Positions 1 to 64,000 of a stretch of 64,000 nt of DNA are shown here, one piece after another; positions within the stretch are counted from its first letter, which is position 1; every line of letters begins with the position of its first letter. The DNA is from Desulfobulbaceae bacterium (GTDB lineage: Bacteria > Desulfobacterota > Desulfobulbia > Desulfobulbales > Desulfobulbaceae): NCBI GenBank assembly GCA_023544645.1, contig JAMJFO010000008.1:4032-68031 (forward strand), read 5' to 3'. The notes below the pieces were generated by a model, which ran no database searches, was not told where the DNA came from, and saw nothing but the letters and a program-made list of their open reading frames with translations. Made by a program: the position numbers and the translations under genes.

Positions 1-149
1 CAGGAGGGTCTGGCGGGTCAGGAGGGTCTGGCGGGTCAGGAGGGTCTGGCGGGTCAGGAGGGTCTGGCGGGTCAGGCGGGTCAGGAGGGTCAGGAGGGTC
101 TGGAGGGTCAGGAGGGTCTGGAGGGTCAGGAGGGTCTGGCGGCCGTTAA
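1..149 (+). repeat. 9-bp/18-bp G-rich tandem repeat, protein-coding, truncated by window start
   Basis: Sixteen consecutive 9-bp units of the type GGNGGGTCN run from position 3 to 146. In the first half, units ending TCT and TCA alternate, giving an 18-bp higher-order period. The array is length-preserving in codons in every frame. It begins before the window, so its full size is unknown. The units differ mostly at the third base (A or C) and at the last base (A or T), as expected from slippage or unequal crossing-over within a coding sequence. Confidence 0.9.
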
Positions 150-213
150 GCGCGCTCAGGGGCTACCTTGCCTGTGCAACTCTGCTGCGCCTGTGACCAT
201 TAACAACTTTTGA
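1..213 (+). CDS. C-terminus of a repeat protein (partial); frame ambiguous: collagen-like Gly-X-Y or Gly-Gly-Ser
   Basis: Two plus-strand frames are open through the repeat. Frame 1 reads as Gly-X-Y triplets (QEG-LAG type), as in bacterial collagen-like proteins, then continues with a 24-residue non-repetitive tail to TGA at 211-213. Frame 3 reads as fifteen Gly-Gly-Ser triplets plus GGR and stops at TAA 147-149, exactly where the repeat ends. The minus strand reads (Asp-Pro-Pro)n but is blocked by a stop right next to the array and has no start codon. The 5' end lies outside the window, so the frame cannot be settled here. A surface or linker protein is likely; no function is claimed. Confidence 0.4.
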   Translation, partial: QEGLAGQEGLAGQEGLAGQEGLAGQAGQEGQEGLEGQEGLEGQEGLAAVKRAQGLPCLCNSAAPVTINNF

Positions 214-811
214 GGTTATCACGTTCAGCTGCATGCCCTGTAAGGAGTTTTACGATTTATTTATCCTTACCATATCTCCATGGGGCTGAGGATTGATTTT
301 CTGATTATACATCCTGCAGCGGAGTGGAGCAATTTATGGGGATTTGTTCCCATCCTGATATTGGATGACAGCTAATCTGACCGCGGGGCAGGAGAAACTC
401 TCTCTTCTGCCCCATTTCTTATCCGCGCGACTCTTGATATTTCACTGTTTCACCAAAATATTTATATAGTTCGAAAAAAATAACTCCATTCTCCACAGCT
501 GTGACCCTCTCCACCGGATACAATATACACAAACTGGATTCAGTCGTTCATGTCAGCTCCTTCGCACCGCTGTAATCCCTGCTATTGAATACAGCGGCAG
601 CAATGATTATGTAGTATTACTAAGAGAACAAGCGGACACGTTTACACCCGACATCCGCTCAATTCTCAAAATAGATTGGAGACAGGGACGAATATTTTGG
701 TTAAATGCCGCTCAAATCATTCCTTTACTGCATAAAACCTTTTTTTTTGTCCCTTCACATGCTACATAGTGGTATACATAATATGTAAACTTGCAAACGG
801 GCTGAAACACT
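214..811. other. intergenic region upstream of metX
   Basis: About 600 bp with no convincing gene. It holds a GC-rich hairpin (385-413) and, nearer metX, two inverted repeats. One has arms CCGCTGTA (567-574) and TACAGCGG (590-597), the other AGCGGA (631-636) and TCCGCT (654-659). They could be leader structures or operator sites for metX. I could not match the region to a SAM or SAH riboswitch. A T-rich tract lies at about 730-750, followed by an AT-rich promoter-like stretch (770-785). Confidence 0.6.
385..420 (+). terminator. possible rho-independent terminator of the repeat-protein gene
   Basis: The arms GGGGCAG (385-391) and CTGCCCC (407-413) are fully complementary, and flanking GAGA/TCTC inside the loop may extend the stem. 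A short T-rich stretch follows (ATTTCTT). The U-tract is weak, so this is only moderately supported. It lies about 170-240 bp after the two candidate stop codons of the repeat gene. Confidence 0.4.
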
Positions 812-1954
812 GTGTCGGACAAAAAACTGCCAAAAGTAGTGGTGGAAAAAAAATATTTCACCTTTGCCGAACCACCCAACGAAATGGTCCTTGACTCCGG
901 GGCCAGGCTGGGTCCCATTACCCTCGCCTATGAAACGCTGGGAAGGCTCAACGAGGACAAAAGCAATGGTGTGCTCATTCTCCATGCCTGTACCGGAGAC
1001 TCCCATGTTGCCGGTTATTACAGCGAAGAGGACCAGCGGCCCGGCTGGTGGGACAACATGATCGGTCCAGGAAAACCAGTGGACACCAACCGCTTCTTCG
1101 TCATCTGTTCCAATATTCTCGGCAGCTGCATGGGATCGACCGGCCCCTCGTCCATAAACCCGAAGACCGGCAAACCCTACGGTTTCGACTTTCCCATGGT
1201 CACGATCAAAGACATGGTCAAGGCCCAGAAATACCTCATCGAACACCTGGGCATAAAAAAAATCATGTCCATGCTGGGCGGTTCGGTCGGCGGCATGCAG
1301 GTGCTCCGCTGGTGCGCGGATTATCCAGAGATGGTGCGATCGGCCATCCCCATTGCCACGACGACCCGCCACTCGGCCCAGGCCATCGCCTTTAACGAGG
1401 TGGCACGCCAGGCGATCATGTCCGATCCCAACTGGAAGGGCGGCAGCTACTACGGTGGTCCGGGACCGGACCATGGCCTGGCGGTGGCCAGAATGATCGG
1501 CCATGTCACCTACCTGTCGGATGAATCAATGCGCAGCAAGTTCGGCCGAAAACTGCAAAACAGAACCGCCTTTTCCTACGATTTCAATGGTGATTTTGAA
1601 GTTGAGAGCTACCTGCGATACCAGGGGGCCAAATTTGTTGCCCGTTTTGATGCCAATTCACTGCTCTACATTACAAAGGCCGGTGATTATTTCGACCTGG
1701 AGCGGGGAGACGGCAACCTGCTGGTTAACGACAACCTTTCCCATATCCGTTTCCTGGTTATTTCCTTCAGCTCGGACTGGCTCTACCCGACCTATCAGTC
1801 AAAGGCTATCGTTTCGACGCTGAAAAAAAGCGGCAGCGATGTCAGTTTCTGTGAAATCGACGCGCGCTGGGGCCATGATGCCTTTCTCATGCCCAACGAG
1901 CAGATGGACAAACTCATTGGCGGTTTTCTCGACAGGATAAGCCATGAATGCTGA
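812..1954 (+). CDS. metX: homoserine O-acetyltransferase MetX
   Basis: Cytoplasmic alpha/beta-hydrolase-fold acyltransferase that activates homoserine with acetyl-CoA for methionine synthesis. The 380 residues match the family length. The nucleophile motif GGSVGG is at about residues 156-161 (Ser158); the acid follows SSDWLYP near residue 323, and the catalytic His is in WGHDAF near the C-terminus. The start is GTG at 812 without a strong ribosome-binding site. The 3' end overlaps metW by 11 bp, the classic metXW pair. Given metY at 6.3 kb, O-acetyl- rather than O-succinylhomoserine is the likely product, although acyl specificity in this family cannot be read from the fold alone. Confidence 0.95.
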   Translation: MSDKKLPKVVVEKKYFTFAEPPNEMVLDSGARLGPITLAYETLGRLNEDKSNGVLILHACTGDSHVAGYYSEEDQRPGWWDNMIGPGKPVDTNRFFVICSNILGSCMGSTGPSSINPKTGKPYGFDFPMVTIKDMVKAQKYLIEHLGIKKIMSMLGGSVGGMQVLRWCADYPEMVRSAIPIATTTRHSAQAIAFNEVARQAIMSDPNWKGGSYYGGPGPDHGLAVARMIGHVTYLSDESMRSKFGRKLQNRTAFSYDFNGDFEVESYLRYQGAKFVARFDANSLLYITKAGDYFDLERGDGNLLVNDNLSHIRFLVISFSSDWLYPTYQSKAIVSTLKKSGSDVSFCEIDARWGHDAFLMPNEQMDKLIGGFLDRISHEC

Positions 1955-2576
1955 AACCGAACTGCTTGAAAACACCCGTTTCGACCTTCAGGTCATTGCC
2001 TCCTGGATCAGCCCCGGGTCACGGGTGCTTGATCTTGGCTGCGGCAATGGCGATCTTCTTTACTATCTCCAGCGGGAGAAACAGGTGCACGGCACCGGCA
2101 TCGAGCTGTCGGAAAGTAAAGTTGCCAGGTGCATCGAACGGGGGCTAACCGTTCTGCAAGGTGATTTTCAGGAGGAAGTGCATGACTATCCGGATCTCAG
2201 TTTTGATTTTGTCATTCTCAGCCAGACTCTCCAGCAGATAATGGAACCCAAAAAGCTCATACCGGAACTGCTTCGAGTGGGCAGAAGAGTCATCGTCAGT
2301 TTTCCCAACTTCGGCCACTGGCTTGTCCGTGCCCAGGTCCTTTTTACCGGTCATGCCCCGGTCACCGACCAGCTGCCGTATGAATGGTATGACACTCCCA
2401 ATATCCGGGTTATTACGATCAAGGATTTCAAACGATTCCTCAGGATGGCCGGTATCCGTCTCGCCCGGGAGGTGGCCATCAATACCCATCATCATGACCG
2501 AGAAGGACATATTGTCACCTATCTGACCAATCTCCGGGCAACATACGGCATCATGATGCTCGAACTGCCGGGCTGA
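1944..2576 (+). CDS. metW: MetW, methionine-biosynthesis methyltransferase-fold protein
   Basis: 210-residue class I SAM-dependent methyltransferase-fold protein with the glycine-rich SAM site VLDLGCGNG at residues 28-36 and the MetW-typical segment around residues 110-130 (VIVSFPNFGHW). MetW is the conserved partner of MetX and is generally reported to support homoserine acetylation rather than to act as a proven methyltransferase. The ATG at 1944 lies within the end of metX, so the two are translationally coupled. cysE follows 22 bp downstream. Confidence 0.93.
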   Translation: MNAETELLENTRFDLQVIASWISPGSRVLDLGCGNGDLLYYLQREKQVHGTGIELSESKVARCIERGLTVLQGDFQEEVHDYPDLSFDFVILSQTLQQIMEPKKLIPELLRVGRRVIVSFPNFGHWLVRAQVLFTGHAPVTDQLPYEWYDTPNIRVITIKDFKRFLRMAGIRLAREVAINTHHHDREGHIVTYLTNLRATYGIMMLELPG

Positions 2577-2598
2577 AGACTTTGCCACAGGTGCGAAC

Positions 2599-3606
2599 AT
2601 GAAAAAACTGAAAATCATGAAAAAAAAAGAAGTTGTCCCCGGTGAATGCAGCACCGATTTCCAGCCGGCGAAAGGCCTTTTCAGCCCGGTGCCGCCCATT
2701 GTCCGGCAGCTCACCAGGGGATTTGCCTCAAAAAAATGGTCAAGCCATAATGAACCGGTTCCCATCCCGTCCAAAAACGAAATTGAAAAGCTTGTCCTGC
2801 AGGCTCAGCAAATCCTCTTTCCGGGGTATTTCACCGGCATGATCCTCAGCGCGGAAAGCCTTGAGTACTATCTGGGCCAGACCCTGACCACTTTTTATGA
2901 AAATCTGACCCGGCAGATCAGTTCGGCCATCCGCCACGACTGTTTCCGTCACAACAAGGCATGTACAAAATGCGGGGAGCGGTCCTACGAAATTGCTGCC
3001 TCCTTTATCAAAACCCTCCCTGAAATCAAGGAGTTGCTTGAGCTGGATATCGAAGCAACCCTGCAGGGAGATCCTGCCGCCGAAAACGGTGATGAGGTCA
3101 TTTTCAGTTATCCCGGTTTTTTTGCCATCATGGTTTACCGCCTTGCCCATCGGCTTGTCGAACTGGGCGTGCCGATCATCCCCCGCATCATGAGCGAGTA
3201 TGCCTACAGCCGTACCTCCATCGACATTCATCCCGGAGCGGAAATCGGCTGCAGTTTTTTCATCGATCATGGGGCCGGTGTGGTTATCGGCGCAACCTCG
3301 GATATCGGCAGCCGGGTCAGGATCTACCAGGGCGTAACCCTGGGCGCGCTTTCGCTGCCGCGCAATGCCGCGGAAAAATTGCGCAATACCAAACGCCATC
3401 CGACCATTGAGGATGACGTCATCATCTACGCCAATGCCACCATTCTCGGAGGTAAAACAACCATCGGCGCCCGTTCAATTGTCGGCGGCAATGTCTGGCT
3501 TACCGAAAGCGTTGGCCCTGATACCAAAGTGCTGCTCAAGCAGCCCGAACTTATTTACCTGGGGAATGAGGAGAAACAGAGGACAAATGAAAAAAGTAAT
3601 AAATGA
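2599..3606 (+). CDS. cysE: serine O-acetyltransferase
   Basis: Makes O-acetylserine from serine and acetyl-CoA for cysteine synthesis. The C-terminal half (about residues 200-320) is a left-handed beta-helix acyltransferase with hexapeptide repeats and the SAT signature DIHPGAEIG...DHGAGVVIG. The N-terminal 190 residues are a helical extension that makes the protein (335 aa) longer than E. coli CysE, resembling the longer EpsC/SAT forms of anaerobes. The ATG at 2599 follows an AGGTG-type site; an in-frame ATG at 2617 is an alternative. The end overlaps cysK by 20 bp, consistent with coupled production of the two cysteine synthase subunits. Confidence 0.9.
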
Positions 3607-4513
3607 CACAACACTTTCCATTGGTGAAACACCGCTTATTCGTTTGCGATCGCTGAGCGATGAACTCGGCATTGACCTGCTGGGCAAAATGGAATCCGCC
3701 AACCCGCTGGGCAGTGTTAAGGACAGAATCGCCGTGGCCATGGTCGATGCCGCGGAAAGAGACGGACTGATCAAGGACTCGACCACCATCATTGAACCGA
3801 CCAGCGGCAATACCGGGATCGGACTTGCCTTTGTTTCGGCCACCAGGGGATACAAGCTGATCCTGACCATGCCCGAAACCATGAGTATTGAACGACGGCA
3901 GCTGCTCAGGCATTTCGGGGCGGAACTGGTCCTGACCGAGGGAAAACTCGGCATGAAAGGAGCCATTGCCAGGGCCGAGGAGCTCATTGCCTCAATACCC
4001 GACTCCTGGATGCCCAGCCAGTTCACCAATCCGGCCAATCCGGAAATCCACCGGACAACGACCGGTCCGGAGATCTGGGAACAGGCCGACGGTCGGATCG
4101 ATATCCTGATCTCGGGAGTGGGAACCGGCGGCACCATCACCGGCGCCGGTCAATTTCTCAAGGAACAGAACCCCGGTCTGCACGTTGTGGCTGTGGAGCC
4201 AGCGGCATCTCCGGTTCTGTCCGGCGGCAGCCCCGGACCTCACAAGATCCAGGGAATCGGCGCCGGATTTGTTCCCCAGGTCCTCGACCGGTCCATCATC
4301 GACGAGGTCGTCCAGGTCACCAATGAAGAAGCTTTTGAAAACGGGCGGCTGACAGCCCGACGGGAAGGAATCCTCTGCGGTATCTCCTCCGGAGCCGCCG
4401 TATCCGCGGCGCGAAAGATCGGATTACGCCCGGAAAACAAAAACAAGCGTGTTGTGGTTATCCTCCCGGACACGGGTGAACGGTACCTGAGCACCGATCT
4501 CATGGAAAAATGA
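3587..4513 (+). CDS. cysK: cysteine synthase (O-acetylserine sulfhydrylase)
   Basis: PLP-dependent beta-replacement enzyme that forms cysteine from O-acetylserine and sulfide. With the ATG at 3587, preceded by CAGAGGA, the protein has 308 residues, the normal CysK length. The Schiff-base lysine is K45 in NPLGSVKDR. The substrate loop TSGNTG is at about residues 72-77, the phosphate-binding GTGGT near residue 175 and GISSGA near residue 260. The reading frame is open further upstream, but that part overlaps the conserved beta-helix of cysE and is not protein-like. Overlaps cysE by 20 bp. Confidence 0.95.
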
Positions 4514-4594
4514 ATCCGTGTATCACGCAAACGGACGCCATTGAGGAAAATACAATGGAATACGACGACAAACTCTTTTACCGGAAATGTGAAT

Positions 4595-4903
4595 ATGCGA
4601 GACCGGGAACGACGTCAGTCCCAGCGCTATAAGCTGCATTACCCGATCATTGTGAGTTCAATCCGCGGGATCGGAAATCCTGACGGCTACCACTACGGTG
4701 AAATACTTGATGCTGGCAGATACGGTGTTCGTCTGCGTCTGGAAAATTTCGGCGATGTCGCCATAGGAACCAATTTACAGCTGGTCTGCCAACCGGCATC
4801 GGGTCATGAACCCAACAACAAATGCCTGCCGATAGCAATTCAGGGAAGAGTCGTCTGGCTGGACAGGCAGGGAAAAGAGTTTGCGCTGCGTTATACCAAC
4901 TAA
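4595..4903 (+). CDS. PilZ-domain protein (1 of 5)
   Basis: 102-residue single-domain protein. The c-di-GMP-binding signature RxxxR is in the RRQSQRYKL segment at the N-terminus, and a GEILDAGRYGVRL stretch occupies the position of the usual D/NxSxxG motif but replaces the Ser. The frame is open from 4541; ATG 4595 is preferred because it begins directly at the PilZ motif. It lies 80 bp behind cysK on the same strand. The degenerate second motif makes c-di-GMP binding uncertain. Likely a cytoplasmic effector or adaptor. Confidence 0.7.
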   Translation: MRDRERRQSQRYKLHYPIIVSSIRGIGNPDGYHYGEILDAGRYGVRLRLENFGDVAIGTNLQLVCQPASGHEPNNKCLPIAIQGRVVWLDRQGKEFALRYTN

Positions 4904-4929
4904 GAACCGGAGACAATTGTTCCGTTCTT
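4902..4929. terminator. hairpin between convergent PilZ genes
   Basis: Complementary arms AAGAACCGGA and TCCGTTCTT, with one bulged C and an 8-9 nt loop, lie between two convergent genes. No real U-tract follows on either strand, so a bidirectional terminator is only plausible. Confidence 0.35.
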
Positions 4930-4976
4930 TCAATCCTCTGCGGTTCCATGGCTTTTGAACCTGCTGCCGCACACTG

Positions 4977-5342
4977 CTACGCATCATCTTCATCCAGCAC
5001 CATAAAACCGATTTCACTGGCGCCGCTTTCCAGATCCCTGATAAACTCCTTCCACCTTTCCGGAGGATTCTCGATCTGAAAACCTATGGTCTTGTACATA
5101 CCCCGGCTGGTTTCTTCGACCCAGCGGGGCTTTAAGACTATATTGAAATCCCCGGTGGGGCTGTGGATGACGGCCTTGCACTGCTGTACCGTTTCGTCAA
5201 AATCCAGGGGAACCTGGCCAACCCGAAGTCCTGCGCCCGACAAATCTTCAACGATACCCAGAAAAGATGATTTCCCGTCTGAAATAAACGACATCAGCCC
5301 CAGGGTCTTGTGCCGTTCACTCTGCCTGTTGTTTTTGCTCAT
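4977..5342 (-). CDS. PilZ-domain protein (2 of 5)
   Basis: 121-residue single-domain PilZ protein. The N-terminal RQSERHK region supplies the Arg-rich motif and EDLSGAGLRV supplies the D/NxSxxG motif, so both c-di-GMP-contacting elements are present. It is clearly paralogous to the protein encoded at 5742-6104: both share SERHxTxGLMS, SDGK, a central QVP-xx-FDxTVxQC stretch and RGMYKxIGFQI. A promoter-like TTGACA/GAAAAT pair lies about 150 bp upstream on the minus strand. Confidence 0.8.
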   Translation of the reverse strand: MSKNNRQSERHKTLGLMSFISDGKSSFLGIVEDLSGAGLRVGQVPLDFDETVQQCKAVIHSPTGDFNIVLKPRWVEETSRGMYKTIGFQIENPPERWKEFIRDLESGASEIGFMVLDEDDA

Positions 5343-5741
5343 TAACAGTTATTTTCGATGCCGACCCGCATCGCACGTGTTCTCCCTTTTCAAGGATCCA
5401 CTGCTCAAGGATGGTGCTTGGCCTGGTGAATATTGCCGGAAATTCACACTATGCAGTGATCAAAACAACCTCATAATTTCATAATTGTATTTTCCCTTCT
5501 TTTCACATTATTGTCAAGTTATGAAAATACAGCCATTAATTGTTCTTTTAGCACAGTATTACACTTCATGCATCTCCGCTAACCCTGCACATTTCAGAGA
5601 CAGGGCAGGAAATCATGCAGGCGTTGTTCATATTGACTACTATTGGGACAGAGGCATTCCGGGGTGAAAACCAGGAAAGAAAAACCGGGCAGGAAAAGAT
5701 TGCAGATAAATGAAGAAGTTTTTCTACTTCTGTACTTGTAC
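5343..5741. other. intergenic region between two paralogous PilZ genes
   Basis: About 400 bp, AT-rich, with no protein-like frame on either strand. The supportable features are the promoter-like pair at 5489-5517 for the downstream PilZ gene and an inverted repeat (AAGAAGTTT 5713-5721, AAACTTCTT 5744-5752) that reaches into the stop region of the upstream PilZ gene and may act as its terminator. Confidence 0.6.
5489..5517 (-). promoter_or_regulatory. sigma-70-like promoter for the 4977-5342 PilZ gene
   Basis: On the minus strand, TTGACA (5517-5512) and GAAAAT (5494-5489) are separated by exactly 17 bp. The leader to the ATG would be about 140 nt. The -35 is perfect and the -10 matches four of six bases. 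Confidence 0.45.
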
Positions 5742-6104
5742 TCAAACTTCTTGTTCAGCTAACAATACATGGTACGGGCCATTCTCGCTGGTGACGTTTT
5801 CCACGAATTTTTTCCATGATTCCGACGGTTCCTTGATCTGAAAACCGATCACCTTGTACATGCCGCGATTGGTTGCCCGGGCCCAGCGCGGAAAGAGCAG
5901 GACTTTCAAGTCAGTGCCAGGCCCTTTCACCACTGTAAAGCATTGATCCACCGTATCATCGAAAACAGCAGGAACCTGAGACAGGCAAACACCAGTAGTT
6001 GAAATATCCTCCACTACACCCAGATATGCCGCCTTGCCGTCGGAAACGGTTGACATCAAACCCATGGTCACATGTCTTTCACTGGATCGTCTTCTGGCTT
6101 CCAT
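5742..6104 (-). CDS. PilZ-domain protein (3 of 5)
   Basis: 120-residue PilZ protein, paralogue of the one at 4977-5342. Motifs: RRRSSERH at the N-terminus and EDISTTGVCL as the D/NxSxxG element. The ATG at 6104 is chosen over the upstream in-frame ATG at 6152 because GGGGAG lies 8 nt ahead of it. The leader contains a perfect 7-bp hairpin with a 4-nt loop (6127-6144) between the promoter and the start. The same-strand paralogue 400 bp away suggests tandem duplication. Confidence 0.8.
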   Translation of the reverse strand: MEARRRSSERHVTMGLMSTVSDGKAAYLGVVEDISTTGVCLSQVPAVFDDTVDQCFTVVKGPGTDLKVLLFPRWARATNRGMYKVIGFQIKEPSESWKKFVENVTSENGPYHVLLAEQEV

Positions 6105-6163
6105 TGCAGGCTCCCCGTAAAGAATCTTTCTCTTCGCAGAGAAAATACACATTCCTCTATCTA

Positions 6164-6192
6164 ATTATCTGTCCTGCCTGGAAAGATGTCAA
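6164..6192 (-). promoter_or_regulatory. sigma-70-like promoter for the 5742-6104 PilZ gene
   Basis: On the minus strand, TTGACA (6192-6187) and GATAAT (6169-6164) have a 17-bp spacer. This is one of the best promoter matches in the window. The start of transcription would fall near 6157, about 50 nt before the ATG, with a hairpin (6127-6144) inside the leader. Confidence 0.6.
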
Positions 6193-6275
6193 GCTGTATC
6201 AGGAAAATTTCCCCTGAATTCATCCTGATAAAATCCTAACATCTCGATTTAATTACGCTATGCAATACACCAATA

Positions 6276-7622
6276 TTATTCAGCTGAAAGCGCCTGATCC
6301 AGGTCGGAAAGAATATCATCAATATGTTCAATGCCAACTGACAGGCGGACAAAATCAGGGGTAACACCGGCCGAAACCTGTTCTTCAGGCGTTAACTGCG
6401 AGTGGGTGGTGGATGCCGGATGGATGGCCAGACTCCGGGCATCACCAATATTTGCCAGATGGCTGAACAACTTGAGATTATTGATAAAGCGCTTCCCGGC
6501 TTCCAGACCTCCCCTGATGCCGAAACCGACCAGCGCCCCATACCCTTTCCCCAGGTATTTGCGGGCCAGTTCGTGGGTCGAATGACTTTCAAGGCCTGGA
6601 TAAAGCACCCAGTCAACTTTTGGGTGGTCCTGGAGATATCTGGCCACCGCCAGAGCATTCTCGCTGTGCCTTTCCATGCGCAAAGGAAGCGTTTCAATAC
6701 CCTGGAGAATAAGAAAGCTGTTGAATGGTGATAAACAGGCGCCGGTATCGCGAAGAAGTATTGTCCTGGCCCGGATAATGTATGCGGCCTTGCCGACCGC
6801 ATCGGCCCAGACAACGCCGCCGTAGGAAGCGTCCGGCTCGGTAAACATGGGGAAACGGTCCGATGCCTTCCAGTCAAAATTCCCTGAATCCACGATAACC
6901 CCGCCCACGGAATTGCCGTGCCCGCCGCAGAATTTGGTCAGCGAGTGTACAACCACGTCAGCGCCGAAGTCAAACGGCCGGCAGAGAAAGGGGGTCGGCA
7001 CGGTATTGTCAACAATAACCGGAACACCGGCCTCATGGGCCTTTGCCGCTATTTTCTCAAAATCAGGCACATTAAGCCCCGGGTTGCCGATGGTTTCAAT
7101 AAACACGCATTTTGTCCGGTCGGTAATTGCCCCGGCAAAATCTTCGGGCTGGCTGTCCCTGACAAAGGTGGTGGTGATGCCATACCTGGGCAGGGTATGA
7201 TGAAACAGGTTATAGGTGCCCCCATACAGGCTGGATGAGGAAACAACATGATCACCCTGTTCACAGATGTTGAGAATGGCATAGGTGATGGCGGCAGATC
7301 CCGAGCTCGTGGCCAGGGCGCCGACACCACCCTCAAGTTGAGCCATCCGCCGTTCCAACACATCGGTGGTCGGATTCATAATCCGGGTGTAGATATTGCC
7401 CGTGGCATCCGGGGAAAAATCCTCGGGCCGCAGCCCCTCGGTATCAAGGTTGAGCCGGGGGGCCCAAACTTCCGGTTTCAAGCTGAACAGGCTTGCGGCA
7501 TCATCGGTGTCGGCAAACACATAGCTGGTGGTCTGGTAGATGGGTACCGCCCGACTGCGGGTTGCCGAATCAGGAACATGCCCTCCGTGCAGGACTATGG
7601 TTTCTGCTTGCAGATGTTTCAT
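6276..7622 (-). CDS. metY: O-acetylhomoserine sulfhydrylase
   Basis: Cys/Met-metabolism PLP enzyme that makes homocysteine directly from O-acetylhomoserine and sulfide, the step after MetX. ATG 7622, preceded by AGAGAGGA, gives 448 residues. The PLP lysine is K230 in [13 protein letters not shown]; the [15 protein letters not shown] and [11 protein letters not shown] family motifs are present. Between the AASLF motif and NIYTRI there is an extra segment of roughly 27 residues compared with the typical enzyme (about residues 47-74), which may mark a subfamily. Divergently oriented to the Uup-like gene. Confidence 0.92.
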
Positions 7623-7873
7623 CAGTTTCCTCTCTTTTAAAATAAACTTGCCCTGGCTGTCGGTTATCCTTAACAAACCCTGGAATCAAATTGTATCCGT
7701 CCCCATGGCAGGAGCAGGAATTTTTACCACAACGTGGTGCTATATTCAAGAAAAAACATCCCTGCTCCAAAAGCAGAAAAGTGATTACCATTCTTGTTTG
7801 ACAGAACGCAGCTACTTCATTATACATTCCTCAATGCCTGTATCCACTATAATAATCTTCTTTCCCCGTATTC

Positions 7874-9709
7874 ATGACATTACTGCTCACCTGCCAGAAT
7901 ATACGCAAGGCCATTGGTCCGCGAACACTGTTTGACTCGCTCTCATTTACCGTGAACAGGGGGGACCGCCTGGCGCTCATCGGCGCCAACGGCTCAGGCA
8001 AAACAACCCTGCTCCGCATCCTCGCCGGCCTTGATTCACCTGACCAGGGTAAAATTTCTCTTGCTCAGGATGTCCTCCTCGGCTATCTGCCCCAGCAGGA
8101 AAATCTTGATGAGCACGCTTCTGCCGCCGAGGTTCTTTTTGCCGCCCTCCACAGCGAACACCTGGATGAGGCGGAACGGCACAACCAGGTCAATGCCATG
8201 CTGAGTCGAGCGGAATTCGACAATTTCGACGTGCCGGTTTCCACCCTGTCGGGGGGATGGCGCAAACGGCTGGCCATCTGCCGGTCGCTTCTGCTGCGGC
8301 CGGACCTGCTGATCATGGACGAGCCCACCAACCACCTTGACCTGGAGGGAATCGTCTGGCTGGAAAAGCTTTTGAACAACGCCTTTCCCGGCTGCCCATC
8401 CACCTTTATCATGGTCAGCCACGACCGTTTTTTTCTTGAAAACCTGGCCACCAGGGTCATTGAAATCTCCCCCTCTTATCCGGAAGGAAATTTCCAGGTT
8501 GACGGCAATTACTCCACCTTTCTCCAGCGCAAGGAACAGTTTCTGGACCAGCAGCAGGATCTTGAATCAAGATTGACAAACCGGGTCCGCCGCGAAACGG
8601 AATGGCTGCACCGGGGCCCGAAAGCAAGAGCAACCAAGGCCCGCTACCGGATCGATGAAGCGCATCGACTCAAAGAAGAACTTGGCCGGTTGAAAACCCG
8701 TAACAGGCTCCGCACTGATATTGCTATTGATTTTGATGCCACCGGCAGAAAAACCAAAAAGCTGATGACCGCCAAGGGGCTGTCCAAATCCTATGATGGC
8801 AAAACTCTTTTCGCAGACCTGGATATCATCCTGTCACCGGGAAAACGGATCGGCCTGCTGGGCAAAAACGGCAGCGGCAAATCAACCCTGATGCAGATCC
8901 TTGCCGCGGCCGGCAGAACAGACGGGCTGCAGCCGGATACGGGTTCCATCAGGACTGCCGATGGGGTCAGGATCCTTTATTTCGCGCAGGACAGAAGTCG
9001 GCTTGTTCAGGAACATACCCTGAGGCAGGCGTTGTCACCTGAGGGTGATTCGGTGATGTACCGGGACCGTTCACTGCATGTCGTCACCTGGGCCCAGAAA
9101 TTCCTTTTCAGGGCTGATCAGCTTGACACCCCGGTGGGCAACCTGTCCGGCGGAGAGCAGGCCAGGATCCTCATCGCAGACCTCATGCGCCGTCCTGCCG
9201 ATATTCTCCTGCTCGACGAACCCACCAATGACCTGGACATACCTTCGATCCAGGTCCTGGAAGAAAGTCTTCTTGATTTTCCCGGGGCCATTGTCCTGGT
9301 TACCCATGACCGTTATCTGCTGAACCGGATATGCGATCTTGTTCTCGGCTTTGACGGACAGGGGAACGTCACGGCATTTGCCGATTATCAACAGTGGCAG
9401 GATTCGCTTGATCAGCAGATGAAAAAAAGTAGCAGGATCTCTGAAACTCCCCGACCGAAACAAATCAGGGAAAAAGCCGGGCGGCTCTCCTACCTTGATC
9501 AGCGTGAATATGACGGCATGGAAGAAATGATCCTGGCGGCGGAAAAAGAAGAACAGGAACTTCTCATGACCATGGACGATCCGGAAAATGTTTCTGACCC
9601 GCAATTATTGCAGGAGTCCTGGAAGAATCTTGAAAAGGTGCAGGAAAAAATCAAACAGCTCTATGCTCGATGGGCAGAGCTGGAAACAAAAAAAAACAGC
9701 GGCAGCTGA
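7874..9709 (+). CDS. uup: ABC-F family ATPase, Uup-like
   Basis: 611-residue soluble protein with two tandem ABC ATPase domains and no membrane segments. Domain 1: Walker A GANGSGKTT (about residues 36-44), signature LSGGWRKRL, Walker B LLIMDEPTNHLD. Domain 2: Walker A GKNGSGKST, signature LSGGEQARI, Walker B ILLLDEPTNDLD. A charged helical linker joins them, and the last 90 residues form a charged coiled coil typical of Uup. Uup relatives bind ribosomes or branched DNA; which role applies here is unknown. ATG 7874 has no clear ribosome-binding site. Confidence 0.9.
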   Translation: MTLLLTCQNIRKAIGPRTLFDSLSFTVNRGDRLALIGANGSGKTTLLRILAGLDSPDQGKISLAQDVLLGYLPQQENLDEHASAAEVLFAALHSEHLDEAERHNQVNAMLSRAEFDNFDVPVSTLSGGWRKRLAICRSLLLRPDLLIMDEPTNHLDLEGIVWLEKLLNNAFPGCPSTFIMVSHDRFFLENLATRVIEISPSYPEGNFQVDGNYSTFLQRKEQFLDQQQDLESRLTNRVRRETEWLHRGPKARATKARYRIDEAHRLKEELGRLKTRNRLRTDIAIDFDATGRKTKKLMTAKGLSKSYDGKTLFADLDIILSPGKRIGLLGKNGSGKSTLMQILAAAGRTDGLQPDTGSIRTADGVRILYFAQDRSRLVQEHTLRQALSPEGDSVMYRDRSLHVVTWAQKFLFRADQLDTPVGNLSGGEQARILIADLMRRPADILLLDEPTNDLDIPSIQVLEESLLDFPGAIVLVTHDRYLLNRICDLVLGFDGQGNVTAFADYQQWQDSLDQQMKKSSRISETPRPKQIREKAGRLSYLDQREYDGMEEMILAAEKEEQELLMTMDDPENVSDPQLLQESWKNLEKVQEKIKQLYARWAELETKKNSGS

Positions 9710-9733
9710 CCCCGGCAGGGGCAGTGGAGTTTG

Positions 9734-10450
9734 CTATTCCCTGAGTCGAATCTGGATGGTACCGTCAACCACCCGGATGCCCTCGACCCCGTCGGCAAAG
9801 GATTTCCATCCGCTCTCCCCGGCACCGAATTCCTTGACCAGGTCAATGTTCTTCATCCCACCAAGCCAGGCATTGGGGAGGGGTACTCCCATCAGGCTGA
9901 CCCCCTTCAGCTTGACCACAGGACGCCCCTCCCGGTAGGCAATCTCGACTCCGGCCCTGACCCTGAGGATCTTGCCGCCCAGCATGGGGAAGTCAGGATC
10001 CATGGGCACCAGAATGCGCGCGCTGACCAAGTCGTCACCAAGATCTATGGCCACCTTGTCGGCAAGGTCGGTATTGGTGGCAATGATGGCATTCACCTCC
10101 CGTTCAGTAAAATGTATTTCCCGGCTGGCGCCTTCTTCGCTATAGGGCTGCGGCCGCAGGCGGCCGTCCGCAGTATAATCACCCGGCGGTTCGGCCGGCC
10201 TGGCCGCTGGCAACCGGCGGTCCTCTGCAGGTGGCTGGATGTCCAGTCTGTCCAGCTTCGCTTCCAACTGTTGCTGTTCGGCCGGAGTCAGAACAACCGG
10301 TTCAAAGGGGCTGGGAAAAAAAAAGGCCCGTATTGCCAGCAGGGTGACGACAACAGTTATAATCACCACTCCAATGACAATACCGAAAACCTGCAGACCG
10401 GAAAATCCTTTTTTCCTTTCTTTTTGTCCTTCTCTTTGATTATTCTCCAC
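9734..10450 (-). CDS. membrane-anchored protein of unknown function
   Basis: 238 residues. The N-terminus is basic and hydrophilic, then one transmembrane helix (about residues 20-46) is followed by a 190-residue domain probably outside the membrane. This domain has an EREVNAII motif and several beta-strand-like repeats, loosely reminiscent of YpmS/DUF2140- or AsmA-like lipid-associated domains. That resemblance is weak and is not claimed as a family assignment. The start is GTG at 10450, supported by AGGAGG five bases upstream. Convergent with the Uup-like gene (24-bp gap). Confidence 0.75.
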   Translation of the reverse strand: MENNQREGQKERKKGFSGLQVFGIVIGVVIITVVVTLLAIRAFFFPSPFEPVVLTPAEQQQLEAKLDRLDIQPPAEDRRLPAARPAEPPGDYTADGRLRPQPYSEEGASREIHFTEREVNAIIATNTDLADKVAIDLGDDLVSARILVPMDPDFPMLGGKILRVRAGVEIAYREGRPVVKLKGVSLMGVPLPNAWLGGMKNIDLVKEFGAGESGWKSFADGVEGIRVVDGTIQIRLRE

Positions 10451-10590
10451 AACAGCCTCCTGTATCCTGAATTTGCAGTAATTATACCCATCCAGGGCCG
10501 AGAAGTCTTAAAAAATATCGGAGGAGAACTTTTCCATAACAACAGGCATTGTACATAGCAATACAAAACATTTACTTAAACTATAACAAC

Positions 10591-11826
10591 ATGAATGGAT
10601 ATCTTGTTTTTATTCTCGCCGTCATCCTGACCGGCTTTTGCCTGGAAGTCCTTGTCGCCCTCCTCAACCTCCGAGCTTTACAGCCTGTTCTTCCTCAAGA
10701 ATTTGCCGATGTATTCGACAAGGAAAAATACGCTCAATCACAAGAGTACACCCAGGCTACAACTCGTTTCGGACTTCTGCAGAATTTTATCATGACCCCG
10801 GTCACCATCCTTTTTATTCTGCTGGGCGGTTTTAACTGGGTGGACAGTCTTGCCCGTTCGTTTGGCCAGGGCCCCATCATCACCGGCCTGATTTTCACCG
10901 GTCTGCTGATGTTTCTTTCCGGCCTTGGCGGCCTGCCGTTTTCCATATATATGACATTTGTCATTGAAGAACGGTTCGGATTCAACAAGACAACGGTCAG
11001 AACGTTTATCCTGGATATGTTCAAATCAATCCTCCTCGGAGTACTCATCGGCGGCCCGATCCTGGCGCTGGTACTCTGGTTTTTTGAGGCCGGAGGAGAA
11101 CTTGCCTGGCTTTACTGCTGGCTCATCGTTGTCGGATTTATGTTTATCATGCAGTTTCTCGCGCCCATTGCCATCATGCCGCTGTTCAATAAATTTACCC
11201 CGCTTGAAGAAGGAGAACTGAAGGACACCATTACGGATTATGCCGGAAAACAAGGTTTTAAAATGAAAGGCATCTACACCATGGACGGTTCGAAACGCTC
11301 CACCAAACTCAATGCATTTTTCACCGGCTTTGGCAAATTTCGCAGAATCGTCTTCTTTGATACGCTCATGGAAAAGCTCTCGACCCATGAGATTGTTGCC
11401 GTGCTGGCCCATGAAATGGGACATTACAAAAAAAAGCATATCTTCAAGATGATGGCGGCATCCATCCTCCAGATGGGCATCATGTTCTATATTCTTTCGC
11501 TGTTTATCAACAACAAAGGACTGTTTGCTGCTTTCGGCATGGAGCACCTGTCGATCTATGCCAGCCTTATCTTCTTTGGCTTTCTCTACTCCCCCATATC
11601 CATGATCCTGGGTATCGTTGCCAACATCATCTCCCGGCGGCACGAATATGAGGCCGATGCCTTTGCCGCCTCGACCACCTCCAGGCCGCAAGACCTCGCC
11701 AGTGGATTAAAAATGCTCAGTGCTGCAAACCTGAGCAATCTCACCCCCCACCCGCTCCATGTCTTCTTGAACTACAGCCATCCGCCGGTACTGGCCAGGA
11801 TCAAGGCTTTACAAAACAAAACATAA
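10591..11826 (+). CDS. M48 family CAAX-type membrane metalloprotease (Ste24-like)
   Basis: 411-residue polytopic membrane protein with the zinc motif HEMGH in VLAHEMGHYKKKH at about residue 283 and a downstream glutamate ligand in RRHEYEADAFA. Hydrophobic segments lie near residues 1-20, 65-85, 95-115, 145-170, 180-200 and 290-345. Ste24-type proteases cleave CAAX proteins in eukaryotes; bacterial members probably act in membrane-protein quality control. ATG 10591 begins at a natural first membrane helix; an upstream ATG at 10549 adds 14 residues. Followed by the glnA terminator. Confidence 0.9.
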   Translation: MNGYLVFILAVILTGFCLEVLVALLNLRALQPVLPQEFADVFDKEKYAQSQEYTQATTRFGLLQNFIMTPVTILFILLGGFNWVDSLARSFGQGPIITGLIFTGLLMFLSGLGGLPFSIYMTFVIEERFGFNKTTVRTFILDMFKSILLGVLIGGPILALVLWFFEAGGELAWLYCWLIVVGFMFIMQFLAPIAIMPLFNKFTPLEEGELKDTITDYAGKQGFKMKGIYTMDGSKRSTKLNAFFTGFGKFRRIVFFDTLMEKLSTHEIVAVLAHEMGHYKKKHIFKMMAASILQMGIMFYILSLFINNKGLFAAFGMEHLSIYASLIFFGFLYSPISMILGIVANIISRRHEYEADAFAASTTSRPQDLASGLKMLSAANLSNLTPHPLHVFLNYSHPPVLARIKALQNKT

Positions 11827-11857
11827 AAAACCCCCCGCAGAAATTCTCTGGGGGGGG
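11825..11857 (-). terminator. rho-independent terminator of the amtB-glnK-glnD-glnA operon
   Basis: On the minus strand a G:C-rich stem (six C:G pairs plus CAGA/TCTG, interrupted by one G-G mismatch, 5-nt loop) is followed directly by six T residues. It lies 35 bp after the glnA stop. The hairpin also sits right behind the convergent M48 gene but has no U-tract in that direction. Confidence 0.85.
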
Positions 11858-11891
11858 TGAGCACCTTGTCCACTTTGCGGCAAGCAGCTGA

Positions 11892-13220
11892 CTAGTAATT
11901 TTTCATGTAATTATCGATTTCCCAATCGGTTACCGCAGTCCGATAAGAATCCCATTCCTGGACTTTCCCTTCAATATACTTTTCAAAAATATGTTGACCC
12001 AGTGTATCCCTGGCAATGGGGTTCTCCTTGAGCGCGATTATGGCTTCTTCCAGGTTGGCAGGGAGACTGTCAATACCGGCGGCATCTTTCTCGGCCGGAG
12101 TCATCTTGAAGATGTCCACGTCCACTGACGCGGGCGCCTCAAGCTTGTTCTTGACGCCGTCGAGACCTGAATTGAGCATCATCGCCAGGGCCAGGTAAGG
12201 GTTGCAGGTGGGATCCGGACAGCGAACCTCGGTCCGGGTTCCGAGACCACGGGAGGCGGGTATACGGATAAGCGCCGAGCGGTTGGACGCCGACCAGGCG
12301 ACATAGACCGGCGCCTCGTACCCGGGAACAAGACGTTTATAGGAGTTGACCAGCGGATTGGTGACGGCAGCAAACCCGCGAGCGTTTTTGGCAATACCGG
12401 CAATATAGTGATATGCAATTTCGCTGAGTTTAAGCGGTCCGTTCTCATCAAAAAATGCGTTGGTGCCGTCCAGGTTGAAGAGCGACTGGTTGGTGTGCAT
12501 GCCGGAACCATTGATGCCAAAAACCGGCTTGGGTATGAAGGTCGCATGAAATCCATGCTGGGCAGCGATGGAACGGACAACCCACTTAAAGGTGACGGTG
12601 TTGTCGGCCGCGGTCAGGGCATCAGCATACTTGAAGTTAATCTCATGCTGCCCCTCGGCAACTTCATGATGCGACGCTTCGATCTCAAAGCCCATGGCCT
12701 CAAGCGTTTCAATAATCTCGCGGCGGCAGTTGATGCCGGTGTCATCCGGATCGACATCAAAGTATCCGGCAACGTCATTGGTTTCGATTTTCGGATTACC
12801 TTTTTCATCTTTCTGAAAGAGAAAGAATTCGCACTCAGTGCCGACGTTCATGGTATAACCGAGCTCCTTGGCCTCGGCCAGGACACGCTGCAGGTTGACA
12901 CGGGGACATCCGGCAAAGGGCGTGCCATCTGATTTGTACACATCACAGATGATGCGGGCAGCGTTGACACCGTTCCTTTCCCTCCAGGGCAGGACAACAA
13001 AGGTGTTGTAATCCGGCTTCAGGTACATGTCCGACTCATTGATGCGGACAAAACCGTCAATGGACGATCCGTCAAACATCATCTGGCCATCCAGAGCCTT
13101 TTCAATCTGGCTGCGGGGAATAGCGATATTCTTCATAAAGCCGAAGATATCGACAAACTGCAGACGGAAAAAGTTAACATTTTTCTCTTCAATGATTTTC
13201 ATTATCTCATCGCGTGTCAT
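11892..13220 (-). CDS. glnA: glutamine synthetase, type I (GSI-alpha-like)
   Basis: Ligates ammonia to glutamate using ATP. ATG 13220, with AAGGAG ahead of it, gives 442 residues, the short GSI-alpha length. Family motifs: [10 protein letters not shown] (about residues 65-74), the metal/glutamate region EGQHEINF, the ATP-loop GSGMHTNQS and [14 protein letters not shown] see neither the adenylylation-loop motif (NLYDLP) nor the GSI-beta insertion, so control would be by feedback or PII rather than adenylylation. Last gene of the ammonium operon, 90 bp after glnD. Confidence 0.95.
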
Positions 13221-13310
13221 GGTCAAACTCCTTTTATTGAACAATTGTAAAATTTGCCGGTTTTTCCAGCAGTCACTCCTTTCCTTCATTTAATTCCCGA
13301 CGTGAACCTT

Positions 13311-15898
13311 TCACGCAGGAACTGATTCCTCCATCATAATGCAGCGCAGAAGCGCCTCCCGCACCCTGTCAATCCGAGACTGCTCTTCCAGCTTACGGCC
13401 ATCCCTGAGCGACACGTAAAACACATCTATAAGTTGTTCAACTTCCGTGGCGATTCGCGCCCGGTGGATATCCAGCCCGAAATCAGCAATGGTCTGGGCC
13501 AGATGATAAAGGGTGGCCGGAGCATCCCCCGCATACACCTCTATCACCGTAAAGCGCCGGGAAGTCGTATTATCAATAATCACCTCCTGTTGAAGTTGCT
13601 GTACCTGTTTTTTCGGCCCTGATTCTGCCGCGAACACTTTCCGCCGCAGCTGACTTCCTACATCGAGCCGGTAATTAACGGCCAGATTTATATCTCTTTC
13701 CAGGCCATCCCAGTCCTGCTCACTGAAATCGATCCCGGCAACGGGAAAAATATTGAGCACATCCACCGCCGTCTGATCCGGCCAGGTAAATATATGGGCG
13801 CCAAGCACTCTGAGGTTATGCAAAGCCAGTATTCCACACAACTTGGCCAGCAGACCGGATCGATCCCTGCTCATGACCAGGAGCGACCAGTAGCCCTGAC
13901 GCTCAGCGGGAAAAAGCAGCACCTTCTGCTGCAGCATCCCGGCCTTGTCCCGGTGGATCTGCAGATGACCGGCTACTGTTTCCGGGGTGAAACTCATGAG
14001 ATAATCATCAGGAAGATCGTCGATGGCTATTCGCGTACCCGTGCCCCCAACAATCTGTCCAACCTGTGCCTTGAGCCACTGAACCCCCTGCTCCTCACCT
14101 TCCGCCACCAGCGACGGTAACCGTTCAACCGTGCATGCCGCTTCAAGGCAGGACTTGATCCGCAGGTAAAAATCGGCAATGAGCGAGGCCTTCCAGCTGC
14201 TCCAGGCCGAAGGCCCTGTGGCCTTTGAATCGGCCACGGTGAGAAGGTAAAGCATGGTCAGACGGTCTATATCGCCTATCAGGGCCCCACTCTGCCTGAT
14301 GAATTCAGGATCTTCCAAATCTCGCCGCATGGCGTTTTCAGGCAGAAACAGATGATAGCGGATCAAAAACGCCAGGCTGTCCTGCTCCCCTTTGTCCAGG
14401 CCCATGCGGGCAGCCAGGGCTGTCACCATTTCCGCTCCCAGCTCCGAATGGTCCATGTTGCGTCCTTTGCCGATATCATGCAGCAGGGCAGCCAGATAGA
14501 GCAAATGCGGCGATTGCAGACCATGGAAAAGCTCCTGTTCGCTCTTTCTCAGTTTTGCCAGTTCACTGACTGCCTGCAGCTGATGGCGGTCAACGGTATA
14601 AATATGATACAGGTCATGCTGCGCAAGAGATTCAACATTGGAAAATTCCGGCAGATATGCGGTAAGAAGCCCGGTCTCAAGCATTGCTTCCAGCACCGGC
14701 ATCGGTTCGGGTGTTTCGGTGAGCAGTTCGAGAAAGGCCTTTGCCACCCTTTTTGATGTACGGAACTTATCGTCCACCAGATGGAGATGACCGGTGATGA
14801 TTTTTCTGGTCCGATGATGAAGGCGCATCCCCGGCTTTCCGGACTGGAGGAAAAACCGCATGAGCAGGTAAGGACGCTTGCGCAGTTCATCAGCATGCCC
14901 TCCCAAACGCACCGACCCGTCGCGCGCCACAATATCCCTTTCAAGCTGCTTCTCATGCCCCGGGCTGCTCGCAAAGCCCACCACCTCGCATACATGTTCG
15001 AAAAACAGATCCGTCACCACCGCGATGGTCTGCAGGTGGCTGTATACTTCACGCATGAAGTGCTCAACACCGAGCATGCCGCCTGAATCCCTGTAGCCGA
15101 AAGCCGCGGCCATTTCCTCCTGGTATTCAAAAAAAAGCTGATCATTTTTTCTCTTGCTGATGTAATGCAAACGGTTCCTGATCCGTACCAGCATGTTCCA
15201 TGATTTTTCAAAGGCATGGCTCTCCTGCCGGTCGATAATCCCCGCCTCGGCAATGGCCGCCAGGTCTGACAGACCAAATACAGTTCTGGAAACCCAGAGC
15301 ATGGCCTGAATATCCCGCAGCCCACCTTTTCCCTCCTTAATATTGGGCTCAAGAAGATAGCTGTGACTACCGAACCTGTCCCGCCGCTCAGCCCGGAACA
15401 GCTCCATAACCTCCACGAATTTTTTCCGCCCGCCATCGAGGATTTTTTTCTTGTACCGCTTCAGCAGGCTGTCAAAGAGTTCGCGGGATCCAGCCAGGTA
15501 CCGGGCATCAAGCAATGATACCTGAAAAATAAAATCTTTTTGGGCAAATCCCACTGCGTCAGCCGGCGTGCGAACGGAATGGCCAACCTCATACCCGCTG
15601 TCCCACAGCGGATAAAGGATCGATTCGGTCACGCCCTGCATGTATTTTGCCGCCCACCTGTCGTGGAGGAGAAGGAGGTCGATATCCGAAAACGGGTACA
15701 ACTCATTGCGCCCGTATCCGCCAAGGGCCACCAGGGCTATTTTACCATTGGCCGCCCGGACTGCTGCAGATCCATCGAAATGCGCGATGATAAATTCATC
15801 GGCCAGCCGGGTCAGGCGGCGGAGAAGCTCATGGCCGGAAACTCCTTCCTTCCAGAGCGCTTCCAGGGCCGCGCTTGCCGAATGGAGAGTGACAGACA

Positions 15899-15899
<1 letters not shown>
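13311..15899 (-). CDS. glnD: bifunctional PII uridylyltransferase / uridylyl-removing enzyme
   Basis: 862 residues, the expected size. Domains in order: nucleotidyltransferase with GGYGRNELYPFSDIDLLLL (residues 60-78), helical linker, HD domain with LLHDIGKGRNMDHSELGAEM (about 472-490) for UMP removal, and two C-terminal ACT domains (about 690-770 and 790-860) that sense glutamine. It transfers UMP to Tyr51 of the PII protein encoded immediately upstream. Its ATG overlaps the glnK stop as TAATG, so target and modifier are translationally coupled. Confidence 0.95.
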
Positions 15900-16246
<347 letters not shown>

Positions 16247-16266
16247 TCACTTCGGATAATTCTGAC

Positions 16267-17493
<1,227 letters not shown>

Positions 17494-18021
17494 ACGCCCT
17501 CCGATTTGCAATAACTTACATTTTTGTAAAAAACTTAACAAAAGATTAACAAAAACTGTGCAATCCGGCAAGGTGTATTCTTTACCCGGATACCATTTTT
17601 TCTCCGGACCGGCACCGCGCCTTATAATGGACGAATCACATCAATTACTTCGCACTGCTGTGGCGGCCGCTCAAACCCTTCCCCGCAACACGATCTGCAA
17701 TCTCCCGGACGCAGCGCTCATTATGAACGCCCTGCTGTCATTCTTGGATGAAATAACTCAAATATTGTGCCATCTATGGATTTATATTGCAGGAGCCGCC
17801 AGGGTGAATGGAACGGCATATACCACTTTTCCCGGTGGCAGGGTGACGCATGCGAGGCCAACCCTCTTCGCAGGCCATCCCAGCAATGCCTGCAGAATTT
17901 TTTTATAGAGCCGGGACAGGTTGCCGTGATCCGGCAGGACAGGCAGGGAACAGAAAATAAATTCGCTGATAGTATATTTTTAACGCGGGGGGACAGTGAA
18001 AAAGAAATCGGCGCGGGCTGC
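17494..18021. other. intergenic region: amtB leader and end of the cytochrome/kinase operon
   Basis: About 530 bp between the kinase gene and amtB, both on the minus strand. Short open frames on the plus strand have no ribosome-binding site and no protein-like composition, so no gene is called. It must contain the amtB promoter; a sigma-54-like element is listed separately. An AT-rich stretch with TTACATTTTTGTAA-like symmetry lies at about 17515-17530, just ahead of amtB. Confidence 0.6.
17757..17772 (-). promoter_or_regulatory. weak sigma-54-like promoter upstream of amtB
   Basis: On the minus strand TGGCAC, five bases, then TTGAG. The -24 element is perfect, but the essential -12 GC reads GA. 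It lies about 265 bp upstream of amtB. Amt operons are often NtrC/sigma-54 controlled, which is the only other reason to consider it. Confidence 0.25.
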
Positions 18022-20271
18022 TCACTCCGGTCGGACAGAGATGATATCGTGCAGGACTTTGCTCAACTGCTCCATATCAAAGGGTTTGGTTACCACCCCG
18101 CTGAAACCGTATGCATAATATTCAGCCATGACCGGATCATTGGAGTATCCGCTTGAAACAATCACTTTCGCTCCGGGGTCCATCTGGAGCAGGTTGGCTA
18201 CAGCCTCCTTGCCGCCCATGCCGCCGGGAATGGTGAGATCCATTATCACGGCATCATACGGAACAGCATTGAGCATGGCTTTCCGATAGAGCTCCATGGC
18301 TTCGGCGCCGTCCCTGGCAAAGGACGGCTCATAGCCAAGATGGGTGAGCATTTCTCCGACAATACCCCTGATCTGTTCTTCATCATCCATGACCAGCACA
18401 CGCCCTGTCCCATGCAGATCCAGGCCTGACAGCTCTATATCCGCTTCCCGGGCCGAAGATCTCCGGGCCGGCAGATAAACAGCGAACGAGGTACCGGCGC
18501 CGGGTTTGGACTCAACCATGATGGAGCCCCGGTGCTTGCTCACGATTGAATGACAGATGGTCAGTCCCAGGCCGTTGCCATACTGCTTGGTGGTGAAATA
18601 GGGATCAAATATCTTTGCCCGGTCTTTTTTTGATATACCCGGTCCCTGATCGGTAAAAACCATTTTGACATAATCACCGGGCGCCAGGGAGACAGGATCA
18701 TTCTCCCTGACTACCACATTCTCGGCCTGCACCGTCATGATGCCCCCGGCCGGCATGGACTGCGCCCCATTCAGGATAATATTCTGGATGACCTGGCTGA
18801 TCTGCCCTTTATCGGCGTTGACCGGCCACAGGCGCTCTTTATAATGATATTCACACTTGACGTTGGAGCCGCTCAAAACGAATCCGGCTGATTCCTCGAT
18901 CAGCTCCTTGATCGACAACAATTTCTTGACCGGTTCACCGCCCTTGGAAAAGGTGAGCAGCTGCTGCGTCAGATTCTGGGCCCGGACAGAGGCCTTCTTG
19001 GCGCTTTCGAGCCAGCCGTGTATTTTGTCACCGGAAGCCACTGTTTTCATGGCCAGGTCGACATAACCTATGATGCCGGTAAGCAGGTTGTTGAAATCAT
19101 GGGCAATCCCTCCCGCGAGAACCCCGAGTGATTCCAGCTTTTGCCCCTTGAGAAGCTCTTCTTCCATTTTTTTGCGCTCGGTGATGTCGCGGATAAAACA
19201 GAAATAATTGCCTTTGTGTTCCATTTCGGCAAAGGTTGCGCTGATTTCTCCGGCCACTATACCGCCGGACTGTGTTTTCAAATTGACCTGGGAGGTCAGT
19301 GAACCTGTTTTTCTGACCCGGGCAAGAATATCTTCCCTTTCCGGGAAAAGAGGAAGCTCAATGAGATCAATGAAGCACATGGCGGTAATTTGGTCTTGGG
19401 AATATCCGGTCATGCCGCAGAGGGCCGGGTTTGCTTCCGCCACCCTCCCTTCTTCGTCAATCAGGACAAAACCATCGGTTGAAGTCTGGAGGATGGTCTG
19501 ATTGCGGAGCATATGGGAGAGTATTTTCTGGTTATTCTCCGACAGACTGTGACTCATGTCGTTGAACGATTCCATGAGCTCCCTGAATTCATCCCGCCCC
19601 GTATAGGAAGAGGTATATCCCAGCTCTCCCTGACGTATTTTTCTTGTGGCTTTGAGCAGTTCCGACACCGGCCGGGTTATAGTGTTTATCAGGTAAAGGG
19701 CGACAATGATAACTATGGCCAGGGAAACTGCCAGGGTAAGGGCCAGCAGCTGCCGGGATCTGCTTACTTTTTCCTGGGCATCGATTGTCCGGCGGCGGAG
19801 TGTTTCATTGGCGGCCAGAGCCATTTCCTGGGAACCGGATATGATCATGTCGCCAATATCCGCGGCAACTGCCTGGAGTCTTCCAATGCGCTGTCTGTCT
19901 GCGGTGGAGGTGATAAAATAGCTCAGGGCCTCCTTGTACTGTTCGGTAAGGGCCTGCAGATCCAGTATCTCCTGCTCGACTTCTGGCTCGTGATGGCACT
20001 CCGTGCATGTATACACCCTGTCCTGGAGCTTCAGGACGTTGTCGACAATAACATCAAGTTCCTTGCCGAACAGGGTTCCGCTGGTATACAGATTTGATTG
20101 GACGGTCTGGACATTGATGACCAGTTCCTGACGGATAATCTCAACCTTGTGCAGGGTCAGGAGAGCGTCGAGATTTGCGGTTGTCTTGTTGACTATGTAG
20201 AGCGTCAAGGCAATGCCGGACAGAAAAAGCAGAAAGAGTGCCATAAATGATAAGATAATTTTTTTCTTCAT
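18022..20271 (-). CDS. hybrid sensor histidine kinase with CxxCH haem motif in its periplasmic domain
   Basis: 749 residues. Order: transmembrane helix 1 (about 5-27); periplasmic helical domain (28-172) with CTECH at 89-93, a c-type haem-attachment motif; transmembrane helix 2 (174-198); HAMP (198-250); PAS (255-365); HisKA with phospho-acceptor His391 in GGIAHDFNNLL; HATPase domain (about 490-605, with DQGPGI and GNGLGLT); C-terminal receiver with VLVMDDEE and phospho-accepting Asp in VIMDLTIPGG. It overlaps the preceding binding-protein gene as TGATG and ends a five-gene operon with a decaheme cytochrome. No output DNA-binding domain, so a partner regulator must lie elsewhere. Predicted role: redox or ligand sensing for the conduit (inference). 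Confidence 0.9.
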   Translation of the reverse strand: MKKKIILSFMALFLLFLSGIALTLYIVNKTTANLDALLTLHKVEIIRQELVINVQTVQSNLYTSGTLFGKELDVIVDNVLKLQDRVYTCTECHHEPEVEQEILDLQALTEQYKEALSYFITSTADRQRIGRLQAVAADIGDMIISGSQEMALAANETLRRRTIDAQEKVSRSRQLLALTLAVSLAIVIIVALYLINTITRPVSELLKATRKIRQGELGYTSSYTGRDEFRELMESFNDMSHSLSENNQKILSHMLRNQTILQTSTDGFVLIDEEGRVAEANPALCGMTGYSQDQITAMCFIDLIELPLFPEREDILARVRKTGSLTSQVNLKTQSGGIVAGEISATFAEMEHKGNYFCFIRDITERKKMEEELLKGQKLESLGVLAGGIAHDFNNLLTGIIGYVDLAMKTVASGDKIHGWLESAKKASVRAQNLTQQLLTFSKGGEPVKKLLSIKELIEESAGFVLSGSNVKCEYHYKERLWPVNADKGQISQVIQNIILNGAQSMPAGGIMTVQAENVVVRENDPVSLAPGDYVKMVFTDQGPGISKKDRAKIFDPYFTTKQYGNGLGLTICHSIVSKHRGSIMVESKPGAGTSFAVYLPARRSSAREADIELSGLDLHGTGRVLVMDDEEQIRGIVGEMLTHLGYEPSFARDGAEAMELYRKAMLNAVPYDAVIMDLTIPGGMGGKEAVANLLQMDPGAKVIVSSGYSNDPVMAEYYAYGFSGVVTKPFDMEQLSKVLHDIISVRPE

Positions 20272-21197
20272 CAGTCGGCGCTGCCGTTCAGTATCTTCAT
20301 CCCCGCATCTGCAGCCATCTCCTCAATAACCGCAAAATCATCCGGATCCGAACGGACAAAACGGCGCGCTGCCAGCTGCTTCAGGACATTGTGACCTTCA
20401 ATGGTCTGATCCATGTTGAGCAGAGAGGTCCGCAATTTATCGAGCAACTCGGGGGCCAGTTCTCTTTTCAGGCAAAGTGTCACCTCGGGCATCTCCGGCG
20501 ACGTGGCGATTATGCTCAGCTCATCCAGTATGGAAGAATCCCTGCCCACCAGTTGATTATACACCGTGTTCTTTGCCGATCCGATATCGGCCCGGCCGTC
20601 AAGCACTAAGAACACGGCCGAAGCGTGGCTGCCGGAATAATAATGGCGGCTGAAATGGGAATCGAGATCTTCGATGCCATGCTGCCGAAAAAAAGCCCGG
20701 GCAAAAACATAGCCTTCGGCTGTTGCCGGATCGACGAAAACCACGCTCTTGCCGCGCATATCCTCAACATTTTTTATACCGCTGTCTTTGCGGACAAAAA
20801 TATAACCTTGCGAGGTCGAACCCTCATCCAGGTTTACCAGGTTCGCAACCGGTGTCAAGCCAAGCTCCCTGATCGCCAGTGCTGCCGTATAGGAACTGAG
20901 CAGCGCACCGTCCAGGCGAAGAGACCTGAAGCGCTGCAGCACCTCACCGTAACGGCTCATGATGGTCAACTTGACCTCCAATCCAAGTTCATCGGAAAGG
21001 TAAGCGGCCAGCGCCCGGTATCGCTGCATCTGATCAAAGATGTTGTGTTCCGGCTCAATACCGATCAGCAGCTCCCTGTTTCTGTCTCCGGCCCGGACCT
21101 GGGTTGCGACACAGGTATAAATGAGCAGCGCTGCCATGGGCAGCACCAATAGCCGCCGGTAGAATCTCCAGCGCCCGGCATGATCAGGGAATGTCAT
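20271..21197 (-). CDS. PhnD-like periplasmic substrate-binding protein, orphan
   Basis: 308 residues with an N-terminal membrane/signal segment (about residues 12-36, ending near VRAGDR), then a type II periplasmic-binding fold of the phosphate/phosphonate (PhnD) class. Family hallmarks: IGIEPEHNI, the YTAALAI segment, DMRGKSVVFVDPATAEGYVFARAFF, and HHYYSG-like SRHYYSGSHASAVFLVLDGRADIG. No permease or ATPase is nearby. It overlaps the upstream binding-protein gene (ATGA) and the downstream kinase gene, suggesting that it presents a ligand to the kinase rather than feeding an importer. The ligand is unknown. Confidence 0.85.
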   Translation of the reverse strand: MTFPDHAGRWRFYRRLLVLPMAALLIYTCVATQVRAGDRNRELLIGIEPEHNIFDQMQRYRALAAYLSDELGLEVKLTIMSRYGEVLQRFRSLRLDGALLSSYTAALAIRELGLTPVANLVNLDEGSTSQGYIFVRKDSGIKNVEDMRGKSVVFVDPATAEGYVFARAFFRQHGIEDLDSHFSRHYYSGSHASAVFLVLDGRADIGSAKNTVYNQLVGRDSSILDELSIIATSPEMPEVTLCLKRELAPELLDKLRTSLLNMDQTIEGHNVLKQLAARRFVRSDPDDFAVIEEMAADAGMKILNGSAD

Positions 21198-22138
21198 TTG
21201 ATAACCCTTGTTGCCTCGATGATCAACTGGATGGGGAAGGTGATTCCCAGCTCTTTTGCTTCAGCAAGATTAAAAATGAGCTCCGTCTCCCGTAACAGCT
21301 CCGGCGCAATATTGTCGGCCTGCTCTCCGCCGATGATTTTCGCGGCGATTTCCGCCGCAGCCTCTCCCTGCTGAGCGGGCGGCTGAAACAGGGTTATCAG
21401 CATGCCGGTTTCATTGGAGTCGGGAAAGATACCGACGGCCGGAATTCTTTTCTCCCGCAACGATGTCAATATCTCATCGCTCCAGACATGGGCCAGGGAG
21501 CTTCCCGTCATATAGACGGCATCGTTTTCGCTGATACCCTTGAGTTTTTTTAAATCGCCGCGGGACCTGATGTCCATCCTGACCGGATTTATATTCTGCT
21601 GTTCCGCCAGGCTGACAAGTTCGGTCATCTGGCGGACGGTGTCCTCCTCGGTTGAACTGTACACCACCCGCAGATCCTGTATATCCCTGATCCGCTTGAA
21701 ATAACGCAGCAGACTTGACAAGGGGATTTTGTAGCCGCAGCCGCTGACCTGGCGACCTTTAAAAGCAGCCGCCTGCGGCTCATACACGCCGGCATAGACC
21801 ACAGGAATGGAGCTTTTTTCAAACAAGACCGCATGGGTGGCCGGAGCGCCGTAACTGACAATCAGGTCAACATCAAGGGCAATGAGTTTTCGCGCCGCAT
21901 TGCTCCAGGCAATGGGATCGGGGAACGGCCGCTGGAGGATAAACTGTACTTCCTGGTCGGGTGGCAGCTTTTTTTTCAACCCGTCAACAAAGGCCTGGTG
22001 CATGGATCCGTAATAAGGAATGTCCCCGGTCATGATAACCCCGATCAGCACTTTTGCGGCAGACAGGCCGGGAAAGCAGAGGATCAGCAACAGGACGGAC
22101 AGCAAGCCGCCTGCGATATATTGCCGGAAGACCTTCAA
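21194..22138 (-). CDS. ABC_sub_bind-type periplasmic binding protein, orphan
   Basis: 314 residues. Cleavable signal peptide (about residues 1-28, ending FPGLSAA), then a periplasmic-binding fold of the ABC_sub_bind/TrpX-like class, with DLIVSYGAPATHAVL, IPVVYAGVYEP, the central VVYSS region and FPDSNETGMLITLF. The start is TTG at 22138, immediately after the TAG of the barrel gene; the signal peptide requires this start. No cognate transporter genes in the window. Together with the PhnD-like protein it places two different binding proteins in one operon with an electron-transfer conduit. Confidence 0.82.
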   Translation of the reverse strand: MKVFRQYIAGGLLSVLLLILCFPGLSAAKVLIGVIMTGDIPYYGSMHQAFVDGLKKKLPPDQEVQFILQRPFPDPIAWSNAARKLIALDVDLIVSYGAPATHAVLFEKSSIPVVYAGVYEPQAAAFKGRQVSGCGYKIPLSSLLRYFKRIRDIQDLRVVYSSTEEDTVRQMTELVSLAEQQNINPVRMDIRSRGDLKKLKGISENDAVYMTGSSLAHVWSDEILTSLREKRIPAVGIFPDSNETGMLITLFQPPAQQGEAAAEIAAKIIGGEQADNIAPELLRETELIFNLAEAKELGITFPIQLIIEATRVIK

Positions 22139-24157
22139 CTAAAAATACCTCTTGACGGTGAAGGTGGTGATAAACGCTTCATCATCCTGCTCAACGCCAG
22201 CGCCGTCGTTGAACCGGTCCTCAAAAAAATCTGCGGCAAAGCTGACCCCGACCTCCCAGTCCTGCAGGATCTTTTTGGCAAGCCCGACCGTAACCATGGT
22301 CTCCGTTGTTTCCATGGCGGAAAAAGAACCCAGTGTGGAAGAATTTCCTGCGATGACATCCCCGGGCAGGTACTCTCCCTCGGCAATAGTATAGCTCAGG
22401 TCCGCGGTCAGGGTCAGATCCTTGCGCAGCAGATAATACAGGGACAGAATAAAAGTGTTTGACTCGTCGCTATAGGGAACACCGCGGTCATAATAGGGCA
22501 GATCACGCCCGGCCCCCGTGGTGCTCCAGAGAGTGTAGGCCAGGTCCTGCTCTATTTTCCGCCTGTTATAGGCCCAACTGGCCGTCAGGGTTACTTCGGG
22601 CGAAAAGAGCAACGACAGGCTGCCGAGAAAACGATCCATGCGCCCGTCTCTCTCTCCGTCTTCCAACAGAACAAGCTCATTACCCTGCAAATACTGCAGC
22701 TCCTCCCGCTGCATGAGGCGCAAGCTGTAATCACAAAAAACGGTTATCCAGCCGACCGGAGTATAGGTTGCGTTGAGGCGGATCTTGTTTGAGTGATCCG
22801 GTTCGGTATTATAGGAAGGATTGGCGTAAGCCTCGTAATCATAGATGGCCTTCAGCTTCAGCGTATTCAGAGGCCGGGCATGGGCAGTCAGGTTTATCCG
22901 ATGCACATCCGAGTCTGCCGGCAGAACGATCCAGTCGTCAATATCCGTGCGCTTGCGGTGTTCAAATTCATAATTACCGATCAGGGTCAATTTGTTCAGG
23001 GGGCGATATCGCGCCGACAGGGAAAACAAATCCTTTTCTGTGGAGATGGGTGTCCTGACCGGGTAGGTGATCCGGTTCACCAGTCCTGACAGGACAACCT
23101 GTTCCGGATTCTCCTTGTCCTTTTCCTGGTGCCTGTATTTGAAAAAAAGGCTGACAACCGGATCGGGTATCCACCTGAGATCCATGGCCGCCTTCCACCC
23201 ATCTGATTCGGCGCCGCTGTAATTATTCGTGTTTTCAGCATTGCTTAAGGTGGCGGAGGCAACGATTTGTCCGGTAAACGAGGAGTGAAACCTTATGGTA
23301 TTGCCGGAGGATTCCGTTTCCGGGACCACATTGTGCGGATAGGTGTCGCCCGGCCTGCCAAACACCGTGGAAGAGGGAAAATAATCATAGAGGACGCTTC
23401 CTGTGCCGGGATCGAATGTTGACTCGTTGCGGCTGAATTCGACCTCCACCGGTCCCAGGTGGCTGTTCATCCCCAGGGTCAGGTCATTGGATTCCCAGTT
23501 AATATCCCTGCTCTCGGAGGTCTTGATCAAATTACCGATACTGCCGGCCAGAAATCGTTGTTCCAGAATCCCCTCCCGCTCCACATATCTGTGCTTTGCG
23601 AACACATGCAGGGGGAAATCCGGAGCCTTGGCCCGGAGCAGCAATTCGTTCTTGATGAAATCGACATAATTTTCATCACCGGGGCTTCGATCCTCGAATA
23701 GCACCGCCGGAGGATCACCCGGATAAAGATAATTATAATGATCGAGATTATGGTGAATCCCTACGAATACATTTCTGAACAGCAGCAAATCCTTGTAGGC
23801 ATAGCCGAAATCGGCATAATTATTGTGTTCTCCGAAATATTCCAGGTGCATATGATACCGGTGCGGCAGCGGACAGGCCAGTCCGTCAAGGCCCAGGGCA
23901 ATGGAAGATTTGCCGTCCTCATACTCGGCGGACCTGCCTGCTGTATCGATATTAACGGCGCGAAAGCCCAGGTAAAAAGAACCCTCCCCTTTATAATGGG
24001 GGAGAATTTCGTCATTGTTTTGCGTTATTTCATCACTCCCGGAGCTTTCCTCCAGGTCGGCATCACTGCTTCCGGCCGGCGCTGAAACAGCAAAGCCACA
24101 CAGGAAGAATACCAGGGTCCAGGTTACAACACGCTTCGGAACGAGATGGTATATCAT
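22139..24157 (-). CDS. MtrB/PioB-like outer-membrane beta-barrel of a cytochrome conduit
   Basis: 672 residues. Signal peptide (about residues 1-29), then a short acidic linker and a long series of alternating amphipathic beta-strands with aromatic girdles, ending in the outer-membrane C-terminal Phe (TVKRYF). Size, low cysteine content and the gene order after a decaheme cytochrome match the MtrB/PioB decaheme-associated porins that sheathe a multihaem wire. ATG 24157 is supported by GGGAGG ahead of it and by an ATGA overlap with the cytochrome gene. Strand count is not determined here; the family has 20-28 strands. Confidence 0.8.
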   Translation of the reverse strand: MIYHLVPKRVVTWTLVFFLCGFAVSAPAGSSDADLEESSGSDEITQNNDEILPHYKGEGSFYLGFRAVNIDTAGRSAEYEDGKSSIALGLDGLACPLPHRYHMHLEYFGEHNNYADFGYAYKDLLLFRNVFVGIHHNLDHYNYLYPGDPPAVLFEDRSPGDENYVDFIKNELLLRAKAPDFPLHVFAKHRYVEREGILEQRFLAGSIGNLIKTSESRDINWESNDLTLGMNSHLGPVEVEFSRNESTFDPGTGSVLYDYFPSSTVFGRPGDTYPHNVVPETESSGNTIRFHSSFTGQIVASATLSNAENTNNYSGAESDGWKAAMDLRWIPDPVVSLFFKYRHQEKDKENPEQVVLSGLVNRITYPVRTPISTEKDLFSLSARYRPLNKLTLIGNYEFEHRKRTDIDDWIVLPADSDVHRINLTAHARPLNTLKLKAIYDYEAYANPSYNTEPDHSNKIRLNATYTPVGWITVFCDYSLRLMQREELQYLQGNELVLLEDGERDGRMDRFLGSLSLLFSPEVTLTASWAYNRRKIEQDLAYTLWSTTGAGRDLPYYDRGVPYSDESNTFILSLYYLLRKDLTLTADLSYTIAEGEYLPGDVIAGNSSTLGSFSAMETTETMVTVGLAKKILQDWEVGVSFAADFFEDRFNDGAGVEQDDEAFITTFTVKRYF

Positions 24158-25173
24158 TGGGTAAACCTCCCCGTTCCTGAAGCGGAAGGAACGTCCGAGC
24201 CATGGATTGTCGAATGGCAGTCGGTGCATCTGGTGTAAAACGCCCGGGCGGATTCAGGGGAGATTCTGTCGCCTGCCCGGTTGTTAACGGCATGTCCTTC
24301 ATGACACTGCAGGCAGAGAAAAGGCTCCCGCGCATTGAGCAGGTTGGTGTTCACCGATCCATGCGCAGTGTGGCAGTTCTGGCAGTCATCCATCACATCG
24401 GCATGCTCGTACAGAAAAGGTCCCCGCTTGTCAGGATGACACTGGACGCAGCTTTCCTTGACACTTTCCTCCTTGAGCAGACTGCCGGAAATACCACCGT
24501 GGGGATCGTGACAATCAATGCAGAAAACCCGTCCCTCCCTCAAGGGATGATGACTGGTCAGAGAAAACTCAACCTGGGCGGCCTGATGACAGCTGAAGCA
24601 CAGCTGTCCGGATTTTATCGGCGTGACCTTGAGGTCCGGACTTTGATGGACTTTGTGACAGTCAAAACAGGAAACATCGCTGATGGCATGGGTGCCCGCA
24701 TTCCAGTTGTGCAGATTAAAGGTGGCGTTGGCCGAGTGGCACTTCAGACAGGTCAGCGACTGCGCAGGGGCAGGAAGATTTTTCAGGTCGATCAGTGTCT
24801 TGTAATCACAGGCGGTCTTTATCCCCTGCCGGGCATTTTTTTCAACCAGCTCCCGGGTCAGTCCGCTGATGGCCACACTGCCCGGCCCGTGGCACGACTC
24901 GCAATCAACCAGCGGCATGCCAGACTCCTTTTTCAACTGGGCGCCCATGGTGCTTGCATCAAAAAACTCCTTCAACCGGTCATGCTCATGGCATGCGGCC
25001 AGGCAGTTCTGCGTGCCGACATAATCGGCATAGAGATTGCCTACGATCATTTTTTCATATTCCTTCTGGGGCAAAAGAGGTCTGGAGCCCTTGAGCCCCT
25101 GGCACCCGCCCATCAATACGAGAAGAAATACGAATATGCCTAGGATTGGTATCCGGTAACCTGTATTACACAT
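24154..25173 (-). CDS. decaheme c-type cytochrome lipoprotein (DmsE/MtrA-like)
   Basis: 339 residues with a hydrophobic signal ending in LMGGC, a probable lipobox with Cys24. Haem motifs at residues 57 (CLAACH, one residue longer than usual), 91, 142, 169, 192, 218, 242, 264, 287 and 316: nine CxxCH plus one CX3CH. Distal His ligands are plentiful between them. Paired with the barrel gene, it should form the periplasmic wire of an outer-membrane electron conduit. First gene of the operon; a 27-bp palindrome lies about 90 bp upstream of its start. Confidence 0.9.
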   Translation of the reverse strand: MCNTGYRIPILGIFVFLLVLMGGCQGLKGSRPLLPQKEYEKMIVGNLYADYVGTQNCLAACHEHDRLKEFFDASTMGAQLKKESGMPLVDCESCHGPGSVAISGLTRELVEKNARQGIKTACDYKTLIDLKNLPAPAQSLTCLKCHSANATFNLHNWNAGTHAISDVSCFDCHKVHQSPDLKVTPIKSGQLCFSCHQAAQVEFSLTSHHPLREGRVFCIDCHDPHGGISGSLLKEESVKESCVQCHPDKRGPFLYEHADVMDDCQNCHTAHGSVNTNLLNAREPFLCLQCHEGHAVNNRAGDRISPESARAFYTRCTDCHSTIHGSDVPSASGTGRFTQ

Positions 25174-25260
25174 ATTCCTACCCCCCTGCTACTGCAACCC
25201 GATCCTGCCTTCGGGGTGTCATGATGCAATAGCTTTCCGGCTGTGAAAACCGGTAAATTT

Positions 25261-25287
25261 ATTAATATTACAGCATGTAATATTAAT
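25261..25287. promoter_or_regulatory. 27-bp perfect palindrome, candidate operator of the cytochrome operon
   Basis: Arms ATTAATATTACA and TGTAATATTAAT, 12 bp each and exactly complementary, flank a 3-nt spacer (GCA). It lies 88 bp upstream of the decaheme cytochrome ATG. A plus-strand T-run follows, but there is no plus-strand gene upstream to terminate. A dimeric regulator binding site is the best guess; it does not match the FNR box (TTGAT-N4-ATCAA). Confidence 0.5.
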
Positions 25288-25488
25288 TTTTTTTACTACT
25301 TTTCCACATACCGTGTCAAGGAACCTTATTGGCTTGCTCAATGTCCGGTCATGATATATATCGTTCCGGGAGCCAGGCATGGTTATCTGATTTTGCGATA
25401 GGGTAAGACAAGCCCGGACAGTAAAGATCTCGCCCAGGTATTTGCGGTAGGAGCGGAGTTTTTTTCTTCACCGCAGGCAAGGCACTAT

Positions 25489-25517
25489 TTGACAAAGAAT
25501 ATCTTACAATGTAGAGT
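25489..25517 (+). promoter_or_regulatory. sigma-70-like promoter for the 25586 PilZ gene
   Basis: TTGACA (25489-25494), 17-bp spacer, TAGAGT (25512-25517). The -35 is perfect and the -10 has four of six matches. Leader to the ATG is about 62 nt. Confidence 0.5.
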
Positions 25518-25585
25518 TAAATCAAGTAGGTGTTTCTTGTTTGAAAACCACTCTCCCCACTCTTGACCAGCTGACAGGAAAAATC

Positions 25586-25987
25586 ATGAGTAATAGTGAA
25601 CGCAGACGCTATATCAGGCCGGAATCCCTTAATCTTCTTGATTATATCGTCGTTGATGAACAGGGCGTCCAGAGCGAGTACAGCATGGGCCGGACCCTGA
25701 ATATCAGCATCGGCGGCATCCTGATGGAAACCCATATTAAACTGCAGGCAGGCCAACAGGTGATGATCACCATCGGCCTGGAAGACGAACTGGTGGACGT
25801 GATGGGCAGGATAGTCCACTCAACCCTGCACCAAGACGGCATGTACCATAACGGTATAGAATTTTTCCATGCGTCGGTTGAAGACAGAAGGGTCATCAAT
25901 AGGTACGTCGAAGCCTTCCACAGCCAATATCCTGAAGCGTCAGAAAAAAAAAAACAGGCCCTGAAATTTCTTGAGAAGAATCAGTAA
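25586..25987 (+). CDS. PilZ-domain protein (4 of 5)
   Basis: 133-residue cytoplasmic PilZ protein. Both c-di-GMP motifs are present: RRRYIRPE at the N-terminus and NISIGGILME for D/NxSxxG. A predicted helix and a Lys-rich C-terminus follow the barrel. ATG 25586 has AGGA eight bases upstream; an in-frame TTG at 25541 would add 15 residues but lacks such a site. Divergent from the cytochrome operon, so c-di-GMP and the conduit may share a control region; this is only positional. Confidence 0.8.
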   Translation: MSNSERRRYIRPESLNLLDYIVVDEQGVQSEYSMGRTLNISIGGILMETHIKLQAGQQVMITIGLEDELVDVMGRIVHSTLHQDGMYHNGIEFFHASVEDRRVINRYVEAFHSQYPEASEKKKQALKFLEKNQ

Positions 25988-26047
25988 ACAACCTGCCTTC
26001 CATTCCAGCAAAATTCATTTTCTCCGGGAGTGAGTCTAACCACTTTC

Positions 26048-27454
26048 TTATTCCCGGCGCCCATAATCATCATCAAAACGTACGATATCGTCTTCCCCGA
26101 GATAACTTCCTATCTGCACTTCGATGAGCTCCAGCGGGATGGTTCCGGGATTTTCCAGGCGGTGCCTGGTCCCGGCAGTAATATACGTTGACTCATTCTC
26201 GTCGAGCAACACAACTTTATCACCGTTGGTCACCCTGGCCATGCCGGACACCACAATCCAGTGCTCGTGCCGGTGATGATGCATCTGCAGGGAAAGTTTT
26301 GCCTTTGAGTTAACGGTGATCCGTTTGATCTGAAAGCGCTCGCGCATTTCCAGGGTGGTGTAACTGCCCCAGGGACGATAAACCGTTCGATGGATCTGGA
26401 ACTCATTACGCCCTTGTTTTTTTAATTTTTCAACGATTTTTTTCACATCCTGGGCGCGGGAGACCGGAGCCACCAGAACGGCATCCGCCGTTTCCACGAC
26501 CATGGTATCGCGCAGGCCGACCGCGGCCACCAGCGTATCTCCGGCCCGGATCAACGAATTCTCGACATCCTCCATGATAACGTCCCCGGAGAGCACATTA
26601 CCATGTTCGTCTTTTTCCGACAGCTCCCAGAGAGCGCGCCATGACCCGATATCACTCCAGCCGATATCGGCTTTAACCACGGCCGCCTTGTCGGTCTTCT
26701 CCATCAGGACGTAATCAATGGAATCATCCGGGCAGCGCTCCATGGCCTCCCGGTCAAACCGGAAGAAAATTCCGTCCCGGGTTCCCCTTTGCACCGACTC
26801 GTCCATGCTCTCGACAATGGACGGATTGTGCTGTCGCAGCTCGGCAAGAAGCATTTTAGAGGGGAAAGCAAACATACCGCTGTTCCAGAAATATTCTCCG
26901 CTGGCAACGTATTTCTCCGCCGTCTGCAGATCAGGTTTTTCAACAAACGATCTGACCCGGCTCCCTTCACCCCGGGCAATGTAACCGTATCCGGTTTCCG
27001 GATGTTCCGGCACAATGCCAAAAGTGGTCAGACTGCCTTTTTCAGCCAGCTTAACCGCTTCCTTAACCGCTGCCGCAAAGGCTTCGGTGGCGGTTATCAG
27101 ATGGTCGGCAGGAAGAACGAGCAGCACCGCGTTATCGTCCAAGTGGCGCTGCGCATACAGGGCGGCCCCGCAGATAGCAGCCGCGGTATTGCGGCCGACC
27201 GGCTCCAGCAGCAGGTGGTACTCGGGAAATATTCCCAGTTCATCGATCTGGGTCTTGGTGAGAAAGCGGTGCTCCTCACCAACCACCACGATGGGCGGCA
27301 GGGTGTCTGACAGCTCCCTCACCCTTTCAAGGGTTGTCTGCAAAAGAGAGCGGCTGCCGATCAGGTTGATCAGCTGCTTGGGATACAGTTCCCGCGAGAG
27401 CGGCCATAACCGGGATCCTGTTCCCCCGGCTAGAATGACTGGTTGGATAGACAC
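26048..27454 (-). CDS. manC: mannose-1-phosphate guanylyltransferase / mannose-6-phosphate isomerase
   Basis: 468-residue bifunctional type II enzyme. N-terminal nucleotidyltransferase with the pyrophosphorylase signature LAGGTGSRLWPLSRELYPKQ (about residues 9-28) and FVEKPD near residue 173; C-terminal cupin isomerase domain with the QMHHHRHEHW zinc-ligand motif near residue 390. Makes GDP-mannose for surface polysaccharide. Downstream of a phosphomannomutase gene on the same strand (37-bp gap), giving the two-step path mannose-6-P to GDP-mannose. Confidence 0.94.
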   Translation of the reverse strand: MSIQPVILAGGTGSRLWPLSRELYPKQLINLIGSRSLLQTTLERVRELSDTLPPIVVVGEEHRFLTKTQIDELGIFPEYHLLLEPVGRNTAAAICGAALYAQRHLDDNAVLLVLPADHLITATEAFAAAVKEAVKLAEKGSLTTFGIVPEHPETGYGYIARGEGSRVRSFVEKPDLQTAEKYVASGEYFWNSGMFAFPSKMLLAELRQHNPSIVESMDESVQRGTRDGIFFRFDREAMERCPDDSIDYVLMEKTDKAAVVKADIGWSDIGSWRALWELSEKDEHGNVLSGDVIMEDVENSLIRAGDTLVAAVGLRDTMVVETADAVLVAPVSRAQDVKKIVEKLKKQGRNEFQIHRTVYRPWGSYTTLEMRERFQIKRITVNSKAKLSLQMHHHRHEHWIVVSGMARVTNGDKVVLLDENESTYITAGTRHRLENPGTIPLELIEVQIGSYLGEDDIVRFDDDYGRRE

Positions 27455-27491
27455 TGTTTCACCTCGGTAAAATCCATATTCGGTTTAACGT

Positions 27492-28874
27492 TTATTCACT
27501 GCCCCGGATCAGATGCACAAGTTCCGCGGTTTGCTGTTCCAGGAGTTTCCGGTCCCCTCTGGTTTCGACATTGAGGCGCAGCACCGGTTCGGTATTTGAT
27601 TTGCGCAGATTAAAACGATATTGCGGAAAGGCAATGCTCAGCCCGTCGGTAAAATCCATCTCTCCGTCACCATATCTTTTCCGGATCTCTGCAATAACCA
27701 TATCCGGATCGGCAACCCGCGAATTGATCTCGCCGCTGACGGGAAAGGCCTTCATCCGATCGCCGACCATATTGCCAAGGGTTCGACCGGAATCACTGAT
27801 CAGCTGCGCCACAAGCAGCCAGGGGACCATGCCGGAGTCACAATACCCGAAATGCCGGAAATAATGATGGGCCGACATTTCTCCGCCGTACACGGCATCG
27901 ATCTCTCGCATTTTTTCCTTGATAAAGGCGTGGCCGGTACGGGTCATGATCGGGATGCCGCCGGATGCCGTGACAATCTCCCGGGTGTTCCAGATCAGGC
28001 GCGGATCATGGAGGATGGAGGCCCCGGGATACTGTTTGAGTATAGCCTCGGCAAGGAGGCCGACAATATAATACCCCTCGATGAAGCGACCGTTTTCATC
28101 ATAGAGGAAGCACCGGTCAAAATCGCCATCCCAGGCAATACCCATATCGGCGCCGTGCTCCTGGACCGCCCTGGCTGTCGCTTCCCTTTTCTCTGGGAGC
28201 AGGGGATTGGGCACCCCGTTGGGAAAACGGCCATCGGGTTCATGGTGCATTTTTATGAAGGTAAAAGGCAGGTGGCGCTCCAGCTGGTCGATCACCGGGC
28301 CGGCACAGCCGTTGCCGGCATTGACTACAAGTTTCAGCGGAGCGAAATGTTCGGGCTGGACGAACGACAGCAGGTAGCGTATGTAGTCCTCCTTGCCGAT
28401 AATTGATTCGATTTCTCCCGGGACAATATCAGTCCGCCCCGTCATTTTCTCCCGGCACCACTCATCAGAGCCGGCTTTGTCGGCTATCTGACGCAGGCCG
28501 GTATCGCTGCTCACCGGGCGGGCTCCCCGCTGCACCAGCTTCATCCCGTTATATTCGGCCGGATTGTGGCTGGCCGTTACCATGATGCCGCCGTCCACCC
28601 CGGCAGCCTCGCCGCTGAAAACAGCATAATACACCTCTTCGGTGCCGGCCAGGCCGATATCCAGGACATCAACGCCCCCGGCTGTCAGGGTATCGGCAAG
28701 CGCTGCGGCCAGTTCAGGGCTGGACAGACGCATGTCCCGGCCGATGACCACCCTGGTCAGGCCGAACTGTTCGGCAAAGGCAAGACCGATGCGGCGGGCC
28801 ACATCCGCATCCAACTCATCCGGCACCCGGCCGCGAACGTCATAGGCGGTAAAACAATCCAGCGGTCTGCTCAT
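27492..28874 (-). CDS. algC: phosphomannomutase / phosphoglucomutase
   Basis: 460-residue alpha-D-phosphohexomutase. The active-site phosphoserine is in VTASHNPAEYNGMKL (about residues 98-112), the metal loop in GIAWDGDFDRC (about 240-250), the sugar-specificity loop in GGEMSAHHYFR and the phosphate loop in RKSNTEPVLRLN. Converts mannose-6-P to mannose-1-P, and probably also the glucose phosphates, supplying both manC and the divergent rmlA. Confidence 0.92.
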   Translation of the reverse strand: MSRPLDCFTAYDVRGRVPDELDADVARRIGLAFAEQFGLTRVVIGRDMRLSSPELAAALADTLTAGGVDVLDIGLAGTEEVYYAVFSGEAAGVDGGIMVTASHNPAEYNGMKLVQRGARPVSSDTGLRQIADKAGSDEWCREKMTGRTDIVPGEIESIIGKEDYIRYLLSFVQPEHFAPLKLVVNAGNGCAGPVIDQLERHLPFTFIKMHHEPDGRFPNGVPNPLLPEKREATARAVQEHGADMGIAWDGDFDRCFLYDENGRFIEGYYIVGLLAEAILKQYPGASILHDPRLIWNTREIVTASGGIPIMTRTGHAFIKEKMREIDAVYGGEMSAHHYFRHFGYCDSGMVPWLLVAQLISDSGRTLGNMVGDRMKAFPVSGEINSRVADPDMVIAEIRKRYGDGEMDFTDGLSIAFPQYRFNLRKSNTEPVLRLNVETRGDRKLLEQQTAELVHLIRGSE

Positions 28875-28904
28875 TTCAGTGTACCACGGTTAAACTAAAC
28901 AATT

Positions 28905-28933
28905 TTGAAACTGGTTGAAAAATAGAGTATATA
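28905..28933 (+). promoter_or_regulatory. sigma-70-like promoter for rmlA-rmlD
   Basis: TTGAAA (28905-28910), 17-bp spacer, TATATA (28928-28933). Both hexamers match five of six consensus bases. A leader of about 45 nt ends in TAAGGAG just ahead of the rmlA ATG. Confidence 0.6.
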
Positions 28934-28984
28934 GAACTTTTCGTACCAAGGTCAACTCAAAAGTCCCGCTCATAAGGAGTTCCG

Positions 28985-29860
28985 ATGAAAGGCATTATAC
29001 TGGCAGGAGGTTCCGGGACCAGGCTCTACCCCCTGACCCGGACCATCAGCAAACAGCTGATTCCGATCTATGACAAACCCATGATCTATTACCCGATGTC
29101 GGCGCTCATGCTGGCCGGCATCAGGGATATCCTTCTGATCTCCACCCCCCATGACCTGCCCCGTTTTTCCGAAATGTTCGGCAACGGATCCGATCTCGGC
29201 ATCAACATTTCCTATGCCGAGCAGCCCCGTCCGGAGGGCCTTGCCCAGGCCTTTCTCATCGGCAAGGAATTTATCGGCGATGACTCCGTGTGCCTGGTCC
29301 TCGGCGACAACATCTTCTTCGGCCATGGATTTGCAGAGGTCGTGCGGCGCTGCAGCCGGCTCACCGAGGGCGGGATTATTTTCGGCTACCTGGTGAAAGA
29401 TCCGCAACGCTACGGCGTGGTGGAATTTGATCAGCAGAAGAACGTGATCGGTATCGAAGAAAAACCGGCAAAGCCCAAATCCCGCTACGCCGTTCCCGGC
29501 CTCTATTTTTACGACAACGAGGTCGTCAGGCTTGCCGAATCCATCAAGCCCTCGGCGCGCGGCGAACTGGAAATAACCGATATCAACAATTCCTATCTCC
29601 AACGGGGAAAATTGAAGGTGGAACTGCTTGGCCGCGGTTTCTGCTGGCTCGACACCGGCACCCATGAATCCCTGCAGCAGGCTTCAAACTATGTGCAGAC
29701 AGTCCAGGAGCGCCAGGGGCTCAAGATCGCCTGTCTTGAGGAAATAGCTTATCGTCTGGGCTATATCGACCGCGAACAGGTCGAACGGCTTGCCACCTCC
29801 ATGCTGAAAAACCAGTATGGCCAGTATCTCATGGACCTGCTCCAGGATCCTGTTTTTTAA
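28985..29860 (+). CDS. rmlA: glucose-1-phosphate thymidylyltransferase
   Basis: 291 residues. Nucleotidyltransferase signature [13 protein letters not shown] (residues 6-18), FGDNIFFG-like [10 protein letters not shown] near residue 107, [10 protein letters not shown] near 157 and [10 protein letters not shown] near 220. Makes dTDP-glucose, the first step to dTDP-rhamnose. ATG 28985 follows TAAGGAG. rmlD follows after 14 bp. Confidence 0.95.
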
Positions 29861-29874
29861 TTACGTCCGATGTT

Positions 29875-30753
29875 ATGAATATTCTTATTACCGGGGCCGG
29901 GGGCCAGCTCGGCCGGGACTGTGCCAGGGTCCTCGCTACGAAAAACACCGTATACGCATTTGGTTCAAAAGACCTGGATATTTCCGATCATGACCAAGTC
30001 AGGCGGTATTTTCAGGAGATCAGACCGGACGTTGTTGTCAACTGCGCGGCCTATACCGCCGTGGACGGCTGCGAGACGGACAAGGAAAACTGCTGGCGGG
30101 TGAACGCCCGAGGGCCGGGAGTCATCGCTTCCTCCTGCTCCGAAGCCGGAGCCAGGCTGATCCATATTTCCACCGACTATGTTTTTGATGGCCGCAAAGC
30201 CGTACCCGAGCCCTACAGGGAAACCGAACCGGTGCATCCATTGTCGCAGTATGGCGCCAGCAAACTGGCGGGAGAAGAAGAGATCCGCAACCGGATCACC
30301 GATCATCTCATCCTGCGCACGGCATGGCTGTACGGTATTGGCGGCCGGAATTTTCTCAAAACCATGTTACGCCTGGCCCTCAGTGATCCCCGCCGCCCCA
30401 TCAGGGTGGTCAATGACCAGTACGGTTCACTCACCTGGACCCACCGGCTTGCCCACCAGATAAACACCCTGCTGGCCAAAGATATGACCGGCACCGTCCA
30501 TGCCACTGCCGAAGGACATGCCACCTGGTATGACGGCGCCAGATTGTTCCTTGAGGCCATGAAGGTGCCCTTTGTTATGGAGCCCTGCGCCACGGAAGAG
30601 TACCCGACCCCGGCCAGACGACCAGCCAACTCGATCCTTGAAAACGGTCAATTGAAAAAATACGGCATGAACAGAATGGTGCCCTGGCAGGAAGATGTTG
30701 CCGCCTTTGCCAACCAGTTCCGCGCCCAACTGCTGGCTGAGGCTGCAGGGTAG
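29875..30753 (+). CDS. rmlD: dTDP-4-dehydrorhamnose reductase
   Basis: 292-residue short-chain (extended SDR) reductase with NAD(P)-binding GAGGQLGRD at residues 7-15, the ISTDYVFDG motif near residue 100 and the catalytic YGASKLAGEE near residue 125. Last step of dTDP-L-rhamnose synthesis. The two middle enzymes (rmlB, rmlC) are not in the window, so the pathway is incomplete here. Confidence 0.93.
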   Translation: MNILITGAGGQLGRDCARVLATKNTVYAFGSKDLDISDHDQVRRYFQEIRPDVVVNCAAYTAVDGCETDKENCWRVNARGPGVIASSCSEAGARLIHISTDYVFDGRKAVPEPYRETEPVHPLSQYGASKLAGEEEIRNRITDHLILRTAWLYGIGGRNFLKTMLRLALSDPRRPIRVVNDQYGSLTWTHRLAHQINTLLAKDMTGTVHATAEGHATWYDGARLFLEAMKVPFVMEPCATEEYPTPARRPANSILENGQLKKYGMNRMVPWQEDVAAFANQFRAQLLAEAAG

Positions 30754-30775
30754 AAAGAGTCGGAACCGCGGACCT

Positions 30776-31153
30776 TTACATGCCGAACTCGGCGATGAGC
30801 CCCTGGATGAAGTTGGCCGCGCCCGCCGGAAGATCCTGGATCTGGAATCCGGCAATATAGAATTCCGGGTTTTCATCCTGCCTGCACCAGCGGCAAACCG
30901 CGTCAAAAACCACCTCCTCCCGGTCGGATCCTGCCCCGGGAAACCGCATCCGCAGCCGGTACTCTTCCTGAACGGGTATCGGCTCATCGGTTATCAGCAT
31001 TATCCCCTGGGGGGATATATCAACGATATGTCCCACCACCCTGCTGCTTAAGCCATCAAAAACCCGCAGGTAATAAATGAGGTGGTGCCTGTTGAGGCTC
31101 CGCTGTTCAACACCGTGTTCGTCCGGACCGTTGCTCGTTTCTTCGCTGGACAT
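30776..31153 (-). CDS. PilZ-domain protein (5 of 5)
   Basis: 125 residues. After a 20-residue acidic lead come RSLNRHHLIYYLRV and GHIVDISPQGIMLIT, the two PilZ motifs; a short C-terminal helix follows. ATG 31153 is preferred over 31177 because GAGGAGG lies 5-11 bases ahead of it. Located 26 bp after the UPF0280 gene on the same strand and convergent with rmlD. Confidence 0.78.
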   Translation of the reverse strand: MSSEETSNGPDEHGVEQRSLNRHHLIYYLRVFDGLSSRVVGHIVDISPQGIMLITDEPIPVQEEYRLRMRFPGAGSDREEVVFDAVCRWCRQDENPEFYIAGFQIQDLPAGAANFIQGLIAEFGM

Positions 31154-31179
31154 CGTTTCCTCCTCAACCCATGACATGC

Positions 31180-31941
31180 CTATAACCTGACAAGTTCGAT
31201 ATCTCCCCAGGCCCCCAGATGTTTGCCCTGCACCACCACTGCGCCGGAGATTCCCCTGATGCCCTGCGCGACCTTCAACGCCTCGTTAATACTGGCCGGA
31301 GTACCGTCCGCCTCATTGCCGATCCTGGTGGCTGCCGCATCCGCCAGCGCTGTTGACCGGGCCGTGACCACCACCGCATCCGCCCGGCCTAGACTCAGGG
31401 AATGGCCGATGCTGCCGGAAGAGCAGCAAATACCGGCCGGCATCTTGTCAGGTGTCAGACGGATGCCGATCCGGTTGCTCAACGGGGAAGAACCGGCAAA
31501 AACAGCCACTGTGCATTCCTGTGGCCGTACTATAAATATATCACCCCCGTTCTCAACAATCAAATCCTCGACCCCGGAACTAATCAATCCCTTTCCGACA
31601 ACTTCGGCAATGGTTCCGGCCACGGCGGCCATGGGGCCGACACCGACAGCTTGTCCGGCCGCAAGCATTTCCCTGATCACCGTCGGAGCGGATGCATCCT
31701 CGGGCAGGGGAACAAGACTGTCGCCAAACCGGGCATGCGTTCGGATATATGTTTCAATATGCCTCCTGACTCCGGCCACAAGCCGGAGCGCTTCCTCCTC
31801 GACGTTGACCGGAGCCAGGATGTGAAGATCGGTCTCGACCATTCTGACATAGGAGGAAACAAGACCGGACTGTTGCATCTGCCGGTATGTTCTTTCGCTG
31901 TAGGATAACGGGTGTTTTTCCCGGGAGTGTTTCGTCCTCAT
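31180..31941 (-). CDS. UPF0280 family protein
   Basis: 253 residues of the UPF0280 family, distantly related in fold to ApbE-type flavin transferases, biochemical role unknown. Conserved segments include VGPMAAVAGTIAEVVG, VENGGDIFI, SSGSIGHSLSLGRADAVVV and ADAAATRIGN, together the family signature. No signal peptide. The reading frame is open to a TTG at 31956; ATG 31941 is the more natural start. Probably co-transcribed with the PilZ gene behind it. Confidence 0.85.
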   Translation of the reverse strand: MRTKHSREKHPLSYSERTYRQMQQSGLVSSYVRMVETDLHILAPVNVEEEALRLVAGVRRHIETYIRTHARFGDSLVPLPEDASAPTVIREMLAAGQAVGVGPMAAVAGTIAEVVGKGLISSGVEDLIVENGGDIFIVRPQECTVAVFAGSSPLSNRIGIRLTPDKMPAGICCSSGSIGHSLSLGRADAVVVTARSTALADAAATRIGNEADGTPASINEALKVAQGIRGISGAVVVQGKHLGAWGDIELVRL

Positions 31942-31998
31942 GACAATTTCCGCCAACTATGGTAATTTGAAATGAAAAATCTTACCCGATAAACCACA

Positions 31999-32649
31999 AT
32001 GAATCACCAAAAAGACTCCCGGCAAGAGGTCATAATTTTTACCCGCTATCCCCGGGCAGGGACAACCAAGACCAGACTTATTCCGGAGCTCGGCGCGGCC
32101 GGCGCGGCTGGAATTCAGCGGCTGATGACCGAACGGATCGCCAGGGCCGCCGGTCAGCTCCGGCATGAACATGGAGCCTGCCCCTGGATATACCATACCG
32201 GCGGCTCCTCTCGCCTGATGAAGGAATGGCTTGGCCCTGAATATTTCTATCATGATCAGGCGGAAGGCGATCTCGGCCGGAAAATGGAGCTGGCGTTTCG
32301 TGATGCCCGGCGCCGGGGCGCCCAACGGACGATATTGATCGGCTCGGACTGCCCGGACCTGACCAGCGGATTGATCAGGGAGGCCCTGGAGGCCCTGCAA
32401 ACCAGCCGGCTGGTCCTGGGCCCCTCGGCTGACGGCGGCTACTACCTGATCGGCACAACCAGCGATCTGTCCGATGACGAGCTTTCACTGCTGTTCAGCG
32501 ATATTGCCTGGGGCACCGCCGGGGTTTTTCAGGCAACACTCCACCGTGCCCGCCGCGCCGGGGTAACGGCATCAATCCTCAGGGAGCTGCGCGACATTGA
32601 CCATCCCCAAGACCTTGCATATTTCGATCATCATTCCAACCCTCAATGA
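31999..32649 (+). CDS. TIGR04282-type glycosyltransferase-like protein (arsenosugar-associated)
   Basis: 216-residue GT-A fold nucleotidyltransferase/glycosyltransferase-like protein (DUF2064 class). Signature pieces: FTRYPRAGTTKTRLIPELG at the N-terminus, LIGSDCPDLTSGLI near residue 115, LGPSADGGYYLIG near residue 140. This family is a recurrent member of arsenosugar biosynthesis clusters with ArsS, which is found 4 kb downstream. Overlaps the next gene by 53 bp. The sugar substrate is not known. Confidence 0.85.
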   Translation: MNHQKDSRQEVIIFTRYPRAGTTKTRLIPELGAAGAAGIQRLMTERIARAAGQLRHEHGACPWIYHTGGSSRLMKEWLGPEYFYHDQAEGDLGRKMELAFRDARRRGAQRTILIGSDCPDLTSGLIREALEALQTSRLVLGPSADGGYYLIGTTSDLSDDELSLLFSDIAWGTAGVFQATLHRARRAGVTASILRELRDIDHPQDLAYFDHHSNPQ

Positions 32650-33286
32650 GGAAAAAAACCTGGAAGGTCTGCTTTCCTCGCTGCAGGCATATCCGGAAAT
32701 GGAAATCATTGTATGCGACGGCGGCAGCGCCGACCATACCCTGGACATTGTTCGCCGTCATCCAGTGCGGCTGGTCTCCGGCCCGGCAGGGCGCGGTCGA
32801 CAGTTGAACAGCGGCGCCCGGCTTGCTGCCGGAGATATCCTGGTATTCCTCCACTGTGACACCCGCCTGCCGCCGGATTTTCCGCTGCTGGCGCAGGCTG
32901 TGCTCAATCAGCCGGGAACCGTGGCCGGAGCGTTCCGGCTACGCATCAACGCAACCGGCTGGGCCTATCGCCTGATTGAGCTGGGGGCAAATGCCCGGAC
33001 CCGTCTCCTGGGCCTGCCGTACGGGGACCAGGCCCTGTTCATGCGGAAAAAGACCTTTATCCGGACCGGTGGCTTCCCTGAGCAGCCTCTGCTGGAAGAT
33101 CTGGAAATGGTTCGATACCTCAAGCGTATCGGCAGGATAGGAATCAGCCCGGAACCTGCGCTCACCTCTGCCCGAAGGTGGCGGCGGCTGGGCATAATAA
33201 AAACAACCCTGGTGAATCAGGCTATCCTGGCAGGTTATCTCTGCGGTATTGAAACGGAAAAACTGGCGCGTCTCTATGGGCGATGA
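32597..33286 (+). CDS. TIGR04283-type family 2 glycosyltransferase (arsenosugar-associated)
   Basis: 229 residues, GT2 fold: IIPTLNEEKNLEGLLSSL (about residues 11-28), metal/nucleotide site CDGGSADHT (near 39-47), GRGRQLNSGA, FLHCDTRLP, and PYGDQALFMRKKTF for the acceptor region. It is the usual partner of the TIGR04282 protein and the two coding regions overlap by 53 bp, indicating coupled expression. Ends 40 bp before the convergent cvpA. Confidence 0.87.
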   Translation: MTIPKTLHISIIIPTLNEEKNLEGLLSSLQAYPEMEIIVCDGGSADHTLDIVRRHPVRLVSGPAGRGRQLNSGARLAAGDILVFLHCDTRLPPDFPLLAQAVLNQPGTVAGAFRLRINATGWAYRLIELGANARTRLLGLPYGDQALFMRKKTFIRTGGFPEQPLLEDLEMVRYLKRIGRIGISPEPALTSARRWRRLGIIKTTLVNQAILAGYLCGIETEKLARLYGR

Positions 33287-33328
33287 ATGACCGCCGGAGA
33301 CAGCCTAGCGGGCAGGGGCGCCGCCTGT

Positions 33329-33946
33329 TTACCCTTTATTTTCCGCACCCTCTTCCCCAGACTCGTTGTCAGGCTTAAAAAACTCGGGCAACTCGATATT
33401 GATGTCCGGTATTATTTCCTGCGGGATAGCCGGTTCTTTGGGACGAAACAGTTCCCGCAGCTCCCTGTCACTGATCACTTCCTGAACAAATTCGGCCCCC
33501 CGGGCAAGAAAAGGAGAGGTGATCGATTTCTGCAGCAGTTCGTTGGAGGAAACCAGGCTCGAGCTCATGGCCATGTACAGGATCGACGCGACAAACATGG
33601 CCTTGACAACTCCCAGGAGCATCCCCAGGGTACGATCGAACCACCCGGCCATGGTCACTTCAACAACCAGGAGCAGAGCTTTGCCGGCCAGAAACATGAA
33701 AATGGAGCCCAACACGAAGAGCAGGGCGAAGCTGATATAAAACACTGCCTTGGGATTGGCAATAAAACCGCTGACATGGGGCATGATGTAACCGGCATAT
33801 TTCCCGGCCAGCAGATAACTGCCGATCAGGGCCAGGAAAACCGCCATCTGCCGCATAAATCCGATCCATGACCCGCGGATGATGAACAGCAGAAAAATAA
33901 GAACAACTATGACATCAAATGAGGTAATATCATTGAGGGTTATCAT
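33329..33946 (-). CDS. cvpA: CvpA family membrane protein
   Basis: 205 residues. Four hydrophobic helices (about residues 10-30, 32-52, 62-90 and 100-125) with the CvpA signature FDVIVVLIFLLFIIRGSWIGF near the N-terminus, then a 70-residue charged, proline-rich cytoplasmic or periplasmic tail. CvpA proteins are linked to envelope stress and colicin V production; the mechanism is not known. Interrupts the two halves of the arsenosugar set on the opposite strand. Confidence 0.85.
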   Translation of the reverse strand: MITLNDITSFDVIVVLIFLLFIIRGSWIGFMRQMAVFLALIGSYLLAGKYAGYIMPHVSGFIANPKAVFYISFALLFVLGSIFMFLAGKALLLVVEVTMAGWFDRTLGMLLGVVKAMFVASILYMAMSSSLVSSNELLQKSITSPFLARGAEFVQEVISDRELRELFRPKEPAIPQEIIPDINIELPEFFKPDNESGEEGAENKG

Positions 33947-34027
33947 AAAGTCACGACCTGTAGCTAAAGTTAAAGTTGTCCCTATTATACTTCACCAGCC
34001 TGACATGACAAGAAATTGTCCATCACA

Positions 34028-34822
34028 ATGAACAGCTCTGCCCATGGAGGATCCTTTTTTACCTCCCTTTTCGAGATCCCTGAAACAACGGAAATTTACG
34101 CCCGCCTTTTCTCCCTGCCTGTGCCATTCTGTTTGACTCTGATCAACCTGGACAGGCTGGAGCAGGCGCTGGAGCATGAGATGGCCGAAGATCACCTGCT
34201 GACGCTGCTTTCATCCGAGGAAAAAAAACTGTTCTCCGGCTTTGCCTACCCCAAACGGAGAAAAGAATGGCTTGGCGGACGCCTTGCCGCCAAATATGCG
34301 GTTTGTCAGCTGCTGGCGGTCAAAAAAACGGTGCAAATACTGCCAGCACTCTCTATCCTGCCGACAGAAAGCGGATCGCCGCGGCTTACCGGTACAGGCT
34401 TTTCCCGTGACCAGCTGCCGGCGCTGTCCATCTCGCACAGCGGCCGCTTTGCCGTGGCCATGGCCGCGGCAGCGGAATCATGCGGTGTGGATATCCAGAA
34501 AATATCACCACAAACCCAGCGGGTGGCCGACCGTTTCAGTGAACCCCATGAGTTGCAGCTGCTGCGCGACCGCGCTCCGTTGCTCAAGGAAAAAGAACGA
34601 TTGACCCTGCTCTGGTCAGCCAAGGAAGCATTAAAAAAGGCCTTGCTTCACGATCAGCCGATCATTTTTCAAGGCGTTGCCCTGCAGTCAGTGGCTGTAA
34701 ACCGATATTTTACTCTACATCTTCGCTTTCCCGGCGATCTTGAGCAGCCGGCGGAAGTAACCGCCCTGATGCTTGAAGACTGCGTCCTGGCTTATACTCT
34801 CGTGCCGTCCTGCCATGCCTGA
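34028..34822 (+). CDS. 4'-phosphopantetheinyl transferase superfamily protein (Sfp-type)
   Basis: 264 residues. The PPTase motifs are in order: LPALSISHSGRFAVAM (near residue 140), CGVDIQKI with the metal-binding Asp (near 160) and LLWSAKEALKKAL with WSAKEA (near 203-215). It activates carrier proteins with a CoA-derived arm. The Sfp-type length differs from the short AcpS. ATG 34028 is used; a TTG four codons earlier is the alternative. Its stop overlaps mutM. Confidence 0.88.
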   Translation: MNSSAHGGSFFTSLFEIPETTEIYARLFSLPVPFCLTLINLDRLEQALEHEMAEDHLLTLLSSEEKKLFSGFAYPKRRKEWLGGRLAAKYAVCQLLAVKKTVQILPALSILPTESGSPRLTGTGFSRDQLPALSISHSGRFAVAMAAAAESCGVDIQKISPQTQRVADRFSEPHELQLLRDRAPLLKEKERLTLLWSAKEALKKALLHDQPIIFQGVALQSVAVNRYFTLHLRFPGDLEQPAEVTALMLEDCVLAYTLVPSCHA

Positions 34823-35657
34823 ACTGCCCGAAGTGGAAGTTACCCGGCTGGGGCTGCTGATGTCTCTTCCCGGGCGCTGCGTAACAAAAATATCTTCCAG
34901 CAATAAACGGCTTCGTTTGCCGGTGCCCAGGAAGCTGCTGGGCGAGTATGTTCTCGGCAGCGCCATCGCCACCATTGACCGGCGGGCAAAATACCTGCTT
35001 TTCAGAATGCAGAACGGCGCCATCATGGTCATCCACCTGGGCATGACCCGCAAACTCGGACTCATTGCCTCCACAACGCCCCCCGCCCCCCACGATCACC
35101 TGCGCCTGCTCCTTGACGACACCATGGAGCTTCGTTTTAACGATTCTCGGCGATTCGGATGCGTCCTGGTCTGGACGCCCCGGGAAGCGGAAGCCATGGA
35201 GGCAGAGTTTGACGCCCGCTTGGGAGTCGAGCCTTTCAGCAGGAAATTCAATATGCAATACCTGCGGCAACAGGGCTGTTCCAGAAAAACAGCGATCAAG
35301 AATTTCCTCATGGACGGCCGTGTCGTGGCCGGCATAGGCAATATATATGCCAACGAGATCCTCTTTGCCGCGTCCATTCATCCTCTGACCCCCGCCGGTT
35401 TGCTGGCCCCGGGCCAATGGCAGGCTGTCATTGCCTCGACCCGCAGAATTCTCAAACAGGCCATCCGCTCCGGAGGCTCCACCATCTCCGATTTTCTCGG
35501 TTCCAGCGGCAATCCCGGTTATTTCCAGGTCCAGTTCAAAGTCTACCATCGTGGAGATGAAAAATGTCACCAATGCAACAATATCATCAGCAAAATCATT
35601 GTCGGCGGCCGGGCAACATTTTTCTGCCCCTATTGTCAGCCAATAAAAACAGAATGA
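34815..35657 (+). CDS. mutM: formamidopyrimidine-DNA glycosylase
   Basis: 280 residues, begins MPELPEVEV: Pro2 is the Schiff-base nucleophile and Glu3 a catalytic acid, which fixes the start at ATG 34815 even though the frame is open further upstream inside the PPTase gene. A lysine of the catalytic set is in HLGMTRKL near residue 80, and the helix-two-turn-helix GRVVAGIGNIYANE lies near residue 175. A C-terminal four-cysteine zinc finger (CHQCN...CPYC) is at about 249-273. Removes 8-oxoguanine from DNA. Overlaps the upstream gene by 8 bp. Confidence 0.95.
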   Translation: MPELPEVEVTRLGLLMSLPGRCVTKISSSNKRLRLPVPRKLLGEYVLGSAIATIDRRAKYLLFRMQNGAIMVIHLGMTRKLGLIASTTPPAPHDHLRLLLDDTMELRFNDSRRFGCVLVWTPREAEAMEAEFDARLGVEPFSRKFNMQYLRQQGCSRKTAIKNFLMDGRVVAGIGNIYANEILFAASIHPLTPAGLLAPGQWQAVIASTRRILKQAIRSGGSTISDFLGSSGNPGYFQVQFKVYHRGDEKCHQCNNIISKIIVGGRATFFCPYCQPIKTE

Positions 35658-35933
35658 TAAGGCAAGGGATCAATGCGTTTTGTGCGTAGCGTCAATGCTC
35701 ATGGGACAAGTGTTTTCATCAGGATCTGCCAGCGGTTACAGGATGGTGCCGGCCAGCGGAAAAAGCATGCCCTCTCTACCTCAGGAATGCGGACAGGCCG
35801 GTGACAGAGGGAATGGGAAGTCCTGTGACCAAGGCGGCAACCGTAAAATCATGGTTGACCGCAAGATGTTTATGCGTAATATTCCTGCGTGATCTCTCAT
35901 CAGCAATATCTTTTTTAAGCATAGGAGAAAACC

Positions 35934-36266
35934 ATGAACAGCTATTACGACCCCCAGGATCTGCCCAAGTTTGCCGAGATCGGTGAAGAGGCTCCTGAAA
36001 TCGCCCGCAAATTTTTCGATTACTACCAGGCTGTCTTTGCCGAGGGAGAGCTGACCGAGAGGGAAAAAGCTCTGATCGCCCTGGCCGTGGCCCATGCTGT
36101 CCAGTGCCCCTACTGCATAGATGCCTATACCAACACCTGCCTGGAAAAAGGATCGAACAAGGCGGAGATGACCGAGGCCATCCACGTTGCCTGTGCCATC
36201 CGCGGCGGAGCCTCCCTGGTGCATGGCATCCAGATGCGCAATGTCTGCCAGAAGGTTTCGCTCTAA
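35934..36266 (+). CDS. carboxymuconolactone-decarboxylase-like protein, arsenosugar-associated (TIGR04169 type)
   Basis: 110-residue AhpD-like all-helical protein. The redox-type motif CPYC is at residues 58-61 within HAVQCPYCIDAYT, with His in AVAHAV preceding it. This family occurs next to arsS in arsenosugar clusters, and arsS follows 34 bp downstream. Enzymatic role unproved; peroxidase-like activity is suggested for relatives. ATG 35934 has GGAGA just ahead. Confidence 0.88.
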   Translation: MNSYYDPQDLPKFAEIGEEAPEIARKFFDYYQAVFAEGELTEREKALIALAVAHAVQCPYCIDAYTNTCLEKGSNKAEMTEAIHVACAIRGGASLVHGIQMRNVCQKVSL

Positions 36267-36300
36267 GCCTGGGATAATACCTTGCCGGTGGTTTAAGAAA

Positions 36301-37230
36301 ATGAACGGTTTTCAAAAGGCTCTGGCCGATCATCAGCTGGAACTCAACCGGGGCAGGACGACCACCCTGCAGGTCAATGTCGGCCGCCTGTGCAATCTGG
36401 CCTGCCGCCACTGTCATCTCAGCGCCGGACCTGAGCGCCGGGAAGTGATGACCCGGCAGACCATGGAGGAAGTTATCCGCTTTGCCGGCAGGCATCATTT
36501 TTCGGTTATCGATATCACCGGCGGCGCCCCGGAACTGGTCCCGGATATCGAATACCTGCTGGAACAGCTTGCCCCTTGCGTGCAAGCCACGATGATGCGC
36601 ACCAACCTTATTGCCCTGCTCCAAGAGGAGCGCCGGAAACTCCTGGATCTATGCTGCCGGCGGCATATTACCCTGACGGCCTCCTTCCCCTCGGTCAATC
36701 GCGGCCAGGCCGATGCCCAACGGGGAAACGGGGTTTGGGAACAAAGCATTGTCATGCTGAAGAAGCTCAACGAGCTTGGATATGGGAGACCCGGGAGCGG
36801 TCTGGACCTGTATCTCGTGTCCAATCCGGCCGGGGCATTCATGCCGGTGGATCAGTGCACAGCGGAAAAAAAGTTCAAGGCAGACCTGGCCGGAAAATGG
36901 GGCATCGAATTCACCGGCCTGTTCACCTTTGCCAACGTACCCCTGGGCAGGTTCAGGAATTGGCTCGAAAAATCGGGCAATTATGAGGACTACATGCAGA
37001 AACTGGCCGGCAGCTTCAATCCGGCGACCATCAAGGGGCTGATGTGCCGGAGCCTGATCAACATCTCCTGGGACGGATATCTCTACGACTGTGACTTCCA
37101 TATGGCGGCAGGGCTCCCCTGTTCGGGCAAGCCCCGGCATATTTCCCAGGTAGAACAGCTGGAAGAAGGCGGCGCAATAATGACCGACGACTACTGTTTC
37201 GCCTGCACCGCCGGCACCGGCTTCACCTGA
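36301..37230 (+). CDS. arsS: radical SAM arsenosugar biosynthesis protein ArsS-like
   Basis: 309 residues. The [4Fe-4S]-SAM motif CX3CX2C is at residues 31, 35 and 38 (CNLACRHCH), followed by the glycine-rich ITGGAPEL segment near residue 70. Further cysteines toward the C-terminus (CRS, DCDFH, CFACTAG) suggest auxiliary cluster ligands as in SPASM-like enzymes. ArsS adds a 5'-deoxyadenosyl group to dimethylarsinous acid, giving arsenosugars. ATG 36301 is set by the conserved N-terminus. No arsM or arsenic regulator is seen in the window. Confidence 0.9.
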   Translation: MNGFQKALADHQLELNRGRTTTLQVNVGRLCNLACRHCHLSAGPERREVMTRQTMEEVIRFAGRHHFSVIDITGGAPELVPDIEYLLEQLAPCVQATMMRTNLIALLQEERRKLLDLCCRRHITLTASFPSVNRGQADAQRGNGVWEQSIVMLKKLNELGYGRPGSGLDLYLVSNPAGAFMPVDQCTAEKKFKADLAGKWGIEFTGLFTFANVPLGRFRNWLEKSGNYEDYMQKLAGSFNPATIKGLMCRSLINISWDGYLYDCDFHMAAGLPCSGKPRHISQVEQLEEGGAIMTDDYCFACTAGTGFT

Positions 37231-37244
37231 GGAGGCGCGATAAC

Positions 37245-37260
37245 CGCCTGAGTTCAGGCG
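37245..37260. terminator. hairpin between convergent arsS and dapL
   Basis: Arms CGCCTG (37245-37250) and CAGGCG (37255-37260) with a 4-nt loop lie 15 bp after the arsS stop and directly beside the dapL stop codon. There is no U-tract, so termination is only inferred from position. Confidence 0.35.
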
Positions 37261-38484
37261 CTAACCGAGGGAACGGCGGATCCGCTCCATCGCCCGCTCC
37301 ACATTGGCATGAGAGTTAAATGCCGAAAGCCGGATATATCCCTGCCCGCACTTGCCGAAACCCGCCCCCGGGGTGCAGACGACTCCGGCCTCGCTGAGCA
37401 GCTGGTCGAAAAACTCCCAGGAATCCCGGTCGCTGCCGATCCACACGTAGGGGGAGTTCTCGCCGCCGACGTAGTGAAAACCAAGCTCATCGACCGCCCG
37501 GGTAATGAGGGCGGCATTGCGCATGTAGTAGTCAACCAGCTCCCTGGTCTGCCGCTTTCCTTCTTCACTGTACACCGCCTCGGCCGCCTTCTGAACCGGG
37601 TAGGAAACCCCGTTGAACTTTGTACAGTGGCGGCGGTTCCATAATGCATGAACAGCATGCTTGCCGCCCTGCGAATCATATGCCATGCACTCCTTGGGGA
37701 CTACGGTATACGCACAGCGGGTGCCGGTAAACCCGGCGTTTTTGGACAAGGAGCGGAACTCGATGGCCACCTCGCGTGCGCCTTGGATCTCGTAGATAGA
37801 ACGGGGCAGGGAATCGTCGCGGATAAATGCCTCATAGGCCGCGTCAAACAGGATAAGGGCTTTGGCGTCCCGGGCATAGTCAACCCAGGATTGCAGCTGC
37901 TCCCTGGTTATGGTCGAACCGGTAGGATTGTTGGGAAAGCAGAGATAGATAAGATCAATCTTTTCTTTCGGGATATCAGGAACGTAGTTGTTCTCCTTGA
38001 CCGAATCAAGGTATAAGATACCCTGATACCTGCCATCGACGAAGCTGCCTGTTCTGCCAGCCATGACATTGGTATCCAGATAAACGGGATACACCGGATC
38101 CGGGATGGCCACCCTGATATCCGTGGCAAACAATTCCTGGATATTGCCGGTATCGCACTTGGCGCCATCGGAGACAAAAATTTCATCGGCGGCAACCTCG
38201 GCGCCTCTGGCCTGAAAATCATTTTTGGCTATGGCCTCTCGCAGAAACTGGTACCCCTGTTCCGGACCATACCCCCTGAATTTAGCCTCATCGGCCATTT
38301 CGTCAACCGCGCGGTGAAAGGCATCGATACAGGCCTGGGGCAGGGCCCTGGTCACATCGCCGATGCCCAGCCTGATCACCTCCCTGTCGGGGTTCGCTTC
38401 CTGAAAAGAGGATACCCGGCGGGCAATGTCGGAAAAAAGATACGATGCCTGCAGCTTCAAATAATGCTCATTAATTCTAATCAT
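37261..38484 (-). CDS. dapL: LL-diaminopimelate aminotransferase
   Basis: 407-residue class I PLP aminotransferase of the DapL type: [21 protein letters not shown] at the N-terminus, [19 protein letters not shown] near residue 120, and the PLP lysine in [15 protein letters not shown] near residue 239. It converts tetrahydrodipicolinate directly to LL-diaminopimelate, bypassing three DAP enzymes; this route is typical for plants, Chlamydiae and Desulfobacterota. 45 bp downstream of lptC on the same strand. Confidence 0.95.
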
Positions 38485-38513
38485 GTTGTTCCGTCCTGAC
38501 TTGATTCTATTCT

Positions 38514-38529
38514 CGATCCCGCGGGATCG
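38514..38529. other. 16-bp perfect palindrome between lptC and dapL
   Basis: CGATCCCGCGGGATCG reads the same on both strands and sits one base after the lptC stop. With no loop sequence it is a poor terminator. Protein binding or chance are both possible. Confidence 0.4.
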
Positions 38530-39096
38530 TTAAAATTCACAGATAACCCTTTTGCTGAAATCATATCCCCTGCTGACCAGATCATACTCAAGGCGTCCGG
38601 CCCTGATGGTGAAATCCGGCCCATTAATCCTGACCTTGCCCGGGCTGACAATCAATTTTTCCGTATTATAGTAATGGAGAAGGTCCGTGTACAGCTGCTG
38701 CTGCGACACAGGTTTGTCAACAACCACATTGTCGATGAGGACCAAGTGGCTCTTGTCGAGATCGTACAAGCCGCGCTCGCTGGTGATGCGTGTATGCTCC
38801 TTCTCCTCTCCCGTGTACAGCGCATCCACATCCAGCATGCCGATTTCCTTATCCGATTTGCCGGTGAACGCCTGCCGGGCATTGACAATCCACTCTACCC
38901 GTCCCCAGCTGGACATGGTAATGGTGACGGCATCCATGACAAAACTCTGCTCCTGTTTGACCGGCTCCCGGGCACCATCCGGATCATAGGAGCCCCGCGG
39001 CTGAAGAAAGGCGGAGAGCGGCGGTTTCCAGAGCGGGCTGGTCACGAACAGCAGCAGGGGGATGAACCAGAGCAGGTTCCGGGGATTCTTGATCAT
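38530..39096 (-). CDS. lptC: LPS export periplasmic protein LptC
   Basis: 188 residues with a single N-terminal membrane helix (about residues 7-24) and an OstA/LptC beta-jellyroll: GRVEWIVNARQAFTGKSDKEIGM and ERGLYDLDKSHLVLIDNVVV are typical. It bridges inner-membrane LptBFG to LptA. Its ATG overlaps the kdsC stop (ATGA), so it belongs to the pyrG-kdsA-kdsC-lptC operon. lptA and lptB are not present here. Confidence 0.88.
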   Translation of the reverse strand: MIKNPRNLLWFIPLLLFVTSPLWKPPLSAFLQPRGSYDPDGAREPVKQEQSFVMDAVTITMSSWGRVEWIVNARQAFTGKSDKEIGMLDVDALYTGEEKEHTRITSERGLYDLDKSHLVLIDNVVVDKPVSQQQLYTDLLHYYNTEKLIVSPGKVRINGPDFTIRAGRLEYDLVSRGYDFSKRVICEF

Positions 39097-39746
39097 CGGG
39101 GATATGTATATTTGTGCAGAAGCGGCGCCAGCAGGCCCTGGGCTTCGAGTATCAGGTCGCAGGCCTCACGGACGGCTCCGCGTCCGCCTTTGCGCGATGC
39201 TACATAATGGACCCGCTGCCTGACTTCGGCAACACTGTTCGCCGGGGCCAGGGCCAGGCCGACGCGGGACAGCATGGGCAGGTCAAGCCAGTCATCGCCC
39301 ATGTAGGCGGTCTGGGGTGGCCGAAGTCCAGCCTGGCGCAGAATATCCTCATATACCTGTATTTTGCTGCCGGCGCCCTGGTAGACGTATTGCAGCTTCA
39401 GATCGGCGGCCCGGCGGTTCACCGCTTCGGAGGTCCGGGCGGTTATCAGCCCCACCGCGACACCCGCATCCTGCAGGATCCGCAGGCCGAAGCCGTCCTG
39501 GGTATGAAAGCTCTTTGATTCGCCGCCGTCATGGGTATAGGTAATGGTGCCGTCGGTGAGTACCCCGTCCACATCCAGCAGGAGCAGCTTGATCTCTTTT
39601 GCCCGTGGCAGTGCGGCCTTCCAGGCATCGCTTCGCTCCACCGGCCGGGTTCGCTCCCGAGCCCTTTCCAGCAGCCCCTGGGTCAGCTCACAGTCAGAGG
39701 GATAGGTGCCGTTGCCGGCGCCGGGGCATCCGTCATTCTCCGCCAT
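39093..39746 (-). CDS. kdsC: KDO-8-phosphate phosphatase
   Basis: 217-residue HAD phosphatase. The nucleophile motif [12 protein letters not shown] is at residues 55-66, [13 protein letters not shown] supplies the Thr motif, and [11 protein letters not shown] is motif IV. The first 50 residues are an extension beyond the usual KdsC length and look poorly conserved. The frame is open much further upstream but there overlaps kdsA. ATG 39746 (a second ATG sits just before it) is preceded by AGAGGA. Overlaps both kdsA (14 bp) and lptC (4 bp). Confidence 0.9.
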
Positions 39747-40587
39747 CATTGTCCTCTTGTACAGCCTTGCGGATGGCCAGCAACCGTTTGAGCAGCTTTT
39801 CCGTACGATCCAGGGGCCAGGAGTTGGGGCCGTCGCACCTTGCCGTATCAGGGTCCGGATGCACTTCCATGAACAGGCCGTCGATACCGGCCGCCATCGC
39901 CGCCCGGGCCAATGTCGGGATATACTCGCGCTGCCCGCCGGAGCTTCCGCCGGCTCCGCCCGGCAGCTGGACACTGTGCGTGGCGTCAAAGATCACCGGA
40001 CAGCCCAGCGATCGCATGATCGGAAATGAGCGCATATCCACCACCAGATTATTGTAGCCGAAACTTGCTCCACGCTCGGTCAGCAGGATGCGGTTGTTGC
40101 CGGCTCCCCTGACCTTTTCCACCGCATATTTCATGTCCCAGGGTGAGACAAACTGGCCTTTCTTGATATTCACCACCCTGCCGGAATGGGCCGCGGCGAC
40201 CAGCAGGTCCGTCTGGCGGCAGAGAAAAGCGGGGATCTGGATGATATCAAGCACCTCCGCGGCCATTTCCACCTGGGAGACATCGTGCACATCGGAAACA
40301 ACAGGCACCCCGATTTCCCGGCGGATGCGGCCCAGCAGCCTGAGGCCTTTTTCGATCCCCGGCCCGCGGAATGAATCCAGCGAGGTTCGATTGGCCTTGT
40401 CAAAAGAAGCCTTGAACACATACGTGATATCCAGATCGCGGCAGATCCGCTGCATATCCGTTGCTATCTTCCAGGCAATTTCCTCGGACTCAAGGACACA
40501 GGGTCCGGCCAGCAGCAGGAAAGGCTGCCCTTCGCCGACCGGGAACTGATCACTATTGGTATTTTCGCCAAAGGCCGATGTATTCAT
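39733..40587 (-). CDS. kdsA: KDO-8-phosphate synthase
   Basis: 284-residue class I DAHP-synthase-fold enzyme that joins phosphoenolpyruvate and arabinose-5-P. Signatures: [12 protein letters not shown] near residue 26, [20 protein letters not shown] near 58, VSDVHD near 97, [11 protein letters not shown] near 141 and [12 protein letters not shown] near 199. Ten bp behind pyrG and overlapping kdsC, so this is one transcript for LPS inner-core precursor supply. Confidence 0.96.
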
Positions 40588-40597
40588 TTCCCGGTTG

Positions 40598-42262
40598 TTA
40601 TCCCATCTGGCACTTGGTGCGATAATTCAGCGCAGCCTTGATAAAATCCCTGAACAGAGGATGCGGCTTCATGGGTTTTGACTTGAATTCCGGATGAAAC
40701 TGGCAGCCCAGAAACCACGGGTGGTCGCCCAGTTCAATTATTTCGACCAGGGTGTTGTCGGGAGAGGCGCCGCTGATAACCAGCCCGGCTTTTTCCAGCT
40801 GTTCCCGGTACATATTGTTAAATTCGTAACGATGCCGGTGCCGTTCGCTGATCTCATCCATGCCATAGGCTTTATGGGCGAAACTCCCTTCCTTCAACCT
40901 GCACGGATAGGCCCCGAGGCGCAGGGTGCCGCCCATGTCCGAAGTCTCGTCCCGCACTTCGGTCTTGCCGGTCCGGAAATCGAACCACTCCTTCATCAGG
41001 TAGATGACCGGAAACGGGGTATGCGGATCCATCTCAGTGGAATGAGCGTGTTCCATTTTGGCAATATTGCAGGCAAATTCGACCACGGCAAGCTGCATGC
41101 CCAGGCAGATGCCGAAAAAAGGCACCTTGTTTTCCCTGGCAAAGGTGATTGCCCGCATCTTCCCTTCCACGCCACGGCTGCCGAATCCGCCCGGCACCAG
41201 TATTCCATCACAACCGGACAACAGTTCCTGAGAATCGCCCTCCTCCAGGTCTTCGGCACTGATATACTTGAGCTCCACCTTGGCGCTGTTGGCTATCCCC
41301 CCGTGGACCAGGGCTTCATGCAGACTCTTGTATGATTCCTTCAGATCGACATACTTGCCGGTAATGCCGATGGTTACCGTATGCTTGGGATTTTTGATCC
41401 GCTGGACCAGTTCTTCCCATGGTTTTATATACGGCGCGCCGGTCCAGATGCCCAGTTTTTCCAGGACCCGGTCGTCAAGTCCTTCTTCATGCAGGCTCAA
41501 CGGCACTTCGTATATGCTCTCCACGTCAATAGCGGTAATTACCGCCTCGGGCTCGACATTGCAGAACAGGGCTATTTTTTTCTTCAGCTCAACAGTCAGG
41601 TTGGCCTCGGTCCGGCAGACCAGGATGTCCGGCTGGATACCGCTGGCCAGCAGCTCCTTGACACTGTGCTGGGTCGGTTTGGTCTTGACCTCGCCGGCAG
41701 CCTTGATATAGGGGACCAGGGTCAGGTGGACAAACAGGGTGTAGTCGCGCCCCAATTCGCCGCGCAGCTGCCTGATGGCCTCGACAAAGGGCAGACCTTC
41801 AATATCGCCGATGGTGCCGCCGATCTCAATGATCGCCACATCCACCGTACCGTCGAGCTGCAGAACCGCGCTCTTGATCTCGTCGGTGATATGCGGGATA
41901 ACCTGGACTGTGCCGCCAAGGTATTCACCGCGGCGCTCCTTCTCGATGACCGAATAATAGATCCGCCCCGAAGTGTAATTATTCATCTGGGCCATGACCG
42001 CATCGGTATAACGTTCATAATGGCCCATATCCAGGTCCGTTTCGGCTCCGTCATCGGTGACAAAGACCTCGCCGTGCTGAAACGGGTTCATGGTGCCGGG
42101 ATCGACATTAATATAGGGATCAAGCTTCTGGAAGGTCACCGTCATGCCGCGGCTTTCGAGCAGCGCGCCCAGGGCTGCCGCAGCCAGACCCTTTCCCAGG
42201 GAGGAAAGGACTCCGCCGGTGATAAAAATAAACTTGGTCTTCTTGGTGAGCTTTGTTTTCAT
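40598..42262 (-). CDS. pyrG: CTP synthase
   Basis: 554 residues. N-terminal synthetase domain with [22 protein letters not shown] (about residues 10-30) and the [14 protein letters not shown] switch; C-terminal class I glutamine amidotransferase with the nucleophile Cys in [15 protein letters not shown] near residue 390 and a PEFKSKP His/Glu dyad region near the end. ATG 42262 has AAGGAT ahead of it. CTP is also needed to activate KDO, which explains linkage to kdsA. Preceded by a promoter and an attenuator-like terminator. Confidence 0.96.
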
Positions 42263-42280
42263 GTCTATCCTTGGCTTGGC

Positions 42281-42308
42281 AAAAAGAAAAAGGCAGCCGC
42301 AAGCTGCC
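42281..42308 (-). terminator. intrinsic terminator in the pyrG leader (candidate attenuator)
   Basis: Minus strand: GGCAGC (42308-42303), 5-nt loop, GCTGCC (42297-42292), then TTTTT-C-TTTTT. It lies downstream of a promoter and only about 20 nt before the pyrG ATG, so a polymerase starting at that promoter must pass it to express pyrG. It could also end cupin transcripts. Confidence 0.75.
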
Positions 42309-42327
42309 GCAGTTGAAATCTGCAAAA

Positions 42328-42356
42328 GTTATACACCAATCCAGATTCGTTGACAA
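42328..42356 (-). promoter_or_regulatory. sigma-70 promoter of pyrG
   Basis: Minus strand TTGTCA (42356-42351), 17-bp spacer, TATAAC (42333-42328). Transcription would start near 42320, leaving about a dozen bases before the terminator hairpin. The promoter begins 8 bp after the cupin stop. Confidence 0.65.
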
Positions 42357-42363
42357 GCATACC

Positions 42364-42732
42364 TCACTGCATTTCTGCAAGGATTTCCGTGTCCTCGTGG
42401 GAATAGGGAGGCGTACAGCAGCAATACAGGATCAATGTCACCCGGCCCGTATTTTCCACCCGGTGGCACCGGCCGGGAGCAATATACACCGTGTCGCCCG
42501 GACCGATCGGGAACTGCTCTTCGTCCAGGGTCATTTTTCCTTTTCCCTGGATTACGTGGTAAATTTCCTCTGATTTTTTGTGCTGGTGGGCAGCAGTGGC
42601 ACAACCAGGCTCTACAGCCGCCTGGGCAAAACTGAGATGCATGGTGCCATGCCTGTCCGGGTGCATAAGCTCACGGATCAGTGAACCATCCTTGGTGATA
42701 AAAGGTTGAATGTCATTATATGAAGTTTTCAT
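42364..42732 (-). CDS. cupin-domain protein
   Basis: 122-residue single cupin. The metal motif HQHKKSEEIYHVIQGKG (about residues 49-65) matches the G(X)5HXH(X)3-4E(X)6G consensus, and the second motif is GDTVYIAPGRCHRVEN with His near 90. Two or three consecutive cysteines follow (YCCC near residue 104). Substrate unknown. The start overlaps the glutaminyl cyclase stop (ATGA). Confidence 0.85.
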   Translation of the reverse strand: MKTSYNDIQPFITKDGSLIRELMHPDRHGTMHLSFAQAAVEPGCATAAHQHKKSEEIYHVIQGKGKMTLDEEQFPIGPGDTVYIAPGRCHRVENTGRVTLILYCCCTPPYSHEDTEILAEMQ

Positions 42733-43559
42733 GGCGTGGACTTCGCTTTTACCCGCACAGGTTCAATCTCAAATATCTCGGGCCAGAGTTTCCCGGTAAC
42801 ATACAGCGCTTCCTGCCCGGCATCATAGGCTATGCCATTGAGAACATCGACCGGGCGCCTGCCTTGGGGCAGAATCCCGGCAAGGTCCAGCCATCCCGTC
42901 ACCTTCCCGGTATCCGGATCAATGATGGCGATCCGGTCTGTTTTCCAGACATTGGCATAGATCGATTCACCAACATATTCCAGTTCATTGAGCAGGGCCA
43001 CGGGCTTGTTTCCGTCCGTCACGGTTATGCTCCTCTGCTGCGCAAAGGTTTGCGGATTTATGAAGCGAAGAACAGCCGTGCCGTCGCTGGTGATCAGGTT
43101 TTCACCATCATGGGTAATCCCCCAGCCCTCGAAGGGATAGGCAAAAACCCGCAGCAGCTTGAAACTGTTTTTGTCATAGACAAAGCCATATCGCGACTTC
43201 CATGTAAGTTGAATGATTTTGTCGCCAAAGACCGTTATTCCTTCGCCAAAAAATTGACCCGGCAATGCATGCAGCTGCAGCACCTTGCCGGTTTCCAGGT
43301 CCACCCTGCGCAGGGAGGACTTTCCGTTAATCCCGGTTCCCTCATACAAGACCCCGTTATCAATCACCAGTCCCTGGGTAAAAGCATCGGGATCGTGCGG
43401 ATGGGAGGCGATCACCCTGTAGGTGAAGGTATCAGTTTTACCGGGAGGTTCACTGTTATCAGCCCGAACCGGTTGCAGACAGAAAAAAGCCGCTGCTAGC
43501 AGCATCACCAGTGCAGTCAAACGAGTAACCATGCCAACCTGTGTCCGGACCTTCATCAT
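42729..43559 (-). CDS. glutaminyl-peptide cyclotransferase (plant/bacterial beta-propeller type)
   Basis: 276 residues with an export signal (about residues 1-33, ending QPVRA), then a five-bladed propeller: DAFTQGLVIDNGVLYEGTGINGKSSLR, FGEGITVFGDKIIQLTWK, FEGWGITHDGENLITSDGTAVL, LNELEYVGESIYANVWKTDRIAIID, LNGIAYD. These are the hallmark segments of bacterial QC that forms N-terminal pyroglutamate on secreted proteins. Periplasmic or lipoprotein-like. Co-transcribed with the cupin gene. Confidence 0.92.
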   Translation of the reverse strand: MMKVRTQVGMVTRLTALVMLLAAAFFCLQPVRADNSEPPGKTDTFTYRVIASHPHDPDAFTQGLVIDNGVLYEGTGINGKSSLRRVDLETGKVLQLHALPGQFFGEGITVFGDKIIQLTWKSRYGFVYDKNSFKLLRVFAYPFEGWGITHDGENLITSDGTAVLRFINPQTFAQQRSITVTDGNKPVALLNELEYVGESIYANVWKTDRIAIIDPDTGKVTGWLDLAGILPQGRRPVDVLNGIAYDAGQEALYVTGKLWPEIFEIEPVRVKAKSTP

Positions 43560-43713
43560 TCTATTAAGCGGCTGCTATAGTTATTCTCCGGCTGATTGCC
43601 CGGCTCACCCTGAAAAACGCCATCCTTTTCCAATCCAATCCTGTTGGTAATTGCGCTGCCGGGGACGCATATATTCTTCTTTATCCCGGTCAAACGCATA
43701 TGCGCTGACAGAA

Positions 43714-44288
43714 CTACCAGCTGAAAAGTGAAAGATAATTATGCGGACCGACCTCAAAAGTCTCACCGCCGCGCAATCCCGAGGGGGCAAGCGTCTCTGC
43801 CAGTTCAGTCGGGGCAAGGCGCCAGGACAAGGGTGGTCCGGGCGGACCTTCTTTTTTGTGAAATTCGACCACCGCGACAATGCCCCCCGGCCTGAGCACA
43901 CGTTGTATCGCCCGCGAGCGCTCTGGATTACTTCCTCCTGAACAAGAATGTGGATCACTGTTGCCATGAGACAGAGATCGACTGTGTGATCCCCCAGTTG
44001 CAGTTCCTGATCGGCACCGCAAACCCATGTCTGGATATTTTCAAGCCGGGCCATGGCGGCCCGTACTTCCAGGGTCTCGACCCCCTCCTCCCACAGATCA
44101 ACAGCATAAATCCGTCCGCTGTCCCCGATATGGGGAGCCGCGGCCACCGCATAGTTGCCCGCCCCGCAGCCGAAATCAAGGAGAGTCATGCCATTGTTGA
44201 GGCCAAGGGCAGTGAAAAATTTCCGCTCATCGAGCAGATTGAAACTGCTGAGTCCCGCCGAGGTGGGAACGTTTTCATCCTTTGTCAT
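43714..44288 (-). pseudogene. class I SAM-dependent methyltransferase, frameshifted
   Basis: The N-terminal half (from ATG 44288) has the SAM motif LLDFGCGAGNYAVAAA and reads well to ATVIHILVQE at about 43940. The C-terminal half (IQRVLRPGGIVAVVEFHKKEG ... YLSLFSW) continues in the -1 frame to a stop at 43714. Joining both with one base restored near 43931-43942 gives a normal methyltransferase of about 191 residues. Read without the shift, the frame runs on to 43605 in non-protein-like sequence. Either a recent inactivation or a sequencing error; no slippery heptamer is visible. Confidence 0.8.
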
Positions 44289-44338
44289 GTCAGAGCCGGC
44301 ATAAAAATTGAAAATTTCTCTGGAGGCAAAACCCGCAG

Positions 44339-44695
44339 CTAAATACGAATATCCTTCTCAGAGCTCACCACCCTGATATTCAGCGAGGTAAAGACGGAAA
44401 TGACCGTAGCTCCCATCTTGATGAGCAGCGAGTTGGTAACAACCCAGATAACATCGATCTGATCTTTCAGCTCCTTGCACGTTTCCGACCACATTGCCCT
44501 GGCCTGCTGTTCATAATCCTTCATGGCCAGACAGTCCCAGATGTGAATAATTCTCTCCCCCGGTCTGGTCGCCAGCTCTTGACGCCACTTGGCAATTGCT
44601 GTTTTGGCGTCCTGCTCCCCGAAACTGCCCTGAAAGGTAAATTTCAAACAATTTTTCCCGGATTTCTGAACCCATTCCATTCTCGGGTTTTCCAT
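44339..44695 (-). CDS. small protein of unknown function (STAS/SpoIIAA-like?)
   Basis: 118 residues, no signal or membrane segment. Alternating beta and helix pattern with CLKFTFQGSFGEQDAKTAI, then IIHIWDCLAMKDYEQQARAMW, recalls single-domain STAS/SpoIIAA-like proteins, but no defining motif is seen. ATG 44695 is preceded by AGGAG. Same strand as, and directly upstream of, the broken methyltransferase gene. Confidence 0.65.
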   Translation of the reverse strand: MENPRMEWVQKSGKNCLKFTFQGSFGEQDAKTAIAKWRQELATRPGERIIHIWDCLAMKDYEQQARAMWSETCKELKDQIDVIWVVTNSLLIKMGATVISVFTSLNIRVVSSEKDIRI

Positions 44696-44723
44696 TCCAT
44701 GTCTCCTTCTTTATATAACTGAA

Positions 44724-45020
44724 TTGTTAGATTTTCTACCCGTTATAAATACACTTATCAGTCATAACCCTCAAGTTGTCAATAATTACTCTGATATAAA
44801 GCCTGCCATACCAGATGATCTGGAGGCAATAATATGTCCACTGATGACAAAGAGCAAAGACACCAAAGAAAATAATTTCGATTTGGAGTTCTCCGAAGAC
44901 ACCCCTTTAGTGAAACCATTGCAGTTCCCGTCGCTGGATTCAGATTACGCAAGACAGGGAACAGGTAAGCCTGTATCTATGGACGATATAGCAGAAGCCG
45001 CCGGACGAGTCTTGGAATAG
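44724..45020 (+). CDS. possible small acidic protein, unknown
   Basis: 98 residues from a TTG at 44724, or 58 from the ATG at 44844 that follows a GGAGG (44822-44826) at a long distance. The C-terminal part (SMDDIAEAAGRVLE) and the acidic middle are protein-like, and the composition is compatible with a short regulatory protein. No family recognised. Neither start is well supported. Confidence 0.35.
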   Translation: MLDFLPVINTLISHNPQVVNNYSDIKPAIPDDLEAIICPLMTKSKDTKENNFDLEFSEDTPLVKPLQFPSLDSDYARQGTGKPVSMDDIAEAAGRVLE

Positions 45021-45305
45021 GAAGCCCGGCAGGACAAATAACAGGACTGATTATTCTATCTTGAAGGCGGAAAAGTTGACTTGACTGGGCAAAGTCGGTT
45101 TCCAGCGAACTCGTTTATTGCGAACAAAATTTGATTTCAGATGCCGAATACAACGGGACCAGCTTTTTGGGAACCGCAACTATAAGCTGATAAACTCTGC
45201 ACCTGAGATGCAGATACATATTCCGGGCTCTGAATGTACCAAATGGTATGCCACCTGGCATCCTGAAAACAAAAAATGTTTACATTTCAGCAAGTTACAT
45301 GAAAA

Positions 45306-45395
45306 TGGCGGAGGAGCAGGGATTCGAACCCTGGGTGGAGTCACCCCCACAACGGTTTTCGAGACCGTCCCGTTCGACCGCTCCGGCACTCCTCC
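45306..45395 (-). tRNA. tRNA-Ser (anticodon CGA)
   Basis: 90 nt including an encoded 3' CCA (45308-45306). Acceptor stem GGAGGAG/CTCCTCC, G discriminator, anticodon loop CTCGAAA with stem ACGGT/ACCGT, a long variable arm (GTGGGGGTGACTCCACCC region) as expected for a class II Ser tRNA, and T-loop GGTTCGAATCC. A TTGACG/TAAAGC pair with 17-bp spacing (45449-45421, minus strand) lies about 25 bp upstream. Confidence 0.97.
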
Positions 45396-45574
45396 GTATA
45401 TGCTGACAATGCGGTACTGTGCTTTACCTCGATTTTCTTTTTCCGTCAAGACAGGTCTTCCAATATTGACAGGCTGCCATCAATCGCATAATCTTGTGAT
45501 ATCAGCAGGATAAATCCTTTAACCCCTGGCAGCCTGTTTTTATCCCGCGCCACCTTTAACGTTCCGGTGAATAT

Positions 45575-46960
45575 ATGAAATACCGCGTTGAACACGATTC
45601 CATGGGCGAAGTCCATGTTCCTGCCGATCATCATTGGGGGGCGCAGACCCAGCGAAGCCTGTCCAATTTTCAGATCGGCGATGAAAAAATGCCTATCAAG
45701 CTCATCTACGCCTTTGCCCATCTCAAAAAGGCCTGCGCCGAAGCAAATGCCCTTTCCGGGCGGCTTAACCCTGAAATAAAAAACGGTATTGTCCGGGCCT
45801 GTGACGAAATACTGGCCGGGGCCCACGACCGTGAATTCCCTCTTTCCGTGTGGCAGACGGGCAGCGGCACCCAGACCAACATGAACCTGAACGAGGTGAT
45901 AGCTAACCTGGCCAGCCAGATCCTTAGCAGTGAAGGTTCAGGGGTGAAAATCCACCCCAACGATCATGTGAACATGTCCCAGAGCTCCAACGACACATTT
46001 CCGGCGGCCATGCATATTGCCGCGGTTATGGATCTTGAGGACAACCTGCTTCCTGCCCTGGCAGCCCTTGCCCAAACCCTGCAGGACAAGTCTGCGGCAT
46101 TTGCCCATATTGTCAAGATCGGCCGCACCCATCTGCAGGATGCCACCCCGTTGACCCTGGGGCAGGAGATAAGCGGCTGGGCCGCGATGCTGGAAAGCAG
46201 CCGGGAGCAAATCCTCCAGTCCCTTGGGCCTCTGCGGGCTCTGGCCATCGGCGGCACGGCGGTAGGCACCGGGCTGAACGCCCCCCCTGGCTACGGTGAC
46301 AAAGTGGCCGGGCTGCTCTCCGAGGCCACCGGCAAATCATTCTCCTCGGCTGCCAACAAGTTCCAGGCCCTCACTTCCCACGACGCCCTGGTCTTTGCCG
46401 GCGGCGGACTGAAAGCGCTGGCCGCCAATCTCATGAAAATCGCCAACGATATCCGCTGGCTGGCCAGCGGTCCGCGCTGCGGCATTGGCGAACTGACCAT
46501 CCCGGCCAATGAACCGGGCAGCTCCATCATGCCCGGCAAGGTCAACCCCACCCAGGCCGAGGCCGTTACCATGGTTGCCTGCCAGGTATTCGGCAACGAC
46601 GCGGCAATAGCCTTTGGGGCGAGTCAGGGAAACTTTGAGCTCAATGTATTCAAGCCGCTGATCATTTACAATTTTCTCCAATCCTCCGGCCTGCTTGCCG
46701 ATGTCATGCGTTCTTTCAACGACAACTGCGCGATGGGCATCGAGCCGGTCCCGGAGAAAATAGAATCAAACCTGCACAACTCCCTCATGCTGGTCACGGC
46801 GCTGAACCCGCATGTCGGATACGAGAACGCGGCCAAAATCGCCAAAAAAGCCCATGCCGAAAACCTTACCCTGAAGGAGGCGGCGGTCCTGCTGGGAATG
46901 CTGACCGAGGATGAGTTTGACCGGCTGGTGGTGGCCGGGAATATGGTATCAGGGCAGTAG
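45575..46960 (+). CDS. fumC: fumarate hydratase class II
   Basis: 461 residues, all-helical fumarase/aspartase superfamily. Signatures: [13 protein letters not shown] at the N-terminus, [13 protein letters not shown] near residue 97, [11 protein letters not shown] near 138, [13 protein letters not shown] near 186 and [15 protein letters not shown] near 316 with the catalytic Ser. Oxygen-stable fumarase of the TCA cycle. No clear ribosome-binding site. Aspartase is excluded by the overall fumarase pattern, though a close relative cannot be ruled out fully. Confidence 0.94.
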
Positions 46961-46966
46961 TTGAAA

Positions 46967-47482
46967 CTAGGTGGGCAGCTTTTCCGCAACGTCATCAATG
47001 CGGAGCAGGATCTGCTCCCCCACCCTTTCGGTGGATATATAAAAACGCATGATCCGCTCCCCGCCGGGAGTCCTGATTTTCTGGTAAGCAGGTACTTTTT
47101 TATGACAGTGGCCGTGGATCAGGGTATCCATGAGGATATTCCTGACCGCGCATGTGCGGCAATGCTCGGTCTTTCCACACCCTCCCGGCTCCCTGGCGTA
47201 GGAGCATTCCAGGGCATCACCGCCTAAATGATCCGCCACCTCGTCAAGCGTTTTGCCCAGCAGCTTGAGCCCCTTTTCGTTGGCGGTCCTGATAATTCCC
47301 AGCGAATCGAGCACCAGAACAGGTTCATCGATCAGGTCGAGCATCGACTTCATCGTTTTGGGCACGTTGCGGGAAAATTTCAATGCACAAAGCGAGCAGA
47401 TGCCGTGGGTGATCTCACTCTCCATCCCCATATCTTCCCGGGGGGTAAGCTCTTTTTTACACCATGCGCAAATCCTTCGCAT
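46967..47482 (-). CDS. small Cys-rich PAS-domain protein
   Basis: 171 residues, cytoplasmic. The N-terminus has two Cys pairs (CAWCKKEL and CSLCAL) that could bind zinc, then a PAS domain from about residue 42 (DLIDEPVLVLDSLGIIRTANEKGLKLLG). A cysteine cluster within the PAS domain (CSYAREPGGCGKTEHCRTCAVRN) is common in deltaproteobacterial PAS proteins. No output domain, so it may serve as a sensor partner. ATG 47482 is preceded by GGAGGG; a longer frame (47524) lacks such a site. Convergent with fumC. Confidence 0.78.
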   Translation of the reverse strand: MRRICAWCKKELTPREDMGMESEITHGICSLCALKFSRNVPKTMKSMLDLIDEPVLVLDSLGIIRTANEKGLKLLGKTLDEVADHLGGDALECSYAREPGGCGKTEHCRTCAVRNILMDTLIHGHCHKKVPAYQKIRTPGGERIMRFYISTERVGEQILLRIDDVAEKLPT

Positions 47483-47604
47483 TTTCCGCCCTCCGCGAGG
47501 CAATCCTGGAAAAATATTGTGCAATTAACTTGCAGCAACAAGTTGATAATATCTATTATTATTATAGCACATTCCAGATTATTGCGCACCTTTTCCGCAT
47601 TTTT

Positions 47605-47648
47605 TCAGAAAGAACAAAGAGAAGGCGCAACCTGAATCCGTGCGCCTT
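47605..47648 (-). terminator. rho-independent terminator of ilvD
   Basis: Minus strand AAGGCGCA (47648-47641), 11-nt loop, TGCGCCTT (47629-47622), followed by a T-rich stretch (TCTCTTTGTTCTTTCTG). It starts about 25 bp after the ilvD stop. Confidence 0.7.
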
Positions 47649-47672
47649 CGTCCGGCACGAATTCAGGAAAAA

Positions 47673-49502
47673 TCAGGGAACGATCCGGACCGCGCCCTTA
47701 TCAGCCGATGCCGCAAAATGGGCATAGGCCCTGAGAGCCGGGGAAACAATTCGTTCCCGGTTCGGAGTAAAGGCCTGTTCTCCCCTGGCCTCTTCATCAC
47801 TCCTGCGCTGGTCTAATTCCTCCTCGCTGATGGCCAGGTGTATGGAACGATCCGGGATGTTTATCTCCACCCGGTCCCCGCCGCGCACCAGACCAATAGC
47901 TCCTCCGCCGGCGGCTTCAGGTGATACGTGGCCGATGGACAGCCCTGAAGTGCCCCCGGAAAAACGACCGTCGGTCACCAGGGCACATGCCGCTCCCAGG
48001 TGGATGGATTTGAGGTACGAGGTGGGATACAGCATTTCCTGCATTCCCGGACCACCCTTGGGTCCTTCGTACAGGATAAACACCACGTCGCCGGCCTTGA
48101 CCTGCCCGGCCAGGATCCCTTCGCAGGCCGCCTCCTGGGAGTGATAAACCCTGGCCGTACCGCTGAACCGAAAAATAGATGGATCAACCCCGGCGGTTTT
48201 GACAATGCATCCCTTTTCCGCGATATTGCCGAAAAGGACGGCCAGACCGCCGTCGCGGCTGTAGCAGTGCGCAAGATCGCGGATGCATCCTGCTGTCCGG
48301 TCATCGTCCAGGTCGCTATACATGGTTTCCTGCGAGCCCATGATCAAGTTGCGGCCGGTCCCGGCAGGGGCGCTCCTGTACAGGTTGACGGCTTCATCGG
48401 TCACCGTGGGGCTCTTGATATCGTATTGATCCAGAACCTGGCGCAGGGTCATGCCGTCCACCCTCGTAACCTCCGTGTCGATCAGACCGGCGCGGTCTAG
48501 CTCACCCAGGATGCCGAGAATACCACCGGCCCGGTTCACGTCCTCGACATGGTAATGGGAACTGGGCGCGACCTTGCACAGATTGGGTATTTTGCGGGAA
48601 AGCGCGTCGATGTCCGCCATGGTGAAATCAACTCCGGCCTCACTGGCAATGGCCAGCAGATGCAGCACCGTGTTGGTGGAGCCGCCCATGGCAATATCCA
48701 GGGCCATGGCATTATCGAACGCGGCCCGCCCGGCAATACGCCGCGGCAGGACCGAATCATCTCCTCTGCCGTACCAGGCGTCGCACATGGCAACTATCTG
48801 CCGGGCTGCCAGTTCAAAAAGCCCCAGCCGGTTTTTGTGGGTGGCAACCACGGTGCCGTTGCCGGGCAGAGCAAGGCCCAGGGCCTCGTTGAGGCAGTTC
48901 ATGGAGTTGGCGGTGAACATGCCGGAGCAGGAGCCGCAGGTGGGGCATGCCGCCCGTTCGATCTCGGCGATTTCACCGTCGGAAACCGAAGCATCCCCGG
49001 CCATAACCATGGCGTCAACCAGATCATAGCGTTTCTCGCCGACAATGCCCGCCTCCATGGGACCACCGGAGACAAAGATCGCCGGAATATTGAGGCGCAT
49101 TGCGGCCATGAGCATGCCGGGGGTTATTTTGTCGCAGTTGGAGATGCAGACCATGGCATCGACCTTGTGCGCATTGCACATGTATTCCACCGAGTCGGCG
49201 ATCAGCTCCCGGGACGGCAGAGAATAGAGCATGCCGTCATGGCCCATGGCAATGCCGTCATCAATGGCGATGGTATTGAACTCGGCGCCAAAGCATCCCT
49301 GCTCTTCAATACGCTTTTTTACCAGCTGGCCGATCTCATGCAGGTGCACATGTCCCGGCACCATCTGGGTAAAGGAGTTAACCACTGCAATGACCGGTCT
49401 GCCGATCTGCTCCTCCTTCATGCCGTTGGCCCTCCACAGAGCACGAGCTCCGGCCATTCTCCTTCCCTGGGTTGTCACGTTGCTGCGTAAGGGAATACTC
49501 AT
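47673..49502 (-). CDS. ilvD: dihydroxy-acid dehydratase
   Basis: 609-residue Fe-S dehydratase of branched-chain amino acid synthesis. Cluster/catalytic motifs: [12 protein letters not shown] near residue 122 and [16 protein letters not shown] near residue 192 (this longer form has the EDD-like GSTNTVLHL segment near 275). C-terminal [22 protein letters not shown] binds substrate. ATG 49502 with AAGGAG upstream. Divergent from the PilT-like gene; no other ilv gene nearby. Confidence 0.95.
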
Positions 49503-49614
49503 TTGGCGCTCCTTGTTTCTCAGCGGGAAAATAATTTTTTACTTGTAGATTTACAGTCAGTAAGAGATAGTACAAAAATAAGAATACTGTCAACCGTTAT
49601 AGGGGTATGGGACC

Positions 49615-50790
49615 ATGAGACAGCAGGAGATCAATTATTGGATTGCTGCCATGCTCAATAAGCATGAACGCGTGTCAGACTTGAATATAACTGCCGGCAA
49701 GCCTCTGCAGGTGGAAAGTGACGGCATCCTGGTGCCGGTTGATGTGCAGCCCCCGGTTGAAGAGCTTACCCCCTTTCAGACCGAGGTATTCGCTCTCAAC
49801 CTGATCGGCGCCAACCAGCGCCTGCTAAGGGATCTCATCACCCGCGGTTCTTGCGACCTTTCTTACTCCCTCAACGACGAGGTCCGCTTCCGGGTAAACG
49901 TTTTCCATCAGAAGGGACATCTGTCCACCGTTCTCCGTAAACTGGAAACCAATTTGCCAACCATCGAGGACTTCAATTTTCCCGAGGCCTTCAACATGAT
50001 GTCCAGGGAAAAGAACGGGCTGATCCTGTTCACCGGCGCCACCGGTACCGGTAAAACCACCAGTATGGCGGCCATTCTCAACAAAATCAACCAGGAACGG
50101 CCGGTGCATGTGGTCACCCTGGAAGACCCCATCGAGTACATTCATCCGCATAAAATGGCGACCTTTAACCAGCGGGAGCTGGGCGACGACTTTGACGAAT
50201 TTGCCAGCGGCCTGCGGGCTGCCCTGCGCCAGGCGCCCAAGGTAATCCTGGTTGGCGAGATCCGCGACCGGGAAACTCTGGAAATCGCCCTGACCGCCGC
50301 GGAAACGGGTCACCTGGTCTTTTCCTCCCTGCATACCATCGATGCCGGGCAGACCATCAACCGTATCCTGGGCATGTTCGAGCATGATGAACAGGAACAG
50401 ATAAGGAACCGTGTCGCCGATACCATCCGCTGGGTTGTCAGCCAGCGCCTGCCACCTAAAATCGGCGGCGGCAGGATCGCCGCCCTGGAAATCCTCTGCA
50501 CCAGTCTGCGGATCAAGGATCTCATCCTCAACGGCGAGACCGAGGACAAGACTTTTTATAACGTTCTCAAGGCCGGCTCCACCAGCAATATGCGTACCTT
50601 TGACCAGCACCTGATGGATCTTTTCGAGCATGGGCTGATCACCGAAGAAACAGCCATCACCTTCAGCTCACATCGCAGCGAAATCAAGCGCGGCCTGGAT
50701 ACCATCAAGTCAGCCCGGGGCGAAAAAACCTCGGACATTGATGCTCTGAGCATGGAGGAAGAGGAAGAGGAAGATCCTTTCTTTCGCTGA
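49615..50790 (+). CDS. PilT/PilU-type twitching ATPase
   Basis: 391-residue hexameric secretion ATPase of the retraction class. N-terminal PAS-like domain, Walker A GATGTGKTTS at residues 141-150, Asp box VVTLEDPIEYIH near 168, Walker B VILVGEIRDRET near 210 and His box THLVFSSLHT-like GHLVFSSLHT near 235. The C-terminus ends in a run of acidic residues (EEEEEEDPFFR). It drives type IV pilus retraction; no pilin or assembly genes are close. Whether PilT or PilU is not decided. Confidence 0.9.
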   Translation: MRQQEINYWIAAMLNKHERVSDLNITAGKPLQVESDGILVPVDVQPPVEELTPFQTEVFALNLIGANQRLLRDLITRGSCDLSYSLNDEVRFRVNVFHQKGHLSTVLRKLETNLPTIEDFNFPEAFNMMSREKNGLILFTGATGTGKTTSMAAILNKINQERPVHVVTLEDPIEYIHPHKMATFNQRELGDDFDEFASGLRAALRQAPKVILVGEIRDRETLEIALTAAETGHLVFSSLHTIDAGQTINRILGMFEHDEQEQIRNRVADTIRWVVSQRLPPKIGGGRIAALEILCTSLRIKDLILNGETEDKTFYNVLKAGSTSNMRTFDQHLMDLFEHGLITEETAITFSSHRSEIKRGLDTIKSARGEKTSDIDALSMEEEEEEDPFFR

Positions 50791-50859
50791 TACGGCCGGA
50801 AGAGAAAAAAATTCATCGAACAGACTATTTCCTGATAGAACTTGTACCGGAGAGCAGGC

Positions 50860-51546
50860 ATGATCAGCAACTGTCCCCACTGTCAGACGTCGCTCAAACT
50901 TGGCGATGCCCAGAAAGCAAAATTGCAGAAGGCCCTTGACGCGCTGGAACCTGGAAAAATACTGACCATAAAGTGTCCTTCCTGCACCAAGCCCATCAAG
51001 CTTGAAGCATCGCGTTCATCCGCGGCAGGAAATATTGGCGGTATCACCCCTCCCTCCCCCCCTGATCTCGGCTGGCTCAAGGAAAGCGCCGTTCAGGAGG
51101 ACGACCGGATCGAGGATATTCCCATGGCCCTGGTGCTTTATCCGGATAATGAGCAGCGGGACATCGTCCGCGACGCCCTGGAACAGGTCGGCTATCAGGT
51201 CGTTTTCGGAAAGGATATCGAAGAAGCCAGGGAGCGCATGCGGTTTGTCAGCTTTGCCTGTGTTGTGCTGCACTCACAGTTTGAATCTCCCAAACTTGAG
51301 GACTCCACCTTTCATCAATATATGCGCAACATGTCCATGCAGCGGCGAAGATACCTGTTCTATATCCTGGTCGGCCCGGAATTCCATACCCTGTACAACC
51401 TTCAGGCCCTGGCGTACAGCGCCAACCTGCTCATCAACGACAAAGACCTCTACCATATGGGAATTGCCCTGCGTAAAGCTATCCCGCTGTACGAGGAAAT
51501 CTTCGGAGCGTTCATGGAAGAGCTGACCTCTTCCGGCAAGAGCTGA
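50860..51546 (+). CDS. zinc-ribbon protein with receiver-like domain, unknown function
   Basis: 228 residues. Two Cys pairs (CPHC near residue 5 and CPSC near residue 42) form an MJ0042-type zinc ribbon. From about residue 85 a receiver-like alpha/beta domain follows (MALVLYPDNEQRDIVRDALEQVGYQVV...) in which the phospho-acceptor Asp is not obvious. 69 bp after the PilT-like gene on the same strand, so a role in pilus control is possible. ATG 50860 is preferred over an in-frame TTG 18 bp earlier. Confidence 0.7.
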   Translation: MISNCPHCQTSLKLGDAQKAKLQKALDALEPGKILTIKCPSCTKPIKLEASRSSAAGNIGGITPPSPPDLGWLKESAVQEDDRIEDIPMALVLYPDNEQRDIVRDALEQVGYQVVFGKDIEEARERMRFVSFACVVLHSQFESPKLEDSTFHQYMRNMSMQRRRYLFYILVGPEFHTLYNLQALAYSANLLINDKDLYHMGIALRKAIPLYEEIFGAFMEELTSSGKS

Positions 51547-51667
51547 TCCGCCGCAAAATATCCTTTTCCCGTTTTTCCCGGTAAAAAAAGACAGATTTTC
51601 AGGACGAAACTATTGTTTTAACCTGATAACTCTGTTAATAGATGTTTTTTGGTTCATGAGCCGTACT

Positions 51668-51686
51668 GGTTCATGAACAATGAACC
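51668..51686 (+). promoter_or_regulatory. hairpin with flanking direct repeat in the rpsA leader
   Basis: Arms GGTTCAT (51668-51674) and ATGAACC (51680-51686) enclose a 5-nt loop; a direct repeat of GGTTCATGA precedes it at 51651-51659, so two alternative pairings are possible. It sits about 60 nt before the rpsA start. Autogenous control of S1 through leader hairpins is known in gammaproteobacteria; whether this acts alike is inference. Confidence 0.4.
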
Positions 51687-51747
51687 GTTAACCCTTAACA
51701 ACTGTAAAAAGACCGGTGAATGCCGGTCCACAGAGGACAAGAAACCC

Positions 51748-53484
51748 ATGACCAACAATGGAACACAGCCCGTGCCAGCGGCAGAAAACAATGGCAGCGA
51801 AGATATCAGCTTCGCGGAACTTTTTGAGCAGGAAGACCACAATACCGTCATTAACGTTGGAGAAGTGGCTGTCGGCAAGGTTGTCGACATAAGCAACGAC
51901 AACGTTCTCATCGATGTCGGCGACAAGGCGGAAAGCTATATCCCGCTGTCCGAATTCCGCCATGAAGATCCTGACCGCGAAATAAAGGTCGGAGATGAAT
52001 TTGAAGTGTTTATCGAACGGCGCAAGGATGAAGGAGGACTTCAACTTTCCCGCGAGAAGGCCATTGCCATTAAAGTCTGGGACAAAATTGCCCAGATCCA
52101 GGAAGAGGATGAAACCATCGAAGGCCGCATCGAAAGCCGCGTTAAAGGCGGTATGTCAGTTGATGTCGGCGTTCCCGCCTTCCTGCCCTATTCACAGATC
52201 GACCTGCGTCCGGTCAAGGATCTGGACGCGCTGATCGGCCAGACCTTTGATTTCAAGGTTCTCAAATTCAACCGCAAACGCAACAACGTTGTTATATCCC
52301 GCCGGGCCATCCTTGAGGAAAAGCGTTCAAAACTGCGCGAAAAAATGCGTACATCTCTCGAGGAAGGGCAGACCATCGTCGGCGCCATCACCAATATCAC
52401 CGATTACGGCCTGTTCATCGACCTCGGCGGCATGGACGGACTCTGTCATATCACCGACCTGTCCTGGGGCCGGGTTTCCCACCCCTCCAAGCTGTACAGT
52501 GTCGGCGACGAGATCGAGGTCAAGGTACTCAAATACGACAAGGATTCCGACCGTGTATCTCTCGGCGTCAAGCAGCTTCGTGACGATCCGTGGGAAAAGG
52601 TGCCGGAAAAATATCCGGTGGGTGCCAGTGTTACCGGCAAGGTTGTCTCCATCACCGATTACGGAGTTTTTGTCGAACTCGAGGAAGGCGTGGAAGGTCT
52701 TGTGCATATCTCCGAGATGAGCTGGTCCAAAAAGCCGCGCCATCCCTCCAAGATGGTTGCGGTGGACGATGAGATCGAGATCAAGGTGCTGAAAGTCGAG
52801 GCTGAAACCAAACGTATCTCCCTCGGCATGAAACAGTTGCAGCCCAATCCATGGGACGTTGTTGAGGAAAGCTACCCGGTTGGTTCGGTTATCGAGGGAA
52901 AAATCAAGAATATCACCGATTTCGGTGTTTTTATCGGTATCGAGGAGGGAATAGACGGGCTTATCCATGTCTCTGATCTTTCCTGGACCGAACGGATCAA
53001 GCATCCTTCGGAAAAATATGCCAAGGGTGAAACCATCCAGGCGGTTGTCCTGAAAATTGACAAAGAAAACGAGCGCTTCTCCCTTGGCGTCAAGCAGCTG
53101 GAACCTGATCCATGGGTCGCTGCGGTCAACAATTACCCCATCGGCACCATCGTTGAAGGCACCATCACCAACGTAACCGATTTCGGTATATTTGTTCAGC
53201 TGGAAGAAGGGATCGAAGGACTGGTCCATATTTCCGAAATCAGCAAGGAAAAGATTCAGACCCCGGTGGGCATGTTCAATGTCGGCGATACGCTCAAGGC
53301 CATGGTCATCAGCGTTTCCTCGGAAGACCGGAAAATAGCCTTGTCCACCAAGGCCCTGGAAGATGGCGACCAAGCATCGGTCAAGGAAGAGTACGAGCAG
53401 AAGCAGCAGGCGCACGGTCCTTCAACCATTGGCGATCTGCTTAAAGCTGCGGCGGCTGACGATCAGGACGAGGAAGACAAATAG
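51748..53484 (+). CDS. rpsA: 30S ribosomal protein S1
   Basis: 578 residues with six S1/OB repeats. Each carries the G-(V/I)-(V)-x-x-I-T-D-(Y/F)-G-(V/I)-F motif, seen near residues 215, 303, 390 and 476, while the first two repeats are diverged as in all long S1 proteins. An acidic N-terminus and a C-terminal acidic tail frame them. It helps load mRNA on the ribosome. ATG 51748 follows AGAGGA; the frame is open to 51649 but that part is not conserved-looking. Followed by ihfB, as in many proteobacteria. Confidence 0.95.
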   Translation: MTNNGTQPVPAAENNGSEDISFAELFEQEDHNTVINVGEVAVGKVVDISNDNVLIDVGDKAESYIPLSEFRHEDPDREIKVGDEFEVFIERRKDEGGLQLSREKAIAIKVWDKIAQIQEEDETIEGRIESRVKGGMSVDVGVPAFLPYSQIDLRPVKDLDALIGQTFDFKVLKFNRKRNNVVISRRAILEEKRSKLREKMRTSLEEGQTIVGAITNITDYGLFIDLGGMDGLCHITDLSWGRVSHPSKLYSVGDEIEVKVLKYDKDSDRVSLGVKQLRDDPWEKVPEKYPVGASVTGKVVSITDYGVFVELEEGVEGLVHISEMSWSKKPRHPSKMVAVDDEIEIKVLKVEAETKRISLGMKQLQPNPWDVVEESYPVGSVIEGKIKNITDFGVFIGIEEGIDGLIHVSDLSWTERIKHPSEKYAKGETIQAVVLKIDKENERFSLGVKQLEPDPWVAAVNNYPIGTIVEGTITNVTDFGIFVQLEEGIEGLVHISEISKEKIQTPVGMFNVGDTLKAMVISVSSEDRKIALSTKALEDGDQASVKEEYEQKQQAHGPSTIGDLLKAAAADDQDEEDK

Positions 53485-53543
53485 TGTACCCCGCTGCTTG
53501 CGATGACAAGCAGTTACCCATACTACAAAGGAACACAGGAACA

Positions 53544-53825
53544 ATGCTCAAACGTGAACTTGTAAACAAAGTTTCTGAAGAACTTCAAGGATACTACAAA
53601 AAAGACATAGCCATGGCCGTGGACCTTATCCTGGAGGAAATCGCCGAGGCGCTGATCGAGGGGAGAAGGGTGGAGATCCGCGGTTTTGGGAGCTTTTCCG
53701 TCCGAACACGTAAACCGCGCACGACGAAAAATCCCAAGACCGGCAAGATCATGAATATCTCGGCCCGCAAAACCCTTCATTTTACCATGAGTAAATCACT
53801 GAAGGAAGCCCTGATAGAAAAATAA
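53544..53825 (+). CDS. ihfB: integration host factor subunit beta (HU/IHF family)
   Basis: 93 residues. DNA-binding HU/IHF fold: MLKRELVNKVSEELQGYYKKD, the GFGSFSVRTRKPRTTKNPKTGKIMNI beta-arm with the conserved RxxRxxxNPxTG pattern, and a C-terminal helix. The position just behind rpsA is the usual location of ihfB. ATG 53544 has AGGA just upstream; an in-frame ATG at 53484 is part of the rpsA end. Confidence 0.9.
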   Translation: MLKRELVNKVSEELQGYYKKDIAMAVDLILEEIAEALIEGRRVEIRGFGSFSVRTRKPRTTKNPKTGKIMNISARKTLHFTMSKSLKEALIEK

Positions 53826-53856
53826 ACGACGGCCCTTTTGGGGCCTTGTGCAAAGC

Positions 53857-53903
53857 AAAAAATAAACCGGTATCATGCAGGGCATGGCACCGGTTTATTT
53901 TTT
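53857..53903. terminator. bidirectional terminator between ihfB and the Sua5/YciO gene
   Basis: Arms AAAAAATAAACCGGT (53857-53871) and ACCGGTTTATTTTTT (53889-53903) are exact 15-bp inverted repeats with a 17-nt loop. Each ends in an A/T run, so both transcripts would have a U-tract. A smaller GGCCC/GGGCC hairpin (53831-53845) precedes it for ihfB. Confidence 0.85.
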
Positions 53904-53907
53904 GTAC

Positions 53908-54525
53908 TCACAGAAAAAGACTTACATCTCCCTTGCCCGCCCGTAATATTTCCGGCTGGTCGTCGATAAGAGAAACAACCGTCGAGGGATGGGGGATGAT
54001 CTGGCCGCCGTCAATGACCAGGTCCACCTGGTTGCAGAAGATATCGTTGACGTCAAAACCGTCAACCGGCGGCTCTCCGTCCTTGTCCAGCAGGGCGCTG
54101 GTGTTCAGAACCGGATTGCCCAGCCCTTGGATCAGGGCAAGGCTTATGGGATGGTCAGGCACACGGATTCCCACGGTTTTCTGCTTGGTAAGCATGATTT
54201 TCGGCACCAGCTTGGTTCCGGACAGGACAAAGGTATACGGCCCGGGCAGACATTTGCGCATCAACCGATACGCGGTGTTGCCGACATGACTGTATTCACT
54301 GATATTTTTCAGGTCGGAACACATGAAACTGAAGGGTTTGTGCTTGGGCCGGTTCTTTAACTGATAGATGCGTTTGACCGCTTTCTGGTTGAAAATATCG
54401 CAGCCCAGCCCATACATGGTATCGGTGGGATAGCAGATCACCCCACCCTTTTTCAATATATCAACCACCTGGGCAATAAGCCGCGGCTGCGGGTTATGGG
54501 GATTAATTTCCAGAAGTTGCGCCAT
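53908..54525 (-). CDS. Sua5/YciO/YrdC-family protein (L-threonylcarbamoyladenylate synthase-like)
   Basis: 205 residues, single YrdC domain. GGVICYPTDTMYGLGCDIFN (about residues 26-45) and the KNRPKHKPFSFMC motif (near 57) are typical; the STVV motif appears as PHPSTVVSL near 180. TsaC/Sua5 makes the threonylcarbamoyl-AMP used for t6A in tRNA. The sequence resembles the YciO branch, whose in vivo role is less clear, so the activity is only probable. Confidence 0.85.
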   Translation of the reverse strand: MAQLLEINPHNPQPRLIAQVVDILKKGGVICYPTDTMYGLGCDIFNQKAVKRIYQLKNRPKHKPFSFMCSDLKNISEYSHVGNTAYRLMRKCLPGPYTFVLSGTKLVPKIMLTKQKTVGIRVPDHPISLALIQGLGNPVLNTSALLDKDGEPPVDGFDVNDIFCNQVDLVIDGGQIIPHPSTVVSLIDDQPEILRAGKGDVSLFL

Positions 54526-54590
54526 TTCATACCACCTTTACTATTCAAATTCGTCAGTAAAGCAGGAATAGAGAGGAAAATCCACCATAA

Positions 54591-56189
<1,599 letters not shown>

Positions 56190-56275
56190 CGTATTGACCG
56201 ACCCGACAATATTCATGGCCGGACTTTCTTTCACCGATCGTTGAACAAGCAACCCTGACAAGCGGAACATAGACC

Positions 56276-57826
56276 ATGTCTCTACACTCTGAAAAAATTA
56301 TTATTATTGATTTCGGTTCGCAGACCACGCAGCTCATTGCCCGGCGCATCCGTGAACAGAAAGTGTACAGCGAGATTCATCCCTATACCATCACTCTTGC
56401 TGAGATCCAACAGATGCAGCCGTCGGGAATCGTTCTTTCCGGCGGTCCGGCCAGCGTCTATGACAACGACGCGCCCATAAGCGATCCGGGTATTTTTGAA
56501 CTCGGCATTCCCGTTTTGGGGATCTGTTACGGCGCCCAGCTCATGATGCAGCAGCTGGGGGGCCGGGTGGAAATGGCCGAACATCGGGAATTCGGCAAAG
56601 CCGAACTTAAAATCCTCTACACCGGCGGCATTTTTGCCGGTATGGAGACCGATCCGGCAAAGTACCAGGTCTGGATGAGCCATGGCGACCGGGTCGAACA
56701 GGCGGCCCCGGGATTTGTGGCCACGGCAACCAGTGATCATTCGCCCTATGCGGCGCTGCGGCACGAGGACAAACCCTTTGTTGCCGTACAGTTTCATCCG
56801 GAGGTGATCCATACCCTCATCGGCACGGATGTACTGCGCAACTTCATCTTTGATCTCTGCGGGTGTCATCCCGAGTGGACCATGCATTCCTTTATCGACG
56901 CCACGGTCAAGGATATCCGGGACAAGGTCGGCAAAGACAAGGTTATCTGCGCCCTGTCCGGCGGGGTCGACTCCTCGGTAACCGCGGCACTTGTGCACCG
57001 GGCCATTGGCGATCAGCTCACCTGTATCTACGTCAACAACGGCCTGATGCGGACCGGTGAGTCGGAAAGCGTACTCAGTTTTTTCCGCCAGAAAACCCAT
57101 CTCCGGGTCATTGATATCGACGCCACCCCCTACTTTCTCAAAGAACTTGAAGGTGTTGCCGATCCCGAAGAAAAGAGAAAGCGGATCGGTTTCGGCTTCA
57201 TCAAAATTTTCGAGGAAGAAGCCGGCAAGCTTGGCGAGGTAAAATTCCTGGCCCAGGGGACCCTCTATCCGGATGTCATCGAATCCGTTGTCTTTCACGG
57301 CAAGGCGCCCATCAAATCACACCATAATGTTGGTGGTTTGCCGGAGCGCATGCAGCTTGACCTGATAGAGCCCCTGCGGGAACTGTTCAAGGACGAGGTG
57401 CGTGAGCTCGGCCTGGAGCTCGGCCTGCCCGAAGAGGCAATTTACCGGCAGCCTTTTCCCGGGCCCGGACTGGGCATCCGGATCATGGGCGCGGTGACGG
57501 CCGAACGCCTCAATATCGTCCGTCAGGCAGATGTCATCGTACTGGAGGAGATGAAGAAATCAGGCTGGTACCGCAAGGTCTGGCAATCCTTTGCCGTTCT
57601 CCTGCCTATCCAGACCGTCGGGGTCATGGGTGACGGCCGAACCTATGAGAATGTCATTGCTTTGCGCTCGGTTGACAGCCGCGATGCCATGACCGCGGAC
57701 TGGTCCCAGCTGCCCTATGACCTGATCGGCCGGATATCCAGCCGGATCATCAACGAGGTGCGTGGCGTCAACCGCGTTGTCTACGATATCTCTTCAAAAC
57801 CGCCAAGCACCATTGAATGGGAATAA
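56276..57826 (+). CDS. guaA: GMP synthase (glutamine-hydrolysing)
   Basis: 516 residues. N-terminal class I glutaminase: [20 protein letters not shown], nucleophile Cys in [16 protein letters not shown] near residue 85 and the EVIHT His/Glu near 175; then the ATP-pyrophosphatase P-loop [10 protein letters not shown] near residue 228 and the C-terminal dimer domain ending in [18 protein letters not shown]. Converts XMP to GMP. 86 bp behind guaB. Confidence 0.97.
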
Positions 57827-57881
57827 CTTTTTTTACTGAGCCCGTGGAGATGACCGCGGAAGGAAGAATGACACTGTTGCA

Positions 57882-58067
57882 ATGTGGAAAGTGACCATTG
57901 ACAGGGAGAAATGCAGTAACTGTGGCGCATGCCTGGAGTCATGCCCGGGGGATGTATACGAAGAAGTGAACGGAAAGATAACCGCCGTCAACCAGGATGA
58001 ATGCCACGGCTGCCATACCTGCGAGGCCGTTTGTCCGGAAGATGCCTGTTTTATTGAGGAGGAATAA
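57882..58067 (+). CDS. 2[4Fe-4S] ferredoxin
   Basis: 61-residue clostridial-type ferredoxin. Cluster ligands: Cys11, 14, 17, 21 (CSNCGACLESC) and Cys41, 44, 47, 51 (CHGCHTCEAVC), two CX2CX2CX3C sets. Acidic C-terminus. Small soluble electron carrier; the partner enzyme is unknown. 55 bp behind guaA, 23 bp before mscS, all same strand. A ribosome-binding site (GGAAGGAAG) is rather far ahead. Confidence 0.9.
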   Translation: MWKVTIDREKCSNCGACLESCPGDVYEEVNGKITAVNQDECHGCHTCEAVCPEDACFIEEE

Positions 58068-58090
58068 ACGTATTAAAGGAGGACAACGCA

Positions 58091-58915
58091 ATGGACCAGT
58101 ATAGTGAATATGTCAATCTCGCCAGGGAGTGGTTCCTCACCAACGGCCCCAACCTGCTGGCCGCCGTTGCCATTCTTGTTTTCGGCCGCTGGCTGGTGCA
58201 ATGGATCGCCGTACTTGTCAGAAAAGCCTTGAGCAGATCGATGATGGACGTCACCCTGATCCATTTTCTGGAGAAGCTCGTCTACTACACCCTGCTTATC
58301 GCTGTTTTCATTGCCGCCGCCGACCAGGTAGGGATCAAAACCACCTCGTTCCTGGCTATACTCGGCGCCGCCGGACTGGCGGTGGGCCTCGCCCTCAAGG
58401 ATTCGCTATCCAATTTTGCCTCCGGGGTCATGCTGATCCTGTTCAAACCATTCAAAGTCGGAGACGCCGTCACCGCCGGCGGGGTATCGGGAACGGTCGT
58501 ACGGATCGATATTTTTCATACCATCATCAATACCTGGGATAACCAGAAAATTATTGTCCCCAACAGTAAAATCACCACGGAGATCATTACCAATATCAAC
58601 GCCAACCCCAGCCGACGCATCGACCTGACCATCGGAATCAGCTACGATGACGATGTCCGAGAGGCCAAGTCCGTTTTGCAGCAGCTCGTGCAGGAAGACC
58701 AGCGGATCCTTGCAGATCCGGCGCCGAAAATAGCCCTGGCGGAATTTGGTGATTCGAGCATTCACATTGTTGTGCGTCCCTGGGTCAATACGGCTGAATA
58801 CTGGGATGTCCGCTTTGATCTGCTGGACAGGATCAAACAGGTCTTTGATGAACGGAACATCACCATCCCCTATCCCCAGCGGGATGTTCATCTGTACCAG
58901 CACCCGGTTGAATAA
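58091..58915 (+). CDS. mscS: small-conductance mechanosensitive channel
   Basis: 274 residues with three N-terminal membrane helices (about residues 15-40, 60-85 and 90-115). The pore-lining TM3 is in FLAILGAAGLAVGLALKDSL near residue 92-112, followed by the beta domain (PFKVGDAVTAGGVSGTV...) and a cytoplasmic cage. The E. coli-like gating glycine/alanine pattern is visible. ATG 58091 is preceded by AAAGGAGG. Releases solutes upon osmotic downshock. Confidence 0.92.
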   Translation: MDQYSEYVNLAREWFLTNGPNLLAAVAILVFGRWLVQWIAVLVRKALSRSMMDVTLIHFLEKLVYYTLLIAVFIAAADQVGIKTTSFLAILGAAGLAVGLALKDSLSNFASGVMLILFKPFKVGDAVTAGGVSGTVVRIDIFHTIINTWDNQKIIVPNSKITTEIITNINANPSRRIDLTIGISYDDDVREAKSVLQQLVQEDQRILADPAPKIALAEFGDSSIHIVVRPWVNTAEYWDVRFDLLDRIKQVFDERNITIPYPQRDVHLYQHPVE

Positions 58916-59129
58916 CCGCTGACGCAGAGCTGCGCTGCTTTTGACCTGAAATTTACCCTGTAAGTTCAGAGGCTCAGACGCGCGACCCACCGGCATGACA
59001 GGTCCATCTTCCGGCGCACAAAACGTACGCGGTCACAGGACGCCCGATGACTGCTATAAATGTTTGTAAAAGCGCAATGCGTGGTTGCTCAGCCCCGTGA
59101 GCATTTACCCCTGAACCGGTTCTTTTCCC

Positions 59130-59158
59130 TTGACACCCTGAATATTCTTTTTTATTTT
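59130..59158 (+). promoter_or_regulatory. sigma-70 promoter of the nickel transporter operon
   Basis: TTGACA (59130-59135), 17-bp spacer, TATTTT (59153-59158). The start of transcription falls near 59165, inside the candidate NikR operator. Confidence 0.6.
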
Positions 59159-59183
59159 ATTACAAAATAATAATTCGTAACAC
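59157..59183. promoter_or_regulatory. candidate NikR operator
   Basis: TTATTAC (59157-59163), 13-bp spacer, GTAACAC (59177-59183). This follows the GTGTTAC-N13/14-GTAACAC type of NikR site described for Desulfobacterota: the right half-site is perfect, the left half matches 5 of 7. It overlaps the -10 and start region of the promoter, as expected for repression by nickel. Confidence 0.6.
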
Positions 59184-59251
59184 TGCCGGATACATTGAGC
59201 CGGCGGTGCTTTTCTCTTCCCAGCCTCAACTTCCCCAGGGAGTAAAGCAAT

Positions 59252-60280
59252 ATGCATATGGCAGATGCGCTTCTTTCGCCGGTTGTCGGCGGCGCCATGT
59301 GGGCCGCCACAGCCGCTGTCACGGTTTACAGTTCGACCAGGGTCAAACAAAGTCTTGACGAACACAAGATTCCCTTGATGGGGGTTTTGGCTGCCTTTGT
59401 CTTCGCCGCCCAGATGATCAATTTTACCATTCCGGCAACCGGTTCCAGCGGCCACCTTGGCGGCGGACTGCTGCTGGCCATCCTCCTGGGGCCACAGGCC
59501 GCCTTTCTTGCCATCGCCTCGGTGCTGACCGTCCAGGCTCTGTTCTTCGCCGACGGAGGGCTGCTTGCTTTAGGCTGCAATATTGTTAACCTGGGTTTTT
59601 TCCCCTGCTTCATCGTCTACCCCCTGATCTACAAAAAAATTGCCGGCAACCGGCCCACCCCGGGGCGCCTGCTGACCGGCAGTTTGGCCGCCGCCGTGGT
59701 CGGCCTGCAGCTCGGCTCCCTGGGGGTGGTCCTGGCAACAACGCTCTCGGGGGTTTCCGAACTGCCCTTTGCCTCCTTTGCCCTGCTGATGCAGCCCATT
59801 CACCTGGCCATCGGCATCGTCGAGGGACTGGTGACCGCCGGAGTCATCTCCTTCATCCGCCAGGCTCGTCCCGAGATTCTTGAAAAAGCGGCGGCTGATC
59901 AACCCCTGGGAATGGTGCCGATTAAACCGGTTCTGGCGGGGTTAGCCCTGGCCGCGGTTTTGACCGGTTCACTTCTTTCCTGGTATGCGTCGTCACATCC
60001 GGACGGTTTAGAATGGGCGATATTCAAGGTTTCCGGTTATGAAGAGCTGGACGCTCCAGAGGTCGGTATGCATCATAGCCTGGAATCCATTCAGGAAAAA
60101 ACCGCCTTTTTGCCGGATTACGGCTTCAGGGAAACAGCGGAACATGAATCCGGCCGGCTTGGCACCTCAATGGCCGGTCTGATCGGTGGTCTCCTGGTCC
60201 TCCTGTTCGGGATAGGCATTGGTCTGCTGTTAAAAAACCTGGCGCTGCCGGGCACAGCAACCCGCCCCCGCAACGCCTGA
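59252..60280 (+). CDS. nikMN: ECF nickel transporter NikM-NikN fusion (CbiM family plus PDGLE domain)
   Basis: 342 residues. N-terminal CbiM/NikM S-component with the metal-binding start MHMADALLSP (Met1-His2 require ATG 59252, which has AGGGAG ahead), seven or so hydrophobic segments and SSGHLGGG near residue 69. C-terminal NikN-like part carries the PDGLEW motif near residue 250 and a final membrane helix. CbiM proteins carry nickel or cobalt; the fused PDGLE unit and the NikR-like operator favour nickel. First gene of the ECF operon. Confidence 0.88.
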   Translation: MHMADALLSPVVGGAMWAATAAVTVYSSTRVKQSLDEHKIPLMGVLAAFVFAAQMINFTIPATGSSGHLGGGLLLAILLGPQAAFLAIASVLTVQALFFADGGLLALGCNIVNLGFFPCFIVYPLIYKKIAGNRPTPGRLLTGSLAAAVVGLQLGSLGVVLATTLSGVSELPFASFALLMQPIHLAIGIVEGLVTAGVISFIRQARPEILEKAAADQPLGMVPIKPVLAGLALAAVLTGSLLSWYASSHPDGLEWAIFKVSGYEELDAPEVGMHHSLESIQEKTAFLPDYGFRETAEHESGRLGTSMAGLIGGLLVLLFGIGIGLLLKNLALPGTATRPRNA

Positions 60281-60334
60281 CCCGTGACCTGAAGCCGTGA
60301 CGGCTTTATCGCATACCCGGAAAAAGTCGTTCAG

Positions 60335-61153
60335 ATGCCTGCAAAGATTGATCGAGCCTTTTACGATATCGGCCACCTGGACAGTCTGGCCGAAGCGGAT
60401 ACCCCGCTGCACCGGCTCGATCCGCGGGCCAAACTCCTGACCACCGCGGTCTTCATTGTCAGCGTGGTTTCCTTTGGAAAGTACGAGATCGCACGCCTCC
60501 TGCCATTCTTCCTCTACCCCGCCGTGCTCATCGGCCTTGGCGACCTGCCGCTGGGTTTCCTGCTTCGCAAGCTGCTGATCGTTTCACCCTTTATCCTCTT
60601 TGTCGGCATCTTCAATCCCTGGCTGGACCGGACCGTTCTCCTTCAGCTGGGAACCCTTGACATCACCGGCGGCTGGCTTTCCTTCATCTCGCTCCTGCTG
60701 CGCTTCATCCTCACCGTCGGCGCCGGGCTCATACTCGTTGCCTCCACCGGCTTCACCACCATCTGCATGGCCCTGGAAAAAATGGGCGCGCCCAGGATAT
60801 TCGCCGTCCAGCTGCTGCTGCTTTACCGCTATCTTTTCATCCTGATCGGTGAAGCAATCAGGATGATCCGGGCCCACTCCCTGCGCTCCTTCAGCCGCAA
60901 AGGGAGCATCAGCTTCCGCGTTTTCGTGCAGATGCTCGGCAACCTTCTCCTCCGGTCCATCGACCGGGCCCAGCGCATCCACATGGCCATGCTCTCGCGT
61001 GCATTCACCGGCAAAATACGCGTCATCAGGCAGTTCCGTTTCGGTTACCAGGAGGTTCTTTTCCTGACCGGCTTCAGCGGGCTTTTTATCATTCTGCGCG
61101 CAACCGATGCCGTAGACCTGCTGGGCCGCCTGGTGCTGGAGATCAGTCGATGA
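60335..61153 (+). CDS. nikQ: ECF transporter transmembrane component (CbiQ/NikQ)
   Basis: 272-residue T-component. Hydrophobic helices at about residues 42-75, 80-105, 110-135, 140-165 and 240-262, and the ATPase-coupling motifs around residues 180-235 (ARG-like signatures: IRAHSLRSF, AMLSRAFTGKI). DRAFYDIGHLDSLAEADTPLHRLDPRAKLL at the N-terminus is typical. Its stop overlaps the ATPase start by 4 bp. Confidence 0.9.
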   Translation: MPAKIDRAFYDIGHLDSLAEADTPLHRLDPRAKLLTTAVFIVSVVSFGKYEIARLLPFFLYPAVLIGLGDLPLGFLLRKLLIVSPFILFVGIFNPWLDRTVLLQLGTLDITGGWLSFISLLLRFILTVGAGLILVASTGFTTICMALEKMGAPRIFAVQLLLLYRYLFILIGEAIRMIRAHSLRSFSRKGSISFRVFVQMLGNLLLRSIDRAQRIHMAMLSRAFTGKIRVIRQFRFGYQEVLFLTGFSGLFIILRATDAVDLLGRLVLEISR

Positions 61154-61899
61154 GCCACCATATCGTTGAAGTCAGAGATCTGAAATTCCGTTACCCGGAC
61201 CAGACCCCGGCCCTGGCAGGCGTTTCTTTTCTGATCAGGCACGGCGAGTCAGTGGCCGTTGTCGGGGCCAACGGCGCGGGAAAATCTACCCTGCTCCTTC
61301 ACCTGAACGGGTATCTCACCCCCACGGATGGATCGGTGCGGATCGGTGATTTTCAGCTCACCCGCGACACCGTGCGGGACGTGCGCCGCACAGTGGGCAT
61401 GGTTTTCCAGGACCCTGATGACCAGCTTTTCATGTCCACGGTCTTCGATGATGTGGCCTTCGGCCCCCTGAATCTGGGCCTCACCCCGGATGAAGTGCGG
61501 GAGCGGGTGGAAAAGGCCCTGGATACCGTCGGTGTCACCCACCTGCGGAAGCGGCCGCCCCACCGGCTTTCCACCGGCCAGAAACGACGGGTGGCCATCG
61601 CTTCTGTACTCTCCATGAGCCCTGACATTCTGGTCATGGATGAACCTTCCGCCGGTCTTGACCCCCGAGCGCGCTCCCAGCTCATCTCGCTACTGCGGAC
61701 CTTTCACCACACCAAAATCATCGCCACCCATGACCTTGATATGGTGGTGGACCTCTGCGATCGAACCATTGTCATGCATGAAGGTTTAATAAGGGCCGAC
61801 GGACCAACCATGGAAATCTTCGGCAATGAAGAGCTGCTGGCCGCCAGTTGCCTGGAAAAACCTTTACGGATGCAGGGCTGCCCGATCTGCGGCGGGTGA
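61150..61899 (+). CDS. nikO: ECF transporter ATPase (CbiO/NikO)
   Basis: 249-residue ABC ATPase. Walker A VVGANGAGKSTLL near residue 37-49, Q-loop VFQDPDDQLF, signature RLSTGQKRRVAIA near residue 138, Walker B DILVMDEPSAGLD near 160, H-loop IATHDLDMV near 192. The signature STGQ deviates slightly from the canonical SGGQ, as often in ECF ATPases. Energises metal uptake together with nikMN and nikQ. Confidence 0.93.
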   Translation: MSHHIVEVRDLKFRYPDQTPALAGVSFLIRHGESVAVVGANGAGKSTLLLHLNGYLTPTDGSVRIGDFQLTRDTVRDVRRTVGMVFQDPDDQLFMSTVFDDVAFGPLNLGLTPDEVRERVEKALDTVGVTHLRKRPPHRLSTGQKRRVAIASVLSMSPDILVMDEPSAGLDPRARSQLISLLRTFHHTKIIATHDLDMVVDLCDRTIVMHEGLIRADGPTMEIFGNEELLAASCLEKPLRMQGCPICGG

Positions 61900-62261
61900 A
61901 ATATAGCACCTGCTGTCATATCGACTGGAGAGAGATATCCTGATGCGTATAGGGAAAGATCTCTCACACGCCCCGATCCCGATCCCGATCCCGGATTCAG
62001 GATAATCCCATTTTTCCAGTCCGTTAAATTAAATATCAGACAAGCCGGTTCTCAATGACATGAGCCAAAAAAAATGGTAAATATACTCGCAAAATAAAAT
62101 ATACTGGCAGCCCGTTGCACCTGCAATACTCTGTTTTTGCTGTTGTGCATCGTTTCATTCCACACGGTTTTCCTGTTCCTGTTCATCGCACGAATTTTCT
62201 TGCGGGAACAAGCACAATGTGGTACTTTAAAAAAAATGTCATTTTTTTTTACAAGGGTACA
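61900..62261. other. intergenic region between nikO and an HTH gene
   Basis: About 360 bp with no convincing gene. A short tandem repeat CCCGAT x3 plus one imperfect copy lies at 61972-61996. Two AT-rich stretches follow (62070-62110 and 62225-62250); a TTGCGG/TACTTT pair with 17-bp spacing just ahead of the HTH gene could be its promoter. Confidence 0.6.
61972..61996. repeat. short CCCGAT tandem repeat
   Basis: Three exact 6-bp units and one with an extra G, in intergenic sequence after nikO. Probably simple-sequence slippage. Confidence 0.7.
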
Positions 62262-62633
62262 ATGAATAAAGATCATTTTGCAAAGGCAAGGGCAAAGCTT
62301 GGAAAAACCCAGAAAGAGCTGGGCAACCTGCTGGGCGTGTCCCTCAAAGCTGTCCAGAGCTATGAGCAGGGATGGCGGCCGGTTCCACTCCATGTCGAAC
62401 GGCAGATATATTTTCTGTTGATGAATCAGCGCAACAGCGAATCGTCCAAACGCAAAGACTGCTGGGTGCAGAAAAAATGTGACGTCAAAAAGGATTGTCC
62501 CGCCTGGGAGTTCCAGGCCGGTCATCTCTGCTGGTTTCTGAGCGGTACCCAGTGTGAGTGCGCTGCCGAAAAAGAATGGAAGGATAAAATGGAAATATGC
62601 CGGACCTGTGAAGTCCTCTCTTCACTGCTCTAG
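62262..62633 (+). CDS. HTH-XRE protein with a C-terminal Cys/Trp-rich (two-CW-like) domain
   Basis: 123 residues. The N-terminal 60 residues form an XRE-type helix-turn-helix (AKLGKTQKELGNLLGVSLKAVQSYEQG). From about residue 66 a cysteine-rich part follows with C-W and W-x-C pairs (CWVQKKC, CPAWEFQ, CWFLSGTQCEC, CRTC), resembling the two-CW domain of anaerobic bacteria and able to bind a metal or Fe-S cluster. A DNA-binding redox or metal sensor is plausible. ATG 62262 is chosen because the upstream part of the frame is not protein-like. Confidence 0.8.
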   Translation: MNKDHFAKARAKLGKTQKELGNLLGVSLKAVQSYEQGWRPVPLHVERQIYFLLMNQRNSESSKRKDCWVQKKCDVKKDCPAWEFQAGHLCWFLSGTQCECAAEKEWKDKMEICRTCEVLSSLL

Positions 62634-62808
62634 CCCTGCTGTTTTTCTTCCTTCCCCTTTTCTCTCCATCTAGGGGCGGGTTCCACCACCCCCACTCTCA
62701 GTAGTTTTTCCCGCGCCTCCATTGCACCATACCCCATTTACTCCCGCCTGCCGTCGTGGTAAGGTGATACTTTGCAACAACAGAAACCCATACTCTAGCG
62801 CCCAAACC

Positions 62809-63867
62809 ATGAACACCATCGGAATAGCCATGAGCGGCGGTGTGGACAGCTCCGTCAGCGCCGCCATCCTCAGGCGGCAAAACTTTGACGTACACGGTTT
62901 TTTCATGAAACTCCCCCTGCCCGGAGTGGATGAACACCTGGACCGGGTCAGGGCGGTCGCCGGAAAACTGGAAATTCCCTTGACCATAGTGGACCTGGAG
63001 GAGCTTTTCACCCGGCATGTCATTGATGTATTCATCGACACCTACCGGCAGGGACTGACCCCGAACCCGTGTATTGTCTGCAACCGGCGGATCAAATTCG
63101 GGGCTCTGCGCAAGTATATGCACGAAAAGGGAATGAGCAAAATCGCCACCGGCCACTACGCCCGGATCGCCCGGACCAGGGAAGGTCATTTTGCTGTGCA
63201 GAGAGGCATTGATCCTAAAAAAGACCAATCATATTTCCTCTGCCGGTTGAACCGGGACCAGCTTGAGCATATGGTCATGCCCCTGGGAGAACTATCCAAA
63301 AACGAGGTCTACAGAATGGCGGCGGAACTTAACCTGGACAAGGTTCACGGACCGGAAAGTCAGGACATCTGTTTCCTGGCCGGCCGGAACATTGCAATTT
63401 TTTTTACCGAACAGGGGGTGGAGGATAATCCCGGCCCTATTGTGACTTCCAGGGGTGCAACCGCAGGTCGCCATCGCGGCCTGTGGCACTATACAATCGG
63501 CCAGCGCCGCGGACTGGGGTTGCCTGACGAGACCCCCTGGTATGTGCAACGCCTGGATGCGCAACACAACCGGGTCATCATCTGCAAGAATGAGGAATTA
63601 ATTACCAGCAGCGTGCGGGTCTCTGATGTCCGGTGGACCGTGCCGCCATCATCCCCATGGCAGGGTCTTGTCCAGATCCGTGGCCGCCACCGCCCGTCCG
63701 GAGCCACTCTTGAACAGGTTTCCGCCAAAACGTGGCTCATCACTTTTGCCCAACCACAGCGGGCAGTCACTCCCGGCCAGTTTGCCGCTTTTTACCAGGA
63801 CGATTTTATCTGCGGCAGCGGTGTTATACTCCCGGACGATCAAACAACTGCGGGAACCGGTTCATGA
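62809..63867 (+). CDS. mnmA: tRNA-specific 2-thiouridylase
   Basis: 352 residues. PP-loop IAMSGGVDSS (residues 5-14); catalytic Cys in NPCIVCNRRIKFG near residue 88 and second catalytic Cys in GPESQDICFLAG near residue 187. Inserts sulfur at U34 of Lys, Glu and Gln tRNAs. Start ATG 62809 is set by the conserved MNTIGIAMSGG; no ribosome-binding site stands out. Its stop overlaps the next gene (ATGA). Confidence 0.95.
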   Translation: MNTIGIAMSGGVDSSVSAAILRRQNFDVHGFFMKLPLPGVDEHLDRVRAVAGKLEIPLTIVDLEELFTRHVIDVFIDTYRQGLTPNPCIVCNRRIKFGALRKYMHEKGMSKIATGHYARIARTREGHFAVQRGIDPKKDQSYFLCRLNRDQLEHMVMPLGELSKNEVYRMAAELNLDKVHGPESQDICFLAGRNIAIFFTEQGVEDNPGPIVTSRGATAGRHRGLWHYTIGQRRGLGLPDETPWYVQRLDAQHNRVIICKNEELITSSVRVSDVRWTVPPSSPWQGLVQIRGRHRPSGATLEQVSAKTWLITFAQPQRAVTPGQFAAFYQDDFICGSGVILPDDQTTAGTGS

Positions 63868-64000
63868 TAAAAGTCGCCATCGCCACGCTGGGATGCAAGG
63901 TCAACCAGTTTGAATCGGCCGCCTTTTCCACCGCGTTTATCCGGGCCGGCTGCGAGCTGGTGCCCTTTTCAGGCCAGGCGGATATCTATGTAATCAACAC
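63864..64000 (+). CDS. mtaB: MtaB/MiaB-family tRNA methylthiotransferase, N-terminus (partial)
   Basis: Only the first 45 codons are in the window. They carry the UPF0004 N-terminal start of methylthiotransferases: IATLGCKVNQFES at about residues 6-18, with Cys11 as the first cluster ligand, and the IYVINT strand at the window edge. The TLGCKVNQ wording fits MtaB (ms2t6A37) rather than MiaB or RimO. Translationally coupled to mnmA, another tRNA thiolation gene. Confidence 0.8.
   Translation, partial: MIKVAIATLGCKVNQFESAAFSTAFIRAGCELVPFSGQADIYVIN

Follow-up and report, generated by a model that had tools for sequence, protein, structure and literature searches.

Several described systems come close to parts of the locus reported here. 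In the AioX/ArxX/ArrX-S-R systems, a PhnD-like binding protein is encoded beside the kinase that controls a respiratory system, and the arsenite-sensing mechanism of AioX involves a pocket that includes a conserved cysteine, Cys106 (PMC5908839). Regarding kinases activated by binding proteins, many are encoded beside those proteins, which is a recognised pattern (PMC11113362). In the sCache_heme group (DUF3365/Tll0287) of c-type haem sensors, signalling proteins have CXXCH in their periplasmic domain (PMC12889525), and in G. sulfurreducens the deletion of GSU2507, a sensor kinase encoded beside omcS, alters omcB transcripts (PMC11077965). Each part of our locus is of a known kind. The limited literature that could be searched yielded no description of the joined unit, of the helical sensor family with CXXCHH or of the apparent rewiring to OmcS.

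The locus lies in a 64,000-nucleotide stretch of DNA from a Desulfobulbaceae bacterium (contig JAMJFO010000008.1), the whole of which we call the window. Using the list of open reading frames and profile searches, we found five overlapping or abutting ORFs on the minus strand, from 25173 to 18022, in the order CYT-BAR-ABC-PHN-HK (Table 1), with the place and strand given in a preliminary description. The junction types that it listed were also borne out: ATGA between CYT and BAR, provided that BAR starts at 24157 (the likely start) and not at 24229, where its ORF opens; stop/TTG between BAR and ABC at 22139/22138; ATGA between ABC and PHN at 21197; and TGATG between PHN and HK at 20271. A perfect 27-bp palindrome, ATTAATATTACATGCTGTAATATTAAT, is found at 25261-25287 of the window, 114 nt upstream of the CYT start. 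As a candidate regulator site it was rejected, because the same place in the relatives holds no palindrome.

Table 1. Features of the five-gene block, in window coordinates
Feature	Position	Strand	Basis
CYT, lipoprotein MtrA/DmsE-type decahaem c cytochrome	24154..25173	-	TIGR03508, haem-motif count, 6r2q match
BAR, MtrB/PioB-like outer-membrane barrel without CXXC	22139..24157	-	PF11854
ABC, orphan PF04392 ABC_sub_bind periplasmic binding protein, TTG start	21194..22138	-	nearest PDB 3lft
PHN, orphan PF12974 PhnD/PtxB-like periplasmic binding protein	20271..21197	-	PF12974
HK, hybrid histidine kinase: TM - four-helix CXXCHH sensor - TM - HAMP - PAS - HisKA - HATPase - REC	18022..20271	-	
CXXCHH haem-attachment motif of the HK sensor (CTECHH, residues 89-94)	19990..20007	-	

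The first two genes have the features of a known conduit module, in agreement with the preliminary description. CYT matches TIGR03508 (DmsE family) with 257 bits against a cut-off of 192, and holds ten haem sites (nine CXXCH and one CX3CH, CLAACH) and a lipoprotein-type Cys24, after which a motif is conserved in the orthologues. Among solved structures its best relative is the MtrA chain of 6r2q (E 1.8e-42), for which the PDB table has a different label. BAR matches PF11854 with 44.3 bits against a cut-off of 23, scores 33 bits with NCBIfam TIGR03509, under the cut-off of 240, and ends in an aromatic residue, as is typical of outer-membrane barrels. With the MtrAB, DmsEF and PioAB conduits the block shares an MtrA/DmsE-family decahaem cytochrome and an MtrB/PioB barrel in adjacent, overlapping genes, so that CYT-BAR is a predicted transmembrane electron conduit of the MtrAB type. 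It differs from them in that the cytochrome is a predicted lipoprotein, the barrel lacks CXXC, no gene for a surface cytochrome of the MtrC/OmcA type adjoins CYT-BAR in the window, and the operon runs on into a sensor kinase.

The domains HAMP-PAS-HisKA-HATPase-REC of this kinase have intact phosphotransfer motifs, and the CTECH previously noticed in its periplasmic domain is confirmed at residue 89 and belongs to a conserved CXXCHH sensor family. C89, C92, H93, H94 and H41 are invariant among 48 aligned sensors; among the 111 collected sensor domains, 107 have CXXCH with the following His (H94) and 101 have His41. In Pfam, only HAMP covers the sensor region consistently. The AlphaFold2 model of the sensor (mean pLDDT 85) is all-helical, with four long helices and the CXXCHH in the loop that connects helix 2 to helix 3; by helix length, His41 would stand at about the same height as this loop, which makes it a candidate axial ligand. 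The best Foldseek match of the model is NarQ (E 7.5e-4). XylFII-LytS and TorT-TorS are also found among the fold matches, weakly, and those to TorS are within the range observed for any helical bundle. Both systems resemble ours in joining a binding protein to a helical-bundle sensor, a fold likeness that is weakly informative for helical bundles, but our binding proteins come from other families (PF12974 and PF04392) and we know of no haem motif in the TorS and LytS sensors. The CXXCH in a periplasmic sensor is also shared with sCache_heme (PF11845). However, the HK sensor is a predicted all-helical bundle and not a Cache fold, and membership in DUF3365/sCache_heme was rejected, since 0 of the 48 members match PF11845 and the model is all-helical. 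We consider the CXXCHH bundle a likely haem sensor domain, outside any Pfam family. GSU2507 was likewise discarded as a characterised member: the sensor family is found at E<=1e-20 in just nine of the 76 genomes of Pelotalea's family (Geobacteraceae), and for this reason the GSU2507 phenotype is not carried over to our kinases. The window's genome also encodes a third CXXCHH kinase (L085, G000:C87), located beside argF and without an adjoining PHN, whose counterpart in genome G006 (L086) has one.

Regarding the binding proteins, ABC matches PF04392 with 82 bits and PHN matches PF12974 with 185 bits. The structures nearest to PHN by profile are PtxB/PhnD, ArrX and AioX, and its Tyr83 and His191, which align with residues of the oxyanion site, are invariant. 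The only cysteines of the window PHN are at positions 29 and 242, and the position aligned to AioX Cys106 is G, S or T; in addition, the equivalent of AioX Ser163 is a Glu in the window PHN and that of AioX Tyr131 is changed. Arsenic sensing by the AioX mechanism (PMC5908839) was therefore rejected, as the pocket cysteine is missing from PHN. What our locus has in common with AioX/ArxX/ArrX-S-R is an orphan PF12974 binding protein adjoining a sensor kinase; it departs from those systems in the absent pocket cysteine, the CXXCHH of the kinase sensor, the second binding protein (PF04392), the fusion of the receiver to the kinase, and neighbours that are a conduit and nitrogen genes, with no molybdoenzyme. 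In another locus (L169, 9362-11228, minus strand), two PHN-type binding proteins stand in tandem before one CXXCHH kinase.

The block is not a chance arrangement, since the same order recurs among the relatives. Close orthologues of the HK sensor (58-73% identity) were found in 12 genomes besides the window's after searching 57 genomes; CYT-BAR-ABC-PHN-HK is intact in seven of these relatives and broken only at contig ends in three more. A scan of 62 loci from Desulfobacterota and Nitrospirota, sharing some genomes with the first search, gave the complete five-gene order in 21 of them, including four Nitrospirota loci (L130, L132, L135 and L143), with six others stopping at a contig end. The preliminary description would have been contradicted by relatives that lack the kinase and binding proteins beside the cytochrome pair; instead, the five families co-occur in two phyla. 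The flanks vary: the relatives of the window have nitrogen genes there, L072 has genes for a phosphate transporter and L073 an NrfA-like cytochrome. Encoded by a Cytochrom_C552 gene at 7356-9002 (minus strand), immediately downstream of the conduit-linked kinase, the latter is a possible terminal reductase in that genome. The distances of BAR, ABC, PHN and the HK sensor correlate with r 0.89-0.97, a value in which shared descent is still included. According to these results, we lean towards a block that combines an outer-membrane conduit with a binding-protein-assisted haem sensor kinase, which would adjust the genes for extracellular electron transfer.

The conduit had been proposed to possess a private sensing arm. 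The arm itself holds up, but it is not private: PHN-HK pairs without a conduit are widespread, trios of ABC-PHN-HK occur without CYT-BAR in L115 and, within Nitrospirota, in L118, L123-L125 and L129, the kinase stands alone in L110, and the sensor family also occurs far from any conduit. PHN-HK with an NtrC-type regulator is found beside multihaem cytochromes in L091-L093, L165, L168-L171, L173 and L175. The unit is modular, and the supposed private arm is better seen as belonging to a broad family of sensor modules, of which a single branch became joined to a conduit.

The assignment of both binding proteins to the sensor fared unevenly: PHN follows the kinase, while the place of ABC is insecure, because CYT-BAR-ABC is found without PHN-HK in L094-L098. 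One could argue that ABC serves the conduit as an accessory, e.g. a periplasmic shuttle or an acceptor-binding protein, and that PHN-HK alone makes up the sensor. We regard this as a serious possibility, although not a probable one. Besides the loci just mentioned, it is favoured by 18 loci that have PHN-HK without ABC, two of which are truncated where a contig ends; the conduit-free trios speak against it, as does the resemblance of their ABC proteins to that of the window, with about 250-290 bits compared with 95-161 bits for the conduit-only ones. Two further observations concern the conduit-only loci. A small periplasmic coiled-coil protein (..KVPV..LEKEN..) is encoded near or directly after CYT-BAR-ABC in L094, L095, L096 and L098, which have no PHN-HK. 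In L097 (3090-5804, minus strand), the genes after CYT-BAR-ABC encode an EB_dh haem-binding protein (PF09459, ethylbenzene-dehydrogenase-type) and a signalling protein of the HAMP type; this may be a further conduit, served by a sensor of another kind.

It is also conceivable, but in our judgement unlikely, that the haem of the kinase is itself the sensor, its redox state being set by electrons from the conduit or the periplasmic pool, and that the binding proteins are structural or modulatory. The near-constant CXXCHH and His41 described above would fit this, and so would the association of the wider kinase family with multihaem cytochromes and the 11 of 61 classified loci in which no PHN immediately precedes the kinase (a few of these loci are truncated at the end of a contig). 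However, PHN is adjacent in most loci, tracks the sensor through many rearrangements, and retains two invariant oxyanion-site residues, Tyr83 and His191. Even less credit is given to a role in transport of phosphite, phosphonate or aromatic solutes, with the permease encoded elsewhere and the kinase merely sharing the operon: PF12974 and PF04392 are transporter families and the nearest PDB structures are PtxB/PhnD and 3lft, but a motif scan found an ABC ATPase beside 0 of the 21 complete cassettes, in line with the earlier remark that the binding proteins lack a permease, the PHN-HK pairing is kept without the conduit, and kinases activated by binding proteins are often encoded beside them (PMC11113362). 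Finally, it is hardly credible that the kinase arm regulates the neighbouring amtB-glnB-glnD and follows the conduit incidentally. In its favour, these nitrogen genes come after the kinase both in the window and in the relatives close to it; against it, the order is kept with unrelated flanks in L072, L073 and in Nitrospirota, so synteny disfavours it.

Returning to the binding-protein-assisted haem sensor kinase, its output was approached through the kinases of a sister clade. In L064, L066, L072 and L073, the conduit-linked kinase is short, having lost PAS and the receiver. The sensor halves of these four kinases share 78-97% identity among themselves and about 65% with that of the window. 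Their catalytic halves, in contrast, share 58-70% identity with the kinases of the PHN-HK-NtrC loci L090-L092 (OmcS loci), whose sensors are only around 30% identical to theirs. Judging from these identities, the conduit-linked kinase of the sister clade is a chimera between a conduit sensor half and an OmcS-locus catalytic half. In the tree, the short kinases group together as a single, fully supported clade (15 rows).

A catalytic half taken from an OmcS-locus kinase predicts that the genomes with a chimeric kinase need the NtrC regulator. An orthologue of this sigma54 regulator (at least 64% identical) was found in 13 of 15 chimeric-kinase genomes and in one of 11 hybrid-kinase genomes (Fisher p 1.7e-4, relatedness ignored), a contrast that is not independent sampling, given that the chimeric kinases form one clade. 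The hybrid-side exception is the window's own genome, which holds a complete, separate PHN-HK-NtrC-OmcS locus (L092, L221), and on the chimeric side the exceptions are L106 and L127, where no close regulator passed the cut-off. The regulator of L218 and L220 lies beside OmcS genes with no adjoining kinase, and the only strong match to this catalytic type in those two genomes is the conduit-linked kinase. The contig of L113 carries, after the conduit cassette, a kinase, NtrC and two OmcS-like genes, the first of which was confirmed against the OmcS structure. The hexahaem OmcS homologue matches PDB 6ef8 (E 9.3e-62) and adjoins the PHN-HK-NtrC module in related genomes. Near-consensus sigma54 sites, with scores from 14.3 to 16 of 16, precede the OmcS genes in L209, L210, L213, L217, L219, L221 and L223, and none was found before those of L212, L218 and L220. 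Sigma54 control of the conduit cassette itself was rejected, since no site before CYT rose above shuffled sequence in 20 of 20 cassettes. Giant cytochromes with 42 and 35 CXXCH motifs are encoded beside PHN-HK-NtrC modules in L169 (11270-14419, minus strand) and L219 (16415-18952, minus strand), respectively.

According to these data, the sister-clade kinase probably switches on extracellular filaments of OmcS-type cytochromes. On the output side too, then, the arm would not be private to the conduit, as this kinase appears to be wired to the sigma54 regulator of such cytochromes. The connection to OmcS applies only to the sister clade, because the window's kinase is of the hybrid form; the OmcS filament/NtrC locus is absent from the window and lies on another contig of its genome (L092), with a kinase of its own.

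We propose a working likeness to AioX/AioS and TorT/TorS. PHN, probably together with ABC, would bind a small solute without a transporter and dock on the four-helix bundle of HK. This bundle would carry one covalent haem in the CXXCHH loop, with His93 as axial ligand and His41 and His94 as candidates for the second, and a haem placed in a bundle on which a binding protein docks may allow the kinase to read ligand and redox state together. The kinase would then adjust the genes for extracellular electron transfer. In the window's genome, we infer that HK phosphorylates the receiver domain that it carries itself; for the sister clade, the most likely target of the chimeric kinase is the sigma54 (NtrC-type) regulator, which would activate the OmcS-like filament cytochromes. 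A bolder extension, which we consider doubtful, is that the kinase haem swaps electrons with its own conduit, in which case the outflow of electrons would be measured directly, gated by solute-loaded binding proteins, and filaments would be built or withheld.

Little is understood of how bacteria sense extracellular electron acceptors. In our data, a sensor kinase accompanies an outer-membrane conduit in two phyla, and a single clade appears to have a rebuilt version that matches the regulator of OmcS filaments. What results is a testable set of defined genes, promoters and a predicted regulator partner, together with what is likely to be a haem sensor domain, and it opens a concrete way to learn how these bacteria sense what they can respire.
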